From an uncultured Lachnospiraceae bacterium (GTDB lineage: Bacteria > Bacillota > Clostridia > Lachnospirales > Lachnospiraceae), in the NCBI GenBank assembly GCA_934437985.1, contig CAKSBI010000011.1:1-53644 (forward strand): DNA of 53,644 nucleotides. The letters run 5' to 3'. The position numbers were made by a program, and so were the translations under genes. Below the pieces are notes generated by a model. That model worked only from the letters and a program-made list of their open reading frames with translations, was not told the origin of the DNA and searched no databases. Positions 1-53,644 of this stretch are shown here, one piece after another (the first letter of the stretch is position 1; every line of letters begins with the position of its first letter).

Positions 1-5
1 ATATG

Positions 6-34
6 TCCTTTCAGTTGATGATACCTATATTATA
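6..34 (-). promoter_or_regulatory. Promoter -10 and RBS of a gene beyond the left edge
   Basis: Read on the minus strand, a TATAAT hexamer (34-29) is followed by AAAGGA (11-6), the arrangement of a -10 box and ribosome binding site for a minus-strand gene that starts just outside the window. The start codon itself is not inside. No convincing -35 box was found. Confidence 0.4.
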
Positions 35-89
35 TCAAAAATCATAAGAAAATGCATGAATTAATCAGCGTTTCCCTTATTTTATCGTA

Positions 90-2015
90 TTATCTTACAC
101 TCCCAAGCTCCTCAAGCCACTGCCTTGCAACGGCATCACTTGGCATTCTCCAGTCACCCCTTGGTGACAATGCCACTGAACCAACCTTAGGGCCGTCAGG
201 CAGGCATGAACGCTTGAACTGCTGTGCAAAAAACCTTCTGTAAAATGTTTCAAGCCATTTGTATATTGTATCATCCGAATAAGCCCCATCAAATGCCCTT
301 TTTGCAAGTCTGTATATCTTAGATGGTGAATACCCAAACCTCATTACGTAATACAGGAAGAAATCATGCAGTTCATATGGTCCGACAAGCTCTTCTGTCT
401 TCTGTGATATCTTTCCATCCTCAGGCGGAAGCAGCTCAGGACTTACCGGCGTGTCAAGTATATCAAGGAGTACCTCACGGAGCTTTACGTCCACAGTTGT
501 CTCTGCATAATACGAGACAAGATATCTGACAAGCGTCTTTGGCACGGAGCAGTTAACTCCATACATTGACATATGGTCACCATTGTATGTTGCCCATCCA
601 AGCGCAAGCTCTGACATATCTCCTGTACCGATCACCATGCCGCCCTGCTTATTGGCTATATCCATGAGCACCTGCGTTCTCTCACGGGCCTGGCAATTCT
701 CGTATGTTACATCATGTATGCCTTCATCCTGGCCTATATCCTCAAAATGCTTTCTTACCGATTCCTTAATATCAACCTCGACATATGATGCCCCGAGCCT
801 GTTAATCAATTCTACAGCGTTAGAATAGGTTCTGTCGGTAGTACCAAAGCAGGGCATCGTGACACCTGTCATTTTTTCCCTTGGAATCCCCGCCATATCG
901 AATGCCCTTGCCATAACAAGCAGTGCCAGTGTCGAATCAAGCCCGCCTGATACACCAACAACTGCGCTTGTCGTATTGGTATGGACAAGTCTCTTTTTAA
1001 GTCCCATTGACTGTATATTAAGAATCTCCTCGCATCTCTTATCACGCTCAGCCTTATTCCCCGGAACAAATGGTGCCGGATCTACATATCTTGTAAGCTT
1101 TGTATCAATACGCTTCATTCTGAAGCCGGCAAGTGCATAACCGGACTGCAGTGCATCATTTACCCTGTAGCTTGTCATTCTCCTTCTCTCACTTACAATT
1201 CTTCCAAGGTCAAGCTCAGTTATGATACAGTTATTGGTAAATCTCCTGCCCTCCGCAAGCACAGTACCATTTTCCGCAATAATATTATGTGCCGAGAATA
1301 CAAGGTCTGTCGAGGATTCACCCTCACCGGCATCTGCATATATATATCCTGCAACAAGCCTTGCCGACTGTCCGCTTATAAGTGCCGTTCTGTATATGTC
1401 CTTACCGGTTGTCTCATCGCTCGCCGAAAGATTAGCTATTACCGTTGCCCCGGACATTGCATGGCCGCATGACGGCGGTACAGCCATCCATACATCCTCG
1501 CATATCTCAACTCCAACCACAAGCTCTTTCATATCCAGACATTCAAATAAAATCTTCTGTCCAAATAAAACAGGCCCATCATAGCCTTCTAATGTAATCT
1601 CAGTTACTTCCCCGGCACCTGCCGCAAAATGTCTTGACTCATAAAATTCTGAATAATTAGGTATATTTGCCTTCGGAACTATTCCGAGAATGTCACCATC
1701 CTGAAATACTGCAGCTACATTATATAACCTTGATGATACCATCAGCGGAAGACCTACAATACACAGCATATCACTTCCCCTGGAGTTTGTTACAAGTCTG
1801 ACAAGCGACCTGACTGCATTATCAAGAAGCACATCCTGCAAAAAAAGATCCCCACATGTATATCCCGTCAGGCACAACTCAGGGAATACGACAATTCTTA
1901 CGTCCTGCTCCTTACAGTTATCTATAATCCCCTGAATTGAAGCTTCATTATATTCTGTATCTGCAACTCTTATATCCGGTGTTGCCGCTGCAACTTTAAC
2001 ATAACCATCCTTCAT
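90..2015 (-). CDS. nadE: Glutamine-dependent NAD+ synthetase
   Basis: Makes NAD+ from deamido-NAD+, ATP and glutamine, the last step of NAD biosynthesis, in the cytosol. The 641-residue length is that of the two-domain, glutamine-hydrolysing type. The N-terminal nitrilase-like amidotransferase domain (about 1-290) shows the expected catalytic triad: Glu46 in FPELCLTGY, Lys115 in VPKANIPNYSEF and Cys172 in GVEICEDVW. The C-terminal ATP pyrophosphatase domain carries the P-loop SGGLDS at 356-361 and the GTGDMSELALGW motif. It is the last gene of the minus-strand cluster that starts at 7246, 46 nt after the trmN6-like gene, so it may be cotranscribed, although nadE is not a usual member of this cluster. 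Nothing looks broken. Confidence 0.96.
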   Translation of the reverse strand: MKDGYVKVAAATPDIRVADTEYNEASIQGIIDNCKEQDVRIVVFPELCLTGYTCGDLFLQDVLLDNAVRSLVRLVTNSRGSDMLCIVGLPLMVSSRLYNVAAVFQDGDILGIVPKANIPNYSEFYESRHFAAGAGEVTEITLEGYDGPVLFGQKILFECLDMKELVVGVEICEDVWMAVPPSCGHAMSGATVIANLSASDETTGKDIYRTALISGQSARLVAGYIYADAGEGESSTDLVFSAHNIIAENGTVLAEGRRFTNNCIITELDLGRIVSERRRMTSYRVNDALQSGYALAGFRMKRIDTKLTRYVDPAPFVPGNKAERDKRCEEILNIQSMGLKKRLVHTNTTSAVVGVSGGLDSTLALLVMARAFDMAGIPREKMTGVTMPCFGTTDRTYSNAVELINRLGASYVEVDIKESVRKHFEDIGQDEGIHDVTYENCQARERTQVLMDIANKQGGMVIGTGDMSELALGWATYNGDHMSMYGVNCSVPKTLVRYLVSYYAETTVDVKLREVLLDILDTPVSPELLPPEDGKISQKTEELVGPYELHDFFLYYVMRFGYSPSKIYRLAKRAFDGAYSDDTIYKWLETFYRRFFAQQFKRSCLPDGPKVGSVALSPRGDWRMPSDAVARQWLEELGSVR

Positions 2016-2061
2016 TATATCTGTCTCCTCTGTTTCTGACTATTATTATGCAGTTATCCCA

Positions 2062-2823
2062 TTAAAAACCATAATCACGGATTATCTCTTCCGTATACTC
2101 ACCCGGCGAATTATATATTATAAGCGGCTTCTCCATTGCAAGCCTTGGCCTGCCGCCCCTTACAGCCTCAATAAGAACCATTGACGGTTCTTTATCCACA
2201 TATGGGTAGACAAGCCTTGTCCGCTTTGGTTCAAGCCCATATTTTGTGAAACACGCGTATACCTCCACGAGCCTGAACGGCCTGTGGACCATATAAAATC
2301 TGCCTCCGGGCTTAAGCACCTTCGCTCCCTGGCCTATAACATCATCAAGGGTACAGGCAACCTCATGCCTTGCAATTGCCTTTGGTGATTCAGGGTTGAC
2401 AAGTCCATGGTGCGCTGACATATATGGCGGATTAGATACAATAACATCATACGATGATGCCCCAAATATGCCGGCCGCATCCTTTATATCTCCACACACA
2501 ATATCAATTCTTTCCTGAATATTATTAATCAATACGCTTCTTCTTGCCATGTCTGCGCTTTCAGGCTGCAATTCCAGTCCCGTAAAATGCCCTCCCGGGG
2601 TTTTTGCCTCCAAAAGAATAGGAAGAATACCTGTACCGGTTCCCATGTCCAGTACACGCTCTCCCTTCTTAATATGGGCAAACCCGGATAAAAGCACTGC
2701 ATCCATTCCGAAACAGAACTTCTCCGGATTCTGTATTATATAGTAGTTATTGCGCATAAGATCGTCAAGACGCTCTCCCGGCAACAACAATCCATTAATA
2801 TTACCGTCAGTGTTACTACTCAT
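2062..2823 (-). CDS. tRNA1(Val) adenine-N6 methyltransferase-like protein (YabB/TrmN6 family)
   Basis: A class I SAM-dependent methyltransferase of the TrmN6/YabB group, predicted to make m6A in tRNA; the exact target base is inferred from the family. The SAM-binding motif I is DMGTGTGILPILL and the N6-adenine catalytic motif is NPPY in VSNPPYMS. The frame is open upstream to 2961, but that stretch only shadows the ricT reading frame. The ATG at 2823 gives MSSNTDGNING, sits about 12 nt after an AAGGAAGG ribosome binding site and overlaps the ricT stop by 8 bases, which is typical translational coupling. This gives 253 residues, the family's usual size. In Bacillus, yabB lies in the same neighbourhood as yaaT and holB, which supports the call. 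Confidence 0.88.
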   Translation of the reverse strand: MSSNTDGNINGLLLPGERLDDLMRNNYYIIQNPEKFCFGMDAVLLSGFAHIKKGERVLDMGTGTGILPILLEAKTPGGHFTGLELQPESADMARRSVLINNIQERIDIVCGDIKDAAGIFGASSYDVIVSNPPYMSAHHGLVNPESPKAIARHEVACTLDDVIGQGAKVLKPGGRFYMVHRPFRLVEVYACFTKYGLEPKRTRLVYPYVDKEPSMVLIEAVRGGRPRLAMEKPLIIYNSPGEYTEEIIRDYGF

Positions 2824-3718
2824 CAAGCTTTGACTTTCCTTCCTTCTTTTCAAGCATCTCAAGCTGCTTAAGCTCATCATCAACAGCCGCATTATCCTTA
2901 CGTCTCTTAGCCTTGAACTTAAGCTCACCAACAGGATATTCACGAACCTCCTTCTCGTCATTAACCGTTACAATAACCTTAACAAGCTGTTTTAATACGC
3001 TTACGCTCTGAACCTCGCCCTTAAGGTTATCAGAAGTTCTTACAAAATCCCCAACATTTGGAAGGTTTTTGTTGAGCTCCTCGTATGCTTCCTCTTCATT
3101 CTTAAGACAACACATAAGCCTTCCGCATATTCCTGATATCTTCGCAGGATTAAGTGACAGATTCTGTTCCTTAGCCATCTTAATAGATACCGGTGCAAAT
3201 TCTGACAAAAAGCTGTTACAGCACAACACACGGCCACATACACCAATTCCGCCCAGTATCTTAGTCTCATCCCTTACACCGATCTGGCGAAGCTCAATTC
3301 TTGTACGGAATACTGCTGCCAGAGACTTAACAAGCTCTCTGAAATCCACTCTTCCATCTGCTGTAAAATAGAATAATACCTTGTTATTATCAAATGTATA
3401 TTCCACATCAATAAGCTTCATATCTAATTCAAACTTTTTAATCTTCTCAAGACATATCCTGAAAGCCTCTTTCTCCTTAACACGGTTCTCAGCTTCCTTT
3501 TTATCATCTTCCACTGTTGCAGCCCTTATTACCGGTTTAAGCGGCTGAACTACCTTTTCGTCTTCAACTTCTCTATTGCCAAGAATAACCTCACCATATT
3601 CCACGCCTCTGGCTGTCTCTACAATTACATGCTGACCTCTGGTCATAGCAATCTCACCCGGATCAAAATAATATACCTTTCCGGCCCTTCTGAACCTGAC
3701 TCCTATAACTGTAACCAT
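2816..3718 (-). CDS. ricT: PSP1-domain protein RicT (YaaT)
   Basis: Homologue of Bacillus YaaT/RicT, a member of the RicA-RicF-RicT complex that works with RNase Y in mRNA maturation and affects sporulation and competence. The PSP1 domain occupies roughly residues 60-190. Diagnostic paired cysteine motifs are visible: CGRVLCCNSF, and about 30 residues later CGRLMCCL, the Fe-S-cluster ligands known from this family. The C-terminal tail is rich in Lys and Glu. It starts with ATG directly after the holB stop (no gap) and overlaps the trmN6-like gene by 8 bases, so these three are surely one transcript. Confidence 0.93.
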   Translation of the reverse strand: MVTVIGVRFRRAGKVYYFDPGEIAMTRGQHVIVETARGVEYGEVILGNREVEDEKVVQPLKPVIRAATVEDDKKEAENRVKEKEAFRICLEKIKKFELDMKLIDVEYTFDNNKVLFYFTADGRVDFRELVKSLAAVFRTRIELRQIGVRDETKILGGIGVCGRVLCCNSFLSEFAPVSIKMAKEQNLSLNPAKISGICGRLMCCLKNEEEAYEELNKNLPNVGDFVRTSDNLKGEVQSVSVLKQLVKVIVTVNDEKEVREYPVGELKFKAKRRKDNAAVDDELKQLEMLEKKEGKSKLDE

Positions 3719-4765
3719 CTATGATATCTCCTTTAATGTAATAAGCAGAAGCTCCATTGTTACTTCAAAATTAACATTGGCATTAAGTCTCTGCTTTGCT
3801 TTATCGATTGCATTAACGCAACGTTCTATATTCTCATAGCTCCTTATTCTTGCCTGTCTGTCTATATCAGCAGCCTCTTCTTTGAACAGAAGCATTGATG
3901 GATCCTTAACTGCCTTATACAGCAGAATGTCCCTGTACCACAGAAGAATTATGTCAAGATAATCATCAACAACGTAATTCTCTGACTTAATACGCTTAGC
4001 TATGTCCATAAGCTCATCCGTTCTCTTATTAGCAAGGCTCTTGACAGCCCTGATAACCTCATCCTTAGTCGCAATAAAATCCTCATCGGTGGCGTACCTT
4101 ATTGCCTTACCGATATTACCCTGTGCAAACACGGCACTTGTCTGTGCAATATAATCAGGCAGCTTATAGTTCTTCATAAGGTAATCCTCAATAACCTTCT
4201 CTGAAAGTGGTCTAAGATTAAGCTGCACACACCTTGATAATATGGTAGGAAGTAATGAACCGACACTCTCGGCTATCAGCATAATTACGGCATATTCCGG
4301 CGGCTCCTCTATCGTCTTAAGCAGGGCATTCTGTGCCTGCTCAGTCATCTTATCTGCCTCCGGAATAATATATATCTTATATGGACCGGCATATGGCTTA
4401 ATATCAACCTTGTTATTAATCTGTTCCCTTATATCATCAACACCTATTGACTTCTTATCATGGGTAAGCGTTATAACATCAGGCTGATTACCGCTTGCCA
4501 TCTGGAGGCACGAACGGCACTCTCCGCAAGGCTTGTCAAATCCGTCTATATCCCATTCGTCATAATCCCTGCTGCACTGGAGTGCAGCCGCAAACAACCG
4601 CGCAAGCTCCGTTCTCCCACTCCCCTTTTCACCACAGAAGATATACGCATGTGCCACCTTCCTGCGGCATGCCGACTTTTTGATAAAGTCCTTAATCTGA
4701 TCCTGTCCTACTATATGTTCATATCCTCTCATATAATATCTCTCCCACTTATAATATCTCTCCAT
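3719..4765 (-). CDS. holB: DNA polymerase III subunit delta'
   Basis: Clamp-loader subunit delta' of the replicative polymerase. It starts with the AAA+ fold: GQDQIKDFIKK, then a P-loop-like GEKGSGRTEL, a Zn-finger region (C in LQCSRDYDEW, CGECRSC), sensor-region text LLKTIEEPPEYAVIMLIAE, and SRCVQLNLRPL, the SRC motif. The P-loop Lys is replaced by Arg, so ATP binding is doubtful, as is common for delta'. The start is ambiguous: the first ATG (4765) follows AGGAAG, but the first 12 residues are a tandem copy (ERYYKW-ERYYMR, 18-bp repeat) and family members begin at the sequence equivalent to MRGYEHIVGQ, so 4732 may be the real start. Flanked by yaaR and ricT as in Bacillus. Confidence 0.92.
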   Translation of the reverse strand: MERYYKWERYYMRGYEHIVGQDQIKDFIKKSACRRKVAHAYIFCGEKGSGRTELARLFAAALQCSRDYDEWDIDGFDKPCGECRSCLQMASGNQPDVITLTHDKKSIGVDDIREQINNKVDIKPYAGPYKIYIIPEADKMTEQAQNALLKTIEEPPEYAVIMLIAESVGSLLPTILSRCVQLNLRPLSEKVIEDYLMKNYKLPDYIAQTSAVFAQGNIGKAIRYATDEDFIATKDEVIRAVKSLANKRTDELMDIAKRIKSENYVVDDYLDIILLWYRDILLYKAVKDPSMLLFKEEAADIDRQARIRSYENIERCVNAIDKAKQRLNANVNFEVTMELLLITLKEIS

Positions 4766-4789
4766 CTTCTTCCTGTGTTAATATATCAA

Positions 4790-5230
4790 CTATGTTAGTA
4801 TATCAAGCAAAAGTCCCTGTATCTCATCTATCTTTGACAATATCGCAATATTATCCTTCTCGTCACTAATAAGCTCCCTGGCAAGCTCATCAAGCTTCTG
4901 ATCCACAAGCTTCACCATCCCATATACACGGTGCCTTCCTTTTCTGTCAAGAAAATTCTCTCTTGAAAACTCATGTGACCTGCTCACTATCTCATTCATA
5001 AAATCCTTAATAAGAGCACGGTAACGCCTCATATCACGCACGTCCATATGCTTGCCAAGCTTCTTACCGTGCGCAGTAATCTCACTCATCATTATCGTAA
5101 GACGCTCTTTCAGCCCCTGCTCTTCAATATTGCTTATAAGTGTAAACTTAAATGTACCATCAGATTCCTGAACGGTACTCTTCATCTCAGGCTTATTAAC
5201 CTGCTGCATCTGATTAACCCTTATATCCAA
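4790..5230 (-). CDS. yaaR: YaaR family protein (DUF327)
   Basis: A 146-residue, mostly helical cytosolic protein matching the YaaR/DUF327 family by its length, its place between the kinase gene and holB, and its content: a region around [20 protein letters not shown], then [18 protein letters not shown], and [19 protein letters not shown]. The family's molecular role is unknown. Its constant position beside holB and ricT suggests a link to replication or to the Ric proteins, but nothing in the sequence proves it. It has its own start codon and is 24 nt before the holB start, so it belongs to the same operon. Confidence 0.88.
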
Positions 5231-5271
5231 TGCACTACCCCCTTACTTAAGTATAACACATTCAGGGTTGT

Positions 5272-5856
5272 TTACCTAACACTTTTTATATCATTAACTA
5301 TATCTGCAACACATTCCTTAATACTGTTATTAACATAGCATCTGTCAATCCCGGCACTTGCAAGCTTATCCTCTGAAAAATCCCTCTCATCCGCAAGATA
5401 ACGCCTGCATATCTCCTCACAATTAGGATTGGCCTGTCTTTTCTCCCTGTTAACCGCACGCCTGAGGCGCTCGAAGTCATCTACTTTAATATATATCGGA
5501 ACAACCAGCCCATCACCGTAATATTCCTTAAGGCTCACATAAGCCTCAAGTGTGCCTATCATCGCATATCTGATATCAGTCTGCCTGACAAGTTCGTTGT
5601 CGTCAACCGTAAAATAATGCCATATTCCATGAACCGTATCATACTGCCTGTGCTCCACGATCAGTCCTGCTGCTTCCAGCTCCCCCATACGCTCCTCATT
5701 AACGAAATGATACTCATGCCCCTCTATCTCGCCTGTCCGTCTGGGTCTTGTAGTATATGGCACAATCTTTGTAAGGCCAAGCTGCTTATTCCTGAGCAGC
5801 TTGTTAAATATGGTATCTTTACCTGTTGCACTCTTACCCATTATCACATATATCAT
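5272..5856 (-). CDS. Guanylate kinase-like P-loop nucleotide kinase
   Basis: 194 residues with the guanylate kinase fold: a modified P-loop GKSATGKDT at residues 7-15, then the GMP-binding region with YTTRPRRTGEIEGHEYHFV and HRQYDTVHGIWHYF, and a lid-like RRAVNREKRQ. It would phosphorylate GMP or a related nucleotide. True Gmk proteins have GPSGVGKST-like loops, so this may be a divergent paralogue with another substrate. It occupies the slot where Bacillus carries thymidylate kinase (tmk) between yaaO and yaaR, and its start overlaps the end of the decarboxylase gene by 23 bases. Function beyond nucleotide kinase is not certain. Confidence 0.82.
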   Translation of the reverse strand: MIYVIMGKSATGKDTIFNKLLRNKQLGLTKIVPYTTRPRRTGEIEGHEYHFVNEERMGELEAAGLIVEHRQYDTVHGIWHYFTVDDNELVRQTDIRYAMIGTLEAYVSLKEYYGDGLVVPIYIKVDDFERLRRAVNREKRQANPNCEEICRRYLADERDFSEDKLASAGIDRCYVNNSIKECVADIVNDIKSVR

Positions 5857-7246
5857 AACGAATCACCTTTATCATCCGGCAGTCTGTATCTGCCATTCCA
5901 ATAATATCATATCCCCTGTCCGAAAAATCAAGCAGCTGCCTTATACACTCCCTGCTTATCCTCTCTCCCGGGACAATATAAGGAATTCCCGGCGGATATA
6001 TATATACCATCTCACCAGCTGTCATCCCCTCTGCTTCTGTAAGCTCTGTAAATATGCAGTCTGCGTGCATGGCTGTATCAATATCACATACATACTCATT
6101 AGCCGGATATATTACGCTGCTGCCTTCTGTATCATACAATGTCGTCAATTCAGAATCCATCTCCATAAGAGCATCCACAAGCCGGTCATATGCCTCTTCT
6201 GTATCCCATACACTTGTCATGAGTATTACATACTCCTTTGATGACATCTCAGGCTGCAAAGCATAACGCTCCCTCAATATATTATAACATTTACGGCCAT
6301 CAATTGCCACTCTGTCTGTGCATACAACTATTTTAGAAGCATCACGGTCTATACCATAAGGGAGTATGTACAGATTTTTCAGCATACCCAGTCTTGCATA
6401 CAGCTTTTTTAGTCTCTCTGCATATGCTTCATAGTCCTGCTGACCATCCTTTGACAGATAATCCATACAATAATCTATAGAACCCATAAGCAGATACGAC
6501 GGACTGCTGCTCTGGTATACCGACAGATATCTCTCTATCCGTGACCTGTCAACACGGTCACTGCATATATGAAGAAGCGCAGTCTGTGTAAATGCAGGCA
6601 GCGTCTTATGAATTCCATGAATTACAATATCAGCACCAAGACAGACAGCACTCTCCGGAAACATATCATGCCACATAAAATGGGCACCATGTGCCTCATC
6701 TACAATAAGCGGTATTCCATGTTCATGCACAACCCCGGCAATTTCACTGATATCCGACACTACACCTTCATAAGTTGGCGACGTAATAACAACGCAGCTT
6801 ATATTCTTACCGGCCTCAAGGGCCATTTTTACATCCTCTGCTGTTATAACCTGTCCGGCAATGCCCCCACTCTCACACGGCCACACATAGCGTGGGATCA
6901 GCCCCCTTACCATGACCGCATTATATACCGCTTTGTGACAGTTTCTGGCAATAAGAACCTCTTTTCCGCTTTCAGTACATGCAGATATTGCCGCAAGAAT
7001 TCCGCCGGTGCATCCATTTATAAGAAAATATGTTGACCCTGTTCCATACATCGCCGATGCCTTATCCTGCGATTCCTTAATACACCCCTGCGCATGGTGA
7101 AGGTCATCAAATCCATCAATCTCGGTAATATCAAGCCCATACGGATCAATCAGTGGTGCTTTTATGTTATTCCTCTTATGCCCGGGCATATGGAACGGAT
7201 ATACATCCGCCCCATTATGCCTGCCAAGCTGTTCATATAGTGTCAT
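5834..7246 (-). CDS. Orn/Lys/Arg decarboxylase family PLP enzyme (YaaO-like)
   Basis: Fold-type I PLP-dependent decarboxylase of 470 residues, the short single-unit form related to Bacillus YaaO and SpeA; the substrate (lysine, ornithine or arginine) cannot be told from sequence. Visible marks: the N-terminal MPGHKRN motif at 20-26, the GGxxA region CTGGILAAISAC, the cofactor-binding VDEAHGAHF at 182-190, and the PLP lysine Lys214 in HGIHKTLPAFTQ. The C-terminal domain contains the family signature near IYPPGIPYIVPGE. It is the first gene of the minus-strand cluster; its ATG is preceded by AAGGAAA. Confidence 0.9.
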   Translation of the reverse strand: MTLYEQLGRHNGADVYPFHMPGHKRNNIKAPLIDPYGLDITEIDGFDDLHHAQGCIKESQDKASAMYGTGSTYFLINGCTGGILAAISACTESGKEVLIARNCHKAVYNAVMVRGLIPRYVWPCESGGIAGQVITAEDVKMALEAGKNISCVVITSPTYEGVVSDISEIAGVVHEHGIPLIVDEAHGAHFMWHDMFPESAVCLGADIVIHGIHKTLPAFTQTALLHICSDRVDRSRIERYLSVYQSSSPSYLLMGSIDYCMDYLSKDGQQDYEAYAERLKKLYARLGMLKNLYILPYGIDRDASKIVVCTDRVAIDGRKCYNILRERYALQPEMSSKEYVILMTSVWDTEEAYDRLVDALMEMDSELTTLYDTEGSSVIYPANEYVCDIDTAMHADCIFTELTEAEGMTAGEMVYIYPPGIPYIVPGERISRECIRQLLDFSDRGYDIIGMADTDCRMIKVIRYDICDNG

Positions 7247-7406
7247 ATGTTAATTTCCTTATTGTGTTATTATTTTCTATCGCATTTTCTGTTATACCTG
7301 ACTTATATTTTTCCATTATCATTTCTTTCATACTTACATTTATCAATTCCCGATATGCTTTTTACTATATATGCTGTATATGGTTATGTCAACAAGCCCA
7401 TTGCTA

Positions 7407-7567
7407 TATTACATCCGGTATATGCCCGGCTTTGTATTACATCCTGTATGAACTGCCGCTGTATTACACTAGGTATAAACCATCGACATATTACACGAGG
7501 TATGAACCATCGAAGTATTACACCCGGATATTATCCCTGCATGTAACGTCCGGGGATAATTCCCGGC
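7407..7567. repeat. Degenerate 27-bp tandem repeat array in divergent intergenic region
   Basis: The 370 bp between the divergent decarboxylase (start 7246) and EIIA (start 7617) genes hold no gene. Copies of TATTACAC-NN-GGTATGAACC begin at 7407, 7435, 7462, 7489 and 7516 (steps of 28, 27, 27 and 27), and a weaker sixth copy at about 7542 contains the near-palindrome CCGGGGATAATTCCCGG (7550-7566). The third and fourth copies are nearly identical. Seen directly; whether it is a regulator-binding array or a neutral minisatellite is unknown. The rest, 7247-7400, is AT-rich promoter-like DNA. Confidence 0.7.
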
Positions 7568-7616
7568 AAAATGGCTCATACTGTTATCAATATAAGGTTA
7601 TTTGGAGGTATGGACA

Positions 7617-8117
7617 ATGTTTTTTAAAAGCTTTTCAAGACAATCCGGCAGTCATAAGGATAATAATATTATTATAAGCCCTCTTTCCGGCGAGCTTATT
7701 CCCCTGACATCAGTTAACGACGAGGTTTTTTCACAGGGTATCTTAGGTGAAGGTGCAGCGGTCATACCCGATGCCGGACAGCTTTACGCCCCTGCTGATG
7801 CCGTAGTCCTTGATGTATTTGACACAAAGCATGCTATTACGCTCATTTGTGATAACGGTGCCGAGCTGCTTATCCATATTGGACTTGATACAGTTAATCT
7901 TGAAGGCAGGCCATTTAGCCCAAAAGCCACCAAGGGTGACCGTGTAAAAGCCGGCGACCTTATTATGGAATTTGATATCAACGAGATTATTACAAGCGGT
8001 TACGACCCTGTAACACCGATAATCATTTCCAATTATGATAAGTTTACTTTAGATATTCATGCTCCCGGCAAGATTAATGCAGGAGAACAGATCATTAAGC
8101 TTTCAGGTAATTCCTAA
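7617..8117 (+). CDS. PTS glucose-family EIIA domain protein
   Basis: A stand-alone EIIA-Glc (Crr-like) phosphocarrier, 166 residues. It takes phosphate from HPr and passes it to a glucose-family EIIB, or acts in regulation. The two family histidines are present: His72 in TKHAITL and the phosphorylated His87 in LLIHIGLDTV. The glycine-rich strands ISPLSGELIPL and GEGAAVIPDAGQLYAPADA match the family's start. The ATG at 7617 is chosen because GGAGG at 7604-7608 lies 8 nt upstream; the reading frame stays open to a TTG inside that ribosome binding site. No IIB or IIC partner lies next to it, so it probably serves a transporter encoded elsewhere. Confidence 0.92.
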   Translation: MFFKSFSRQSGSHKDNNIIISPLSGELIPLTSVNDEVFSQGILGEGAAVIPDAGQLYAPADAVVLDVFDTKHAITLICDNGAELLIHIGLDTVNLEGRPFSPKATKGDRVKAGDLIMEFDINEIITSGYDPVTPIIISNYDKFTLDIHAPGKINAGEQIIKLSGNS

Positions 8118-8136
8118 TGCATCATTTTATATATAA

Positions 8137-8683
8137 CCACATTTTTACGCAAAATGTTACCAGCACAGATCCTATGTCATTGTCTACCGTAACATTGCCA
8201 ATATACGCCAGGATTTACATGACGGTATGTATGTCGATGAGTCCGGCACCGGATTTTCTTTAAGAGATTATAAAGACATGCTGCTTATTATTGGCGGCGG
8301 TCATAAAACCGGAAAATGTACCGGTGGCTATTCCAATATAAGCAGCTTTGCAGAAAAACATTATCCTGAAGCAGCCGAATGTTACAGATATGCGACACAG
8401 GACTGTATGACACTTGATAAAGTCCCATATATCGGACACTACTCTAAACGCACCCACAATATATATGTCGCAACCGGCTTCAATTCTCCACAGGCAGCTG
8501 GCAGTTAACATCTGTAATGCAACTGCCAACTTGTTAAAACCATTACGTAAAAGATGCGCCCACCTTGGCTGCGCCCTGACCTGGAATCCTGATGAAAAGA
8601 CATGGGACTGTCCGTGCCACGGCTCAAGATTCTCAAAGGACGGTAAAGTTATTAACAATCCCGCCAACAGGAACCTCAGCTGA
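8137..8683 (+). pseudogene. Remnant of FAD-dependent oxidoreductase with C-terminal Rieske domain
   Basis: The frame after the stop at 8134-8136 reads AKCYQHRSYVIVYRN, then DGMYVDESG, GGGHKTGKC, TQDCMTLDKVPYIGHYS and IYVATGFNS, the C-terminal half of a DAO-type FAD oxidoreductase of the YhfW kind. After about 8490 the homology continues one frame over: QLAVNICNATANLL, then a Rieske [2Fe-2S] site with CAHLGC and CPCHGS, and DGKVINNPANRNLS ending at 8683. So the N-terminal FAD-binding half is missing and a small internal deletion near 8487-8495 has shifted the frame. No ribosome binding site fits a new start. Intact relatives are redox enzymes of unknown substrate. Confidence 0.8.
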
Positions 8684-8699
8684 TGTGCCGTCGCTTACT

Positions 8700-10253
8700 T
8701 TACTTGAACGCATACTTCATAAACTTATAGAGGTTTCTATCCCAGCATTTATCCTCATGTGCAAGACCCGGCTCCTCAATGAATGTAAAGTTAAGTCCAT
8801 TATCTCTGCACACCTCAGCAAATGCCTTTGACTTGCTGTCACTCTTTGAGTTGGCAAGTCCATCCTCCGAACCAACCATCATTGTAAATAACTTAAGATT
8901 ATTATTAAGCTTAACCGCATCCTCTTCGCTTGTCACGAATGTCTGTGCTTTCTCTGCAAATGGACATGCCGAGAAGCATCCTACATATCCAAATATATCA
9001 GAATGGCCGAGGCCAAGCTGGAGTGTCTGTCCACCACCCATCGAAAGTCCACATACTGCCGTATGTTCTTTGCCTTCATTAATGCTGTAATGCTCCTTCA
9101 TATATGGCATTAGATTGTATATTACCTCATACTCTGTAAGGAACCAGTCTGTACTGCCTGCAAATGGATTAACATCCATGTGCTCAGGAACCTCAGGATA
9201 TACCTTGTTCTTGTCATAAGGCATTATGCCATTAGGAAATACTACAATTGCCGGCTCCATAAGTCCTTCTGCATAAAGGTTATCCAGAATTCTGTCCGCT
9301 GCACAGCCATAACTCTGCGTACCCTCATTACACCAATACCACATATTGGCACCGCCACCATGGAGACAATACAATACGTTATACTGCTTATCTGTTGAAT
9401 AATCATATGGAAGCCATACACGCGCCTGCTGCGACCCACTCTCTGTATAATCCGACTTAAATGTAATCGTCTCAAGCGTTCCATGCTTTACCGCATCATT
9501 AGTCTTATTAAATCCGTCCTCGGGAACAGATCTGTCAACTGCGTATATATGTATACTGTCCTTTACGTCAGGGTTACGCTTAGAAGCCACAGTTATTGTT
9601 GTCATTCCAAGGAACTTTGCCGTTACCCTGCCATTCCCATCTACGCTTGCTACATAATCCCGGTCGCTTGTATATGTTACATCCTTACATCCTGCCGGTG
9701 CAATCTCTGTCTTAAGGTCATAAGACTCCCCAATTTCAATCTCCATATAATCATCCTCATCAATTTTAATTGCAGTTATATCAGCATACGCAGGCGTTGC
9801 CGTTGCTGGTGGTATACCCTGTGCCGGTGTTACTGTCGGTACTGATGTTGCCGGCACATCCGTTGCTGCCGGGGCATTAGTTACCTTTACAGCTGTCTTG
9901 TCCTTTGCCTTTTTAACTGTAACCTTACATACAGCCTTAAGGGCTGTTCCCTTTACCTTTGCTGTAATCTTTGCACTGCCGGTACCAACCGCACTGATTA
10001 CACCTTTTTTATTAACCTTCGCCACCTTCTTCTTTGAGGTAGAAAATGTTACTTTTGACTTAAGCCTTGCAGGCTTAATCTTTACCTTAAGAGTAAATGT
10101 CCTGCCTTTTGTAATTGTCACCTTGCTCTTATTAAGCCTGATCGACCTGCCCGCTGCCGTTCCGGTAACAGCCATATCAGGTGATACAATGCTCACAACC
10201 ATTGCACACACAGCCGCCACCGATACTAACATATCTGCTATTCTCCTCTTCAT
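8700..10253 (-). CDS. Secreted Ig-like (Big_2) domain esterase
   Basis: 517 residues when started at the ATG at 10253, which follows GGGGAGG by 6 nt; upstream in-frame codons lack such a site. An N-terminal signal peptide is followed by a very lysine-rich Big_2-like domain (about 35-115), a Thr/Pro/Ala linker, a second, acidic Big_2 domain (ITAIKIDEDDYMEIEIGESY onward), and a C-terminal alpha/beta-hydrolase of the esterase D / feruloyl esterase type. That domain shows CLHGGGANMWYWCNEG, the nucleophile elbow GLSMGGGQT and the catalytic His in PGLAHEDKCW. It probably removes acyl or feruloyl groups from plant polysaccharides at the cell surface; the exact ester is not known. Confidence 0.86.
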   Translation of the reverse strand: MKRRIADMLVSVAAVCAMVVSIVSPDMAVTGTAAGRSIRLNKSKVTITKGRTFTLKVKIKPARLKSKVTFSTSKKKVAKVNKKGVISAVGTGSAKITAKVKGTALKAVCKVTVKKAKDKTAVKVTNAPAATDVPATSVPTVTPAQGIPPATATPAYADITAIKIDEDDYMEIEIGESYDLKTEIAPAGCKDVTYTSDRDYVASVDGNGRVTAKFLGMTTITVASKRNPDVKDSIHIYAVDRSVPEDGFNKTNDAVKHGTLETITFKSDYTESGSQQARVWLPYDYSTDKQYNVLYCLHGGGANMWYWCNEGTQSYGCAADRILDNLYAEGLMEPAIVVFPNGIMPYDKNKVYPEVPEHMDVNPFAGSTDWFLTEYEVIYNLMPYMKEHYSINEGKEHTAVCGLSMGGGQTLQLGLGHSDIFGYVGCFSACPFAEKAQTFVTSEEDAVKLNNNLKLFTMMVGSEDGLANSKSDSKSKAFAEVCRDNGLNFTFIEEPGLAHEDKCWDRNLYKFMKYAFK

Positions 10254-10376
10254 ATTAATCCTCCCCATACTGTTAAATGCTGTATAATATTGTACCACAA
10301 ACGGAAGATAACGTGTGAATTATTTTTATCAGAATCATCTAATAATATCTGATTTTCAATAGTCAGATACAGTTAG

Positions 10377-10404
10377 AAAAACCACCAATTGTTAAATTGG
10401 TGGC
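10377..10404 (-). terminator. Rho-independent terminator
   Basis: On the minus strand CCACCAATT-TAAC-AATTGGTGG (10403-10382) forms a perfect 9-bp stem with a 4-nt loop followed by TTTTT. It stands about 10 nt after the stop of the gene remnant at 10413-10631, so it is that gene's old terminator. Confidence 0.8.
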
Positions 10405-10412
10405 ATTCTGTC

Positions 10413-10631
10413 TCATAACAACACAAATATTCCCATAAGTGTCAACATATTCCCATATATATGATTAACTTTTTCGTCCAGACTTTCACCAATACTATTG
10501 AGCTTATTTATACGATTTTCATACTCATCCTGATATTTTGACATTCCTCTATAAGCATCTTCATTATTAAATGAAGCTCCATCTTGTTTGTCATAAGGCT
10601 TATCCGGTTCAGCACTTAATCGCCTCTCTTT
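10413..10631 (-). pseudogene. C-terminal remnant of an unrecognised membrane-anchored protein
   Basis: A 72-codon open stretch after a TAG at 10634-10632 reads KERRLSAEPDKPYDKQDG, NNEDAYRGMSKYQDEYENR, and INKLNSIGESLDEKVNHIYG before ending in a hydrophobic NMLTLMGIFVLL. It looks like a charged helical region leading into a membrane helix that is cut short. There is no start codon with a ribosome binding site at its front; the only internal ATG (GGAATG) is too close to its GGA. A terminator follows directly. I do not recognise the family. It is best read as the decayed tail of a former gene. Confidence 0.45.
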
Positions 10632-10680
10632 CTAATAGTATTATAACATGATAAAAATTATTGTAAATAATTACGCAAAA

Positions 10681-10770
10681 TTATATCAAATAGAACTCTG
10701 CGAATGCCGGGTATCCGAGTTCACGAGGTTTTGTATCAGTCAATGCAAACTGTACTATCACTATAAGAAC
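10681..10770 (-). other. Possible second gene fragment
   Basis: Between the remnant above and the terminator at 10771, the minus strand is open for about 29 codons ending VQFALTDTKPRELGYPAF then AEFYLI and a stop at 10683-10681. It resembles the end of a coding sequence, with a hydrophobic start (VLIVIVQFAL), but has no start codon or ribosome binding site. Low confidence; it may be chance. The surrounding 10640-10680 is AT-rich and otherwise empty. Confidence 0.2.
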
Positions 10771-10807
10771 TAAAAAGCAGGTACGGATTATATCCGCACC
10801 TGCTAAA
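10771..10807 (-). terminator. Rho-independent terminator of the CBM9-like gene
   Basis: AGCAGGT (10776-10782) pairs with ACCTGCT (10798-10804); an inner CGGA/TCCG continues the stem across one mismatch. On the minus strand the stem is followed by TTTTT, about 50 nt beyond the stop at 10856. Confidence 0.8.
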
Positions 10808-10855
10808 ATTACTAATACCTTATATTATCTGGTCAAAAGCCAACCCTGCCAAATC

Positions 10856-13800
10856 TTAGTAGAATATAATATCAGTAATTGTTGTTGAAACAGCCTCTGC
10901 TTTATCATTCTTGTTAAAGCTTACACCAGCAACGTTAGTGTAATCTGCATCTGTTCCGCCTTCTTTATCACCATTGTAATCTGCGTTAAGAAGTGACTTA
11001 AGAGTAGTCTCCTTATTAGTCTCAAATCCATACCTAAGACCTACAGAAGCTTTAGCTCCCCACTGGCTCTTCTTAGCTGCATCAAGAATGCTGGCACAGA
11101 AAAGTGTCTCTCCACCCTTTGTCTTAACAATGTACTTAGTATATTTGCTAAGATCAACCGGCTTATCAAAGATACACTCAATATTTGCCCAGTTATCTGC
11201 ATCTGCTGGCCAGTCAAGTGTTACTGAACCATCTTCATTAACTGTAGCTGTAACTTTTCCATTAGTTTTGAACTTAGTGATATCTACATGATACTCGTCC
11301 TTCTCCGGCTCTGCAGCAATAAGCTTAAGCTGACCAAATGCAGCCTTGTTATTCCAGTATGACTTACCGGCATCTGTCTCAACAAGATAAAGCTCTGCCT
11401 CTCTCTTATCTGCACCATCTACAACTGAGCTATCCTGTACGATAAGATCAAATCCTAAAATTGCATCTACAGCTTTTACTGTCTTAAATGCTACCTTAAA
11501 CTCTACATCATATCCATCTTCTGTAAATGTATATTTTACCTCAATGCTGTCCTTATATAGATTGGCATCCTTTGCACCTGCAATCTTTGCTACTAATGCA
11601 TCCTGGGCAACACCCTCAGCGTTCTTTGTTAAGCCTGTATAACGATACTGGAATGCATCCTCATTTGCCCATGCATTACCATCTGTCTCATTAAGAACAC
11701 CACAGTTATCCTCATCAAGGAAAATCTCAAGACCGTCTTTTTCATGCTCTGCTGATGCACCAGATGAAATACTTGAATCCTTAACCTTTACAAAACCATA
11801 AAGATTGTTCTCATTCCAAAGCATCTTAGCTGTTGCTGACACATTAGATGCATTAGCATCTGTAACACCAGGACATACGATTCTTGAATTAAATGGCATC
11901 TCTGCAGCTGCTGCATATGCTGCGTCCTCTGTACCATCAATTGTAATCTCTTCACTAGTCTGAGTAGCCGTATATGACTTAGGAGCAGGTGTAATGTCAG
12001 GTTCTTCTACTTCAGCCTCATCCTTGTTAATAAGCTTAACACGTCCGAAACAGTTTGGATACTGATAATCATTGTTAGTAGTATCATAAGCTGTAAGTGT
12101 TGCAGCTCTTGAAGCAGTAGGATCTACTGTTGTATCAATCACATCTGTATCGTTTCCATCATCATCCTTAACGTAAGTATAATTTGTGTAGCAGTCATTG
12201 ATCTGAAGATCCATACCCATGATCTGGCCATTAGTATGCTCTTTGTTAAGCTTGATGATATACTCTACCTGATATCCTGTTGTCTTATCATCAGCGTCCT
12301 TCTTGTAGTTAACAGCATGGGCTACAAGCTGATAGTTACCGGTACCTGCTCCATTTGATGAGAATGCTCCATCAGCTGCATCTATACGAAGCTGAACTTC
12401 ATCCCCTGTTCCATCTGTTGTATATTCACCAGGCTGGCTGTAATCCTCATCAAGGAAGAACTCAGTTGAGTCTGTTGTATAGTGGTCTGTATTAGCCGGT
12501 GAGATATCGCTGTCATTGATATCGAAGAGAACATAAAGATACTGCTTATCCCAGATGATGTATCCCTGGGCATTCTCTCTTGATGATGTAAATGTTCCAT
12601 CTTCATTCTTAGTAGCAAGTCCTACTTTCTCAGCATTACCCTGCCAATCAGGAATGTTGACATTAGTGAAGAAGATTGACTGGCTTCCGTTAGCTGCATA
12701 AGCATCTGTCCAATACTTAGTGTCAACGAATGTCATCTTCTTGGTCTTCTGTACTGTCCAGTCTACTCCCTCAGCAATCTCCTCAAATGTATCATCACCC
12801 TCAGGAATCTCAGCTGCCGCAAGAATCTCTGCCTGCTTATCTGTGAAGTATGCAGATGTAGCCTGAGCCATTGATGGGAGAAGATTAAGTGTTCCTAATA
12901 CAGAATCATCTGTACCGGCCTTGATTCCATTATCCTTAAAGTTCCACTCATCCTTATCCTTATTATATTCAATCTCTGTGACTGAATCAAAGAAGTTAAC
13001 AGTTGCGTCACCGATCTTAAGCTGAATCTCAGTCTTGAGACCCTTCTCAACATCAGGAGCTGCTGCAAGGTCAATCTTAGCCTCTGCCTGCTTCTTATCA
13101 GAACTTAATGTAGCTGTAGCTGACTTTGCGTTAGCGTTAGCAGTATCTCCATCTTCATCAATGAAGAACTTAGCTTCACTCATCTCTGCACTTGACTTGA
13201 TACCAACATATACTGCTGTGTCTGTCCATGCAATCTGAGCTGTTGCAGTAGTACCATCAGTAAGTTTGCCACGAACACTCATAGTGTTAGCTAAAATATT
13301 CTGCTCCTTACCTGCATTCTCCCACTCAGCATCATTAACTGTACCATCAACTGTGATAGTATCAGCGTCACCAAGCTTAGTAGCATCTAATGATACGTTC
13401 TTAGGTGCCGGTGACGGAGTTGCTGATGGTCTTGGAGTTGCTGTAGGTCCCTTAGTTGGCTTTACTGTAGGCTCTGCAGTAGGATCATTCTTAACCGGAT
13501 TAGTTGGTGCTGCTGTTGCAGTATTAGCCGGTGATGCTGTTGCAGGCTTTGTTAAAGGTGTTGCACTAGGTGTTGTAACCTTAGCTCCTGCTTTCTTAAC
13601 AGTTACCTTACATACAAACTTCCGGCTCTTCTTACCAACCTTGTATGTAGCAGTAATCTTAGCAGTTCCCTTCTTAACACCCTTTACCTTTGCAGATGCC
13701 TTAGCACCCTTCTTGACCTGCTTTGTGATCTTAGCAACCTTCTTGCTGCTGGTCTTCCATGAAACCTTAGCTTTTTTGCTGCTGTTCTTAATCTTGATTG

Positions 13801-13942
13801 TAACAGTCTTGCCAACTGCTACTGAAGTCTTCTTAGCCATTGAAGCCTTCTTTGCTGCGCCTGCCTGACCGGCCGGAGCTGCTGTGATGATCATAGCTGC
13901 CGCAAGCGCAACTGCTATGCTCTTCTGAAATACTCTCCTCAT
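10856..13942 (-). CDS. Secreted multi-domain CBM9-like carbohydrate-binding protein
   Basis: 1028 residues from the ATG at 13942, which follows AGGAGG by 7 nt. A signal peptide (ALAAAMIITAAPAGQA) is followed by a strongly basic Ig-like domain (about 30-115, almost a fifth lysine), a Thr/Pro/Ala linker (TPRPSATPSPAP), and at least three DOMON/CBM9-like units. Each opens like TITVDGTVNDAEWENA or EITIDGTEDAAYAAA and contains the AKFFIDEDGD, TEFFLDEDYS or LEIFLDEDNC motif. A final beta-sandwich with DWPADADNWANIECIFDKP ends the protein. CBM9 modules bind sugar chain ends and usually accompany xylanases; here no catalytic domain is visible. It probably binds plant polysaccharide at the cell surface. 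It has its own promoter, leader and terminator. Confidence 0.85.
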   Translation of the reverse strand: MRRVFQKSIAVALAAAMIITAAPAGQAGAAKKASMAKKTSVAVGKTVTIKIKNSSKKAKVSWKTSSKKVAKITKQVKKGAKASAKVKGVKKGTAKITATYKVGKKSRKFVCKVTVKKAGAKVTTPSATPLTKPATASPANTATAAPTNPVKNDPTAEPTVKPTKGPTATPRPSATPSPAPKNVSLDATKLGDADTITVDGTVNDAEWENAGKEQNILANTMSVRGKLTDGTTATAQIAWTDTAVYVGIKSSAEMSEAKFFIDEDGDTANANAKSATATLSSDKKQAEAKIDLAAAPDVEKGLKTEIQLKIGDATVNFFDSVTEIEYNKDKDEWNFKDNGIKAGTDDSVLGTLNLLPSMAQATSAYFTDKQAEILAAAEIPEGDDTFEEIAEGVDWTVQKTKKMTFVDTKYWTDAYAANGSQSIFFTNVNIPDWQGNAEKVGLATKNEDGTFTSSRENAQGYIIWDKQYLYVLFDINDSDISPANTDHYTTDSTEFFLDEDYSQPGEYTTDGTGDEVQLRIDAADGAFSSNGAGTGNYQLVAHAVNYKKDADDKTTGYQVEYIIKLNKEHTNGQIMGMDLQINDCYTNYTYVKDDDGNDTDVIDTTVDPTASRAATLTAYDTTNNDYQYPNCFGRVKLINKDEAEVEEPDITPAPKSYTATQTSEEITIDGTEDAAYAAAAEMPFNSRIVCPGVTDANASNVSATAKMLWNENNLYGFVKVKDSSISSGASAEHEKDGLEIFLDEDNCGVLNETDGNAWANEDAFQYRYTGLTKNAEGVAQDALVAKIAGAKDANLYKDSIEVKYTFTEDGYDVEFKVAFKTVKAVDAILGFDLIVQDSSVVDGADKREAELYLVETDAGKSYWNNKAAFGQLKLIAAEPEKDEYHVDITKFKTNGKVTATVNEDGSVTLDWPADADNWANIECIFDKPVDLSKYTKYIVKTKGGETLFCASILDAAKKSQWGAKASVGLRYGFETNKETTLKSLLNADYNGDKEGGTDADYTNVAGVSFNKNDKAEAVSTTITDIIFY

Positions 13943-13979
13943 TGCCTTTCCTCCTAATATAAAATTATTTTGTGTCGGC

Positions 13980-14037
13980 AAAGACTACTCCCCCATGATA
14001 CTGTACACCCCATAAGGTGTACCTGGCTATAGTCTTT
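13980..14037 (-). promoter_or_regulatory. Structured 5' leader of the CBM9-like gene
   Basis: Two nested inverted repeats lie between the promoter and the ribosome binding site: an outer perfect 8-bp stem (13980-13987 with 14030-14037) and an inner perfect 7-bp stem (14003-14009 with 14016-14022), separated by an uneven internal loop of 7 and 15 nt. The element starts a few nucleotides after the expected transcription start. I could not match it to a known riboswitch class. Confidence 0.5.
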
Positions 14038-14050
14038 TCACGATGAGTTC

Positions 14051-14079
14051 ATTATCCCATATTTTGTTCAATATATCAA
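14051..14079 (-). promoter_or_regulatory. Promoter of the CBM9-like gene
   Basis: On the minus strand TTGATA (14079-14074) and GATAAT (14056-14051) are separated by exactly 17 bp, giving transcription start near 14044 and a leader of about 100 nt that contains the nested stems. The rest of 14080-14185 is AT-rich with a second TTGATATATTG copy and no gene. Confidence 0.6.
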
Positions 14080-14185
14080 CACTTTTTTCAATATTATTAT
14101 TGCAATATATCAATTTTTACAATAGTTTATACAATTTTAATTATTTATCTGCACATAATGCGATAACAGTTAAATTACGCCTGTT

Positions 14186-16546
14186 TTAATACCCCTTGTA
14201 ATCTATGTCATATGCTTTAAGTTTCTTAATAAGTTTTGAGTTTTTCTTAACATACACCTTGCATTTTTTGGTATTAATGCCAAAGATAACATCATCAGTA
14301 TCAAGAATTTCGTTATAATCCGTTCTGAACATCTTTACTTTTGAAGACAGATATACTTTAACATTATTACAGTTTTTAGCAATTACAGGCAGGCATTTAA
14401 TTCCCGATTCAGGGGTTATCACTATCTTCTTAAGGTACTTACACCCATTAAATGCTTCGCCGCCATATATATCACATTTCTTTGGTATCTTGAACTCTTT
14501 ACCTTTTTTTGCAGCGGGATAACATACCAGCTCTTTCTTAGAGCCCCTGAGACGATAGAGCACCCCATCCTTTGAAGTAAAGTATGCATTGCCGGACTTA
14601 ACATTAATCTCTGCAAGATTACGGCAGCCTGTGAATATTGACATTCCACTTGTACCCGGTATATTGCCAAGTGACTTTGATATTGTAAGTGATTTCATGG
14701 CACACTTTGCAAATGCACATATATCAATTCTTTTTACACTGTTGGACAGTACAATTGAATCAACATTTGAACCGAAAAATGCCATCGGCGCTATTGAGTA
14801 TACATTATACGGTACCGCAAACTTTCCGGTCTTTTTAGCCGGAACACATATAAGATTTCTCATATCCTTTGAATAAAGACATCCATCAACTGATATATAG
14901 TTTTCGTTGTTCTCCGGAACTGTTACTCTTTCAAGTGAAGAACAGCCTGCAAATGCATTACTGTCAGTATCGATTGAAATATTCTCCAATACTTTATTCC
15001 ATATAACTCCATTCTCAAGATCCACCTCATCCTTATTATCAGCAGGCATTTCGTCAGCTGTTACATAAGGTTTCACACCAATTGCTGATGTTGATACCGA
15101 TAACGCAACCTCTGTTATATTACTGCATTCAGCAAATGACTTGATGCGTATTTCTGATGCTGCTGCAAGGTCAAGCTTTCCCGTAAGTCCGGTACATCCA
15201 TAAAATGATTCTATACCAAAGTTTTCCACCCTGGTAAGGTTAATATTGCTGAGTGATGTGCACCCAAAGAAACATCTTGTAGGTATCTTCACTACTCCGG
15301 AAGGAAGCTCGACATTGTTAAGTGATGTACATCCTTTGAATACTTCTCCCTTTAATTCCGTAAATGTTGATGGAAATGTTACAGTCCTCAGTGATGTACA
15401 GTTACCTAATGTAATGATTGAGTTATCCTTCATTCCTTCAGGGAATGCAAAGCTTTCAAGCTTACTGCAGCCATCAAATATTTCTTTTCCACAGTATTCT
15501 GTAGCCGCCTTGCTGTAATCCGGAAGCCTGACAGATGTGACTGCGCTGTTTTTGAAGGTCTGTCCGAATATGTATTTTACTGAATCCGGTATATTGATTT
15601 TAGTAAGAAGTGAACCCTCAAATGCCGACTCTCCTATTCCTTTAACCTTATCGGATACTGTGTATTCCCCGGTTCTTCCTGCAGGATAAGCAGCAAGCCA
15701 CTCCATGCTCTTACCATACACAACTCCATCCGCAGTACAGAAGTTAACATTAGTTGCCGGGATGTCAATATTCATAAGCGAAGTACATCCGCCAAACGGA
15801 TTAGAGCTGCCTGAACCCTGCATACTGTCGATGGCCTTAGTATCTGCCCCGCCAAATATCTGAAGTGTATCAGAGAACTTTACACCGGTAACTGCTGTAC
15901 AATTTCCAAATGCCCCCCTGCCTACTTCGGTAAGATCACTAAGATCAAGCTCACCTTTAAGACCGGTACAATCCTCAAATGCATATGGCTCTATCCCATC
16001 AATTCCACTAAAGCTGAAAGCTGTAATTGAGCTGCAGCCCTTAAAACATAATGTCGGAATGCTTGTAATATTATCTGTCAGGCTGACTTTCTTAAGTGAC
16101 TTGCATCCGCTGAAGCATTCTGACTCTATAACTTTTACTTTTGCCGGAAGGTTAACCTTTTCAAGAGCGGTACAATCCTTAAACGCCCCGGATTTTACCG
16201 AAGCAAGATTTTTTGAAAGCTTAATACTCTTTAACTTCTTACATCCCTTAAATGCACGTACCTTAATCGTCTTAATTGAATCCGGTACAACAACCTTTTT
16301 AATGTGTTCATTATCTGCAAAGCTCTCATATCCTATTGATGTAACCTTCTTACCATTAATCTTACCCGGTATCTTAACTGTAGCTTCTTTTCCATTGTAC
16401 TGGGTGATCATAATTCCATCATTTCTCTTAATATACTTATAATCCTTATACTTTGCGGCAGATGCCTCCTTTGTGTTGCCAAATGCCAGTGCTGCCATCA
16501 TTGTAAGCCCAAGCACCATAACCGGTATCAATCTTTTTTTCTTCAT
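14186..16546 (-). CDS. Secreted BspA-like leucine-rich repeat protein
   Basis: 786 residues from the ATG at 16546, placed 8 nt after GGAGAG. After a signal peptide (PVMVLGLTMMAALAFG) nearly the whole protein is LRR_5 (BspA/Treponema type) repeats of about 23 residues, with the pattern FxxCxxLxxVxLPxxVxxIxxxxF; examples are AFKDCTALEKVNLP, CFSGCKSLKKVSL and CFFGCTSLSNINL. Longer inserts carry a repeated unit ending in VDGCLYSKDMRNLICVPA, or DGVVYGKSMEWLAAYPA. The C-terminus is short and basic with no sorting signal. Such proteins bind host or plant surfaces, or other cells. Ligand unknown. Confidence 0.9.
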   Translation of the reverse strand: MKKKRLIPVMVLGLTMMAALAFGNTKEASAAKYKDYKYIKRNDGIMITQYNGKEATVKIPGKINGKKVTSIGYESFADNEHIKKVVVPDSIKTIKVRAFKGCKKLKSIKLSKNLASVKSGAFKDCTALEKVNLPAKVKVIESECFSGCKSLKKVSLTDNITSIPTLCFKGCSSITAFSFSGIDGIEPYAFEDCTGLKGELDLSDLTEVGRGAFGNCTAVTGVKFSDTLQIFGGADTKAIDSMQGSGSSNPFGGCTSLMNIDIPATNVNFCTADGVVYGKSMEWLAAYPAGRTGEYTVSDKVKGIGESAFEGSLLTKINIPDSVKYIFGQTFKNSAVTSVRLPDYSKAATEYCGKEIFDGCSKLESFAFPEGMKDNSIITLGNCTSLRTVTFPSTFTELKGEVFKGCTSLNNVELPSGVVKIPTRCFFGCTSLSNINLTRVENFGIESFYGCTGLTGKLDLAAASEIRIKSFAECSNITEVALSVSTSAIGVKPYVTADEMPADNKDEVDLENGVIWNKVLENISIDTDSNAFAGCSSLERVTVPENNENYISVDGCLYSKDMRNLICVPAKKTGKFAVPYNVYSIAPMAFFGSNVDSIVLSNSVKRIDICAFAKCAMKSLTISKSLGNIPGTSGMSIFTGCRNLAEINVKSGNAYFTSKDGVLYRLRGSKKELVCYPAAKKGKEFKIPKKCDIYGGEAFNGCKYLKKIVITPESGIKCLPVIAKNCNNVKVYLSSKVKMFRTDYNEILDTDDVIFGINTKKCKVYVKKNSKLIKKLKAYDIDYKGY

Positions 16547-16692
16547 AATCAACACTCTCCTGTTCTTATTATTTTTATTTATATTTTACGTTTTCCTTAA
16601 TACTACATATTTCATGCAGCTGTATATAGATTCGTTGGTACATATAATAATCTTACACACCATGCAGATTTTTTTAGTATTTCCTGCAGTGC

Positions 16693-16744
16693 CCTTTGTA
16701 ATATTTTTTACACACTTTCCTTTGTAATATTTTTCACACACTTT
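16693..16744. repeat. Two tandem 26-bp direct repeats upstream of the cys promoter
   Basis: CCTTTGTAATATTTTTTACACACTTT-like units occupy 16693-16718 and 16719-16744 and differ at one base. The second copy ends 2 bp before the -35 box TTGACA at 16747. The 16547-16692 stretch before them is AT-rich and carries the promoter region of the LRR gene on the other strand, without a gene. Confidence 0.75.
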
Positions 16745-16746
16745 TC

Positions 16747-16775
16747 TTGACAAATTCATTTTACACGCATAGAAT
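16747..16775 (+). promoter_or_regulatory. Promoter of the cysE-cysS operon
   Basis: TTGACA (16747-16752), 17-bp spacer, TAGAAT (16770-16775): a near-consensus vegetative promoter, placing transcription start near 16782 at the head of the T-box leader. Confidence 0.8.
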
Positions 16776-16781
16776 GTTAGC

Positions 16782-17022
16782 AAAGCATCTCTCATATTGA
16801 TAGAATGGAAGTGCATCCGGGAGCTGAACAGGTGAACGAGAGGTTACCATTACACATGGCCTTATGCAGGTATCCTGTTCCGGACATACACCGTTACCGT
16901 AATCAAGATGCAGTTTTATATTAACAGCTATCCCGGGATTCTGATAATTGTTTTATATGGGCTGCAAGATAGAGTGGAACCGCGTTTAACGATGCCTCTG
17001 TTATTCAGGGGTATCTTTTTTA
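16782..17022 (+). promoter_or_regulatory. Cysteine T-box riboswitch leader
   Basis: The conserved T-box AGAGTGGAACCGCG lies at 16971-16984 and is followed by a terminator (GATGCCTCTG 16991-17000, CAGGGGTATC 17006-17015, then a T run). Upstream, GAACAGG (16826-16832) and CCTGTTC (16874-16880) close stem I; the specifier position holds TGC (16865-16867), a cysteine codon, followed by a purine. Uncharged tRNA-Cys should bind here and favour the antiterminator, turning on the cysteine synthesis and cysteinyl-tRNA genes downstream, which fits cysE and cysS. Stem I base positions were folded by eye. Confidence 0.9.
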
Positions 17023-17092
17023 TTATCAGTTTTATTATCAGTATTTTAATATCAGTCAGGCATATATAATACTTAAAAAGGAGGCAGTAAGG

Positions 17093-17746
17093 ATGGGTTT
17101 CATTAAATCCTTTAGGGAAGAGCTTGCGATCATCAAAGAGCGTGATCCTGCGATCAAGTCTTCCATGGAGGTTTTACTTTACCCAAGCTTTTGGGCAATA
17201 CTTCATTACAGGACGGCACATAAGCTTTATAATAAGAAGCATTATTTTCTGGCAAGGTGGCTTTCACAACGTACGGCACATAAGACCGGTATTGAGATCC
17301 ACCCGGGGGCACAGATTGGAAAGGGGTTATTCATTGACCACGGACATGGTGTTGTAATTGGGGAGACAACGATCATCGGAGATAATGTCACCCTGTATCA
17401 GGGGGTTACCCTTGGTGGTAATGGCAAAGAGCATGGCAAGCGCCACCCGACTATTGGCAATAACGTTATGATAAGTGCCGGTGCACGAGTTCTCGGTTCA
17501 TTTACCGTAGGCGACAATTCAAAGATAGGCTCAGGCTCTGTCGTATTATCTGAGGTTCCACCCAATTCGACAGTTGTCGGGGTTCCGGGACGTGTCGTGA
17601 AACAGGATAACGAGCGGATTCCACGTGAAGAGCTTGACCACATCCATCTGCCAGATCCGGTTCTTAATGATATTAATGAACTCAGAAAAGAATATAAGAC
17701 ATTGAAAGAAGCATTTGACACATTCACTAAAAATAAGTTAGATTAA
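17093..17746 (+). CDS. cysE: Serine O-acetyltransferase
   Basis: Acetylates L-serine with acetyl-CoA, the first committed step of cysteine synthesis, in the cytosol. The protein has 217 residues, the short Firmicute form. The N-terminal helical part includes PSFWAILHYRTAHKLY; the C-terminal left-handed beta-helix is built of hexapeptide repeats and carries the catalytic IDHGHGVVIGETT and the CoA-site stretch TLGGNGKEHGKRHPTIG. AGGAGG precedes the ATG. Controlled by the cysteine T-box; the next gene, cysS, follows after 37 nt. Confidence 0.96.
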   Translation: MGFIKSFREELAIIKERDPAIKSSMEVLLYPSFWAILHYRTAHKLYNKKHYFLARWLSQRTAHKTGIEIHPGAQIGKGLFIDHGHGVVIGETTIIGDNVTLYQGVTLGGNGKEHGKRHPTIGNNVMISAGARVLGSFTVGDNSKIGSGSVVLSEVPPNSTVVGVPGRVVKQDNERIPREELDHIHLPDPVLNDINELRKEYKTLKEAFDTFTKNKLD

Positions 17747-17783
17747 ATATGTAAGATTATGTATGAAGGAAGGAGTACCCGAT

Positions 17784-19190
17784 ATGAAAATCTACAACAC
17801 ACTCAATAACCGCAAGGAGGAATTAGTTCCAATTGAAGATGGCAGGATAAGAATGTATGTATGCGGACCTACCGTATATAATTACATTCATATAGGTAAT
17901 GCAAGACCTATGATAGTATTTGACACTGTACGACGCTACCTTGAATATAAGGGCTACGAAGTTAATTATGTATCAAACTTTACTGATGTTGATGACAAAA
18001 TTATCGCAAAGGCAAATGAAGAAGGCGTTCCTGCAAGTGAGATTGCTGAGCGTTACACCAAAGCCTGCATCGAAGATATGGAAGGAATGAACGTACGTCC
18101 TGCTACCGTTCATCCAAAAGCAACTGAAGAGATCGACGGAATGATCCAGATGATCCAGACTCTTATCGATAAAGGATACGCCTACGAAAAAAACGGCACT
18201 GTATTTTACCGCACACGTAAGTTCCAGGGATACGGCAAGCTGTCAGGCAAGAACCTTGATGACCTTAATGCAGGTATCCGTATTGCAGTTGATGATGAAA
18301 AAGAGGATCCAATGGACTTCGTACTCTGGAAGCCTAAAAAAGAGGGTGAACCTTACTGGAAGTCACCTTGGAGCGAGGGTCGTCCCGGCTGGCATATTGA
18401 ATGTTCTGTTATGAGCAGCAAGTACCTTGGAACCCAGATTGATATTCACGCAGGCGGCGAGGATCTTATTTTCCCTCACCATGAAAATGAAATTGCGCAG
18501 AGTGAAGCTGCTAACGGCGTTCAATTCTCCAGATATTGGATGCACAATGCATTTCTTAACATTAACAATCACAAGATGTCAAAATCAGCAGGCAATTTCT
18601 TCACAGTTAAAGATATTGCAGAAAAATATCCGCTTCAGGTTCTCCGTTTCTTCATGCTTAACGCACATTACAGAAGCCCGCTTAATTTCAGTGATGACCT
18701 TATGGCATCAGCCGCTGCTTCACTTGAGCGTATCCGCAATGCAGTAAGCAGCCTTAAGTATATTGCTGATATTGCCACTGACAGCGAAGATAGCACATTA
18801 TCAGATGATGATAACAGGTATGTTGAAAGCCTTAATGCCCTTAAAGCTAAGTTTGAAGCTTCAATGGATGATGATTTCAATACAGCTGACGCAATTGCTG
18901 CAATATTTGAGATAGTTAAGCTTGCTAACTCATATGTAACAGCTAACACACCAAAGTCCCTTATTAATAAGACAAGAGGGCTTATCATATCCTTATGCGG
19001 CATTCTCGGAATTATCTGCGAAGAAAAAGAGGAGCTTCTTGACGCAGATATCGAAGCACTCATCAACGAACGTCAGGCTGCACGTAAAGAACGTAATTTT
19101 GCAAGGGCTGATGAGATACGAAATGAGCTTGAAGCCATGGGAATCATTCTTGAAGACACAAGGGAAGGTGTAAGATGGAAAAGAGCCTGA
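17784..19190 (+). CDS. cysS: Cysteine--tRNA ligase
   Basis: Charges tRNA-Cys. 468 residues with the class I signatures HIGN (in [11 protein letters not shown], residues 36-39) and KMSKS (in [13 protein letters not shown]), and the zinc ligand Cys27 in YVCGPTVYN. The ATG at 17784 is preferred over the in-frame ATG at 17763 because GGAAGGAG sits 8 nt before it and homologues start MKIYNT. It lies behind the T-box with cysE, so both respond to cysteine starvation. The end overlaps mrnC by 16 bases. Confidence 0.96.
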
Positions 19191-19606
19191 GTAATCTTCC
19201 TGAACTGATACAGGAAGCCTATGGATACAAAAAGCAGAACCCTGGGCAGCTATCCCCGCTCACACTCGCATTTATTGGAGATACCGTTTTCGACCTGATT
19301 GTAAGAACCAGAGTAATTCTCCGTGGTAATGCACAGGTTAACAAGCTGCACAAAAGTGCAAGCTCCGTAGTTAACGCAACAACCCAGGCTGAGCTTATAC
19401 ATGAGCTTCTGCCGATGCTCACAGAAGAAGAAATGGCTATATTCAGGCGTGGGCGTAATGCCAAGTCACATACAACTGCCAAAAATGCAAGTGTAAGTGA
19501 TTACAAAACCGCAACGGGATTTGAAGCATTGCTTGGCTGGCTGTACCTGAAGGGAGACATTGACAGAATAACCGAACTGGTATTACCATTACTTAAGAAC
19601 CGGTAA
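19175..19606 (+). CDS. mrnC: Mini-ribonuclease III
   Basis: Ribonuclease III catalytic domain without the RNA-binding domain; it trims the ends of 23S rRNA precursor in Firmicutes. 143 residues, the usual length. Catalytic acidic residues are visible in LAFIGDTVFDLIVR and in the signature GFEALLGWLYL. Overlap with cysS by 16 bases indicates coupled translation; the same order is found in Bacillus. Confidence 0.94.
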   Translation: MEKSLSNLPELIQEAYGYKKQNPGQLSPLTLAFIGDTVFDLIVRTRVILRGNAQVNKLHKSASSVVNATTQAELIHELLPMLTEEEMAIFRRGRNAKSHTTAKNASVSDYKTATGFEALLGWLYLKGDIDRITELVLPLLKNR

Positions 19607-19697
19607 AGCACCATTTTACCACACATTTCCCGGTGTTATTATTGACCGGTGTTTTAGGCAATGCCACCAACTATTAATATTAATTGGAGAATACTAT

Positions 19698-20441
19698 ATG
19701 AGATATGAAGAATCCGTCTGCGAAGGCAGAAACCCGGTGCTTGAAGCATTCCGCTCAGGCAAAACGATAGACAAGTTATTTGTACTTGACGGCTGTCACG
19801 ACGGCCCTGTCCAAACTATTCTTCGTGAAGCAAAAAAGAAGGATACAATTGTTAATTATGTTAAAAAAGAGAGACTTGACCAGCTTTCCGAGACCGGCAG
19901 ACACCAGGGGGTAATTGCATACCTGGCTGCTTACGGATACGCTGAAGTATCTGATATACTTGACCGCGCTGCCGGAAAAAATGAGCCTCCATTTATCATA
20001 ATTCTTGATGGCATTGAAGACCCACATAACCTTGGAGCAATTATCCGTACCGCTAACCTTGCCGGTGCACACGGAATCATTATTCCAAAGCATGGTGCAA
20101 GCGGACTTACCGCAACAGTCGCAAGGGCTTCCGCCGGTGCAGTCAATTATACCCCGGTTGCCAAGGTTACCAATATAACAAGAACTATGGAAGACCTGAA
20201 AAAACAAGGATTATGGTTTGTATGTGCTGCTGCCGATGGCGACACAATGTACAAGCTTAATCTTACAGGTCCTATAGGACTTGTAATCGGAAATGAAGGC
20301 AGTGGAGTAAGCAGGCTTGTACGTGAAAGCTGCGATATGACCGCTGCAATCCCGATGAATGGTGATATCGACTCACTTAATGCGTCAGTTGCAACAGGCG
20401 TGCTTGCATATGAAATCGTACGCCAGAGACTACAATATTGA
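19698..20441 (+). CDS. rlmB: 23S rRNA 2'-O-ribose methyltransferase RlmB (TrmH family)
   Basis: SPOUT-class SAM methyltransferase, predicted to methylate G2251 of 23S rRNA. 247 residues. The N-terminal substrate-binding domain starts with CEGRNPVLEAFRSGK. The knot domain shows the three motifs: ILDGIEDPHNLGAIIRTAN, LVIGNEGSGVSRLV and IPMNGDIDSLNASVATGVLAYEI. Separated from mrnC by 91 nt that contain two CCGGTGTT copies but no evident terminator, so cotranscription with the cys operon is likely. Confidence 0.93.
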   Translation: MRYEESVCEGRNPVLEAFRSGKTIDKLFVLDGCHDGPVQTILREAKKKDTIVNYVKKERLDQLSETGRHQGVIAYLAAYGYAEVSDILDRAAGKNEPPFIIILDGIEDPHNLGAIIRTANLAGAHGIIIPKHGASGLTATVARASAGAVNYTPVAKVTNITRTMEDLKKQGLWFVCAAADGDTMYKLNLTGPIGLVIGNEGSGVSRLVRESCDMTAAIPMNGDIDSLNASVATGVLAYEIVRQRLQY

Positions 20442-20522
20442 GAACATATGATACTTTTGGGAACAGACTAAAATATCTTATTGATAATGCCACAATCAGA
20501 TAACAGCATTTTAGGAGACAAC

Positions 20523-21161
20523 ATGACCTATTATATTGAAGACCTTGACCGGATGTCTGATACAAGACTATTAGACATTATTCATAATGACCCTGAAAAT
20601 TCGTCTTTTGTGATGGACTATTTTATAGAACGCCACAAAGGACTTGTCCGTATCCAGGCACGCTCACTTTTTTTAATCGGAGGTGACAGAGAGGATCTTC
20701 TTCAGGAGGGCATGATAGGGCTGTATAAGGCTTTGCGTGAATTTGACCCTGCTATATCAGATAACTTTGAGGGCTTTGCAAAAACGATTGTTTACCAACA
20801 GATGTGCAATGCTATAAAAGCGTCCACCCGCAAGAAAAACCTTCCTCTTAATGATTATATCTCATTTAGTTCCCCCGTTGCAGGCCAGGGAAATAACGAA
20901 ACATCACAGGTACTTTTGTCTGATGTTATCATGGCTGCCACTAATTCCAATCCTGAGGAACTAATTATTGACAAAGAGAATGCTTCTATGATAGAATATG
21001 AACTTGGAAAGCGTCTTAGTAAGCTTGAGAAGTCAGTATATGATATGTATACTGCAGGAATGGATTACAGACAGATTGCCGAAGCACTCTGCCGTACTCC
21101 TAAAGCAATAGATAATGCATTAACAAGAATACGCAATAAGCTTTCTGCAATGCTCTCGTAG
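20523..21161 (+). CDS. sigH: RNA polymerase sigma factor of the SigH (Spo0H) type
   Basis: Sigma-70 family factor of 212 residues. Region 2 contains DLLQEGMIGLYKALREFD (core binding and -10 recognition) and region 4 near the end contains YRQIAEALCRTPKAIDNALTR, a helix-turn-helix for the -35 box. Both its size and its position after cysS-mrnC-rlmB match Bacillus sigH, which controls early sporulation and stationary-phase genes. The ATG at 20523 follows AGGAG closely; an in-frame upstream start has no such site. The stop codon lies inside the tRNA-Thr gene. Confidence 0.88.
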   Translation: MTYYIEDLDRMSDTRLLDIIHNDPENSSFVMDYFIERHKGLVRIQARSLFLIGGDREDLLQEGMIGLYKALREFDPAISDNFEGFAKTIVYQQMCNAIKASTRKKNLPLNDYISFSSPVAGQGNNETSQVLLSDVIMAATNSNPEELIIDKENASMIEYELGKRLSKLEKSVYDMYTAGMDYRQIAEALCRTPKAIDNALTRIRNKLSAMLS

Positions 21162-21224
21162 CTCAGCCGGTAGAGCGTCCGCTTGGTAAGCGGGAGGTCA
21201 GCAGTTCAAGTCTGCCCGAGAGCT
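21152..21224 (+). tRNA. tRNA-Thr (GGT anticodon)
   Basis: A full cloverleaf: acceptor GCTCTCG (21152-21158) with CGAGAGC (21217-21223), D-arm GCTC...GAGC, anticodon stem TCCGC/GCGGG with loop TTGGTAA (anticodon GGT, threonine), variable AGGTC and T loop TTCAAGT. No CCA is encoded. The first 10 bases overlap the end of sigH, whose last codons and TAG stop are the acceptor strand itself. Confidence 0.93.
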
Positions 21225-21235
21225 TTTATATCCGG

Positions 21236-21275
21236 TATGGCACTATTCACTGTTAGTGGAGGGTGCTTTTTTATA
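21236..21275 (+). terminator. Rho-independent terminator after tRNA-Thr
   Basis: GCACTATTCAC-TGTTA-GTGGAGGGTGC followed by TTTTTT, about 15 nt after the tRNA end; it closes the sigH/tRNA transcript. The stem has an internal mismatch. Confidence 0.7.
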
Positions 21276-21310
21276 TTACAGGCTTACATGCATCCGGCAA
21301 TAATTATATA

Positions 21311-21529
21311 TTAAAAACTATTGTACTGACATGCAATAAAATATACAAGAAGAACAGTCAGTACCATAACCATCAATAAATTAGCCAGCAATTTCGCCTG
21401 GCCGTTAATCTCACCGGCTTCCTCGCAGAATTCATCACTAAGATGCTCCATATTGATTTCATATTCATTTTTATATGTTCCATCATTAGCATTATCAAAA
21501 ATATCATTAATTGTAATTTTATCTGTCAT
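21311..21529 (-). CDS. Small single-pass membrane protein
   Basis: 72 residues. The N-terminal 45 are acidic and polar (SDEFCEEAGEINGQAK); the C-terminus is one clear membrane helix (LLANLLMVMVLTVLLVYFIAC). The ATG follows GGGAG by a good distance, and no other gene fits here. I do not recognise the family. It stands between the sigH/tRNA terminator and araA on the opposite strand. Confidence 0.6.
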   Translation of the reverse strand: MTDKITINDIFDNANDGTYKNEYEINMEHLSDEFCEEAGEINGQAKLLANLLMVMVLTVLLVYFIACQYNSF

Positions 21530-21686
21530 GGTAATCTCCCTTTCATTTATAATTTTAATGTATATTAATGTTAATTTTATATATTAATTCGCATGCCGGG
21601 CGGATTTCTTACATTCATTTTAAAAATTTTGCCACTATTTTCAGATTATTTTTAAACTCCTGACCCATTCTGTCCTCAAATTATAC

Positions 21687-21740
21687 TTGAATACAGACAG
21701 TATATAATGTTATACTCGTATTAGGGATGTAGTTACATCC
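21687..21740 (+). promoter_or_regulatory. araA promoter and palindromic operator
   Basis: TTGAAT (21687-21692) and TATACT (21711-21716) are spaced by 18 bp. Directly at the expected start lies GGATGTA-GT-TACATCC (21725-21740), a perfect 7-bp inverted repeat suited to a dimeric repressor. A second -10-like TATAAT is at 21703-21708. AraR control is plausible but inferred. Confidence 0.55.
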
Positions 21741-21776
21741 GATTCAAAAATCTATATATTACAGGAGGGTTTTTTA

Positions 21777-23243
21777 ATGCGAAAACTTGAATTCTGGTTT
21801 ATTGTCGGCTCACAGTCCCTGTATGGCCCCGGAGTACTTGACACAGTTGCAAAAAGAGCACAGGAGATGGCAGATGAGCTTTCAAAAGTTCTTCCATATC
21901 CGTTAATTTACAAGGTTACAGCCAAGACCAATAAGGAGATTGCCGATATAGTTAAAGAGGCTAATCATGATGATAATTGTGCCGGTATCATTACATGGTG
22001 CCACACATTCTCCCCTAGTAAGATGTGGATAAATGGACTTGCAAGTCTCCAGAAGCCATACTGCCATCTTGCTACACAGTACAACCGCGAGATTCCTAAT
22101 GAAGAGATCGATATGGACTTCATGAACCTTAACCAGGCTGCACACGGTGACAGGGAACATGGATTTATCGGTGCAAGACTTCGTATGCCGCGCAAGGTTA
22201 TCGCCGGATTCTGGCAGGATTCCAAGGTACATGACCGTCTTACAGACTGGATGAAGGCTGCTGTCGGTGTTGCCGCTTCCAGGGAAATGAAGGTTATGCG
22301 TTTTGGCGACAATATGCGTGACGTTGCAGTTACGGAAGGTGACAAGGTCGAGGTTCAGATCAAGCTCGGATGGGAAGTTAACACATGGGCTGTCGGCGAC
22401 CTTGTAAAAGAAATGAACGCAGTTACAGATGCACAGATCGATGCACTTGTTGAAGAATACAAAGCTGATTACGATATCGCTACTGATGATATGAATGCAA
22501 TCCGCTACCAGGCAAGAGAAGAGATTGCAATGAAGAAAATGATGGACGAGAACGGATGCAGGGCATTCTCTAACACGTTCCAGGATCTTTACGGCATGGA
22601 ACAGCTTCCGGGACTTGCCTCCCAGCATCTTATGGCCCAGGGGTATGGTTACGGCGGAGAAGGTGACTGGAAGGTTGCCGCCATGACATCAATACTTAAG
22701 GCAATGGGTAAGGACGGCAACGGAGCTTCAGCATTTATGGAGGATTATACTTACCATCTTGTTGAAGGACAGGAATATTCACTTGGGGCACATATGCTTG
22801 AGGTGTGTCCGTCAGTTGCAGAGGGCAGACCAAGAATTGAGACCCATCCTCTTGGAATCGGTATGAATGAAAAAGACCCGGCACGTCTAGTATTTGAAGG
22901 AAAAGCCGGCAAGGGTATTGTTGTAAGCCTTATTGATATGGGTGGAAGACTCCGCCTTATCGTTCAGGATATTGAGGCAGTTAAGCCTATTATGCCTATG
23001 CCAAATCTTCCTGTTGCACGCGTTATGTGGAGGGCTATGCCAGACCTTACTACAGGCGTGGAATGCTGGATTACTGCAGGCGGTGCACACCATACAGTAC
23101 TTTCATATGATGTTACAGCTGAACAGATGCGTGACTGGGCAAGAATGATGGACATTGAATTTGTTCACATTGATAAGGATACAACTCCTGAAAAGCTTGA
23201 AGAGGAATTAATGATAAAGGATCTTGTCTGGAAGCTTAAGTAG
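21777..23243 (+). CDS. araA: L-arabinose isomerase
   Basis: Converts L-arabinose to L-ribulose in the cytosol, the entry to arabinose catabolism. 488 residues, full length. Family text includes FWFIVGSQSLYGPGVLDTV at the start, ITWCHTFSPSKMWI, HGDREHGFIGARLR, GEGDWKVAAMTSILKAMG and the C-terminal metal-site region with ITAGGAHHTVLS. AGGAGGG precedes the ATG by 7 nt. No araB, araD or transporter is nearby, so the rest of the pathway must be elsewhere; a palindrome at the transcription start suggests sugar-responsive repression. Confidence 0.97.
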   Translation: MRKLEFWFIVGSQSLYGPGVLDTVAKRAQEMADELSKVLPYPLIYKVTAKTNKEIADIVKEANHDDNCAGIITWCHTFSPSKMWINGLASLQKPYCHLATQYNREIPNEEIDMDFMNLNQAAHGDREHGFIGARLRMPRKVIAGFWQDSKVHDRLTDWMKAAVGVAASREMKVMRFGDNMRDVAVTEGDKVEVQIKLGWEVNTWAVGDLVKEMNAVTDAQIDALVEEYKADYDIATDDMNAIRYQAREEIAMKKMMDENGCRAFSNTFQDLYGMEQLPGLASQHLMAQGYGYGGEGDWKVAAMTSILKAMGKDGNGASAFMEDYTYHLVEGQEYSLGAHMLEVCPSVAEGRPRIETHPLGIGMNEKDPARLVFEGKAGKGIVVSLIDMGGRLRLIVQDIEAVKPIMPMPNLPVARVMWRAMPDLTTGVECWITAGGAHHTVLSYDVTAEQMRDWARMMDIEFVHIDKDTTPEKLEEELMIKDLVWKLK

Positions 23244-23346
23244 TTTTCAGGTGTATTGTATTCAGGGAAATATGATACAAAATGCCGGATAATATAATAA
23301 GTAATCTGTAGATTGTATTATGTGATTATTTGGAGGTATGCTGCGT

Positions 23347-24075
23347 ATGGGCGATAGATTATTCCATATACTTTTTTATGGAACGTTATCTGTGCTCTAC
23401 GCAGCATTGCTATTCCTTGATATCCGCAGCAGCTACGTAATGAGCACATATATAAAATATGTATCAATTATCTTATGCTTTGCTGCCGCATTATATACGG
23501 GCATTAATAACAGACAGCCACTTGTTGCAGTAACCTCCGCACTTACACTGTTTGCAGACACTTTTTTACTGCTTCTGGATGACCACTATATAGCCGGTGT
23601 AACCGCTTTTGCAATTATCCAGACATTATTTGGTATATATATCGAATTTTTACGTAACATCAGATATATATTTTTATCAAGAATAATGATATATGCAATA
23701 GCTGTAATCTTAATATTATCCGTTCCAGGCACGGACGGAGTTGCAATTGTATCAGCCTGGTCGTATGTTAACCTTGTGTTAAATGTATTTCAGCTGACAC
23801 AAGGGCTTCTGTCAGCTTCTAATACAAAATATAAGCATAAGATAAGCGCACAATACAAAAAGCATCTTGCCCTGCTTACGGCAGGAATGTGGCTGTTCCT
23901 AGGCTGTGATACGTGTGTGGGGCTGACCAACCTGAGTGCTTATATTCCCGGTTCGATAACAGGCACTGCCCTTTTGACAGTCTCATTTCTTATGTGGGTA
24001 TTCTATCTGCCATCACAGGTATTGATAGTAAGTGCTTTCATGTATAACCCTGACAAGAGCTGCAGTACAGGATGA
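23347..24075 (+). CDS. Multi-pass membrane protein, possibly YhhN-like
   Basis: 242 residues with about seven or eight hydrophobic helices and short loops. TSALTLFADTFLLLLDDHYIAG followed by TAFAIIQTLFG is reminiscent of YhhN/TMEM86 (lysoplasmalogenase) proteins, but the match is weak. The ATG at 23347 is chosen because GGAGG (23332-23336) is 10 nt before it; the in-frame ATG at 23338 is too close to that site. It may be cotranscribed with the next gene. Confidence 0.6.
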   Translation: MGDRLFHILFYGTLSVLYAALLFLDIRSSYVMSTYIKYVSIILCFAAALYTGINNRQPLVAVTSALTLFADTFLLLLDDHYIAGVTAFAIIQTLFGIYIEFLRNIRYIFLSRIMIYAIAVILILSVPGTDGVAIVSAWSYVNLVLNVFQLTQGLLSASNTKYKHKISAQYKKHLALLTAGMWLFLGCDTCVGLTNLSAYIPGSITGTALLTVSFLMWVFYLPSQVLIVSAFMYNPDKSCSTG

Positions 24076-24129
24076 GTATAGTCAACAACAATGGAATAAC
24101 AGACCTGATAATATTGAGGTAATAAAAAA

Positions 24130-24834
24130 ATGAACGATCATAATGCATTGTATGAACCAAAAGCTTTTATTAATAATATAACTTCCAGAATTATATACGT
24201 ATTTACAGCAATTATAACGGCAGCATTTATACTGTCATTGTCTATTGCCGCACCCATTCTTATCAGACCATTTTATTATGCCCAGATCAGCATGCGTAAT
24301 CTCGAAGCAGAAACCGGGTTTACGCGCGAACAGATTAAAGAGGCATATGATGATATGGTTGATTATTGCATAGGTATTAACCCTGAATTTGGTACAGGTG
24401 ACCTCAGATGGTCAGAATCCGGCAAGTCGCATTTTGATGATGTCAGGGCGCTGTTCTTACTTGACCTGAGAATTCTTGCAATAAGCCTGGTACTGCTTGC
24501 AGTATATCTCGTATACTCCGGACGCAGGAACAGACCTGGCACTTATAATGGACGTTCTCCACTATACTATGGTGCAGCAGGTCTGCTTATTACATTTATA
24601 ATTATAGGCGGTATGTGTGCACTAAACTTTAACAATGCATTCACTGTATTCCACAAAATCTTCTTTCCGGGCAGAAACAACTGGTTATTTGATCCCGGAA
24701 CCGATGAGATTATTAAGGTATTACCTGAAGGCTTCTTTGCCAGCTGCGCAATCCTTATCCTTGCTGTTATGATAATCGTATGTACCACAGTAATTATTTT
24801 AACCCGCAAAAAATACAAAAAGCATAAAATATAA
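24130..24834 (+). CDS. TIGR01906/DUF1461 family integral membrane protein
   Basis: 234 residues with four membrane helices: one near 20-48, then an extracellular segment with AETGFTREQIKEAYDDMVDY and LRWSESGKSHFDDVRALF, then helices at about 115-135, 150-170 and 205-228. This layout and text are those of the DUF1461 (TIGR01906) family of unknown function found across Firmicutes. GAGG precedes the ATG. It ends only 6 bp from the oppositely oriented HD-GYP gene, with no visible terminator between. Confidence 0.8.
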   Translation: MNDHNALYEPKAFINNITSRIIYVFTAIITAAFILSLSIAAPILIRPFYYAQISMRNLEAETGFTREQIKEAYDDMVDYCIGINPEFGTGDLRWSESGKSHFDDVRALFLLDLRILAISLVLLAVYLVYSGRRNRPGTYNGRSPLYYGAAGLLITFIIIGGMCALNFNNAFTVFHKIFFPGRNNWLFDPGTDEIIKVLPEGFFASCAILILAVMIIVCTTVIILTRKKYKKHKI

Positions 24835-24840
24835 TATTGT

Positions 24841-26301
24841 CTATTGCAGGTCTCTTACCTTATCAAGTGCCACAGCTACACGCTCCCGCAGATACACAGT
24901 CGTTGCAGGCTTAACAATATAATCATTCGCCCCGAGTGAAAAACATTTCATTACTGTTTCCCTGTCACCTTTGCCACTAAGGAAAATAAACGGAGTATCC
25001 TTCATTCCAAGCCTCTTAAGCTGCTTAACTAATGTATAGCCATCCATCGCAGGCATCTCAATGTCAACTATCATAAGGTCAGGCCATCCATGTTCAGCGA
25101 TATATTCGATTGCCTCAACACCTGACTTTGCCATCCATACATTATATTCATCATCAAGCATCTGTCTTGTGTGCAGCAGATTGATCATTACATCATCAAC
25201 GAGCAGTATGGTTTCCTTGCCTTTAAGCGGTTTAAAGTTCTTAATCTCATTAAGAAGGTCTATCTCACCTACATAATCAGATGGCATTATTCCGGATTCA
25301 ACTATGCTAATATCAGAATATTCCGGAGCGGTAAGGTCAATAATCTCACCTGTTGACTTTATCTTGACCTTCGGGCGTAATGCGTCTGACGTATGCTCAT
25401 ATACAATTGCTTCTATTCCATCAGACAGCTTCACATCAATTCCCGGCGGATATGCAGGAAGTGTCTGGAGCATTGCATCAACTACCATCCTGTCAAATAA
25501 TATATCACGTCCACCCTTCAGATATTCAAATGCGTCCGCAGGTGCATATGGATCCTTATAGGGTCTCTTACTCGTAAGCGCATCATATACATCAACTGCA
25601 TGGATAATCTTTGCAAGAAGCGGAATCTTATCACCTGTCCTTTGTAACGGATATCCACTGCCATTTTCATTCTCATGGTGAAAATATACTGCCTGCTTGA
25701 CAACAGAAGATACGCTCCGGCTCTTTCCAAGAATTTCCATCGATTTTTGCGGATGTGTCTTAATCACATCATATTCTTCATCTGTAAGCTTCCCCGGCTT
25801 ATTAAGTATCTCTTCAGGAATACTCATCTTTCCAAGGTCATGACATATCGCAGCCTGTGACAGATAGCTTATATCCTGACCATTTAACCCAAGCTTTTTA
25901 CCTACAATAACAGCAAATACAGCAACATTAACTGAATGATGAAATGTGTAGTCATCAAAGCTCCTAAGGTCGATCAGATCAACATTAATCTGGTCCTTAG
26001 ACATAATCTCGTTAACAATATTAGTTGAAACATTGATTATATGTCCAATATTCTCATTCCTTACTGCTTCAATACCGGAACGGAACAAATCATCACTGAT
26101 TGCTTCATTAACAACAATATCCTCTGATATCCTGTCTGATATATATACACCGCTGTATCCACGGCTTTTAAGGTACTCTACATAATCCTCCGTCAGCGTT
26201 GTTCCCTTAACAAGCATGGCAGCAGTCTCTGTATTATCACCAATAATATCTCTTCCCAGAATCATTCCCACACTGATTGCCTCTATCGGAATATACCTCA
26301 T
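24841..26301 (-). CDS. HD-GYP phosphodiesterase with C-terminal receiver domain
   Basis: Predicted cyclic-di-GMP hydrolase, 486 residues from the ATG at 26301. A short N-terminal domain (MRYIPIEAISVGMILGRDI) precedes the HD-GYP domain, with CHDLGKMSIPEEIL (HD near 154-155), HHENENGSGYP (about 208-216) and IIHAVDVYDALTSKRPYK. The C-terminal third is a response-regulator receiver domain (ILLVDDVMINLLHTRQML), phospho-acceptor Asp413 in MIVDIEMPAMDGY, with FLSGKG and DYIVKPA. The usual order is receiver first; here it is reversed. No kinase partner lies next to it. Promoter region 26302-26423 holds no other gene. Confidence 0.9.
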   Translation of the reverse strand: MRYIPIEAISVGMILGRDIIGDNTETAAMLVKGTTLTEDYVEYLKSRGYSGVYISDRISEDIVVNEAISDDLFRSGIEAVRNENIGHIINVSTNIVNEIMSKDQINVDLIDLRSFDDYTFHHSVNVAVFAVIVGKKLGLNGQDISYLSQAAICHDLGKMSIPEEILNKPGKLTDEEYDVIKTHPQKSMEILGKSRSVSSVVKQAVYFHHENENGSGYPLQRTGDKIPLLAKIIHAVDVYDALTSKRPYKDPYAPADAFEYLKGGRDILFDRMVVDAMLQTLPAYPPGIDVKLSDGIEAIVYEHTSDALRPKVKIKSTGEIIDLTAPEYSDISIVESGIMPSDYVGEIDLLNEIKNFKPLKGKETILLVDDVMINLLHTRQMLDDEYNVWMAKSGVEAIEYIAEHGWPDLMIVDIEMPAMDGYTLVKQLKRLGMKDTPFIFLSGKGDRETVMKCFSLGANDYIVKPATTVYLRERVAVALDKVRDLQ

Positions 26302-26423
26302 AACATGATCACCCACCTTTATTACTATGCAAACTTATATAACAATATTATATCAGATATATACATAATTTGTACACTATCCAAATGGGTAGTTTTATAA
26401 AAATTGGACTCCACATTAATCCC

Positions 26424-27128
26424 TCAGACAAAAGTACCAAGCTCCTCCTGAGTAAGCCTCCTGTACTCTCCCGGCTTAAGTGCCTCATCAAGCTCAAGGC
26501 TGCCAATTGATATTCTTTTCAGATAAACAACCCTGCAGCCTACAGCCTGAATCATTCTCTTGACCTGATGGTAGCGTCCCTCTGTTATCGTAAGGTATAT
26601 TGAGGTCTTACCGGCTTCACCAGACAGAATCTCAAGTCTGGCAGGAAGCGTTCTTTTATCATCTCCAATATCAATTCCTTCTGCAAACTTTTCTGCCGAA
26701 TTCTCCGGCATTGTCCCGGTTACAACAGCATAATATTTCTTTTCAATGTGCTTTTTCGGAGACATAAGCCTGTGCGAGAATTCTCCGTCATTTGTTATAA
26801 GTAACAGGCCTTCCGTATCCTTATCAAGCCTTCCGACAGGAAAAAAGCCTGTACGTCCGATTCCTGTCAGATAATCCATTACTGTCTTACATGTATTATC
26901 CTCCGTAGCGGTCACACACCCGGCAGGCTTATGAAACATATAGTATTCATATCTGGAATAGGATATATCCCTGCCATCAAATGTCACGGTATCTGCGCCA
27001 GGGTCAACCTTAGTCTCAGGCCTGATAACTACCTCATCGTTAAGGCATACCTCACCTTTCTTTATATATGACTTAACTTCACTACGCGTACCAATTCCCA
27101 TGTCACACAGATATTTGTCTAATCTCAA
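26424..27128 (-). CDS. RsuA/RluB-family pseudouridine synthase
   Basis: Makes pseudouridine in rRNA. An N-terminal S4 RNA-binding domain (RLDKYLCDMGIGTRSEVKSYI) is followed by the catalytic domain with the GRLDKDTEGLLLITNDGEF motif containing the catalytic Asp, and KKYYAVVTG and GRYHQVKRMIQAVG. The last motif is typical of RsuA (16S U516) and its relatives, but RluB/E cannot be excluded. The likely start is TTG at 27128, 6 nt after AAAGGTG, giving MRLDKYL; an in-frame GTG at 27137 lies inside that ribosome binding site. Confidence 0.9.
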   Translation of the reverse strand: MRLDKYLCDMGIGTRSEVKSYIKKGEVCLNDEVVIRPETKVDPGADTVTFDGRDISYSRYEYYMFHKPAGCVTATEDNTCKTVMDYLTGIGRTGFFPVGRLDKDTEGLLLITNDGEFSHRLMSPKKHIEKKYYAVVTGTMPENSAEKFAEGIDIGDDKRTLPARLEILSGEAGKTSIYLTITEGRYHQVKRMIQAVGCRVVYLKRISIGSLELDEALKPGEYRRLTQEELGTFV

Positions 27129-27151
27129 GCCTATCACCTTTCGTCCATTTT

Positions 27152-27317
27152 CTAGTATAACGATTTCTTAATAACCGGACTTTTTACGCTGAATATTTTT
27201 GTGAGTGTGCTATTCTAAAAACGCAGGCGTAGCGGGCTACGCTGAGGCTTTTAGGATAGTACAATCGCGAAAATAGACAAGTAATAAAGTCCAGTTAATT
27301 AAAAATCGTTATACTAG
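27152..27317. mobile_element. MITE-like fold-back element
   Basis: A 166-bp imperfect palindrome over its full length. CTAGTATAACGATTT (27152-27166) is perfectly inverted at 27303-27317; the match continues through TTAAT-AAC-GGACTTT, and the centre pairs CTATTCTAAAA with TTTTAGGATAG and GCGTAGC with GCTACGC around GGG. No open reading frame is present. It fills the gap between the pseudouridine synthase and the phoR-type gene. Long terminal repeats without a transposase suggest a non-autonomous transposable element. Confidence 0.65.
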
Positions 27318-27373
27318 CATGAATTACTATATACTTATATTTTCAATCCGGTTATCTGCCCGGTTATAATCTG

Positions 27374-28696
27374 TCAGAATTTTACAGTTATGCAGGTTCC
27401 TTCCCCCTTTGTACTCTCAAGGGTTATTCCGGCACCATGTAATTCAACAATATTCTTAACTATCGCAAGTCCAAGCCCGGTTCCCCCGGTTTCCCTCGAC
27501 CTGCTCTTATCTACACGGTAAAAACGCTCAAACACTCTCTCCCTGTCTTCCGCAGGAATTCCAATTCCGTCATCCCTTACTACAAGACAGATCTCCTCAC
27601 CCGGATTAACCTCTACCCACACATTGCCGCCTTCATTGTTATACCGTATTGCATTCTGCACAAGATTATCAGTGAGTTCCCTTATCATCTCATAATTGCC
27701 CCTGATTATACAATGCTCCCCCTTAAAATGAAGGGTTACCTGACGCCGCCCGGCATTGACCTTAAGTGCCTCCATACATTCTGAAACAACATTATAGAGG
27801 TCAAGTGCTTCAAATCCGTCATCTTCGTTATTTCTGTCAAGCTCGGAAAGGCGTATAATATCATTAATTAGTGACAGCAGCCTGTCAGCATTCTTTCTTA
27901 TCTCTCCAAGGAAATGCTTTCCTTTTTCCGCATCTACCATTCCACTGTCAATTAATTCCGCATATCCCGATATTGCGGTAAGTGGTGTTTTTAATTCATG
28001 TGATACATTAGCAGTAAAATCCTGCTTGACCCTGGCAGCAGATAATATGTCAGAATGTTGTTTCCGTATCATATTGGCAAATGGTATAAGCTCTTTATAT
28101 GGAGGTCTTACAGAAGTGTCCTGTATATTCTCCGCCATTACCCCGATGGGCTTCAATATCTGGGCTGTAAGCATTCGCGAGAGAATAATACAGACTATAA
28201 TGATCAGGCCTATGATCACTACAATGACCGGTCCTGCTGCCGCATATACTGACCATATATTAACGGCATCCTTTGATATCCTGAGAACAGTTCCATTATC
28301 AAGAAGCCTTGCATAATAAAATGTATCCCTGTTAAGCGTGTCCGAACGGCGCACCGATTCCCCGACACCGGACAGAAAAGCCTCCTGTACCTCCGGTCTG
28401 TCTGAATGGTTGGCAAGAACCTGTGTATTAGCATCATTATCATACAGCACTGTTCCATCTTTATCTATCCATGTTACACGAAGCTCATCAATATTTGCTG
28501 ACAGGTCAATCTCTGAAGAATTAATATCGGCATTTTCAAAAAAATGCGTGTCCTGTAAAAGCTTGGCACTGATCTTCAGATCATTTATTACCTGCTTCTG
28601 GAATATATTATAATACACAATTGTAGTTGTTATTGTAGCTGCAATAACTGCCAGAATCGCAATTCCGGCAAGCAGCAGATTAATTCTATTCTTCAT
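27374..28696 (-). CDS. phoR: PhoR-type sensor histidine kinase
   Basis: Membrane sensor of 440 residues: helix at 8-30, extracellular sensing segment to about 150, second helix at 155-173, HAMP-like linker, then the kinase core. The phosphorylated His233 lies in FTANVSHELKTPLT; N, G1 and G2 boxes are NLVQNAIRYN, DDGIGIP and GTGLGLAIVKNI. It overlaps the response regulator gene by 4 bases and closes the pst-phoU-pho gene run, so it most likely senses phosphate supply through the Pst transporter and PhoU. Its assignment as PhoR rests on this context. Confidence 0.9.
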   Translation of the reverse strand: MKNRINLLLAGIAILAVIAATITTTIVYYNIFQKQVINDLKISAKLLQDTHFFENADINSSEIDLSANIDELRVTWIDKDGTVLYDNDANTQVLANHSDRPEVQEAFLSGVGESVRRSDTLNRDTFYYARLLDNGTVLRISKDAVNIWSVYAAAGPVIVVIIGLIIIVCIILSRMLTAQILKPIGVMAENIQDTSVRPPYKELIPFANMIRKQHSDILSAARVKQDFTANVSHELKTPLTAISGYAELIDSGMVDAEKGKHFLGEIRKNADRLLSLINDIIRLSELDRNNEDDGFEALDLYNVVSECMEALKVNAGRRQVTLHFKGEHCIIRGNYEMIRELTDNLVQNAIRYNNEGGNVWVEVNPGEEICLVVRDDGIGIPAEDRERVFERFYRVDKSRSRETGGTGLGLAIVKNIVELHGAGITLESTKGEGTCITVKF

Positions 28697-29361
28697 TCTA
28701 ACACATATCCCACATTTCTTACTGTTCTTATTCTTTTGCCATATTCTCCTAGTTTGTGTCTGAGCGTTTTGATATGCATATCTAATGTCCTTGACTCACC
28801 CACATACTCAAAGCCCCATATATTCTCCATTATGCTTTCTCTGTTCAGGACAATTTCTTTATTGATAAGCAGATACTGCAGAAGCTCATACTCCTTGAAT
28901 GTAAGCTCACACGTTACGCCGTCAATCTTAACCTCACGCTTTTCATTATTAAGCACAAGCCCATCGAGTGAAAGCACCCTGATATCGTCTGTCTCCGTAC
29001 GTCTTAGCAGTGCCTTAACCCTGGATATAAGCTCCATGACCGAAAATGGTTTTTTTATATAATCGTCAGCACCATCCTCAAGTCCTTTTACAAGGTCAAG
29101 CTCGGTAGTCTTCGCAGTTACCATGATAATAGGAATCTTTTTGGTATCAGGCCTTCTCCGGAGTTTTTTTACAATATCATTACCGTTCTCATCAGGAAGC
29201 ATAATATCGATAAGGCACAGGTCAGGGATTACGTCACCTAGCTTTGCATAAAAGCTCTTTGCATCCGGAAATCCAAGCACCTTATGACCGGAATTGCTTA
29301 GCGCAAATTCCTCAATCTCCCTTATGCTGGCATCATCTTCAATGATATATATTAATGCCAT
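28693..29361 (-). CDS. phoP: PhoB/PhoP-type response regulator
   Basis: OmpR/PhoB-family transcription factor of 222 residues. Receiver domain with IIEDD at 6-10, phosphorylated Asp52 in LIDIMLPDENG, and KPFSVMELISRVKALLRR; C-terminal winged helix with FKEYELLQYLLINKEIVLNRE and TLDMHIKTLRHKLGEYG. Paired with the histidine kinase by a 4-base overlap. Four TGTAAA boxes just upstream suggest autoregulation. Confidence 0.92.
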   Translation of the reverse strand: MALIYIIEDDASIREIEEFALSNSGHKVLGFPDAKSFYAKLGDVIPDLCLIDIMLPDENGNDIVKKLRRRPDTKKIPIIMVTAKTTELDLVKGLEDGADDYIKKPFSVMELISRVKALLRRTETDDIRVLSLDGLVLNNEKREVKIDGVTCELTFKEYELLQYLLINKEIVLNRESIMENIWGFEYVGESRTLDMHIKTLRHKLGEYGKRIRTVRNVGYVLE

Positions 29362-29442
29362 TTTACCGCCTCCTATATTTTCTGTTTTGTTATTTTACCC
29401 AGTACATACATCCTTATTTTATAGTATAAAATAATACTCCTG

Positions 29443-29484
29443 TGTAAAATGTAAAATCTATGTAATGTAAAATCTATGTAAAAT
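29443..29484 (-). promoter_or_regulatory. Cluster of TGTAAA boxes upstream of phoP
   Basis: TGTAAA hexamers (TTTACA on the coding strand) start at 29443, 29450, 29466 and 29477; the last pair is spaced 11 bp, the spacing of Bacillus PhoP boxes (TTNACA pairs). TATACT, a -10 candidate, follows. This gives phoPR a private promoter behind phoU. The rest of 29362-29442 has no gene. Confidence 0.5.
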
Positions 29485-30159
29485 TTATATCCGGCTCTTT
29501 TTATCCTCTGTTATCGGTTCATCTTCAGTCTTTTTTAATGAGTATAACACCCACTCTGAAATATTGGTAGCATGATCTCCGATTCTTTCAAAATATTTTG
29601 CAGTCATAAGGAGATCTGTTGCAGTCTCCCCATCAGGATTCTCAAGTATCATACTTATAATGTCTTTTTTAACCTCATCAAACAGTTCATCGACTATATC
29701 ATCATGTAGGATTACATCCTTGGCCTTTTTCTTATCTTTTTCAACATATGCCTCAATACTCCAGTTAAGCATAAGTACAGTCTCGGATGCCATTCTGCTT
29801 ATATGCTTTTCAAGTACAGGTGTATGCTTTTTATCCCCCATGTATATCGTCATCTCCGATATATCTGCTGCATGGTCACCGATTCTTTCCATATCAGTCA
29901 CCATCTTAAGTGCTGCTGTTATTGTCCGGAGATCACGCGCCACCGGCTGCTGCCTTATCAGAAGATTGAAGCATATATTTTCAATCTTTTTCTGGCATCT
30001 GTCTACCTCCTCATCACTCTCCATTACTTCTTTTGCAAGTCCGGTGTCACACTTATACAATGCCTCTACCGCTTTTGCAATATTATTTTCAATCATTGTT
30101 CCCATCTTGATCATTTCACTGTTAAGCTCCGATAATTGCTCATCAAATTTATTTCTCAT
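29485..30159 (-). CDS. phoU: Phosphate signalling protein PhoU
   Basis: Cytosolic negative regulator that links the Pst transporter to the histidine kinase. 224 residues, two similar three-helix bundles. The conserved metal-site and helix motifs are visible in each half: DRCQKKIENICFNLLIRQQPVARDLR, TDMERIGDHAADISE and, in the second half, KYFERIGDHATNISEWV. The ATG at 30159 comes 2 nt after the pstB stop; a TTG two codons upstream is a poorer start. Confidence 0.94.
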   Translation of the reverse strand: MRNKFDEQLSELNSEMIKMGTMIENNIAKAVEALYKCDTGLAKEVMESDEEVDRCQKKIENICFNLLIRQQPVARDLRTITAALKMVTDMERIGDHAADISEMTIYMGDKKHTPVLEKHISRMASETVLMLNWSIEAYVEKDKKKAKDVILHDDIVDELFDEVKKDIISMILENPDGETATDLLMTAKYFERIGDHATNISEWVLYSLKKTEDEPITEDKKSRI

Positions 30160-30161
30160 AA

Positions 30162-30923
30162 TCAACCAAACCTTCCTGTAATATAATCTTCTGTTCTCTT
30201 ATCCTGTGGGTATGAAAACAATGTGTCGGTTTCTGCGAATTCCACCATCTCCCCAACCAGGAAAAATGCTGTGTAATCCGATATACGCACTGCCTGCTGC
30301 ATATTATGCGTTACGATCACCACTGTATATTTTTTTTTAAGATCCTGCATGAGGTCTTCTATCTTCGATGTAGCTATAGGGTCTAATGCAGATGTAGGTT
30401 CATCCATAAGAATAACCTCCGGATGTACTGCCAGTGCGCGTGCGATACATATTCTCTGCTGCTGTCCACCGGACAGGCCAAGGGCTGATTTTTTCAAACG
30501 GTCTTTAACTTCATCAAATATCGCAGCCCCACGCAGGCTCTCTTCAACTATGTCATCTAGCTTTGCCTTGCTTTTAATTCCATGAACACGCGGTCCATAC
30601 GCAATATTGTCATATATACTCATTGGAAATGGATTAGGCTGCTGAAATACCATACCAACATTTTTGCGAAGCAATGTTGTATCCACGGATTTGTCATAGA
30701 TATCATTACCGTCAAGCAGTACTTCTCCATTAATTTTTACATTTTCTACCAAGTCATTCATTCTGTTCAGTGTCTTCAGGAATGTTGATTTTCCACATCC
30801 TGATGGTCCGATAAATGCGGTTATTGCATTTTTTCTTATATCCATCGACACATTTTTTAATGCCTGTGTTTCTCCGTAATATAGATCCAGGTTCTTCACA
30901 GATATTACTATATCTTTTCCCAT
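30162..30923 (-). CDS. pstB: Phosphate ABC transporter ATP-binding protein
   Basis: ATPase of the high-affinity phosphate importer. Walker [13 protein letters not shown] signature [16 protein letters not shown], Walker [14 protein letters not shown], and the switch His in [25 protein letters not shown] is typical of PstB. The ATG at 30923 is preferred because AGGAG lies 8 nt before it; the frame is open to 30941, where it would touch the pstA stop. Confidence 0.96.
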
Positions 30924-30940
30924 ATACATTTCTCCTAACA

Positions 30941-31780
30941 TTATTTACGTGTGTTATCAAGCTTCCTTGCAAATATCTTTGTTACCTGATTAATAATCAG
31001 CACAAGCACAAGCAATACAACCGCTATTCCAAATGCCGTCTCAAAATCACCTTCACTTGTTGCACTTAAGTAGAGCTGTACCGTCATGCTTCCCCCGGAA
31101 TGAAATATGCTTTCTGCTATCTTTTTGGAGCTTCCCGCCGTAAACAGAAGTGCCGCCGATTCGCTGACGATTCTTCCAACTGACAGAACGATTCCGGTCA
31201 TAATCCCGGGGATTGCAGATGGCAGTAAAATTGTCCTTATCATATGCCATTTACCCGCACCAAGGCCAATCGCACCACTACGGTACGAGTCAGGAACGGT
31301 TTTTAAGGCTTCCTGTGTATTTCTTGTGATCATGGGGAGTACCATAAGTATCAGCGTAAGCGAACCTGTAATAATTGAATAACCAAATCCAAGTGTCTCC
31401 CCCAAAAAAAGCATTCCGAATAATCCAAATATAATAGATGGGATTCCCGACAGGGTCTCTGTTGCAAATTCTATAACTGTTACCAGTCTGCCCGGCTTTG
31501 CATATTCATTAAGATATATGGCAGAACCTATGCCGATCGGAGTAGCAATGACCATTGAGATAAGCACAATATACAATGTGTTAATTATATTACCGGCAAT
31601 ACCGACCGTACCACGCAGCACTGACGTAACACTTGTAAGAAATGTTGGTGTAACCGCGCCTATGCCCCTGAACAATATATATATGATTATTCCCACAAGA
31701 AGCAGTACTGTCAGTCCTGTGGATATATACACCGCAGCATATGCAAGTATATCTTTAACACGGATTTTTTTTGTATTCAA
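30941..31780 (-). CDS. pstA: Phosphate ABC transporter permease PstA
   Basis: Membrane permease of 279 residues, six hydrophobic segments. The conserved loop for the ATPase reads [23 protein letters not shown], and the segment [17 protein letters not shown] is typical of PstA. Translation starts at TTG (31780) within the 4-base overlap TTGA with pstC, 7 nt after GGAGGTG, a strong ribosome binding site. Confidence 0.95.
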
Positions 31781-32673
31781 AGCCTGTCACCTCCCTTCCT
31801 GACACGTAACAGTACAAGGTTGATTATCATAATGAACACAAACAATACAAGTCCAACCGTAAACAAAACCTGCCTGTGAACACCCTGTGCATAACCCATC
31901 TCACTTACAATCTGTGTAGTAAGGGTTCTTACTGAGTTAAATGGAAGCGGAATCCTAACCGAGCCTCCGGCAACCATGTTAATTGCCATCGCCTCACCGA
32001 TCGCCCTTCCGGTTCCAAGGACAGCTCCGGTCATAATTCCTGATCTGGCTGCCGGAATTACAACCTTGAATATTGTCTGCATCTTTGTTGCACCAAGTGC
32101 CAGCGAAGCAGAGGTAAGATCTGCCTTTACAGCCTTTATTGATGACACACTGACGCTTATAATTGTTGGAAGGATCATTACCGCCAGCACAAGCACCGCC
32201 GACAGCATATTGGCACCTCCTGTAAACTGATGCGTGCTGTCCGTCGCAAATATCATTTTTTCAAGCTTATACATAAACGGATTAAGTATAATCATTCCTA
32301 TAAGTCCGTATATAACTGATGGAATGGCGGCAAGTAATTCAACTGCTCCATTTACAATCGCCCCTATACGCCTTCCAACAATTTCGGACAGGAACACCGC
32401 TGTCAGAAGTCCGACAGGCACCCCAAGTAAAACAGCAAAACCTGTTCCGACTATTGATGATAAGATAATATATGCAATTCCAAAATACGGTTCTTTTGCT
32501 GTGGGTTTCCACACAGTCCCAAATATTAAGTCAGAAACCCCGACTTCACTTAATGCCGGGGTTCCTTTTAGAAACATATAAACTGTTATGGAGAAAACCG
32601 CAATAATTGCCAGACATGCACATATCAAAAATATTACCATCGCTATTTTTTCAATGATTGCTTTTTTCTTCAT
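31777..32673 (-). CDS. pstC: Phosphate ABC transporter permease PstC
   Basis: Second permease, 298 residues from the ATG at 32673, 7 nt after AAGGAGAG. Six membrane helices; the ATPase-contact loop is ASLALGATKMQTIFKVVIPAARSGI, and LLAAIPSVIYGLIGMI is the typical PstC text. Forms the transmembrane channel together with PstA. Overlaps pstA by 4 bases. Confidence 0.95.
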   Translation of the reverse strand: MKKKAIIEKIAMVIFLICACLAIIAVFSITVYMFLKGTPALSEVGVSDLIFGTVWKPTAKEPYFGIAYIILSSIVGTGFAVLLGVPVGLLTAVFLSEIVGRRIGAIVNGAVELLAAIPSVIYGLIGMIILNPFMYKLEKMIFATDSTHQFTGGANMLSAVLVLAVMILPTIISVSVSSIKAVKADLTSASLALGATKMQTIFKVVIPAARSGIMTGAVLGTGRAIGEAMAINMVAGGSVRIPLPFNSVRTLTTQIVSEMGYAQGVHRQVLFTVGLVLFVFIMIINLVLLRVRKGGDRL

Positions 32674-32710
32674 TACCAAACTCTCCTTCTATACAGGTCA
32701 GTGCCCATTA

Positions 32711-33625
32711 TTATTCCTTAGGAAGAATTAAGCCGACTGATGTTATAATATTCTTACCCTCATCACCTATAACATAGTCAAACCATGTCCTGACAAGCTC
32801 ATTCTGTTCTGATATCTCTCCCCTGGTTGCCATTACAAATGGTCTTGAAAGAAGGTAATCGCCTGCAAGAATATTCTCCTCAGTTGCATCTACACCATTG
32901 AGTGCTACTGAGCTTACAGTATCGTCTACAACATCAAGTGAAACATATCCTATCGCTCCCGGAGTTGATGCAACCTTGGCAAGTACTGCTCCTGTAGTAT
33001 CAAGCTCCTGTGCATACGCACATGCATCCTCTACCTGCATAAGCTCCTCAAATGCCCCACGGGTTCCGGAGCCGGCCTCACGTCCGATTACAACAATTGC
33101 TTCATCTTTTCCCTTAAGCTCACTCCAGTTTGTAATCTCACCCTTATAAATTTTAGCAAGGTCTTCTGCCGTAAGGTCTTTTACTGTATTTTCCTTATCT
33201 GTTATAACTGCAATTCCATCTATGGCAACAACATTTTCTACTGATCCGGTCTCAACCTCTTCCGGCTTCAGACTTCGTGAAGAATTTCCTATGTCTACGC
33301 TTCCTGCTGCAAGTGACTCAAGCCCTGCTCCTGAACCGGTATATTCAACCGTAACATGTATATCCGGATATTTTTCCATAAAGCTCTCTGACAACGCCTC
33401 ACAAAGTTTTTCCATTGATGTACTTCCTGCCAGTGAAATCGAACCGCTAAGTGACGTCTCTCCTGCATCAGCTCCGCTTCCCGCATTATCTGAGCCTGTT
33501 CCATCTGCGTCTGTACTACTCCCTGTATTGTTACCGTTATCTGATGTACCCCGGCTTCCACAGCCTGTCATAAAACCAGCCACCATTACAGCTGCCATTG
33601 TTATGGCTAATAATTTCTTCTTCAT
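32711..33625 (-). CDS. pstS: Phosphate-binding lipoprotein PstS
   Basis: Extracellular solute-binding protein that captures phosphate for PstCAB. 304 residues, signal peptide with lipobox FMTGCG, a long Gly/Ser/Asp spacer (about 25-60), then ISLAGSTSMEKLCEAL, VEYTGSGAGLESLAAG, IGNSSRSLKPEE and VVIGREAGSGTRGAFEEL, which carry the phosphate ligands of this family. First gene of the pst operon; a 30-bp TGTAAA box lies 100 bp upstream. Confidence 0.96.
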   Translation of the reverse strand: MKKKLLAITMAAVMVAGFMTGCGSRGTSDNGNNTGSSTDADGTGSDNAGSGADAGETSLSGSISLAGSTSMEKLCEALSESFMEKYPDIHVTVEYTGSGAGLESLAAGSVDIGNSSRSLKPEEVETGSVENVVAIDGIAVITDKENTVKDLTAEDLAKIYKGEITNWSELKGKDEAIVVIGREAGSGTRGAFEELMQVEDACAYAQELDTTGAVLAKVASTPGAIGYVSLDVVDDTVSSVALNGVDATEENILAGDYLLSRPFVMATRGEISEQNELVRTWFDYVIGDEGKNIITSVGLILPKE

Positions 33626-33725
33626 AATAATCCTCTTTTCTTTTATTATAATTTTTTAATTCCAATTTGACCCTTATGAGTTAACCATAGCGCTTTTGGT
33701 TTACACACTCATCTTATATACGGAT

Positions 33726-33755
33726 TGTAAAATCCGTAACCAGCCATATGTAAAA
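33726..33755 (-). promoter_or_regulatory. Putative Pho box upstream of pstS
   Basis: A 30-bp segment with TGTAAA at each end (starts 33726 and 33749, 23 bp apart) and TCCGTAA inside. It matches 34096-34125 at 23 of 30 positions. The two copies flank the small membrane protein gene, each lying upstream of a start on the minus strand, as expected for shared PhoP control. Confidence 0.55.
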
Positions 33756-33767
33756 CATATGTCAGGT

Positions 33768-34004
33768 TTACGAAAATTCATGATTGCAAAGATACATTAT
33801 GCTTCCAATATAACCGGCAAAAAACACAAGGTACCCTGCCAGACATATAAATACATCAATTCCCGGGAATAACATACTTACCGGAATCCATAATATTACT
33901 CCTGCAGCACACATAAATAACATGATGCCTGTAATGAACATTCCTGTTTTCACATTACTTTTCCATCCGCTTGCTTCAAGCCACTGCCACAATCTCCTTT
34001 TCAT
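33768..34004 (-). CDS. Small two-helix membrane protein, likely Pho-controlled
   Basis: 78 residues from the ATG at 34004, which follows GGGTG by 5 nt (the frame stays open to a GTG at 34046). A basic N-terminus with tryptophans (MKRRLWQWLEASGWKSNVKTG) precedes two helices, FITGIMLFMCAAGVILWIPV and FICLAGYLVFFAGYIGSIMYL. No known family. It lies directly upstream of pstS and has in its own promoter region the same 30-bp box as pstS, so a role in phosphate stress is inferred. Confidence 0.6.
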   Translation of the reverse strand: MKRRLWQWLEASGWKSNVKTGMFITGIMLFMCAAGVILWIPVSMLFPGIDVFICLAGYLVFFAGYIGSIMYLCNHEFS

Positions 34005-34095
34005 AATTACACCCGCTTTCTGCTGATAATCCTGTTTACCAGCCACATAAATTTTAATCTCTGTTTTTGTTTACAGCTTTAATTTACAATCATAA

Positions 34096-34125
34096 TGTAA
34101 ATTCCGTAATCACATGAATGTAAAA
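34096..34125 (-). promoter_or_regulatory. Putative Pho box upstream of the small membrane protein
   Basis: Second copy of the 30-bp box: TGTAAA at 34096 and 34119 (23 bp apart again) with TCCGTAAT between. It stands 92 bp before the ATG at 34004. The remaining 34126-34183 is empty. Confidence 0.5.
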
Positions 34126-34183
34126 TACGGGTAATTTTTAACGATATGGGCATGTCCGGGAATATTATGTGTTATTACCGCAC

Positions 34184-34230
34184 ACAAAAAAGGTATATTG
34201 CCCCAGAACTGATTCTTCAGGCAATATACC
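34184..34230 (-). terminator. Rho-independent terminator of the Rpn gene
   Basis: GGTATATTGCC (34192-34202) and GGCAATATACC (34220-34230) form an 11-bp perfect stem; on the minus strand TTTTTT follows. It lies about 90 nt after the stop of the gene at 34319. Confidence 0.85.
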
Positions 34231-34318
34231 TCTTACACAGATACATAACTATTTTAATACAATATTTTATTTATACATATATAATGCAATGTTCAAAATC
34301 CCCAGGCATTATATTATC

Positions 34319-35203
34319 TTACCGGAACTGTTTCATTAATTCTTCAAGTTCACTAACCGTTATCCCTAACTTTTCAGCTCCACGTACTATACCATAGTCG
34401 CCGTCATACACTGAGGATATTATCTCTTCTGCGCGTCCTTCTTCACGTCCTTCTTCACGTCCTTCTTCACGCCCTTCTTCCCTGGCTTCCTCACGTTCAA
34501 GCATTATCTGCCTGTCAAATGTATAATCTAGCTGCGTCACCTTTACCACCTCTGATCTGTTTTCTTTTAGAAAATCAACCAGGACACCCTCATCAATACA
34601 CCTGTTAATTGCACGGTTAATAGCCGTTTCCAGATTATCATAATCCTGCTCCTTATGATAAAATCTCACATATTCAACAAATGTCATATACTGTCGAATA
34701 ATACCGCACTTTTCAAGAAGTTGTTCATTCTTGCCATAATTAATATTATACACCTTACACACTAATTCAAGTTCCGGATTATCCGTCTTCTTTGCAAATG
34801 AATCAGATAACTTCATATAATACTCTTCCGGCTGATCCTCATCCCCATTATAAAATACCACAAACTTTGGAACAGGAATTCTGACCCTTCCCCTTCCATA
34901 TATATTTTTGTCCTTAAGAATCTTAGCTACAATTGTAGAATAATAAATAAGATTCCTCACCGGCATATTAGGACATACCGTAGACTGATGCTCATATATG
35001 CTCAGTGCAGCATCTACAATAAAAGCAGCATCATTCCGCACAGATAAAGATACCCCTTTATCAAGCGTACGGATCTCAATTGCTTCAGGATCTGTAAGAT
35101 TCGTACCATTCAATGCATTATATACCTCCAATGCATTGGCACTATCCTCCATCAGCATGCTAAACACATCACTTTTGTACTCTCGATTGCCATTATTGCC
35201 CAT
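34319..35203 (-). CDS. Rpn-family PD-(D/E)XK nuclease-like protein
   Basis: 294 residues matching the recombination-promoting nuclease / putative transposase (Rpn, PDDEXK_2) group that is very common in Lachnospiraceae. The nuclease core includes SVRNDAAFIVDAALSIYEHQST, with the ExQ motif, and VPKFVVFYNGDEDQPEE; the second half is helical. Near residue 240-260 a run of EEGREEGR units reflects a 12-bp DNA repeat, followed by the usual C-terminal short helix GAEKLGITVSELEELMKQF. AAGGAGG gives a clear start. Such proteins are proposed to cut DNA and stimulate RecA-independent transfer; activity of this one is untested. Confidence 0.85.
   Translation of the reverse strand: MGNNGNREYKSDVFSMLMEDSANALEVYNALNGTNLTDPEAIEIRTLDKGVSLSVRNDAAFIVDAALSIYEHQSTVCPNMPVRNLIYYSTIVAKILKDKNIYGRGRVRIPVPKFVVFYNGDEDQPEEYYMKLSDSFAKKTDNPELELVCKVYNINYGKNEQLLEKCGIIRQYMTFVEYVRFYHKEQDYDNLETAINRAINRCIDEGVLVDFLKENRSEVVKVTQLDYTFDRQIMLEREEAREEGREEGREEGREEGRAEEIISSVYDGDYGIVRGAEKLGITVSELEELMKQFR
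34434..34481. repeat. 12-bp tandem repeat inside the Rpn gene
   Basis: Three to four copies of CGTCCTTCTTCA (plus strand), encoding EEGR units. In-frame gain or loss of a unit changes the length of a charged helix without frameshift. Confidence 0.75.
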
Positions 35204-35224
35204 TAAATTCCTCCTTAACCTGTC

Positions 35225-35321
35225 AGCAGGAGTTTTTTAACAGTCTGCAAAATACCGGTAACCTGAATCAGCATTTCCCCGATTCAAAATTTACCTTATT
35301 CTGCAAAATCCTTCTCCTGCT
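35225..35321 (-). promoter_or_regulatory. Long-range inverted repeat in the Rpn leader
   Basis: AGCAGGAG (35225-35232) is repeated in inverted form at 35314-35321, enclosing a second inverted pair GAATC/GATTC and two CTGCAAAAT copies. It may fold in the mRNA leader of the Rpn gene, ending just before its ribosome binding site. The remaining 35322-35484 shows no gene. Confidence 0.35.
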
Positions 35322-35484
35322 TTTATTAAATTAATTGTTACGAAATAAAAGCAAGATTTTCAGGATTGATGAAAAATATATAAAAGATTGGAACGCTATT
35401 ACAATGGTTAAGGTACTCCGCGCACCAAATTACTGAATGTAACCCACTGCATGCTGACTAAGAAAATATCTGCTTTGTGTTACA

Positions 35485-36921
35485 TTATATACTATTCTTT
35501 TCAGTATTACAACACTTTTTTTCAGTTTTTATCATCTCATATATCTCGTCAAATACAGCTCCGACATTATCTATCTCAAGGTTTGAATACTTAATTATAT
35601 AGAAGTTTTCCTTTTCCCTGTCAGGAACCATAAAATAATCAGATACCGGCTGCAGCCGGATGCATCGGTTCTCAAGCTTTTCCCGTACATCCTGCTCCGA
35701 GTACCCCGTATCAAGCCTGATCAGAAAGTGTAAGCCCGATTCATTCTCCTTTACCTCGCATATTCTGCTAAGCTTACTTCCTGCAAGGCTCTCTAAAAGA
35801 TACTTCCTTTTTCTGCTGTAATATAATCTCATCCTGTTGATATGTCTTTCAAAAAATCCTTTTCTTATAAATGCGGCAAGCGTATACTGCTCAAAATTAG
35901 AAACCGTACATGAGTAAAATGAAAGCTCCCTGTAAAACTTATTAGCAAGGTGTACCGGCAGGATCATATAACTGATACGGATCGTAGATGTCAAAGACTT
36001 TGAAAAGGTATTCATATATATAACCTTTTCACTGCCATCTATACTGAATAAAGTGGGAAGAGGTTTCCCATTAATCCTGAATTCACTGTCGTAATCATCT
36101 TCAATAATATAACGGCTGTCTTTTTCATTTGCCCAGGAAAGGACTTCATACCTGCGGTTTACGGGCATTGTAATGCCTGTAGGAAAATGATGGTTAGGAC
36201 AAATATGTGCAACATCTGACTTCGTCCTTACAAGCTCCCCTATGGTTATTCCATAATCATCCATATTAGCAAATTTGCAGTCAATCCCATATTGTCCATA
36301 TATTTCCGGCAGCTTCTTATATCCCGGATTCTCAATACAATATGACCTGTCAGTACCAAGAAGCTGGATCAAAAGACTATACAGATACTCCGTTCCCGCA
36401 CCAACAATAATCTGGTTAGGATCAACCAGCATACCCCGAAATGATTTGAGGTGTTCTGCAATAGCTGCCCTTAATTCATATATTCCATTTGCAGGCGATA
36501 CTTCCATAAGCTCCCTGCATCTGCCAGACAGAGTCTCCCTTGAAAGCCTTGCCCACACCGTAAACGGAAAGTTGTCCGGATTGACTATATTACTGGACAG
36601 ATCATACTTATACTTCACCGGCTCCTCCGGTACAACTATATCAAGATCAATATCTGCTTTCTTCGGGGTCTTAATTATCCCAACCATATCAGACACATAA
36701 TAGCCCTTCTTCGGGATTGTATATATGTAGCCCTCACTTATTAACTGATCGTATGCATTCTGAATTGTGATCGTGCTTACACCGTTGTTACGTGCAAATG
36801 TCCTTTTTGATGGAAGCTTATCCCCCGGAAGCAGAAGACCTTTCGCGATATCTTCTTTTACATACTGATATACCTGCTCGTAAAGCGGGGTATCTGAATC
36901 ACTAAACTGATATGTCAACAT
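35485..36921 (-). CDS. MocR-family (GntR/aminotransferase) transcriptional regulator
   Basis: 478 residues: GntR winged helix at 1-75 (PLYEQVYQYVKEDIAKGLLLPGDKLPSKR and NNGVSTITIQNAYDQLISEGY) joined to a fold-type I aminotransferase-like domain. PLP-site text includes IVGAGTEYLYSLLIQLLG, HICPNHHFPTGI, IIEDDYDSEFR and the lysine in NTFSKSLTSTIRISYMILP. Members such as PdxR and GabR sense PLP or amino acids. The regulated target is unknown: no pdx or gab gene is adjacent. Confidence 0.92.
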   Translation of the reverse strand: MLTYQFSDSDTPLYEQVYQYVKEDIAKGLLLPGDKLPSKRTFARNNGVSTITIQNAYDQLISEGYIYTIPKKGYYVSDMVGIIKTPKKADIDLDIVVPEEPVKYKYDLSSNIVNPDNFPFTVWARLSRETLSGRCRELMEVSPANGIYELRAAIAEHLKSFRGMLVDPNQIIVGAGTEYLYSLLIQLLGTDRSYCIENPGYKKLPEIYGQYGIDCKFANMDDYGITIGELVRTKSDVAHICPNHHFPTGITMPVNRRYEVLSWANEKDSRYIIEDDYDSEFRINGKPLPTLFSIDGSEKVIYMNTFSKSLTSTIRISYMILPVHLANKFYRELSFYSCTVSNFEQYTLAAFIRKGFFERHINRMRLYYSRKRKYLLESLAGSKLSRICEVKENESGLHFLIRLDTGYSEQDVREKLENRCIRLQPVSDYFMVPDREKENFYIIKYSNLEIDNVGAVFDEIYEMIKTEKKCCNTEKNSI

Positions 36922-37063
36922 AATTTTTCATTCCAATCTGGTGTATAATCATTTTATTGTATCTTTTTATTATGAAGCCCTCAGGCATATTTTGCAACTT
37001 CAAAATCCACCGTCCATCTGATTATCCCCTGTTTTTTTGCATTATCTGTTTTATTAACCGGAC

Positions 37064-37124
37064 GGGACAAAAGGCCTTCACCCACATGGGCATGCCCACA
37101 GGCGGGTAAAAGACCTTTTGTCCC
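37064..37124. repeat. 61-bp palindromic element between MocR and HPr genes
   Basis: GGGACAAAAGG (37064-37074) pairs with CCTTTTGTCCC (37114-37124); the stem goes on inside as CTTCACCC with GGGTAAAG, and the apex contains GGGCATGCCC. There is no T-run on either side, so it is not an ordinary terminator, though it lies about 50 nt after the HPr stop. The rest of 36922-37172 is AT-rich promoter-like DNA. Confidence 0.65.
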
Positions 37125-37172
37125 TTGTATCATTATATCCGGCTATAGGATGAAAGCACCACTTCCACTGAA

Positions 37173-37430
37173 TTACAGGTTCTGTTCAAAAAAATTCTTC
37201 ATTTCCTCAAAAGCGGTCTCTTCATCGACACCTGATACCTCTACCTCTACTGTCTGTCCGCATTTAACACCAAGACCCATAACAGCCATTATCCTTGCAG
37301 CCTCTACTGCCTTTCCATCCTTTTTTAAAACTATCTTACTCTCATATTTTTTTGCCTCTTTGGCAAGTAATCCCGCAGGTCTTGCATGGATACCAACCTC
37401 ATCCTTTATTGTATAACTAAATGATAACAT
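37173..37430 (-). CDS. HPr-like PTS phosphocarrier protein
   Basis: 85 residues, the HPr size. The phosphorylation site is intact: GIHARPAG with the active His at about 15. At the place of regulatory Ser46 (KSIMG in Bacillus-type HPr) the sequence is ARIMAVMGLG, with Arg instead of Ser, so HPr kinase cannot act there. It is the last gene of the ascorbate-type PTS operon, 17 nt after the IIB gene, and so is probably a dedicated phosphocarrier rather than the cell's main HPr. Confidence 0.92.
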   Translation of the reverse strand: MLSFSYTIKDEVGIHARPAGLLAKEAKKYESKIVLKKDGKAVEAARIMAVMGLGVKCGQTVEVEVSGVDEETAFEEMKNFFEQNL

Positions 37431-37447
37431 AGGCCTCCTCCTTTCTG

Positions 37448-37729
37448 CTACTTGTCTTCCTCAAATGCTTTCTTTAACTTTTCCTGAATCTCATTCACTG
37501 CAACCATATTACTCAATCCGATGGCTTTTCCGGCTTTCTCAGCATTTGAAACCAGGTCTGCACTGCATACAAAAAGGTCTGCTGCCCCCGGAAGGACATC
37601 ATCAATTGTTGAATGCGTAACTGTCACACCTTCAATCCCAAGATTCTTTAAAGCCTTCTTAACATTCATCTCCATTACAAATGATGTGCCCAGGCCTGAA
37701 CCACAAAAACACATAATTTTCTTAATCAT
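37448..37729 (-). CDS. PTS IIB component, ascorbate/lactose superfamily
   Basis: 93 residues. The phospho-accepting cysteine loop is visible at the N-terminus: IMCFCGSGLGTSFVMEMNV, Cys9 by alignment. It receives phosphate from the IIA protein and passes it to the sugar moved by IIC. Related to UlaB/SgaB. Lies between IIC and HPr in one operon. Confidence 0.9.
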   Translation of the reverse strand: MIKKIMCFCGSGLGTSFVMEMNVKKALKNLGIEGVTVTHSTIDDVLPGAADLFVCSADLVSNAEKAGKAIGLSNMVAVNEIQEKLKKAFEEDK

Positions 37730-37766
37730 AGCTTTTTACCTCCTCAAAATATTATAAAACAACTTA

Positions 37767-39149
37767 TTAATTCACTGTCTTCCTTTTTCCAAAGAAGATA
37801 TTGTAAACGATAGGTATCAGGAACAATACAGCAACGATAACCAGCATACCATTTCCCTTTACAAAGTTTGCAAGGTTTCCAAAGACAATACCTACGATCG
37901 TAAAATCTGTATCTGAATATGAGGTATTAGCATATCCCATTGCCTTCATTACAGGGAACATACCGGCAATCAGGAATGTTGCAACTACACCATGGACAAA
38001 TGCACCTACAACACAACCCTTTAATCCTCCTGTCGCATTACCGCATACACCGGCTGTGGCACCACAGAAGAAATGCAGAACTGCCCCCGGAAGTACAATA
38101 GCAGCTGCGATACCGGCATTTCCCATCAATGCCAGAATTGCCAATGCTGCAATTCCCCCGATAAATGAACAGAAGAATCCGATCAATACCGCATTCGGTG
38201 CAAAAGGAAATACTATCGGGCAGTCAAGCGCCGGCCTGGCATTTGGAACCAGCTTCTCTGAGATTCCCTTAAATGCAGGTACAATTTCATTGATCAGCAT
38301 ACGTACACCTGCTAATACAATATAGATACCGGCTGAGAATGTTATTGACTGTGTTACAGAATATATGAGCCAGTTGTTATCCCCAATAATCCCGGCAGCC
38401 TCCTTTGGTGATGCAAATACCGCAACACCAGCCACAATTATATAGCAGAGGAACATTGCAAGTGCGATTGAAATTGTGTTCTCTCTCAGGAATCCAAGTG
38501 TTTTTGGAAAATTAATATCCTCTGTAGTCTTTACGTTCTCTTTTTTACCAAAAAGCTTACCAATCTGGGCACTCAGCCAGTAACATCCGCTTCCAAAATG
38601 ACCAAGTGCAAGAGAATCATCACCGGTAACCTTCTCTATAGTCGGATGCATAAGTGCCGGGAATACTGTCATTAAAAGTCCAAGCAATAATGCACCTGCG
38701 ATAATAAGCCTAAACCCTGACAGCCCGCAAATAGTCATAATAATTGAAATCAGACAGGACATATATAAGGCATGATGCCCGGTAAGGAAAATATATTTCA
38801 TCTTAGAAAATCTTGCCAATACAATATTGGCAACCATGCCAAGTGCAAATATAGAAGCTGTCTGTACTGCATAGTCATTAAGTGCTACTGCCGTAATTGC
38901 TTCATTATTAGGAACTACGCCTTCCACATGGAAGGCTGCCTGGAACAGCTCGCCAAATGGAATGATAGCGTCCTGTACAACACCTGCACCTGCATTCAAA
39001 ACTATAAAACCAAGAATTGTCTTAATTGTACCCTTCAAGCAGGTCTGTGCGTCCTGCTTCTGTAATAATAATCCTAAAAGTGCGATTAAACCAACGAAGA
39101 TTGCCGGTGTTGAAAGCACTTGCTGAATTAAATGTAATACTTCACCCAT
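37767..39149 (-). CDS. PTS IIC component, ascorbate (UlaA/SgaT) family
   Basis: 460-residue membrane transporter with about eleven hydrophobic segments. The family's typical passages are STPAIFVGLIALLGLLLQ, IKTILGFIVLNAGAGVV, LTGHHALYMSCLIS and HFFCGATAGVCGNATGG. Named for ascorbate, but the family also takes other substrates, and no ulaD, ulaE, ulaF or ulaG enzyme is beside it, so the substrate is open. Third gene of the operon. Confidence 0.93.
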   Translation of the reverse strand: MGEVLHLIQQVLSTPAIFVGLIALLGLLLQKQDAQTCLKGTIKTILGFIVLNAGAGVVQDAIIPFGELFQAAFHVEGVVPNNEAITAVALNDYAVQTASIFALGMVANIVLARFSKMKYIFLTGHHALYMSCLISIIMTICGLSGFRLIIAGALLLGLLMTVFPALMHPTIEKVTGDDSLALGHFGSGCYWLSAQIGKLFGKKENVKTTEDINFPKTLGFLRENTISIALAMFLCYIIVAGVAVFASPKEAAGIIGDNNWLIYSVTQSITFSAGIYIVLAGVRMLINEIVPAFKGISEKLVPNARPALDCPIVFPFAPNAVLIGFFCSFIGGIAALAILALMGNAGIAAAIVLPGAVLHFFCGATAGVCGNATGGLKGCVVGAFVHGVVATFLIAGMFPVMKAMGYANTSYSDTDFTIVGIVFGNLANFVKGNGMLVIVAVLFLIPIVYNIFFGKRKTVN

Positions 39150-39166
39150 TATCCTCTTCCTCCTTC

Positions 39167-39601
39167 TCAGATACTTTCAAAATATTGGTACAGCTTTTCT
39201 TCATTTTCAGATTCCAGTATCTTTTCAACTGTTTCTTCATCCGACAGTAATTCTGATATCTTCATAAGTGCCTCTAAATGACTTTCATTATCCTTTGCAG
39301 CCAGTGTAACAAACAATCGTGCCGTAGAACCTTCTTTATCGAAAGCAATATCCTTTCTGAACAGTGTGATACTAACCTGTGATTCAATTGCCCCCTGTTC
39401 CGGTCTGGCATGTGGCAAAGCGATATGTTCTGCTATAAGGATGTACGGTCCGAACTTCTCCAAATTCCCAATTATTCCATCCTTATATTCTTCATTAACA
39501 TAACCGCCATTTTCCAACGGAAATACAGATATTCTTATTGCTTCACGCCAGTCACACGCATCTTCACATATCTGTACATTTTCCTTTTTCAAAAGTCCCA
39601 T
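39167..39601 (-). CDS. PTS IIA component, fructose/mannitol type
   Basis: 144 residues from the ATG at 39601, 6 nt after AAGGAG (the frame is open to 39676, but that part has no ribosome binding site). The active His64 lies in AEHIALPHARPEQG, followed by SQVSITLFRKDIAF and FVTLAAKDNESHLEAL. It resembles the C-terminal EIIA domain of the regulator encoded next to it. Delivers phosphate from HPr to the IIB protein. Confidence 0.92.
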   Translation of the reverse strand: MGLLKKENVQICEDACDWREAIRISVFPLENGGYVNEEYKDGIIGNLEKFGPYILIAEHIALPHARPEQGAIESQVSITLFRKDIAFDKEGSTARLFVTLAAKDNESHLEALMKISELLSDEETVEKILESENEEKLYQYFESI

Positions 39602-39757
39602 TTTCTTCTCCTTCCAGAACTTTTTTATATAGTTTTGCCGATCGACTGGTTTTATGGTAACATCATAAAGGCACATATAGAAGTCCAGAAGTTGTAACGT
39701 ATCTGTGCAAAGGTTTGTACTTCGGGCACTTCCATATTCTATAACATATTTCTATTT

Positions 39758-41779
39758 TTATCTATTATTAATTATTGCCAGCAATTCCTCCGAAGAATCA
39801 CTTTCCATAAGAGCATTTAACGAATCCCCTTCACTCACAAGCTCAAGAATATCCTGAAGAATCCTTAAATGCTTTTCCTGATCCTCCGCCGCAAGGACAA
39901 TTATAAGCCTTGCTTTACTCTCCTTTGAAAAAATAACCGGTTTTTTAAATAGTGTTATCGATACATCTAATGAATTAACACCATCCTCAGGTTTTGCGTG
40001 TGCCAGCATTACAGAATCATTCAGGAACATATATGGTCCATAATTATGAATCTGCGAAATAATTGTATCAAGATATCCCGGTTCAATGCTATTACTGTCA
40101 ATTAAACACTGCCCGGCAATCCTTATACCCTGTTCCCAGCTGCAGCTTTCCGACACAATATTAATTCTGGCGGGGTCTAACATCTTACATAAACCCAATT
40201 CCATTTTATCCTCAATATGGAATTCCTGTAATCCGCCCTGAAGGTATACGGTCAGGTCATTCTGAAGATTCACATAATCCTCCGGGCTGACATATTTTTT
40301 TACTATCCGGAAGATCTGATCCCTTCTGATCTCAATCTTTTTTGGCGCAATTAACCTGTGATTTAATATATTTTTGCGGTCTAATGCAGTTAATACCGGA
40401 TTCACCACAATATCCGGTACAACACTGTTTATCTTTACTGTAGAAATGATCACATCACAGATTTCCTGTGCATTTACTAGTCCGGGTACTGCCCTTACCC
40501 CGGCAATCTGGGCAAATGGCAGCAGCTTCTGCACCTCTCTTTTAATCATATTGCCTGCCGATATTCCATTCACGCATACAATTAATATCCGCAATCTTTG
40601 ATTATCCCTGCCTGATATCTTCAGGGCACTTCCAAAATGCAATACAAGATATGCGGTTTCTGCATCAGGAATCGGCACCCCTATACTCATCTCAATCCTT
40701 TTAATTACCTTTTTCATTATGGCAAACAGATCCGGGTATTCCTTTATGACATCATCAGCTATTGTATTCCCAATCTGTATGCCATACTGATACCGATAAA
40801 GCGATGTACTTAAATGTATGAATAATGCTTTCTCAAGCTCATCCTTTTCTTCAAAAAATACGCAGGCTGTCTTTTCAAATTCTGTAATCAGTTCATTTAC
40901 AATATCACGTATATACTGTTTTGACGGATTGGTAAAAAAACGGTCAGGCACTGTATTAACCCGTGAGCCTAACAAATGTAATGCAAGATAACACCGCTCG
41001 TCAACATTCAGATCATCAAAATACCTGTTGATGAGTTCATATTCCCTTGTCTGCCGGATCTGCGATGCTTTAAGCCCGGGGAATTGTACCGGATGCTGAT
41101 GCCTGTACAGCAGAGGTATAAGTACAGCTATGGAAAAAAGCACTCCTTCCACATACACAACCCCTGATTCACGTTCTATGCCAAGTAATTTTTCATAATA
41201 TCTCTTTACACTTTCAGGTTCAAAAAAATGCAGCTTATTTCCCTTAAACAATGTCTCCAGTTCGCTAAAATAAAGCATAAATACAGCCCTGATACATATG
41301 GCATCTCCCTTTACCCCATATCCGGTTTTAGACTGATAATCCAGTCGGAGACCATATTGCTTAAGCTGTCTGTTTACAGCTTTCAGGTCGTTCAATATTG
41401 TATTTCTGCTTACTTCAAAACACTCCGCCAGCTGCTCTATATACAATGGTTTATCTGAATACACAATATAACAGATAATTCCCTTACATCTTTCGGCAGG
41501 TGAAAAAATGTATACACTTTCCCTGCTGTGCATATCTATATTTTCACGGATTATATCCCTGTATTCATATGGCAGAAAAACTCCCTTGTCCCTGATAATC
41601 TCCAGACCGGGAACAGCAATCTGCTCCAGCCATATATTAATCTTATTAATATCATAATATACAGTGCGCCGGGACACATCCAAAGCCCCGGCAAGCTCCT
41701 GTAATGATACGTAATCAGACTGCGTTAACAGAACATTAATTAACCTCTCACCCCTCTCTGACATATAAAGCATTGCCAT
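39758..41779 (-). CDS. PRD-containing transcriptional activator (BglG/MtlR type)
   Basis: 673 residues from the ATG at 41779, 7 nt after AGGAAG. Domain order: HTH (LVSLQELAGALDVSRRTVYYDINKI-like), second HTH (IEQLAECFEVSRNTILNDLK), two PTS regulation domains, a IIB-like domain (RILIVCVNGISAGNM) and a C-terminal EIIA domain (MLAHAKPEDGVNSLDVSITLF). It should sense the phosphorylation state of the PTS and turn on the four PTS genes that follow. It stands at the head of the operon, 157 nt before the IIA start. Confidence 0.93.
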   Translation of the reverse strand: MAMLYMSERGERLINVLLTQSDYVSLQELAGALDVSRRTVYYDINKINIWLEQIAVPGLEIIRDKGVFLPYEYRDIIRENIDMHSRESVYIFSPAERCKGIICYIVYSDKPLYIEQLAECFEVSRNTILNDLKAVNRQLKQYGLRLDYQSKTGYGVKGDAICIRAVFMLYFSELETLFKGNKLHFFEPESVKRYYEKLLGIERESGVVYVEGVLFSIAVLIPLLYRHQHPVQFPGLKASQIRQTREYELINRYFDDLNVDERCYLALHLLGSRVNTVPDRFFTNPSKQYIRDIVNELITEFEKTACVFFEEKDELEKALFIHLSTSLYRYQYGIQIGNTIADDVIKEYPDLFAIMKKVIKRIEMSIGVPIPDAETAYLVLHFGSALKISGRDNQRLRILIVCVNGISAGNMIKREVQKLLPFAQIAGVRAVPGLVNAQEICDVIISTVKINSVVPDIVVNPVLTALDRKNILNHRLIAPKKIEIRRDQIFRIVKKYVSPEDYVNLQNDLTVYLQGGLQEFHIEDKMELGLCKMLDPARINIVSESCSWEQGIRIAGQCLIDSNSIEPGYLDTIISQIHNYGPYMFLNDSVMLAHAKPEDGVNSLDVSITLFKKPVIFSKESKARLIIVLAAEDQEKHLRILQDILELVSEGDSLNALMESDSSEELLAIINNR

Positions 41780-41884
41780 ATATAAACTTCCTTTCACCCT
41801 GTCCTGCATATAAAGATACTAATACATAACTTTCCATAATTATACATTTCAACAGGCATTCCTTGCAGCCATGGCAACATAGCC

Positions 41885-43678
41885 TTATTTTACCAATCCA
41901 CTTTCCTTTAGCAGAATTTCAGCATCTGTGCCCTTTACAGCCTTCAACACATTTTTCAGCAGCAGCTTTTCTTTGAATGACAAAGGCATTTCATCTATTG
42001 ACTTCTTATCTACAGCATAATATGCCGCACGGAGTAATTCCCTTACATCATATTGTGATCCCCAGACCTCCGGAACACCCCTGTCCACATTGAGAAGGGT
42101 ATATACTGCTTCCATGCCTGTACGGATAGAATATTCTGTTGTGAAAATAGTATCTCTGGGTGTCTCGGCGAATTGACCTAAGAATGCAAAATTTACTGCT
42201 CCCTCAGGAACTACAAGAGGTCTGTCTTTTTCTTTCCGGGGTTGGAAAAAAGCGTTGATATAAGGCATATAGCAGGTAGTAGTATTACACCTGTTCTTTG
42301 CCCATTCATCAATCTTATCCGTTGGCACCCCGATATGGTACAGCCATTCACGGCATACTTCCTCACCGGTACACTCACGCATTGCTTTCTTTACATAGTT
42401 ACCCTTTTTGTTGGTAGACAACGCATATACCCAGATAAGTACCGAATCTTTATCCTGGGCTTTGAACTGCGGCTGACGGTTAATAGTCCATGAAAGAAAC
42501 CAGTTGTCCATGCTGTCCTTTACTGTAACGATGCCACCTGTGGTAACCTTTCCTTCTCTCGGGTCCCTCTTACATACACTGATAATTTTTAGAATTATTT
42601 CTTCATCCTTTGTCTCAATAGTAGCGCTCATCCAGTTGGTGGCATCAACGTCGCTGCAAAATTTGTCCGGATTTCCATATTCGCCATGCTTAGCCTGTGC
42701 CGCTATATTTTTCCACAGATCCCATGATTCGCCCTGCCCATTTCTTACATTGCTTAAATCAGGTGCCGTATTCTGATCTCCGTAACAGGACGTATCTGTA
42801 CAACAGCCATTTGTAATAAATACCAGATCATCCACTGTAAGATCAATAACCTCTTTCTTCCCATTTTTCTCGTATACAATCTGTTCAGCTGTCTTTTTTC
42901 CGCCAATATCCCTGATAATCACATTTTTAACATCAAATCCATACTCCACGACAACCCCATGATTTTCAAGGTATTTTACAAGCGGCAAAATCATACTCTC
43001 ATACTGGTTATACTTAGTAAATCTAAGTGCTGTAAAATCAGGCAGTCCATCAATATGATGGCAATATCTGCAGAGATATCTCTTCATCTCTAATGCAGAA
43101 GACCATTTCTGGAAAGCAAACATTGTCTGCCAGTATAACCAGAAATTTGTCTTCCAGAACGAGTCAGGAAGCACCTCACTGATTTTTTTATCCTCAAGCT
43201 TCTTCTCAGGTGTCATAAATAACCTGGAAAGAGCTATTGCAGATGCCTTATCAAGTCCGAATTTCTTATCAGTATGGGCATCCCGGCCACGTTTTTCAGT
43301 TGCACGGCAGAGTGAATAATTAGGGTCATGCTTATTGAGCCAATAATACTCATCAAGCACGGATACATCGGGGTTCTCAATAGATGGAATATCCCTGAAC
43401 ATATCCCACATACATTCAAAATGGTTATCCATTTCCCTTCCGCCTCTCATATAAAATCCCTTAGTTACATCCCTTCTGCCATCACAGCTGCCACCGGCAA
43501 GATCCAGTTTCTCCATAATATGGATTTTGTTACCTTTTACCTGCCCATCCCTTACCAGATAAAAAGCCGCCGAAAGTCCTGCAAGCCCTGTTCCAATAAT
43601 ATAAGCAGCTTTCCTGTCAACGCCTTCAGGCTTTTCAGGCCTTACAAATGCTTCATAATTACCAGCCGAATAATACAT
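41885..43678 (-). CDS. ohyA: Oleate hydratase
   Basis: FAD-dependent hydratase that adds water to the cis-9 double bond of oleate and related fatty acids (10-hydroxystearate). 597 residues from the ATG at 43678, 8 nt after GGAG. The nucleotide-binding motif YIIGTGLAGLSAAFYLVRDG, the loop MRGGREMDNHFECMWD with the catalytic Glu, and AVNFAFLGQFAETPRDTIFTTEYSIRTGMEAVYTLL near the end are typical of the MCRA family. It protects bacteria from unsaturated fatty acids in the gut. A monocistronic gene with the PTS operon downstream and a terminator upstream. Confidence 0.95.
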   Translation of the reverse strand: MYYSAGNYEAFVRPEKPEGVDRKAAYIIGTGLAGLSAAFYLVRDGQVKGNKIHIMEKLDLAGGSCDGRRDVTKGFYMRGGREMDNHFECMWDMFRDIPSIENPDVSVLDEYYWLNKHDPNYSLCRATEKRGRDAHTDKKFGLDKASAIALSRLFMTPEKKLEDKKISEVLPDSFWKTNFWLYWQTMFAFQKWSSALEMKRYLCRYCHHIDGLPDFTALRFTKYNQYESMILPLVKYLENHGVVVEYGFDVKNVIIRDIGGKKTAEQIVYEKNGKKEVIDLTVDDLVFITNGCCTDTSCYGDQNTAPDLSNVRNGQGESWDLWKNIAAQAKHGEYGNPDKFCSDVDATNWMSATIETKDEEIILKIISVCKRDPREGKVTTGGIVTVKDSMDNWFLSWTINRQPQFKAQDKDSVLIWVYALSTNKKGNYVKKAMRECTGEEVCREWLYHIGVPTDKIDEWAKNRCNTTTCYMPYINAFFQPRKEKDRPLVVPEGAVNFAFLGQFAETPRDTIFTTEYSIRTGMEAVYTLLNVDRGVPEVWGSQYDVRELLRAAYYAVDKKSIDEMPLSFKEKLLLKNVLKAVKGTDAEILLKESGLVK

Positions 43679-43797
43679 ATAGCACACTCCTTTTTCCTTC
43701 TTAATAATATCCCCTGGATTATATGTTATTATTATGCGCTCCAATATATAAAAAATATGCGGGAACAAATTATATAATTTTACCCAGATAAAACTAT

Positions 43798-43848
43798 AAA
43801 GCACAAAAAAGCTGACTGATAGAATGCCAGTCAGCCTTTTTGTGCTTT
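43798..43848 (-). terminator. Terminator of the surface-protein operon
   Basis: AAAGCAC-AAAAA-GCTGACT (43798-43818) pairs with AGTCAGC-CTTTTT-GTGCTTT (to 43848). The stem plus T6 on the minus strand closes the operon that ends at 43870; the symmetry would also let it work on the other strand. Confidence 0.85.
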
Positions 43849-43869
43849 ACACATTCGATATACTATCTT

Positions 43870-44355
43870 TCATCCTCCCACAGTGGTATTCAGCATTACA
43901 GCTCCGGCGCTATAGTAGGTGTCCGGCTCATACGCCATGATTTTGAGCCTGATGGCTGCCTTGTTTTCAGGAATGGTATCAAATGTAACTGTTCTTACAT
44001 ATTCATTCGGCTTTAAAAGTCCTGTTTCGGCAAGGATATTGTCCTCTCCATCAAGTATGCGCAGCTTTAACCAGACCCCATTGCTGTCATCATTAGTAAA
44101 ATACACATCCGCTGCGTTCCCATTCAAAATAACTTTTCCGCATATATGGGCTGAGAAATTCATCCCATCCCTGTAAATCTGCGTCCAGCTTTCGTCCGCC
44201 ACATCCGGCATACCGCTTTGCGCCGCTGTCTCAAACGGTGGCGGAATAAACTCTGCCTGTTCAGATTTTCCGCCTGTCAGGGCAAGAGACAGGAGCATTA
44301 CGAGAACAGCAAGAAAGCAAATAGCAGCAGAGAAATAAATGGCTTTACTCTTCAT
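43870..44355 (-). CDS. Membrane-anchored exported protein, unrecognised (paralogue of 45585-46133)
   Basis: 161 residues: a basic start, one membrane helix (AICFLAVLVMLLSLALT), a short Pro/Gln-rich spacer, then a beta-rich domain: NGNAADVYFTNDDSNGVWL, ILDGEDNILAETGLLKPNEYVR, and AVMLNTTVGG at the end. The part LKLRILDGEDNILAETGLLKPNEYV aligns with LQLEIDDVVILQSGRLEPGNMV of the gene at 45585, including the position of the G-L-x-P-N/G turn. Last gene of the operon. No known family; probably a structural or assembly partner of the other surface proteins. Confidence 0.7.
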   Translation of the reverse strand: MKSKAIYFSAAICFLAVLVMLLSLALTGGKSEQAEFIPPPFETAAQSGMPDVADESWTQIYRDGMNFSAHICGKVILNGNAADVYFTNDDSNGVWLKLRILDGEDNILAETGLLKPNEYVRTVTFDTIPENKAAIRLKIMAYEPDTYYSAGAVMLNTTVGG

Positions 44356-44402
44356 ATTTTCAGACTCCTTATTGTCTCTCAGCCTGTGTTCTCATGACAT
44401 TA

Positions 44403-44954
44403 TTAATCGTTTACCAAGGTTACCGTTACCTTACCGATTGCAGTGGCTGTAATCTTATCGGAGGAAAGCTCTCCGTTCAAGCCAATGACTGCGCTGGCCG
44501 TAGGTGCGCTTCCCGGCGCTGTCCCTACAGCACTCCCAAGCGTCAGATTAGTTATCGCTGTCCCCTTATTATTAGAAAAGCTACCGCTGATTCCGTTGTA
44601 TCCTGTTTCCTGTTCATAGTCAAGCTGTACGGTTATGCCCGCATTGGAATGATTTGTGACGCTGATTTTGTCTGCACCTTCACTACAACTCCATTTTGCA
44701 GCACTAATGTTGTCATATTGGTGCGTCGCCGGATTCCATGTTCCTGTCGAAGCATCTGTATAAGTAAAATCCATACTGCCCCAGGTGATGTCTACACTGT
44801 AAACCGTTGCAGCAGCACTACCTGCATTATAAGTACCCCTAACTATGGCACTGTCACTTCCGTTAACGGCAGTAATTTTATTTGCCGCAAAGGCGGTAAC
44901 AGACGTCATAAAAAACAGTGCCAAAGTGAGAATAACTGCAGATATCTTTTTCAT
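44403..44954 (-). CDS. Small secreted surface protein with the SVDITWGSM domain
   Basis: 183 residues. A signal peptide (ISAVILTLALFFMTSVTAFA) is followed almost at once by a beta-rich domain covering the rest: VYSVDITWGSMDFTYT, GTWNPATHQYDN, VTNHSNAGITVQLDY, and a final IGKVTVTLVND. The same domain makes up the protein at 44987 and the C-terminus of the giant protein. No sorting signal and no membrane helix besides the signal. GGGAG and AAGGA precede the ATG. Unknown function; probably a subunit of an extracellular structure. Confidence 0.75.
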   Translation of the reverse strand: MKKISAVILTLALFFMTSVTAFAANKITAVNGSDSAIVRGTYNAGSAAATVYSVDITWGSMDFTYTDASTGTWNPATHQYDNISAAKWSCSEGADKISVTNHSNAGITVQLDYEQETGYNGISGSFSNNKGTAITNLTLGSAVGTAPGSAPTASAVIGLNGELSSDKITATAIGKVTVTLVND

Positions 44955-44986
44955 TTTCCTTCACTCCCTTCCGGTATAAATACATA

Positions 44987-45514
44987 TTAATTCAGAGAAA
45001 CTTTAATAGAGCCAACCTTTATAAATTGTGAAGCACTACTGGCAAGGGTGCCTGAAAGCGTCAGCTTGGTACTTACGCTGTCGGCGCCGTCTACATTGCC
45101 CACAACACCGGCCGCGAGGGTATCAGACGCCACGCTGAACTTGCCGGCAATACTGCTGTAGCCCTCGTCGGCTGCATAGGCGAAGTTAACCTTTACATCC
45201 TTATTGGAGTGGTTGACGACGGTGACATCGTTGCCGTCCGCAGTCCAGCTTGCCGAGGTATTGTCGGTATACTTATGAGTGCCTGGATTCCACTCATGTG
45301 TGCCGGCGGCAGAATAGGTGAACTCCATGCTGCCCCATGTTATGTCCACACTGTATACTTCCGGCTCAGTTATGCCATCTACATACCTGGCTTTTACATC
45401 AATGCTCTTGCTGTCGTTTTTACCGGACATAGTTTCCGCTGAGGCCATCCCTGCCTGCGTGGCCATGAGCATCAGCGCCAGCACCATAACGGCGAATTTC
45501 TTTTGTTTCTGCAT
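44987..45514 (-). CDS. Small secreted surface protein with the SVDITWGSM domain (second copy)
   Basis: 175 residues. Signal peptide KKFAVMVLALMLMATQAGMASA; mature part starts near ETMSGKND. Domain text: EPEVYSVDITWGSMEFTYS, EWNPGTHKYTDN, VTVVNHSNKDVKVNFAY, IKVGSIKVSLN. It shares VYSVDITWGSM-x-FTY with its neighbour and the pattern W-N-x-x-T-H-x-Y, N-H-S-N in the same order, so the two arose by duplication. AGGAGGAG precedes the ATG. Confidence 0.75.
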   Translation of the reverse strand: MQKQKKFAVMVLALMLMATQAGMASAETMSGKNDSKSIDVKARYVDGITEPEVYSVDITWGSMEFTYSAAGTHEWNPGTHKYTDNTSASWTADGNDVTVVNHSNKDVKVNFAYAADEGYSSIAGKFSVASDTLAAGVVGNVDGADSVSTKLTLSGTLASSASQFIKVGSIKVSLN

Positions 45515-45584
45515 TAAAAACTCCTCCTTTTATGCTATTTTAATTTTTTTTATATATTTCACGCCATTACAGGCGAAAAAAACG

Positions 45585-46133
45585 TCACTCAGTCACCGTA
45601 ACGGTTACGGGAATTTCAGTATTAATCATGGCCTTTTCCCTGCTTGTGCGGTCATAATACAGGACGACGAATTTTCCATTATAGCCTCCTGCGGCAAGAC
45701 GCTTTTCAGCACCGTCCAAAAGGTTCAGGGTGGAGACCATGTTACCGGGCTCCAGTCTGCCCGATTGCAGGATAACAACGTCATCTATCTCAAGCTGAAG
45801 CACCATATCCTGGTTAGATTTTGTCGGATTGGCAAACTGAAGTGTTGCACTCTTATCCAAAAGGCTGATATCAACCTCTTTTGCATAGGTAAGACCTACT
45901 GCCCCGCCGCCCTCGGGCTGCGAAAGCTTTTCGTCACCATCGTCACCGATCGGCTCGGCATTTTCTTCAATCTGCTGCGGTGCATAGTCGGGGGCAAGGA
46001 CGATAGTGCTGTCCCGAAACCATACCGCCCAAACACTGAGGCTCATTGCGGCAATCGTAATAAGCAGTAAAAGCAGAAGCAGCAGCCACTTCTTTTTATT
46101 TTCTTTTTTCTCATCATTCTTCTCATCGTTCAT
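45585..46133 (-). CDS. Membrane-anchored exported protein, unrecognised
   Basis: 182 residues from the ATG at 46133, 7 nt after GGGGGTG, right behind the stop of the giant protein. A strongly charged cytosolic tail (NDEKNDEKKENKKKW) precedes one long membrane helix (LLLLLLLLITIAAMSLSVWAVWF), then an acidic spacer and a beta-rich domain: SATLQFANPTKSNQDMVLQ, RLEPGNMVSTLNLLDGAE, TEIPVTVTVTE. Paralogous to the 161-residue protein at 43870 in that last part. An anchor or chaperone role at the outer face of the membrane is a guess. Confidence 0.7.
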   Translation of the reverse strand: MNDEKNDEKKENKKKWLLLLLLLLITIAAMSLSVWAVWFRDSTIVLAPDYAPQQIEENAEPIGDDGDEKLSQPEGGGAVGLTYAKEVDISLLDKSATLQFANPTKSNQDMVLQLEIDDVVILQSGRLEPGNMVSTLNLLDGAEKRLAAGGYNGKFVVLYYDRTSREKAMINTEIPVTVTVTE

Positions 46134-46135
46134 GC

Positions 46136-49100
46136 TCAATCACCCCCAATCGTTACCGTTACCGACCCGAGAACCTCATTAACCATTGTTTTGTTCGGTT
46201 TTCCGTCCAGAACCAGCCATGCAGATTTATCTTCTCCTACAGAAAGGGCAACCGGCGTGGTGACAGGTACTGCTCCATCGGTAATAAAACCACCGGACAC
46301 CATGCTGTTATCTTGCGTGTAGCCATAGGATACGCTGACATCAACTTCACCTGCATTATGGACGGTAACCTTGTTCCCATCCACCGTATCCGTGCTCCAG
46401 CCTACACCCTCATAGGTGTGCGTTGCCGTGTTCCATGTTCCATCCGAGTAGGTAAACTCCATGTCAGCCCATGTGATTTCCACACTGACAATGTCAACAT
46501 GAACATCCTTGTATCTTATAATACGGTTTCCCGCATTATCAACGGCTGTTACGGTTATCCTTGTATCTCCTGCCGGAAGCTCCGTCAGCGTAAAGCTGAC
46601 ATCGTTTTCCGGGTTCCTCAGGTCTACCGGAGTTACCGTGCCGTTTCCTATCTTATAAGTCACCGAAGTAAGCCCCGATGGGCTTACACCGTTCCCACTG
46701 TCCTTTACAGTCACGGTCATTCCCGATGCCTTGGTATACTCGCCAAAGGTAATCCCGGGAGCGGTTTTGTCTATTTGAACAAGCTCAAAACCCTCAGTTT
46801 TGTTGGCTTCCCTGTCTGTCACCGTATCGCCCGTATTATCGTAAACCTTATAATAAACGTAATACCGGCCTTCATCACTTACCGTAATTGTATCTCCGGT
46901 AAGCTCCGTCAATCCCTCGGTCGGAATTTCATCCCTGTTTGAAACAATTTTGTACCATTTATTACCAATTCCACTCTGGCTATCACCTGCAGTTACAGTA
47001 AAGACCTGATTATCCTTTGACCAGCCGCCTGACCCGCCGCTTACGGTCACGGCCGGCGGGTCAAAGTCCAGCTTATCAACCTTTATAGTGGCACTGTTCT
47101 CTCCGCCGTAGTCAAGGTCACGTACAGTCACCGTATAATCACCGTTCTTCCTCGCCCAGACCTCACCGCCTGCCTCCTTGCTTATTTTTCCGTCCGGCAA
47201 AATAACCTCATAATTCTTTCCGGTGTAATTGGAAAGCTTCCAGGTCAGGGTTGCCGTATCGTTTGTCCACACTGCCGGGGCACCTGTTATGGTAATTGCC
47301 GGTGCGTGATTCTTAACCGCAATTGAGGAAATAACGGTATACGGCGATGAATAGGCCGTACAAGTATGATTCAGCTTATCGGTGACCTTAATGTGCAGGT
47401 ATTTGGTGGCCGGTGTACTATCAGTTGCCGTATAGGTGACCGTTGCCGCACCTGACGAAAGCGTAGTCCACGAAGCCGGCGTTGCAGTGCTGTCCGTCCA
47501 ACAGTACTGCACGGTTTTCACGCCCGAATGTGCGTCGGCATAGGTTATCGGCAAAACAATCTTTGTGTAAACTCCGCTTTTTGGTGATTCAACAGAACCA
47601 CTTGTCAGTTCTCCGATAGAAGCCGTAGGGTTTTCCTTGTCAATCTTATCAACCTGAACGGTTTTAGTAATAACAACATCTCCCGCTTTCAGCAAAAATG
47701 TATAATAACCACTTTCGGTAACCGTAACGCTTGTTGCAGTATTGCCCAGCGTTGTCCATGAGGTCCCACCCGACTTGCGGTATTTCAGCGTTTGCCCTCC
47801 CACCGCCGAAATATTTATTGTTCTGCTCGTTGCCCAGTTTGTATTATCTGCCGTAACATTCAGCGTTGGCTGCGTGCTGCCGGCTGCAGGGCTTGCCGCC
47901 GTGCCAAAATTAAGACAGGCGTTTTTATAAGCCGAAGCTCCTGTTGTAGTGTAAACCGCTTTCACATGAAGATACCACTTGCCATTGCCCGCACCACTGC
48001 CCGGTTTTTTGCGGATGGAAAGCGAAAGTCCTGAATTTTTTTTCGCAGTCACAAGCTCCGATGATGAAAGCTCCACCCAGCCGGTCGTAGGCGCAGTCGT
48101 TGAATCCGACCAGGCATAGCTCATTCCCGTGGTCTTTGCTTTATCTGCATTCACCGTAATGGTTGCTTTGCCAGTGCCGTTCGTAATACCATTTGCAGTT
48201 ATGGTGAAATCCGGCATTGAAGTATCAACGGCTGCATCTGTGGTTCCCGTGCCGCTTGCGGTCTCTTTTGTTGTTGTGATATTGCACATATCTTTGATAT
48301 ATTGCGGATTTGTAATGCTGTTTACAGCCAGCTTTCCGCTTGCGTTAGCCGCTACCGTTCCCCTAAAATAGAGGACATTTGTATCTGCGCCGCCGGCATA
48401 AGTGGCTGTTCCCCAGGTTGTTTTCACCACAACATTTTTAATATTGCCACTATTCTGGCTGTCAACGATCTCGTCAAAAATCAAAGATACCGTATAGGCA
48501 TCACCTACCTTGTAAGTCCCACCCGCCATAGGAGCGACTGCGGCAAGCTGGGGTTCGCGTGAATCCAGCAGCTTGAGATAATGATATTCGTCCTTTTCCA
48601 TCCATTTGTCACTGCCACTGCCGCTGGCGCTGTATCCGATAGAGATTTTATCCTGGGTAACAGGAAAAATTAATGCTTTTTTGTCCCCATATCCGCTCTT
48701 TATATGTTCGTTACTGGGATTCCTCGCCGTTGCTCCGGCTGAGGATGGAAAATAGTAGGGGGCATAATCTTTAGTTGTTCCAGTTCCCCCATGCTCCAGG
48801 GTCATTGCGTAGGCAGCAGGACTCATATCATTAAAATCAGTAAATCCCTTATACTTCCCTCTTTCCGGGTAGAAGCTTGTGTTAATAGAATCACCGGGCG
48901 TGATCTGAATATGCTGATATCCCTGTTCCACTTCTTTGATATAAACCTTCATATAATACAAAAGACCGGTCGCCGTATTTTTCCAATAGTTCCCATCCAA
49001 ACCCGGAACACTGACAGTTATCGTGCGCGAAGCGGCTCTTCCAGTTTTCCCTTTATACCATCCCAAGTTATCACTGTCATAGTCCCCACGTGTCGTCTCC

Positions 49101-51022
49101 TCACTATATGATGCAAAGCTCTTATAGTCAGTATAGTAATTCCTATTCACTGTATAATCAGAACCATTTTTCAACGTTCTCACAGCACTCGTTGTACTGC
49201 CCAGACTTCCGCCTCCGGATACCCTGTAAATTTCCACCGAATAGGTGCGGTCTGCATTGCTATAGGCGGTGGCAGATTTGCCGCTGTACGGCGTGTTTGC
49301 CGTCTTTTCGGTTATCGTTATGGTTCTTGATGTCTCTCCAGCCTGAAAGGTCCGTGTGCCGTAGCTGTGTGTAAAATGCGTACCGCCCACCGCTGAGCCG
49401 TTGACCGTGCGGTAATAGACAGTCTGCACGCCCTCACTGCCACCACTTCTTGTTATCGTGAATGTGTTATTATTGTTTTTTATTGTAAATGTACCGTACG
49501 CGGGAATTCCCAGACCTATCGTAATCTCCTCGCTGTAATAAGTGACCCCGCCTGCGGTAATATACGCCCTGGCATAATATTCCACTCCCTTTTGCAGATT
49601 ATCAGCCGTGACGGAAATTGTGCCGCCCGCCTTGTTTACTACGGACGCTGTCGTGGCCTTGCCATTATTTACGGTAAGGGTCGGCGAGTTCATAACTCCC
49701 CACACAAAGCCGCTTGCCGTAACTGTGTCAGTGCCGGGATTGTTCAGCGTGGAGGTGAGTTTTTTTGTACCTGCCGCAAAAACAGGCTTAGAAATATCCA
49801 CATAAGAAGAAACATAAACCGAGCAGCTTTCTGTGGCTTTATTTCCCGCTTTATCCGTGACTGTTACAGTGACATTTTTATTACCCGGCGTCTTGGTAAA
49901 GTCTGCAGGTATAGTCACTGTAATGGTACATTCTGAAACAGGCTCGTTGTCCGTGACAGTGAGAGCGGCACGTACCACATTTTCCACAGCCGCATTGGAG
50001 TCACCTGTCATAACCTGGGTAGGCGTATAGCCGATATCCGGAGCCTGAATATCCTTCCACTGAGCCGAAAGCCGCATTGAGCCCACAGGGGTAAAGCTCT
50101 GCCCTGCTGAATAAGTATTATTTGCACCAGCGTCTTTCCAGTTTATGAACGAATAACCGGTGCGGGTCGGTGTCTGGGAAGATATTTTGCTGACTTTTCC
50201 CTTCCAGGCCGCCAAAACAGCAGGAACATTGGCTGCATTTGTGCCGTTTCCGTCATAGCGCACAGCCAGCGGACTTTGGAAATCCACCGTAATGGAATTT
50301 CCCACGCTGTCTGATATAACAAATGTAACCGTGTCAGGAGCCTTAAACGAAACCGTATAGCTTCCGTGGTCTAAAACCTTGCTTTTATCTCCATCATATG
50401 TAATCGTAACGCTGTAATCTGCCGGATTTTCCGAGCCCTGCTTTTCAATATTATTCAGGGAAGCCGTTACGTCTCTGAAGGTAACACTTTCCTCCTCATA
50501 GATATAGGCATAGTATGGTCCACAGTTCTGTGCACCACTGGCTTTGCAGAAATAGCGGTATTCGGTGGGAGTTCCGGAATTCGGAACCTTATAAAGCCCG
50601 CCGGATTTACAGCCGTCAAAGTCCTTGCCCGGTGTGATAACATCCACATAAACCTTTACTTCGGCATCCCTTCCATACCTGTTTTTTATGTAGGTGGAAG
50701 AACTGTTCGCTATATCCGTCGCTTTTAATATCGCCCCTGCACCAAGCGAGGATACAGCATCACCATAATCGTAAATTCCGTTCAAAAACGCATAGTTTTT
50801 ACCTGGCTCGAACACAGTTGTTTCCACAAAGCTGTGGTAAATGAAGGCTTTCCCACTACCGTTTGCTCTTTTTAAAGCGATGGGCGAAGACGTTTCCGCC
50901 GCATGGGTAGCAGATCCGCTGTTCCATGGTACCGCGCCGGCAAGCTGGGAAAGTACGATAATAAGACACAAGACCGCCGCCGACAGGCGTTTTATTATTC
51001 TCTTTTTCCTATCCTTCATCAT
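46136..51022 (-). CDS. Giant secreted multi-domain surface protein
   Basis: 1628 residues from the ATG at 51022 (GGGGA lies 9 nt before; an ATG at 51031 is too close to it). A signal peptide (SAAVLCLIIVLSQLAGAVP) is followed by a unique region with six or so cysteines, an InlB/Flg_new-type repeat (about 265-335: AVRYDGNGTNAANVPAVL, TRTGYSFINWKDAG), Ig-like domains, a fibronectin-like segment, a Calx-beta-like domain (FTITRSGGSEGVQTVYYRTV, GTRTFQAGETSRTITI), and a long series of HYR/Ig-like domains with DNAGN and VDKLDFDPPAVTV text. The last 115 residues (VSVEITWADMEFTYSD onward) are the domain of the two small secreted proteins. No LPXTG or SLH. It overlaps the gene before it by 14 bases. Confidence 0.82.
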   Translation of the reverse strand: MMKDRKKRIIKRLSAAVLCLIIVLSQLAGAVPWNSGSATHAAETSSPIALKRANGSGKAFIYHSFVETTVFEPGKNYAFLNGIYDYGDAVSSLGAGAILKATDIANSSSTYIKNRYGRDAEVKVYVDVITPGKDFDGCKSGGLYKVPNSGTPTEYRYFCKASGAQNCGPYYAYIYEEESVTFRDVTASLNNIEKQGSENPADYSVTITYDGDKSKVLDHGSYTVSFKAPDTVTFVISDSVGNSITVDFQSPLAVRYDGNGTNAANVPAVLAAWKGKVSKISSQTPTRTGYSFINWKDAGANNTYSAGQSFTPVGSMRLSAQWKDIQAPDIGYTPTQVMTGDSNAAVENVVRAALTVTDNEPVSECTITVTIPADFTKTPGNKNVTVTVTDKAGNKATESCSVYVSSYVDISKPVFAAGTKKLTSTLNNPGTDTVTASGFVWGVMNSPTLTVNNGKATTASVVNKAGGTISVTADNLQKGVEYYARAYITAGGVTYYSEEITIGLGIPAYGTFTIKNNNNTFTITRSGGSEGVQTVYYRTVNGSAVGGTHFTHSYGTRTFQAGETSRTITITEKTANTPYSGKSATAYSNADRTYSVEIYRVSGGGSLGSTTSAVRTLKNGSDYTVNRNYYTDYKSFASYSEETTRGDYDSDNLGWYKGKTGRAASRTITVSVPGLDGNYWKNTATGLLYYMKVYIKEVEQGYQHIQITPGDSINTSFYPERGKYKGFTDFNDMSPAAYAMTLEHGGTGTTKDYAPYYFPSSAGATARNPSNEHIKSGYGDKKALIFPVTQDKISIGYSASGSGSDKWMEKDEYHYLKLLDSREPQLAAVAPMAGGTYKVGDAYTVSLIFDEIVDSQNSGNIKNVVVKTTWGTATYAGGADTNVLYFRGTVAANASGKLAVNSITNPQYIKDMCNITTTKETASGTGTTDAAVDTSMPDFTITANGITNGTGKATITVNADKAKTTGMSYAWSDSTTAPTTGWVELSSSELVTAKKNSGLSLSIRKKPGSGAGNGKWYLHVKAVYTTTGASAYKNACLNFGTAASPAAGSTQPTLNVTADNTNWATSRTINISAVGGQTLKYRKSGGTSWTTLGNTATSVTVTESGYYTFLLKAGDVVITKTVQVDKIDKENPTASIGELTSGSVESPKSGVYTKIVLPITYADAHSGVKTVQYCWTDSTATPASWTTLSSGAATVTYTATDSTPATKYLHIKVTDKLNHTCTAYSSPYTVISSIAVKNHAPAITITGAPAVWTNDTATLTWKLSNYTGKNYEVILPDGKISKEAGGEVWARKNGDYTVTVRDLDYGGENSATIKVDKLDFDPPAVTVSGGSGGWSKDNQVFTVTAGDSQSGIGNKWYKIVSNRDEIPTEGLTELTGDTITVSDEGRYYVYYKVYDNTGDTVTDREANKTEGFELVQIDKTAPGITFGEYTKASGMTVTVKDSGNGVSPSGLTSVTYKIGNGTVTPVDLRNPENDVSFTLTELPAGDTRITVTAVDNAGNRIIRYKDVHVDIVSVEITWADMEFTYSDGTWNTATHTYEGVGWSTDTVDGNKVTVHNAGEVDVSVSYGYTQDNSMVSGGFITDGAVPVTTPVALSVGEDKSAWLVLDGKPNKTMVNEVLGSVTVTIGGD

Positions 51023-51305
51023 CCGCTCCATTCCCCTTCCGATAATCCTGTCTATTCATCTGTTCTAAGAGCATCTGGTCTGTTTTCTCCCGTAAAAGGA
51101 GCAGCATATCAAGCTCCTTGAGCGATAAATCAAAGCCTTCTTTATTGAACAGCGCCAGCAGCTCGGTAAGATAACATCTTTTGCTCATTTCACCCCGCCG
51201 CAGGGAGAGGTTTTTCAGCGCTGTTTTCAATTGCTCATTGGTATCCAGTTCATAATTGAATTTTGCCGCCTTGTCAAAAGTCAGCTTCTTCTTATTGAAA
51301 AACAC
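51009..51305 (-). CDS. Small helical cytosolic protein of unknown function
   Basis: 98 residues, starting with GTG at 51305, 7 nt after a perfect GGAGGTG. Predicted mostly helical, with basic and acidic stretches (LKTALKNLSLRRGEMSKRCYLTELLALFN; LKELDMLLLLREKTDQMLLEQMNRQD), and no signal or membrane helix. It is the first gene of the surface operon and its end overlaps the giant protein gene by 14 bases, so translation is coupled. It may regulate, chaperone or help export the giant protein. No known family. Confidence 0.65.
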   Translation of the reverse strand: MFFNKKKLTFDKAAKFNYELDTNEQLKTALKNLSLRRGEMSKRCYLTELLALFNKEGFDLSLKELDMLLLLREKTDQMLLEQMNRQDYRKGNGADDEG

Positions 51306-51346
51306 ACGCTTTCACCTCCAGGCACTTATAATTAGTAATAAATATA

Positions 51347-51373
51347 ATAAAAAACCACCCTTATGGATGGTTT
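51347..51373 (-). terminator. Rho-independent terminator after the histidine kinase gene
   Basis: On the minus strand AACCATCC-ATAA-GGGTGGTT (8-bp stem, one G-U pair) is followed by TTTTTTATT. It separates the two-component genes from the surface operon that they flank. Confidence 0.75.
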
Positions 51374-51377
51374 TCTT

Positions 51378-51407
51378 CGTAATTGGTCGTTTTTTTAACG
51401 TAATTGG
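51378..51407 (-). promoter_or_regulatory. Putative LytTR-type binding site
   Basis: CGTAATTGG occurs at 51378-51386 and again at 51399-51407 (CCAATTACG on the coding strand): two identical 9-bp direct repeats with a 12-bp spacer, period 21 bp. This is the classic arrangement bound by LytTR regulators. It lies directly after the kinase stop and some 70 bp upstream of the surface operon's first start codon. Confidence 0.6.
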
Positions 51408-51416
51408 CATTCGGAG

Positions 51417-52694
51417 TCAGGTTTTCAGGATAATGCACAGGGTGAGGATGCCGTTCTCTAAGCTATAACTTATATCACCGCCGTATTTTCTCGCTGCTGT
51501 CAGCATACTTTCCATGCCGATTCCTTTCTGCTTTATCATATTGTTTTCAATAACAAGCCCAGGTTTGCAGGGGTTACTGCACACAATAACGGTTTTATCC
51601 GAAACAGTCCGGATATTGACCTTTATCTCTCCGTGTGAACCACATTCCTTGCAGCCGTTAATGGCATTTTCCAAAATGTTTGAAAGAATAGCAACAAAAT
51701 CCATATTGCTAACGGCAGTTTCTTCCTGCGTATCCGCTTCGACAGAAACACAGATTCCATCATTTTGCGCTTTGGTATAAAAGCTGCTAAGTATTGCATT
51801 TACCGTCACATGGTGGCAAAACTCCCTGGGTCTTGCGGCATCCAGGCTTTCATTGTACTGTTCTATGTAGCTCAGGGCCTCATCAGTCTCTCCCTTTTGG
51901 AGCATGACCGCGATATTTTTGTTGTGATGCCGGAGATCGTGCCTGACAGTCCTGGCAAACAGCTCGTTTTCTTTTGATGTTTTAAGCTGGCCCTGCAGAT
52001 ACTTTATATTTTCTTCAATCAGCTCCAGTCTGCTTTCCTTTATCATATAGCGGATCATACCAAAAATAATCCACAATACCGAAAAATAAATCAGAACAGT
52101 GGCGGCAAACAAAAGGCTGTACCATGCCCTGAAATCATTTTTCAGAGTATAAATAAAACAAAATATAGAAAATACCGCTAAGAACAGTATGGATACCAGT
52201 GAGATAGAGCGCCATATTTTCTTGTCTGAACCCGGAACCTCCCGCATTGCCGGACGCAAAAAGACAATATATGCCCATATTGCCGGCAGATACAACAGGG
52301 TTCTTATGATTGTTTTCACGTATATGGCAGCAACACCGTATTCGTCATTGAACCAGATGCTGCTTATCATAGCTGAACTACAGAAGAAAATGCAGAATAT
52401 CGATGAATAACTGAGAAACAGAAACACCTTTTTACAGGCAGGATCTGCCGAAGTCACCATGAAAATAATAAACGACACAAACATGGTACTTACAAACGTA
52501 AGGGAAGTAGCATAAAAAGGGTGAATATCAAACAGCACCCGGGAAACAAGCATTGAAAAACAGACAAAGATTGTCAATAAAACAAAATAAAATGAAACTG
52601 TCTTTTTTACCGAATATTTTCGCTCTGTCATAATAGCAAAGCAGACGATATGCATCAGGACTATAAGTGTTAAAGCCACAAGCTGACGTGTCAT
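51417..52694 (-). CDS. AgrC/GHKL-type membrane sensor histidine kinase
   Basis: 425 residues. Six or seven membrane helices fill the first 220 residues (typical for peptide-sensing kinases), then a coiled region (SRLELIEENIKYLQGQLKTSKENE), the phospho-acceptor motif RTVRHDLRHHNKNI, the N box NILENAINGCKE and the GHKL ATPase region with NNMIKQKGIGMESMLTAARKYGG. It pairs with the LytTR regulator by a 4-base overlap (ATGA). No agrB or agrD gene lies in the window, so the signal is unknown. Confidence 0.9.
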   Translation of the reverse strand: MTRQLVALTLIVLMHIVCFAIMTERKYSVKKTVSFYFVLLTIFVCFSMLVSRVLFDIHPFYATSLTFVSTMFVSFIIFMVTSADPACKKVFLFLSYSSIFCIFFCSSAMISSIWFNDEYGVAAIYVKTIIRTLLYLPAIWAYIVFLRPAMREVPGSDKKIWRSISLVSILFLAVFSIFCFIYTLKNDFRAWYSLLFAATVLIYFSVLWIIFGMIRYMIKESRLELIEENIKYLQGQLKTSKENELFARTVRHDLRHHNKNIAVMLQKGETDEALSYIEQYNESLDAARPREFCHHVTVNAILSSFYTKAQNDGICVSVEADTQEETAVSNMDFVAILSNILENAINGCKECGSHGEIKVNIRTVSDKTVIVCSNPCKPGLVIENNMIKQKGIGMESMLTAARKYGGDISYSLENGILTLCIILKT

Positions 52695-53419
52695 TTTCCG
52701 GTTGCCTCCCTTGTGTAAAAATCAAAATACTGCTTTTTCAATTCTCCCCTCAGCCGCCTGGGAACAGGTATGCGATCCCCATTTGACATTTCAAGGGTTG
52801 TTTCAAGCAGGCTTTGCACACAGCGCAGGTTGACTATGTATGACGCACCAACTACCGCAAAACCATTTACTGTCTGAAATATATTTTTAAGCTCCGTAAG
52901 GGTCGTGTGTGTTTTCAGGCACCTGCCGGATTTCAGATGGATTCCTACACTGTGATTCTTTACATCCGCATACAAAACATTATACAAATCTATGCGGTGA
53001 ATCTCCTTTCCGCACGAAACAGGGATATATAAACGGTTACGCCTCTTTTCAATCACCCTGTCAAGCGTGTCCGTCAGCCGCTGTCTTGTGTACGGCTTTG
53101 TAAGATAGTCACCTGCATGAAGTGCGAACGCCTCTACCGCAAAATCGGGACTTGTCGTCAGAAAGATAATATCGGTATCTTCTTCGCCTTTGCTGAGAAT
53201 CTCTCGTGCAACCTCTGTACCCAAAATACCGGGCATACAAATATCCAACAGTGCAATATCAGGAGTACCGCTTTTGCCCATCTCTTCCAGCATATCGAAC
53301 GGGTTTGAGAAGCATTTTACAACAAGCGAAAGCTCCGAATGTGTAAGGGCATATTCGGCAACAATTTGCCGCATATTTTCAAGTTCACTTTTTTGGTCAT
53401 CACATATCATAAGGTTCAT
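52691..53419 (-). CDS. LytTR-family response regulator
   Basis: 242 residues from the ATG at 53419, 8 nt after GAGG (the frame is open to 53494 without a ribosome binding site). Receiver domain: LMICDDQKSELENM at the start, phospho-Asp in IALLDICMPGILGTEVA, KPYTRQRLTDTLDRVI. The LytTR DNA-binding domain runs from RRNRLYIPVSCGKEIHRIDL to PRRLRGELKKQYFDF, with CLKTHTTLTELKN and GASYIVNLRCVQSL. The neighbouring direct repeats are its probable target. First gene of the transcript. Confidence 0.92.
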   Translation of the reverse strand: MNLMICDDQKSELENMRQIVAEYALTHSELSLVVKCFSNPFDMLEEMGKSGTPDIALLDICMPGILGTEVAREILSKGEEDTDIIFLTTSPDFAVEAFALHAGDYLTKPYTRQRLTDTLDRVIEKRRNRLYIPVSCGKEIHRIDLYNVLYADVKNHSVGIHLKSGRCLKTHTTLTELKNIFQTVNGFAVVGASYIVNLRCVQSLLETTLEMSNGDRIPVPRRLRGELKKQYFDFYTREATGK

Positions 53420-53521
53420 AATAACATCCTCAATCTCTGGAATGATATCGGCAGTCTGCCTTTTTGCTTTAAAATTCATGGTATTTCTACACAAATTGCG
53501 TGTATATACATATTATTATAT

Positions 53522-53550
53522 ATTGTACCATGTTTTCCGGCTTATGTGAA
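53522..53550 (-). promoter_or_regulatory. Promoter of the LytTR two-component genes, hybrid with the IS end
   Basis: On the minus strand TTCACA (53550-53545), a 17-bp spacer and TACAAT (53527-53522), preceded by TG as an extended -10. Five of the six -35 bases (TTCAC) belong to the mobile element end; the -10 is outside it. A second -10-like TATAAT follows at 53520-53515. Confidence 0.6.
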
Positions 53551-53644
53551 CTACCCATTGTCTTAAGCCAATGGGCTTCCTGCTTCATCGACCTCGTTTC
53601 TACGTTCCACTCCGGTCGGAGCAGAACAAACATCCACCGGATGT
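53546..53644 (-). mobile_element. IS200/IS605-type element right end with tnpB 3' tail (partial)
   Basis: On the minus strand the frame reads WNVETRSMKQEAHWLKTMG and GSSH, the usual C-terminal end of a TnpB protein, and the DNA continues as the typical right end GGAAGCCCATTGG-CTTAAGA-CAATGGGTAGTTCAC, with a hairpin CCCATTG/CAATGGG. The coding part is cut by the window edge. TnpB is an RNA-guided nuclease whose omega-RNA overlaps this very end; the guide would be copied from the bases just beyond it (53545-53526). The exact cleavage point, taken as 53546, is inferred. Confidence 0.7.

Follow-up and report, generated by a model that had tools for sequence, protein, structure and literature searches.

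Little is known of how gut Clostridia attach very large proteins, giant adhesins and proteases among them, to their cell surface, and the question is raised by an operon in the window analysed here, i.e., the whole stretch of 53,644 nucleotides from an uncultured Lachnospiraceae bacterium. Eight genes were found, all on the minus strand (as are all features given below), and encode a LytTR regulator, a GHKL kinase, a protein of 98 amino acids, a giant secreted protein of 1628 amino acids (ORF of 1631; L, 46136..51022), a membrane protein of 184 amino acids (A, 45585..46133), two secreted proteins of 175 (S1, 44987..45514) and 183 amino acids (S2, 44403..44954), and a second membrane protein of 161 amino acids (B, 43870..44355). 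From the 98-amino-acid gene to the last one the genes overlap or are separated by at most 70 bp, with A beginning directly past the stop of the giant. The operon is closed by a strong terminator with a 20-pair stem (43800..43846). The gene inventory of a preliminary description of this DNA (kinase, regulator, packed six-gene operon), and the strong terminator that it had placed at the end, were thus recovered.

The giant and the two small secreted proteins share an unnamed C-terminal domain, as had been proposed, for which the name WGxM is used here. Using BLASTP the 175-amino-acid protein matched residues 1506-1597 of the giant with an E-value of 2e-12, and a WGxM family profile scored the 183-amino-acid protein with 200 bits and the domain of the giant (46148..46501, residues 1511-1628 of the 1631-amino-acid ORF) with 59 bits. 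S1 and S2 end right behind the domain and carry neither a hydrophobic nor an LPXTG tail. WGxM, A and B had no Pfam or NCBIfam family above cut-off, and the 38 WGxM members scanned, any of which together matched 22 families, gave nothing over cut-off for the shared domain. No solved structure related by sequence was found, and fold searches returned generic Ig-like matches; entries for TasA, WxL and cohesin were not noticed among the fold matches listed, which excludes none of them. Two classes of the domain were distinguished: the tripeptide NHS precedes an N, E, S or D in 65 of 73 N-terminal-type domains vs. 12 of 37 C-terminal ones, and the domain of the window giant, of the terminal class, groups in the tree with 17 others (18 of 38 L domains) and one row labelled S (support 91, not starred). 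Treating S1 and S2 as separate orthologues by position required 11 changes over 45 rows in a poorly resolved tree, and such orthology is not claimed.

The likeness of the two membrane proteins is not visible in a BLASTP comparison of the window sequences (E-value 14). Profile-profile comparison of 24 relatives of each gave a probability of 98.9% (E-value 4e-17), by which A and B are homologous, and their shared domain, noted in the preliminary description, is confirmed. The AlphaFold2 model of A (mean pLDDT 86.5) has a helix at residues 8-40 followed by a beta sandwich, in line with a membrane helix and an extracellular Ig-like domain; the best Foldseek match was a SafB chaperone entry (E-value 7e-4), and the predicted fold resembles PapD-type chaperones as well as other Ig folds. 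Relatives of A among the candidates scored numbered 1388. Weak matches scattered over 51 A members, to FixH (12 members), Ribophorin_II_2nd (11; best E-value 6e-4) and ETRAMP (2; best E-value 5e-5), were taken as chance resemblance of the membrane helix or Ig-like domain and not as the identity of A. Weak A relatives also adjoin other secreted beta proteins at two loci (L092 and L095), which suggests that such systems form a larger, as yet unnamed superfamily in Clostridia.

For the analysis of genomic context 51 related loci, many of them cut by contig ends, were gathered with the WGxM alignment alone. The recurring order is L with its WGxM end, A, the small S proteins and B, frequently followed by one more gene, X. 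L lies directly before A in 24 of the 51 loci, S is present in 46, A directly precedes S (or an S-like row) in 37, and B is found in 34, in 33 of them directly behind S or L. A, S and B occur together in 28 loci, with one, two and three S copies in 12, 13 and 3 of these; over all loci the copy number is usually one to three and once four. In a family sample of 197 genomes strong matches (E-value cut-offs: 2e-7 for WGxM, 1e-20 for A) were obtained in 5 genomes for WGxM, in 6 for A and in 5 for both; in four of the shared genomes A is a neighbour of S on the same contig and strand, and in the fifth it adjoins L. In a phylum sample of 398 genomes WGxM was found in 2 and A in 3, with only Gemmiger strong. 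The set occurs in Clostridia, and many of these come from animal guts. Searches for plasmid copies gave no match, and none of 21 pattern matches in IMG/VR was confirmed as a viral copy. Co-occurrence of the six operon families, a check proposed in the preliminary description, held for five of them, and its view that the set matches no named system also stands, with no Pfam or NCBIfam name and no WxL or TasA/camelysin match. The sixth family, the 98-amino-acid protein (first operon gene here; 51009..51305), had no match among ORFs of at least 60 amino acids in the 51 loci, which rules it out as a core member.

The large protein varies between loci in length and content, down to adapters of about 300 amino acids, and usually carries WGxM once, at its C-terminus. 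In the window giant a Calx-beta match was obtained (27.4 bits; Pfam cut-off 27) along with OmpL47 below its cut-off (37.5 vs. 40 bits), while BspA repeats, lectin-like, phosphatase, subtilase, fn3/PKD and InlB domains are swapped in among its relatives. Some relatives appear to have the large gene split into a dockerin-ended giant and a cohesin-like WGxM adapter. Dockerin-ended giants adjoin a short WGxM adapter at L011 (24.5 bits) and L034 (24.0 bits; Dockerin_1 cut-off 22.9), and those at L009, L016 and L040 score under this cut-off; Cohesin is matched over its cut-off of 24.1 in the WGxM protein of L048 (29.2 bits) and more weakly in those of L003 (19.7 bits) and L011 (17.5 bits). Such giants seem to be plugged in through their dockerin. 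The arrangement resembles the cohesin-dockerin pairing of cellulosomes; unlike there, the adapter leads into WGxM, the cargo domains observed are BspA repeats, fn3/PKD, InlB repeats or subtilase, and the pair is absent from the window.

X, present in 23 of the 51 loci and directly behind B in 22 of these, usually has a wall-anchor-like tail. In common with the small S proteins it has a short strand motif near the N-terminus, from which most domains of the large proteins are free. The motif was detected in 59 of 70 S proteins, a partly circular count given that the matrix was built from S relatives, and in the N-termini of X in 14 of 23 at p<=0.05 and 10 of 23 at p<=0.01, whereas a control stretch taken from these X proteins scored in 2 of 23; A had it in 0 of 38 and B in 4 of 34. 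The candidate donor strand of S1 (45383..45406; residues 37-44, SIDVKARY), a conserved segment, is the basis of the motif matrix, and that of S2 (44829..44852; residues 35-42, SAIVRGTY) was assigned by eye. The tails of X are swapped between loci: TGD/TGE-type sorting-like ends were seen by eye in 16 of 23, choline-binding repeats at L028 and a dockerin at L018, and of 10 scanned 1 exceeded the Pfam cut-off. A search with the X-family protein returned 13 relatives only. In the window the X profile matches the N-termini of S1 and S2 and nothing else, and no X gene lies beyond the terminator.

The preliminary description had further presented the operon as a candidate signal-regulated one. The proposed AgrC-like kinase and LytTR regulator were borne out by Pfam (kinase of 425 amino acids, 51417..52694, HATPase_c_5 45.5 bits; regulator of 242 amino acids from the ATG at 53419, 52691..53419, Response_reg 60.0 bits and LytTR 43.8 bits), as was a terminator-like hairpin with a 12-pair stem between the kinase gene and the operon (51349..51376). 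Similar regulators were found in 4 and similar kinases in 3 (one weak) of the 51 loci, many of which do not reach the far-upstream region; the conserved surface-protein operon stands, and the LytTR pair is by this distribution a regulatory neighbour outside the conserved core. Among ORFs of at least 60 amino acids at 41.0-53.6 kb no agrB or agrD was recognised by eye. The direct repeats reported upstream of the operon are present as two 16-nt copies (51371-51386 and 51392-51407), 81% alike and 21 bp apart, and the gap of 115 nt contains three overlapping 9-mer windows with at least 8 of 9 positions matching, vs. a shuffle average of 0.09. As LytTR sites they are only suggestive, because a 12-mer pair control over the 350 nt upstream gives p = 0.18. 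Repeat pairs 20-21 bp apart also occur upstream of L028 and L046, and none was found upstream of L036, though it is beside a regulator. LytTR repeats were rejected as a general feature, since 12-mer pairs reached p of about 0.005 in only 4 of 23 upstream regions (L050 not among them), i.e., L028 and L046 beside a regulator, and L009 and L025 (low complexity) not; p was 0.035 in L005 and L048 and 0.60 in L036.

It is highly probable that these genes encode a conserved, modular complex at the cell surface, with WGxM as the mounting module of the giant. From the distribution of domain and strand motif we infer a strand exchange with a polarity. The small S proteins, with a WGxM acceptor and a free N-terminal donor strand, would make up a short shaft or a chain of adaptors; L, an acceptor with no donor of its own, would therefore sit at the tip as cargo; and X, with a donor-like strand, usually a wall-anchor-like tail and no WGxM, would for that reason be the base at the wall. 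X is a likely anchor, and in operons without it, as in the window, A or B may act as base. Each donor strand would enter the domain of the next subunit, a mode of assembly known from chaperone-usher pili and TasA/TapA filaments, and the membrane-tethered Ig-fold proteins A and B would most likely hold or chaperone the S subunits during assembly. For this whole mechanism of a modular display fibre of Clostridia, including strand exchange, polarity and the roles of A and B, we consider the chances even.

The nearest known parts list is that of the csc clusters of Bacilli, in which a small domain-only protein in 1-4 copies, a large protein that ends in the domain, a membrane-anchored protein and often, not always, an LPXTG protein occur together, and in which the C-terminal domain of small and large proteins falls into two classes. 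The same four kinds of part (CscA-D, WxLIP), the two classes and the copy range recur here. An LPXTG partner is missing from some csc clusters; X is present in 23/51 loci, with varied tails. A flat platform without polymerisation, in which WGxM binds peptidoglycan or A/B directly and the giant protrudes, is hence possible, if doubtful; for WxLIP, insertion of a strand into WxL is predicted. Unlike in the csc clusters, the membrane helix is N-terminal here and not C-terminal, there are two homologous membrane proteins and the hosts are Clostridia. The flat platform would leave the strand motif shared by S and X and absent from most L domains unexplained, and WGxM is not detectably WxL, nor A/B detectably DUF916/DUF3324. 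WxL (PF13731) gave no match at E<=1 in the eight window proteins and is absent from the 22 families to which at least one of the 38 WGxM members had a match; in a profile-profile comparison with seven WxL proteins the alignment was limited to the signal peptide and the N-terminal part (columns 4-53; probability 88%). With the domain-level comparison negative and WxL in none of three WGxM genomes (3/398 in the phylum sample, 2 above cut-off), WxL membership was rejected. DUF916/DUF3324 had no match in A or B of the window and are absent among the 25 listed of 41 families for the 51 A members, and hhalign against five such proteins, a shallow reference, gave probabilities of 1.8% for A and 1.3% for B.

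A TasA-like biofilm matrix, with S as long homopolymers and the giant as accessory protein, is improbable. Small secreted beta proteins do share an operon with membrane proteins, and TasA/TapA of Bacillus subtilis is a gram-positive precedent for strand donation: a protein whose own domain is complete and of another kind has the N-terminal strand in common with the subunit that repeats, and acts as start or anchor of the chain. The logic proposed here is alike, with X carrying a donor-like strand of the S type. No camelysin/TasA match was found in Pfam at E<=1 in the window proteins or the 38 WGxM members. Many loci have divergent S paralogues, and the domain of the large protein forms a class of its own, both of which suggest defined positions. 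Giant cargo and wall anchor, proposed here, are not known to be part of the TasA system. The preliminary description had made the giant the main fibre subunit and the two small proteins minor ones, held by A and B. The shared C-terminal domain and co-location agree with this, but S is constant and often multi-copy, while the large protein differs by locus and usually carries a single terminal WGxM. That assignment is probably the wrong way round, and we regard it as very improbable.

In chaperone-usher pili the tip is an acceptor only and the shaft both donor and acceptor. The roles proposed here for the display fibre are alike, as may be the predicted fold of A; unlike there, no outer membrane or usher exists, no sequence relation was found and the strand exchange is putative. 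The proposed fibre also differs from sortase-assembled pili, in which every pilin has a sorting signal, as S1 and S2 do not. Somewhat short of an even chance, we tentatively suggest a donor-strand pilus of gram-positives with an acceptor-only tip, a donor-and-acceptor shaft and a donor-only wall base, in which Ig chaperones would replace the usher and the tip would be swapped by fusion or a cohesin-dockerin plug. The operon supplies four families (WGxM, A, B and X) that are conserved together and have no accepted name, and suggests a testable assembly rule. If this rule holds, giants of unassigned role in uncultured Lachnospiraceae and Oscillospiraceae could be identified as tip cargo by a single C-terminal domain, and a gram-positive equivalent of the chaperone-usher pathway could be put to the test in cultured Gemmiger formicilis.

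The operon lies on the minus strand of the window, where gene calling combined with domain searches identified a LytTR regulator and a GHKL sensor kinase, and gene calling alone an ORF of 98 aa, the giant secreted protein L (1628 aa), the membrane protein A (184-aa ORF), the small secreted proteins S1 (175 aa) and S2 (183 aa), and a second membrane protein, B (161 aa). The hairpin scan placed a hairpin between the kinase gene and the 98-aa ORF, and a strong terminator after B. The C-terminal domain that the preliminary description considered shared was indeed common to S1 and the C-terminus of L (BLASTP E-value 2e-12) and was named WGxM after its sequence motif; the domain proposed to be shared by the two membrane proteins was recovered by profile comparison only (A/B match, probability 98.9%). 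No Pfam or NCBIfam family exceeded its cut-off for the C-terminal domain of L, S1, S2, A or B. A short hairpin at the right edge of the window (53554-53600), upstream of the regulator, is reminiscent of an IS200/IS605 TnpB element terminus, and a tRNA gene (21152-21224) was the sole Rfam match over the gathering score in the whole window.

Relatives of S1 formed 80 protein clusters at E<=0.001, including its own. An alignment of S1 relatives (A1, 38 rows) was used as query and retrieved 51 loci from the GTDB species set, almost all of them in metagenome assemblies of Clostridia; Gemmiger formicilis ATCC 27749 is, as far as we recognise, the sole cultured type strain among their sources. Profiles of WGxM, A, B and X, a secreted protein encoded after B, were scored against every ORF of these loci, and gene order was counted on one strand using thresholds of 40 bits (60 bits for X). 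S was found in 46/51 loci; A lay immediately upstream of S, or of an S-like row, in 37, and L immediately upstream of A in 24; B was found in 34 (immediately downstream of S or L in 33) and X, which was not found in the window, in 23 (immediately downstream of B in 22). The proposed co-occurrence of the genes in other genomes held for A, S and B, which were jointly present in 28/51 loci, many loci ending at contig ends, and S was present there in one (12 loci), two (13) or three copies (3); L017, without A, had four. The full L-A-S..B order was seen in 17/51 loci; A, S or B was missing from 23/51 rows, many of them at contig ends, and gene order deviated in L013, L026, L045 and L050. In L045 a single ORF (1856-2827) combined a WGxM domain with an A-like fragment, the intervening stretch being X-like by eye, and is either a natural fusion or a frameshift. 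Weak A relatives (transmembrane helix and Ig-like domain, about 42 bits) at L092:629-1938 and L095:825-2007 lay directly upstream of secreted proteins lacking WGxM, that of L092 also upstream of a small protein bearing a hydrophobic stretch at its C-terminus; the pairing of A with a secreted subunit looks to extend beyond WGxM.

As an independent check, 197 genomes from the family of Gemmiger were searched with WGxM and A. WGxM matched in seven genomes at E<=0.001 (five at E<=2e-7) and A in 23 (six at E<=1e-20); all five strong-WGxM genomes were among the six strong-A genomes, and A adjoined S on the same contig and strand in four of them and L in the fifth. The system is patchy in its distribution, because strong WGxM or A matches among 398 genomes sampled across the phylum were confined to Gemmiger.

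Between signal peptide and WGxM domain the S proteins carry an alternating segment, e.g., SIDVKARY. A strand-motif matrix derived from A1 (match at p<=0.05) detected it in 59/70 S proteins, a count that is partly circular given the origin of the matrix, in 14/23 X N-termini versus 2/23 when a control stretch from these X proteins was scored, in 0/38 A and 4/34 B, and in 7/34 L-type rows, of which four are domains of NHSN type whose N-termini are long. WGxM itself falls into two classes, an NHS(N/E/S/D) motif occurring in 65/73 N-terminal-type and 12/37 C-terminal domains. In a tree of 113 domains and 123 columns, with many forks unresolved, 18/38 L rows clustered with one S-labelled row (support 91, not starred), the short protein upstream of A in L013; the S/L label changed 15 times versus 31.9 in shuffles, with 0/500 shuffles as low.

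Strand exchange is the likely, putative mechanism of assembly: L would form the tip as acceptor only, S the shaft as donor and acceptor, and X the wall-bound base as donor only, with A and B assisting from the membrane. TapA, which according to PMC10151520 initiates the filament and shares the N-terminal strand of TasA while its own Ig domain is complete, offers a precedent for this logic. X is conserved in its N-terminal part and varies in its tail, which shows a TGD/TGE motif, hydrophobic stretch and basic end in 16/23 (by eye). Among ten scanned, only the X of L001 (1783-2496) passed the Pfam LPXTG cut-off, L005 falling just under; the tail is replaced by choline-binding repeats in L028 (11315-12508) and by a dockerin (34.0 bits) in L018 (11469-12362).

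The L gene of L003, L004, L009, L011 and L016 encodes an adapter of just about 300 aa, ending in WGxM, and the upstream gene encodes a giant. The mutually alignable first halves resembled cohesin in L003 (19.7 bits) and in L011 (17.5 bits), each time below the 24.1 cut-off, and gave no match at E<=0.01 in L004, L009 and L016; they align (probability 83%, partly across the signal peptide) with the L048 protein, in which Cohesin exceeds the cut-off (29.2 bits) upstream of WGxM. Among the C-terminal 389 residues of eight giants, Dockerin_1 was over the cut-off in L011 and L034 and under it in L009, L016, L018 and L040; it went undetected in L003 and L004, where dockerin-like repeats were seen by eye. 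Both halves coincided only in L011. Since such adapter, Cohesin and Dockerin_1 matches exist, the giant seems, from sequence, to be attached to WGxM either by fusion, as in the window, or by a cohesin-dockerin pair.

The repeats described as LytTR-type are present at 21-bp spacing upstream of the window operon, and similar repeat pairs accompany a related kinase/regulator pair in L028 and L046; no such repeats were found upstream in L036. LytTR-type control of this operon is plausible. A control test weakened this reading for the window and also placed two strong repeat pairs at loci with no related regulator seen. Across the 51 loci, many of which stop short upstream, the kinase was matched in three (one weakly), the regulator in four and the 98-aa gene in none; the kinase/regulator pair does not generally accompany the system.

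WxL/csc clusters have the same parts list (PMC1534035, PMC9772566 and PMC10599100); membership was rejected, no homology to WxL or DUF916/DUF3324 being detected against references of limited depth (7 and 5 proteins, respectively). A text search of the open-licence literature returned no title or abstract describing this gene set. We class the operon among surface-display complexes, with unnamed families. Seven giants scanned whole differed in their domains (BspA repeats, lectin-like, phosphatase, subtilase, fn3/PKD, InlB repeats), and the display platform may carry enzymes, because the giant of L034 (1127-6760) holds a subtilase, with a dockerin close to its end, and that of L039 (1959-8957) purple acid phosphatase and calcineurin-like domains.
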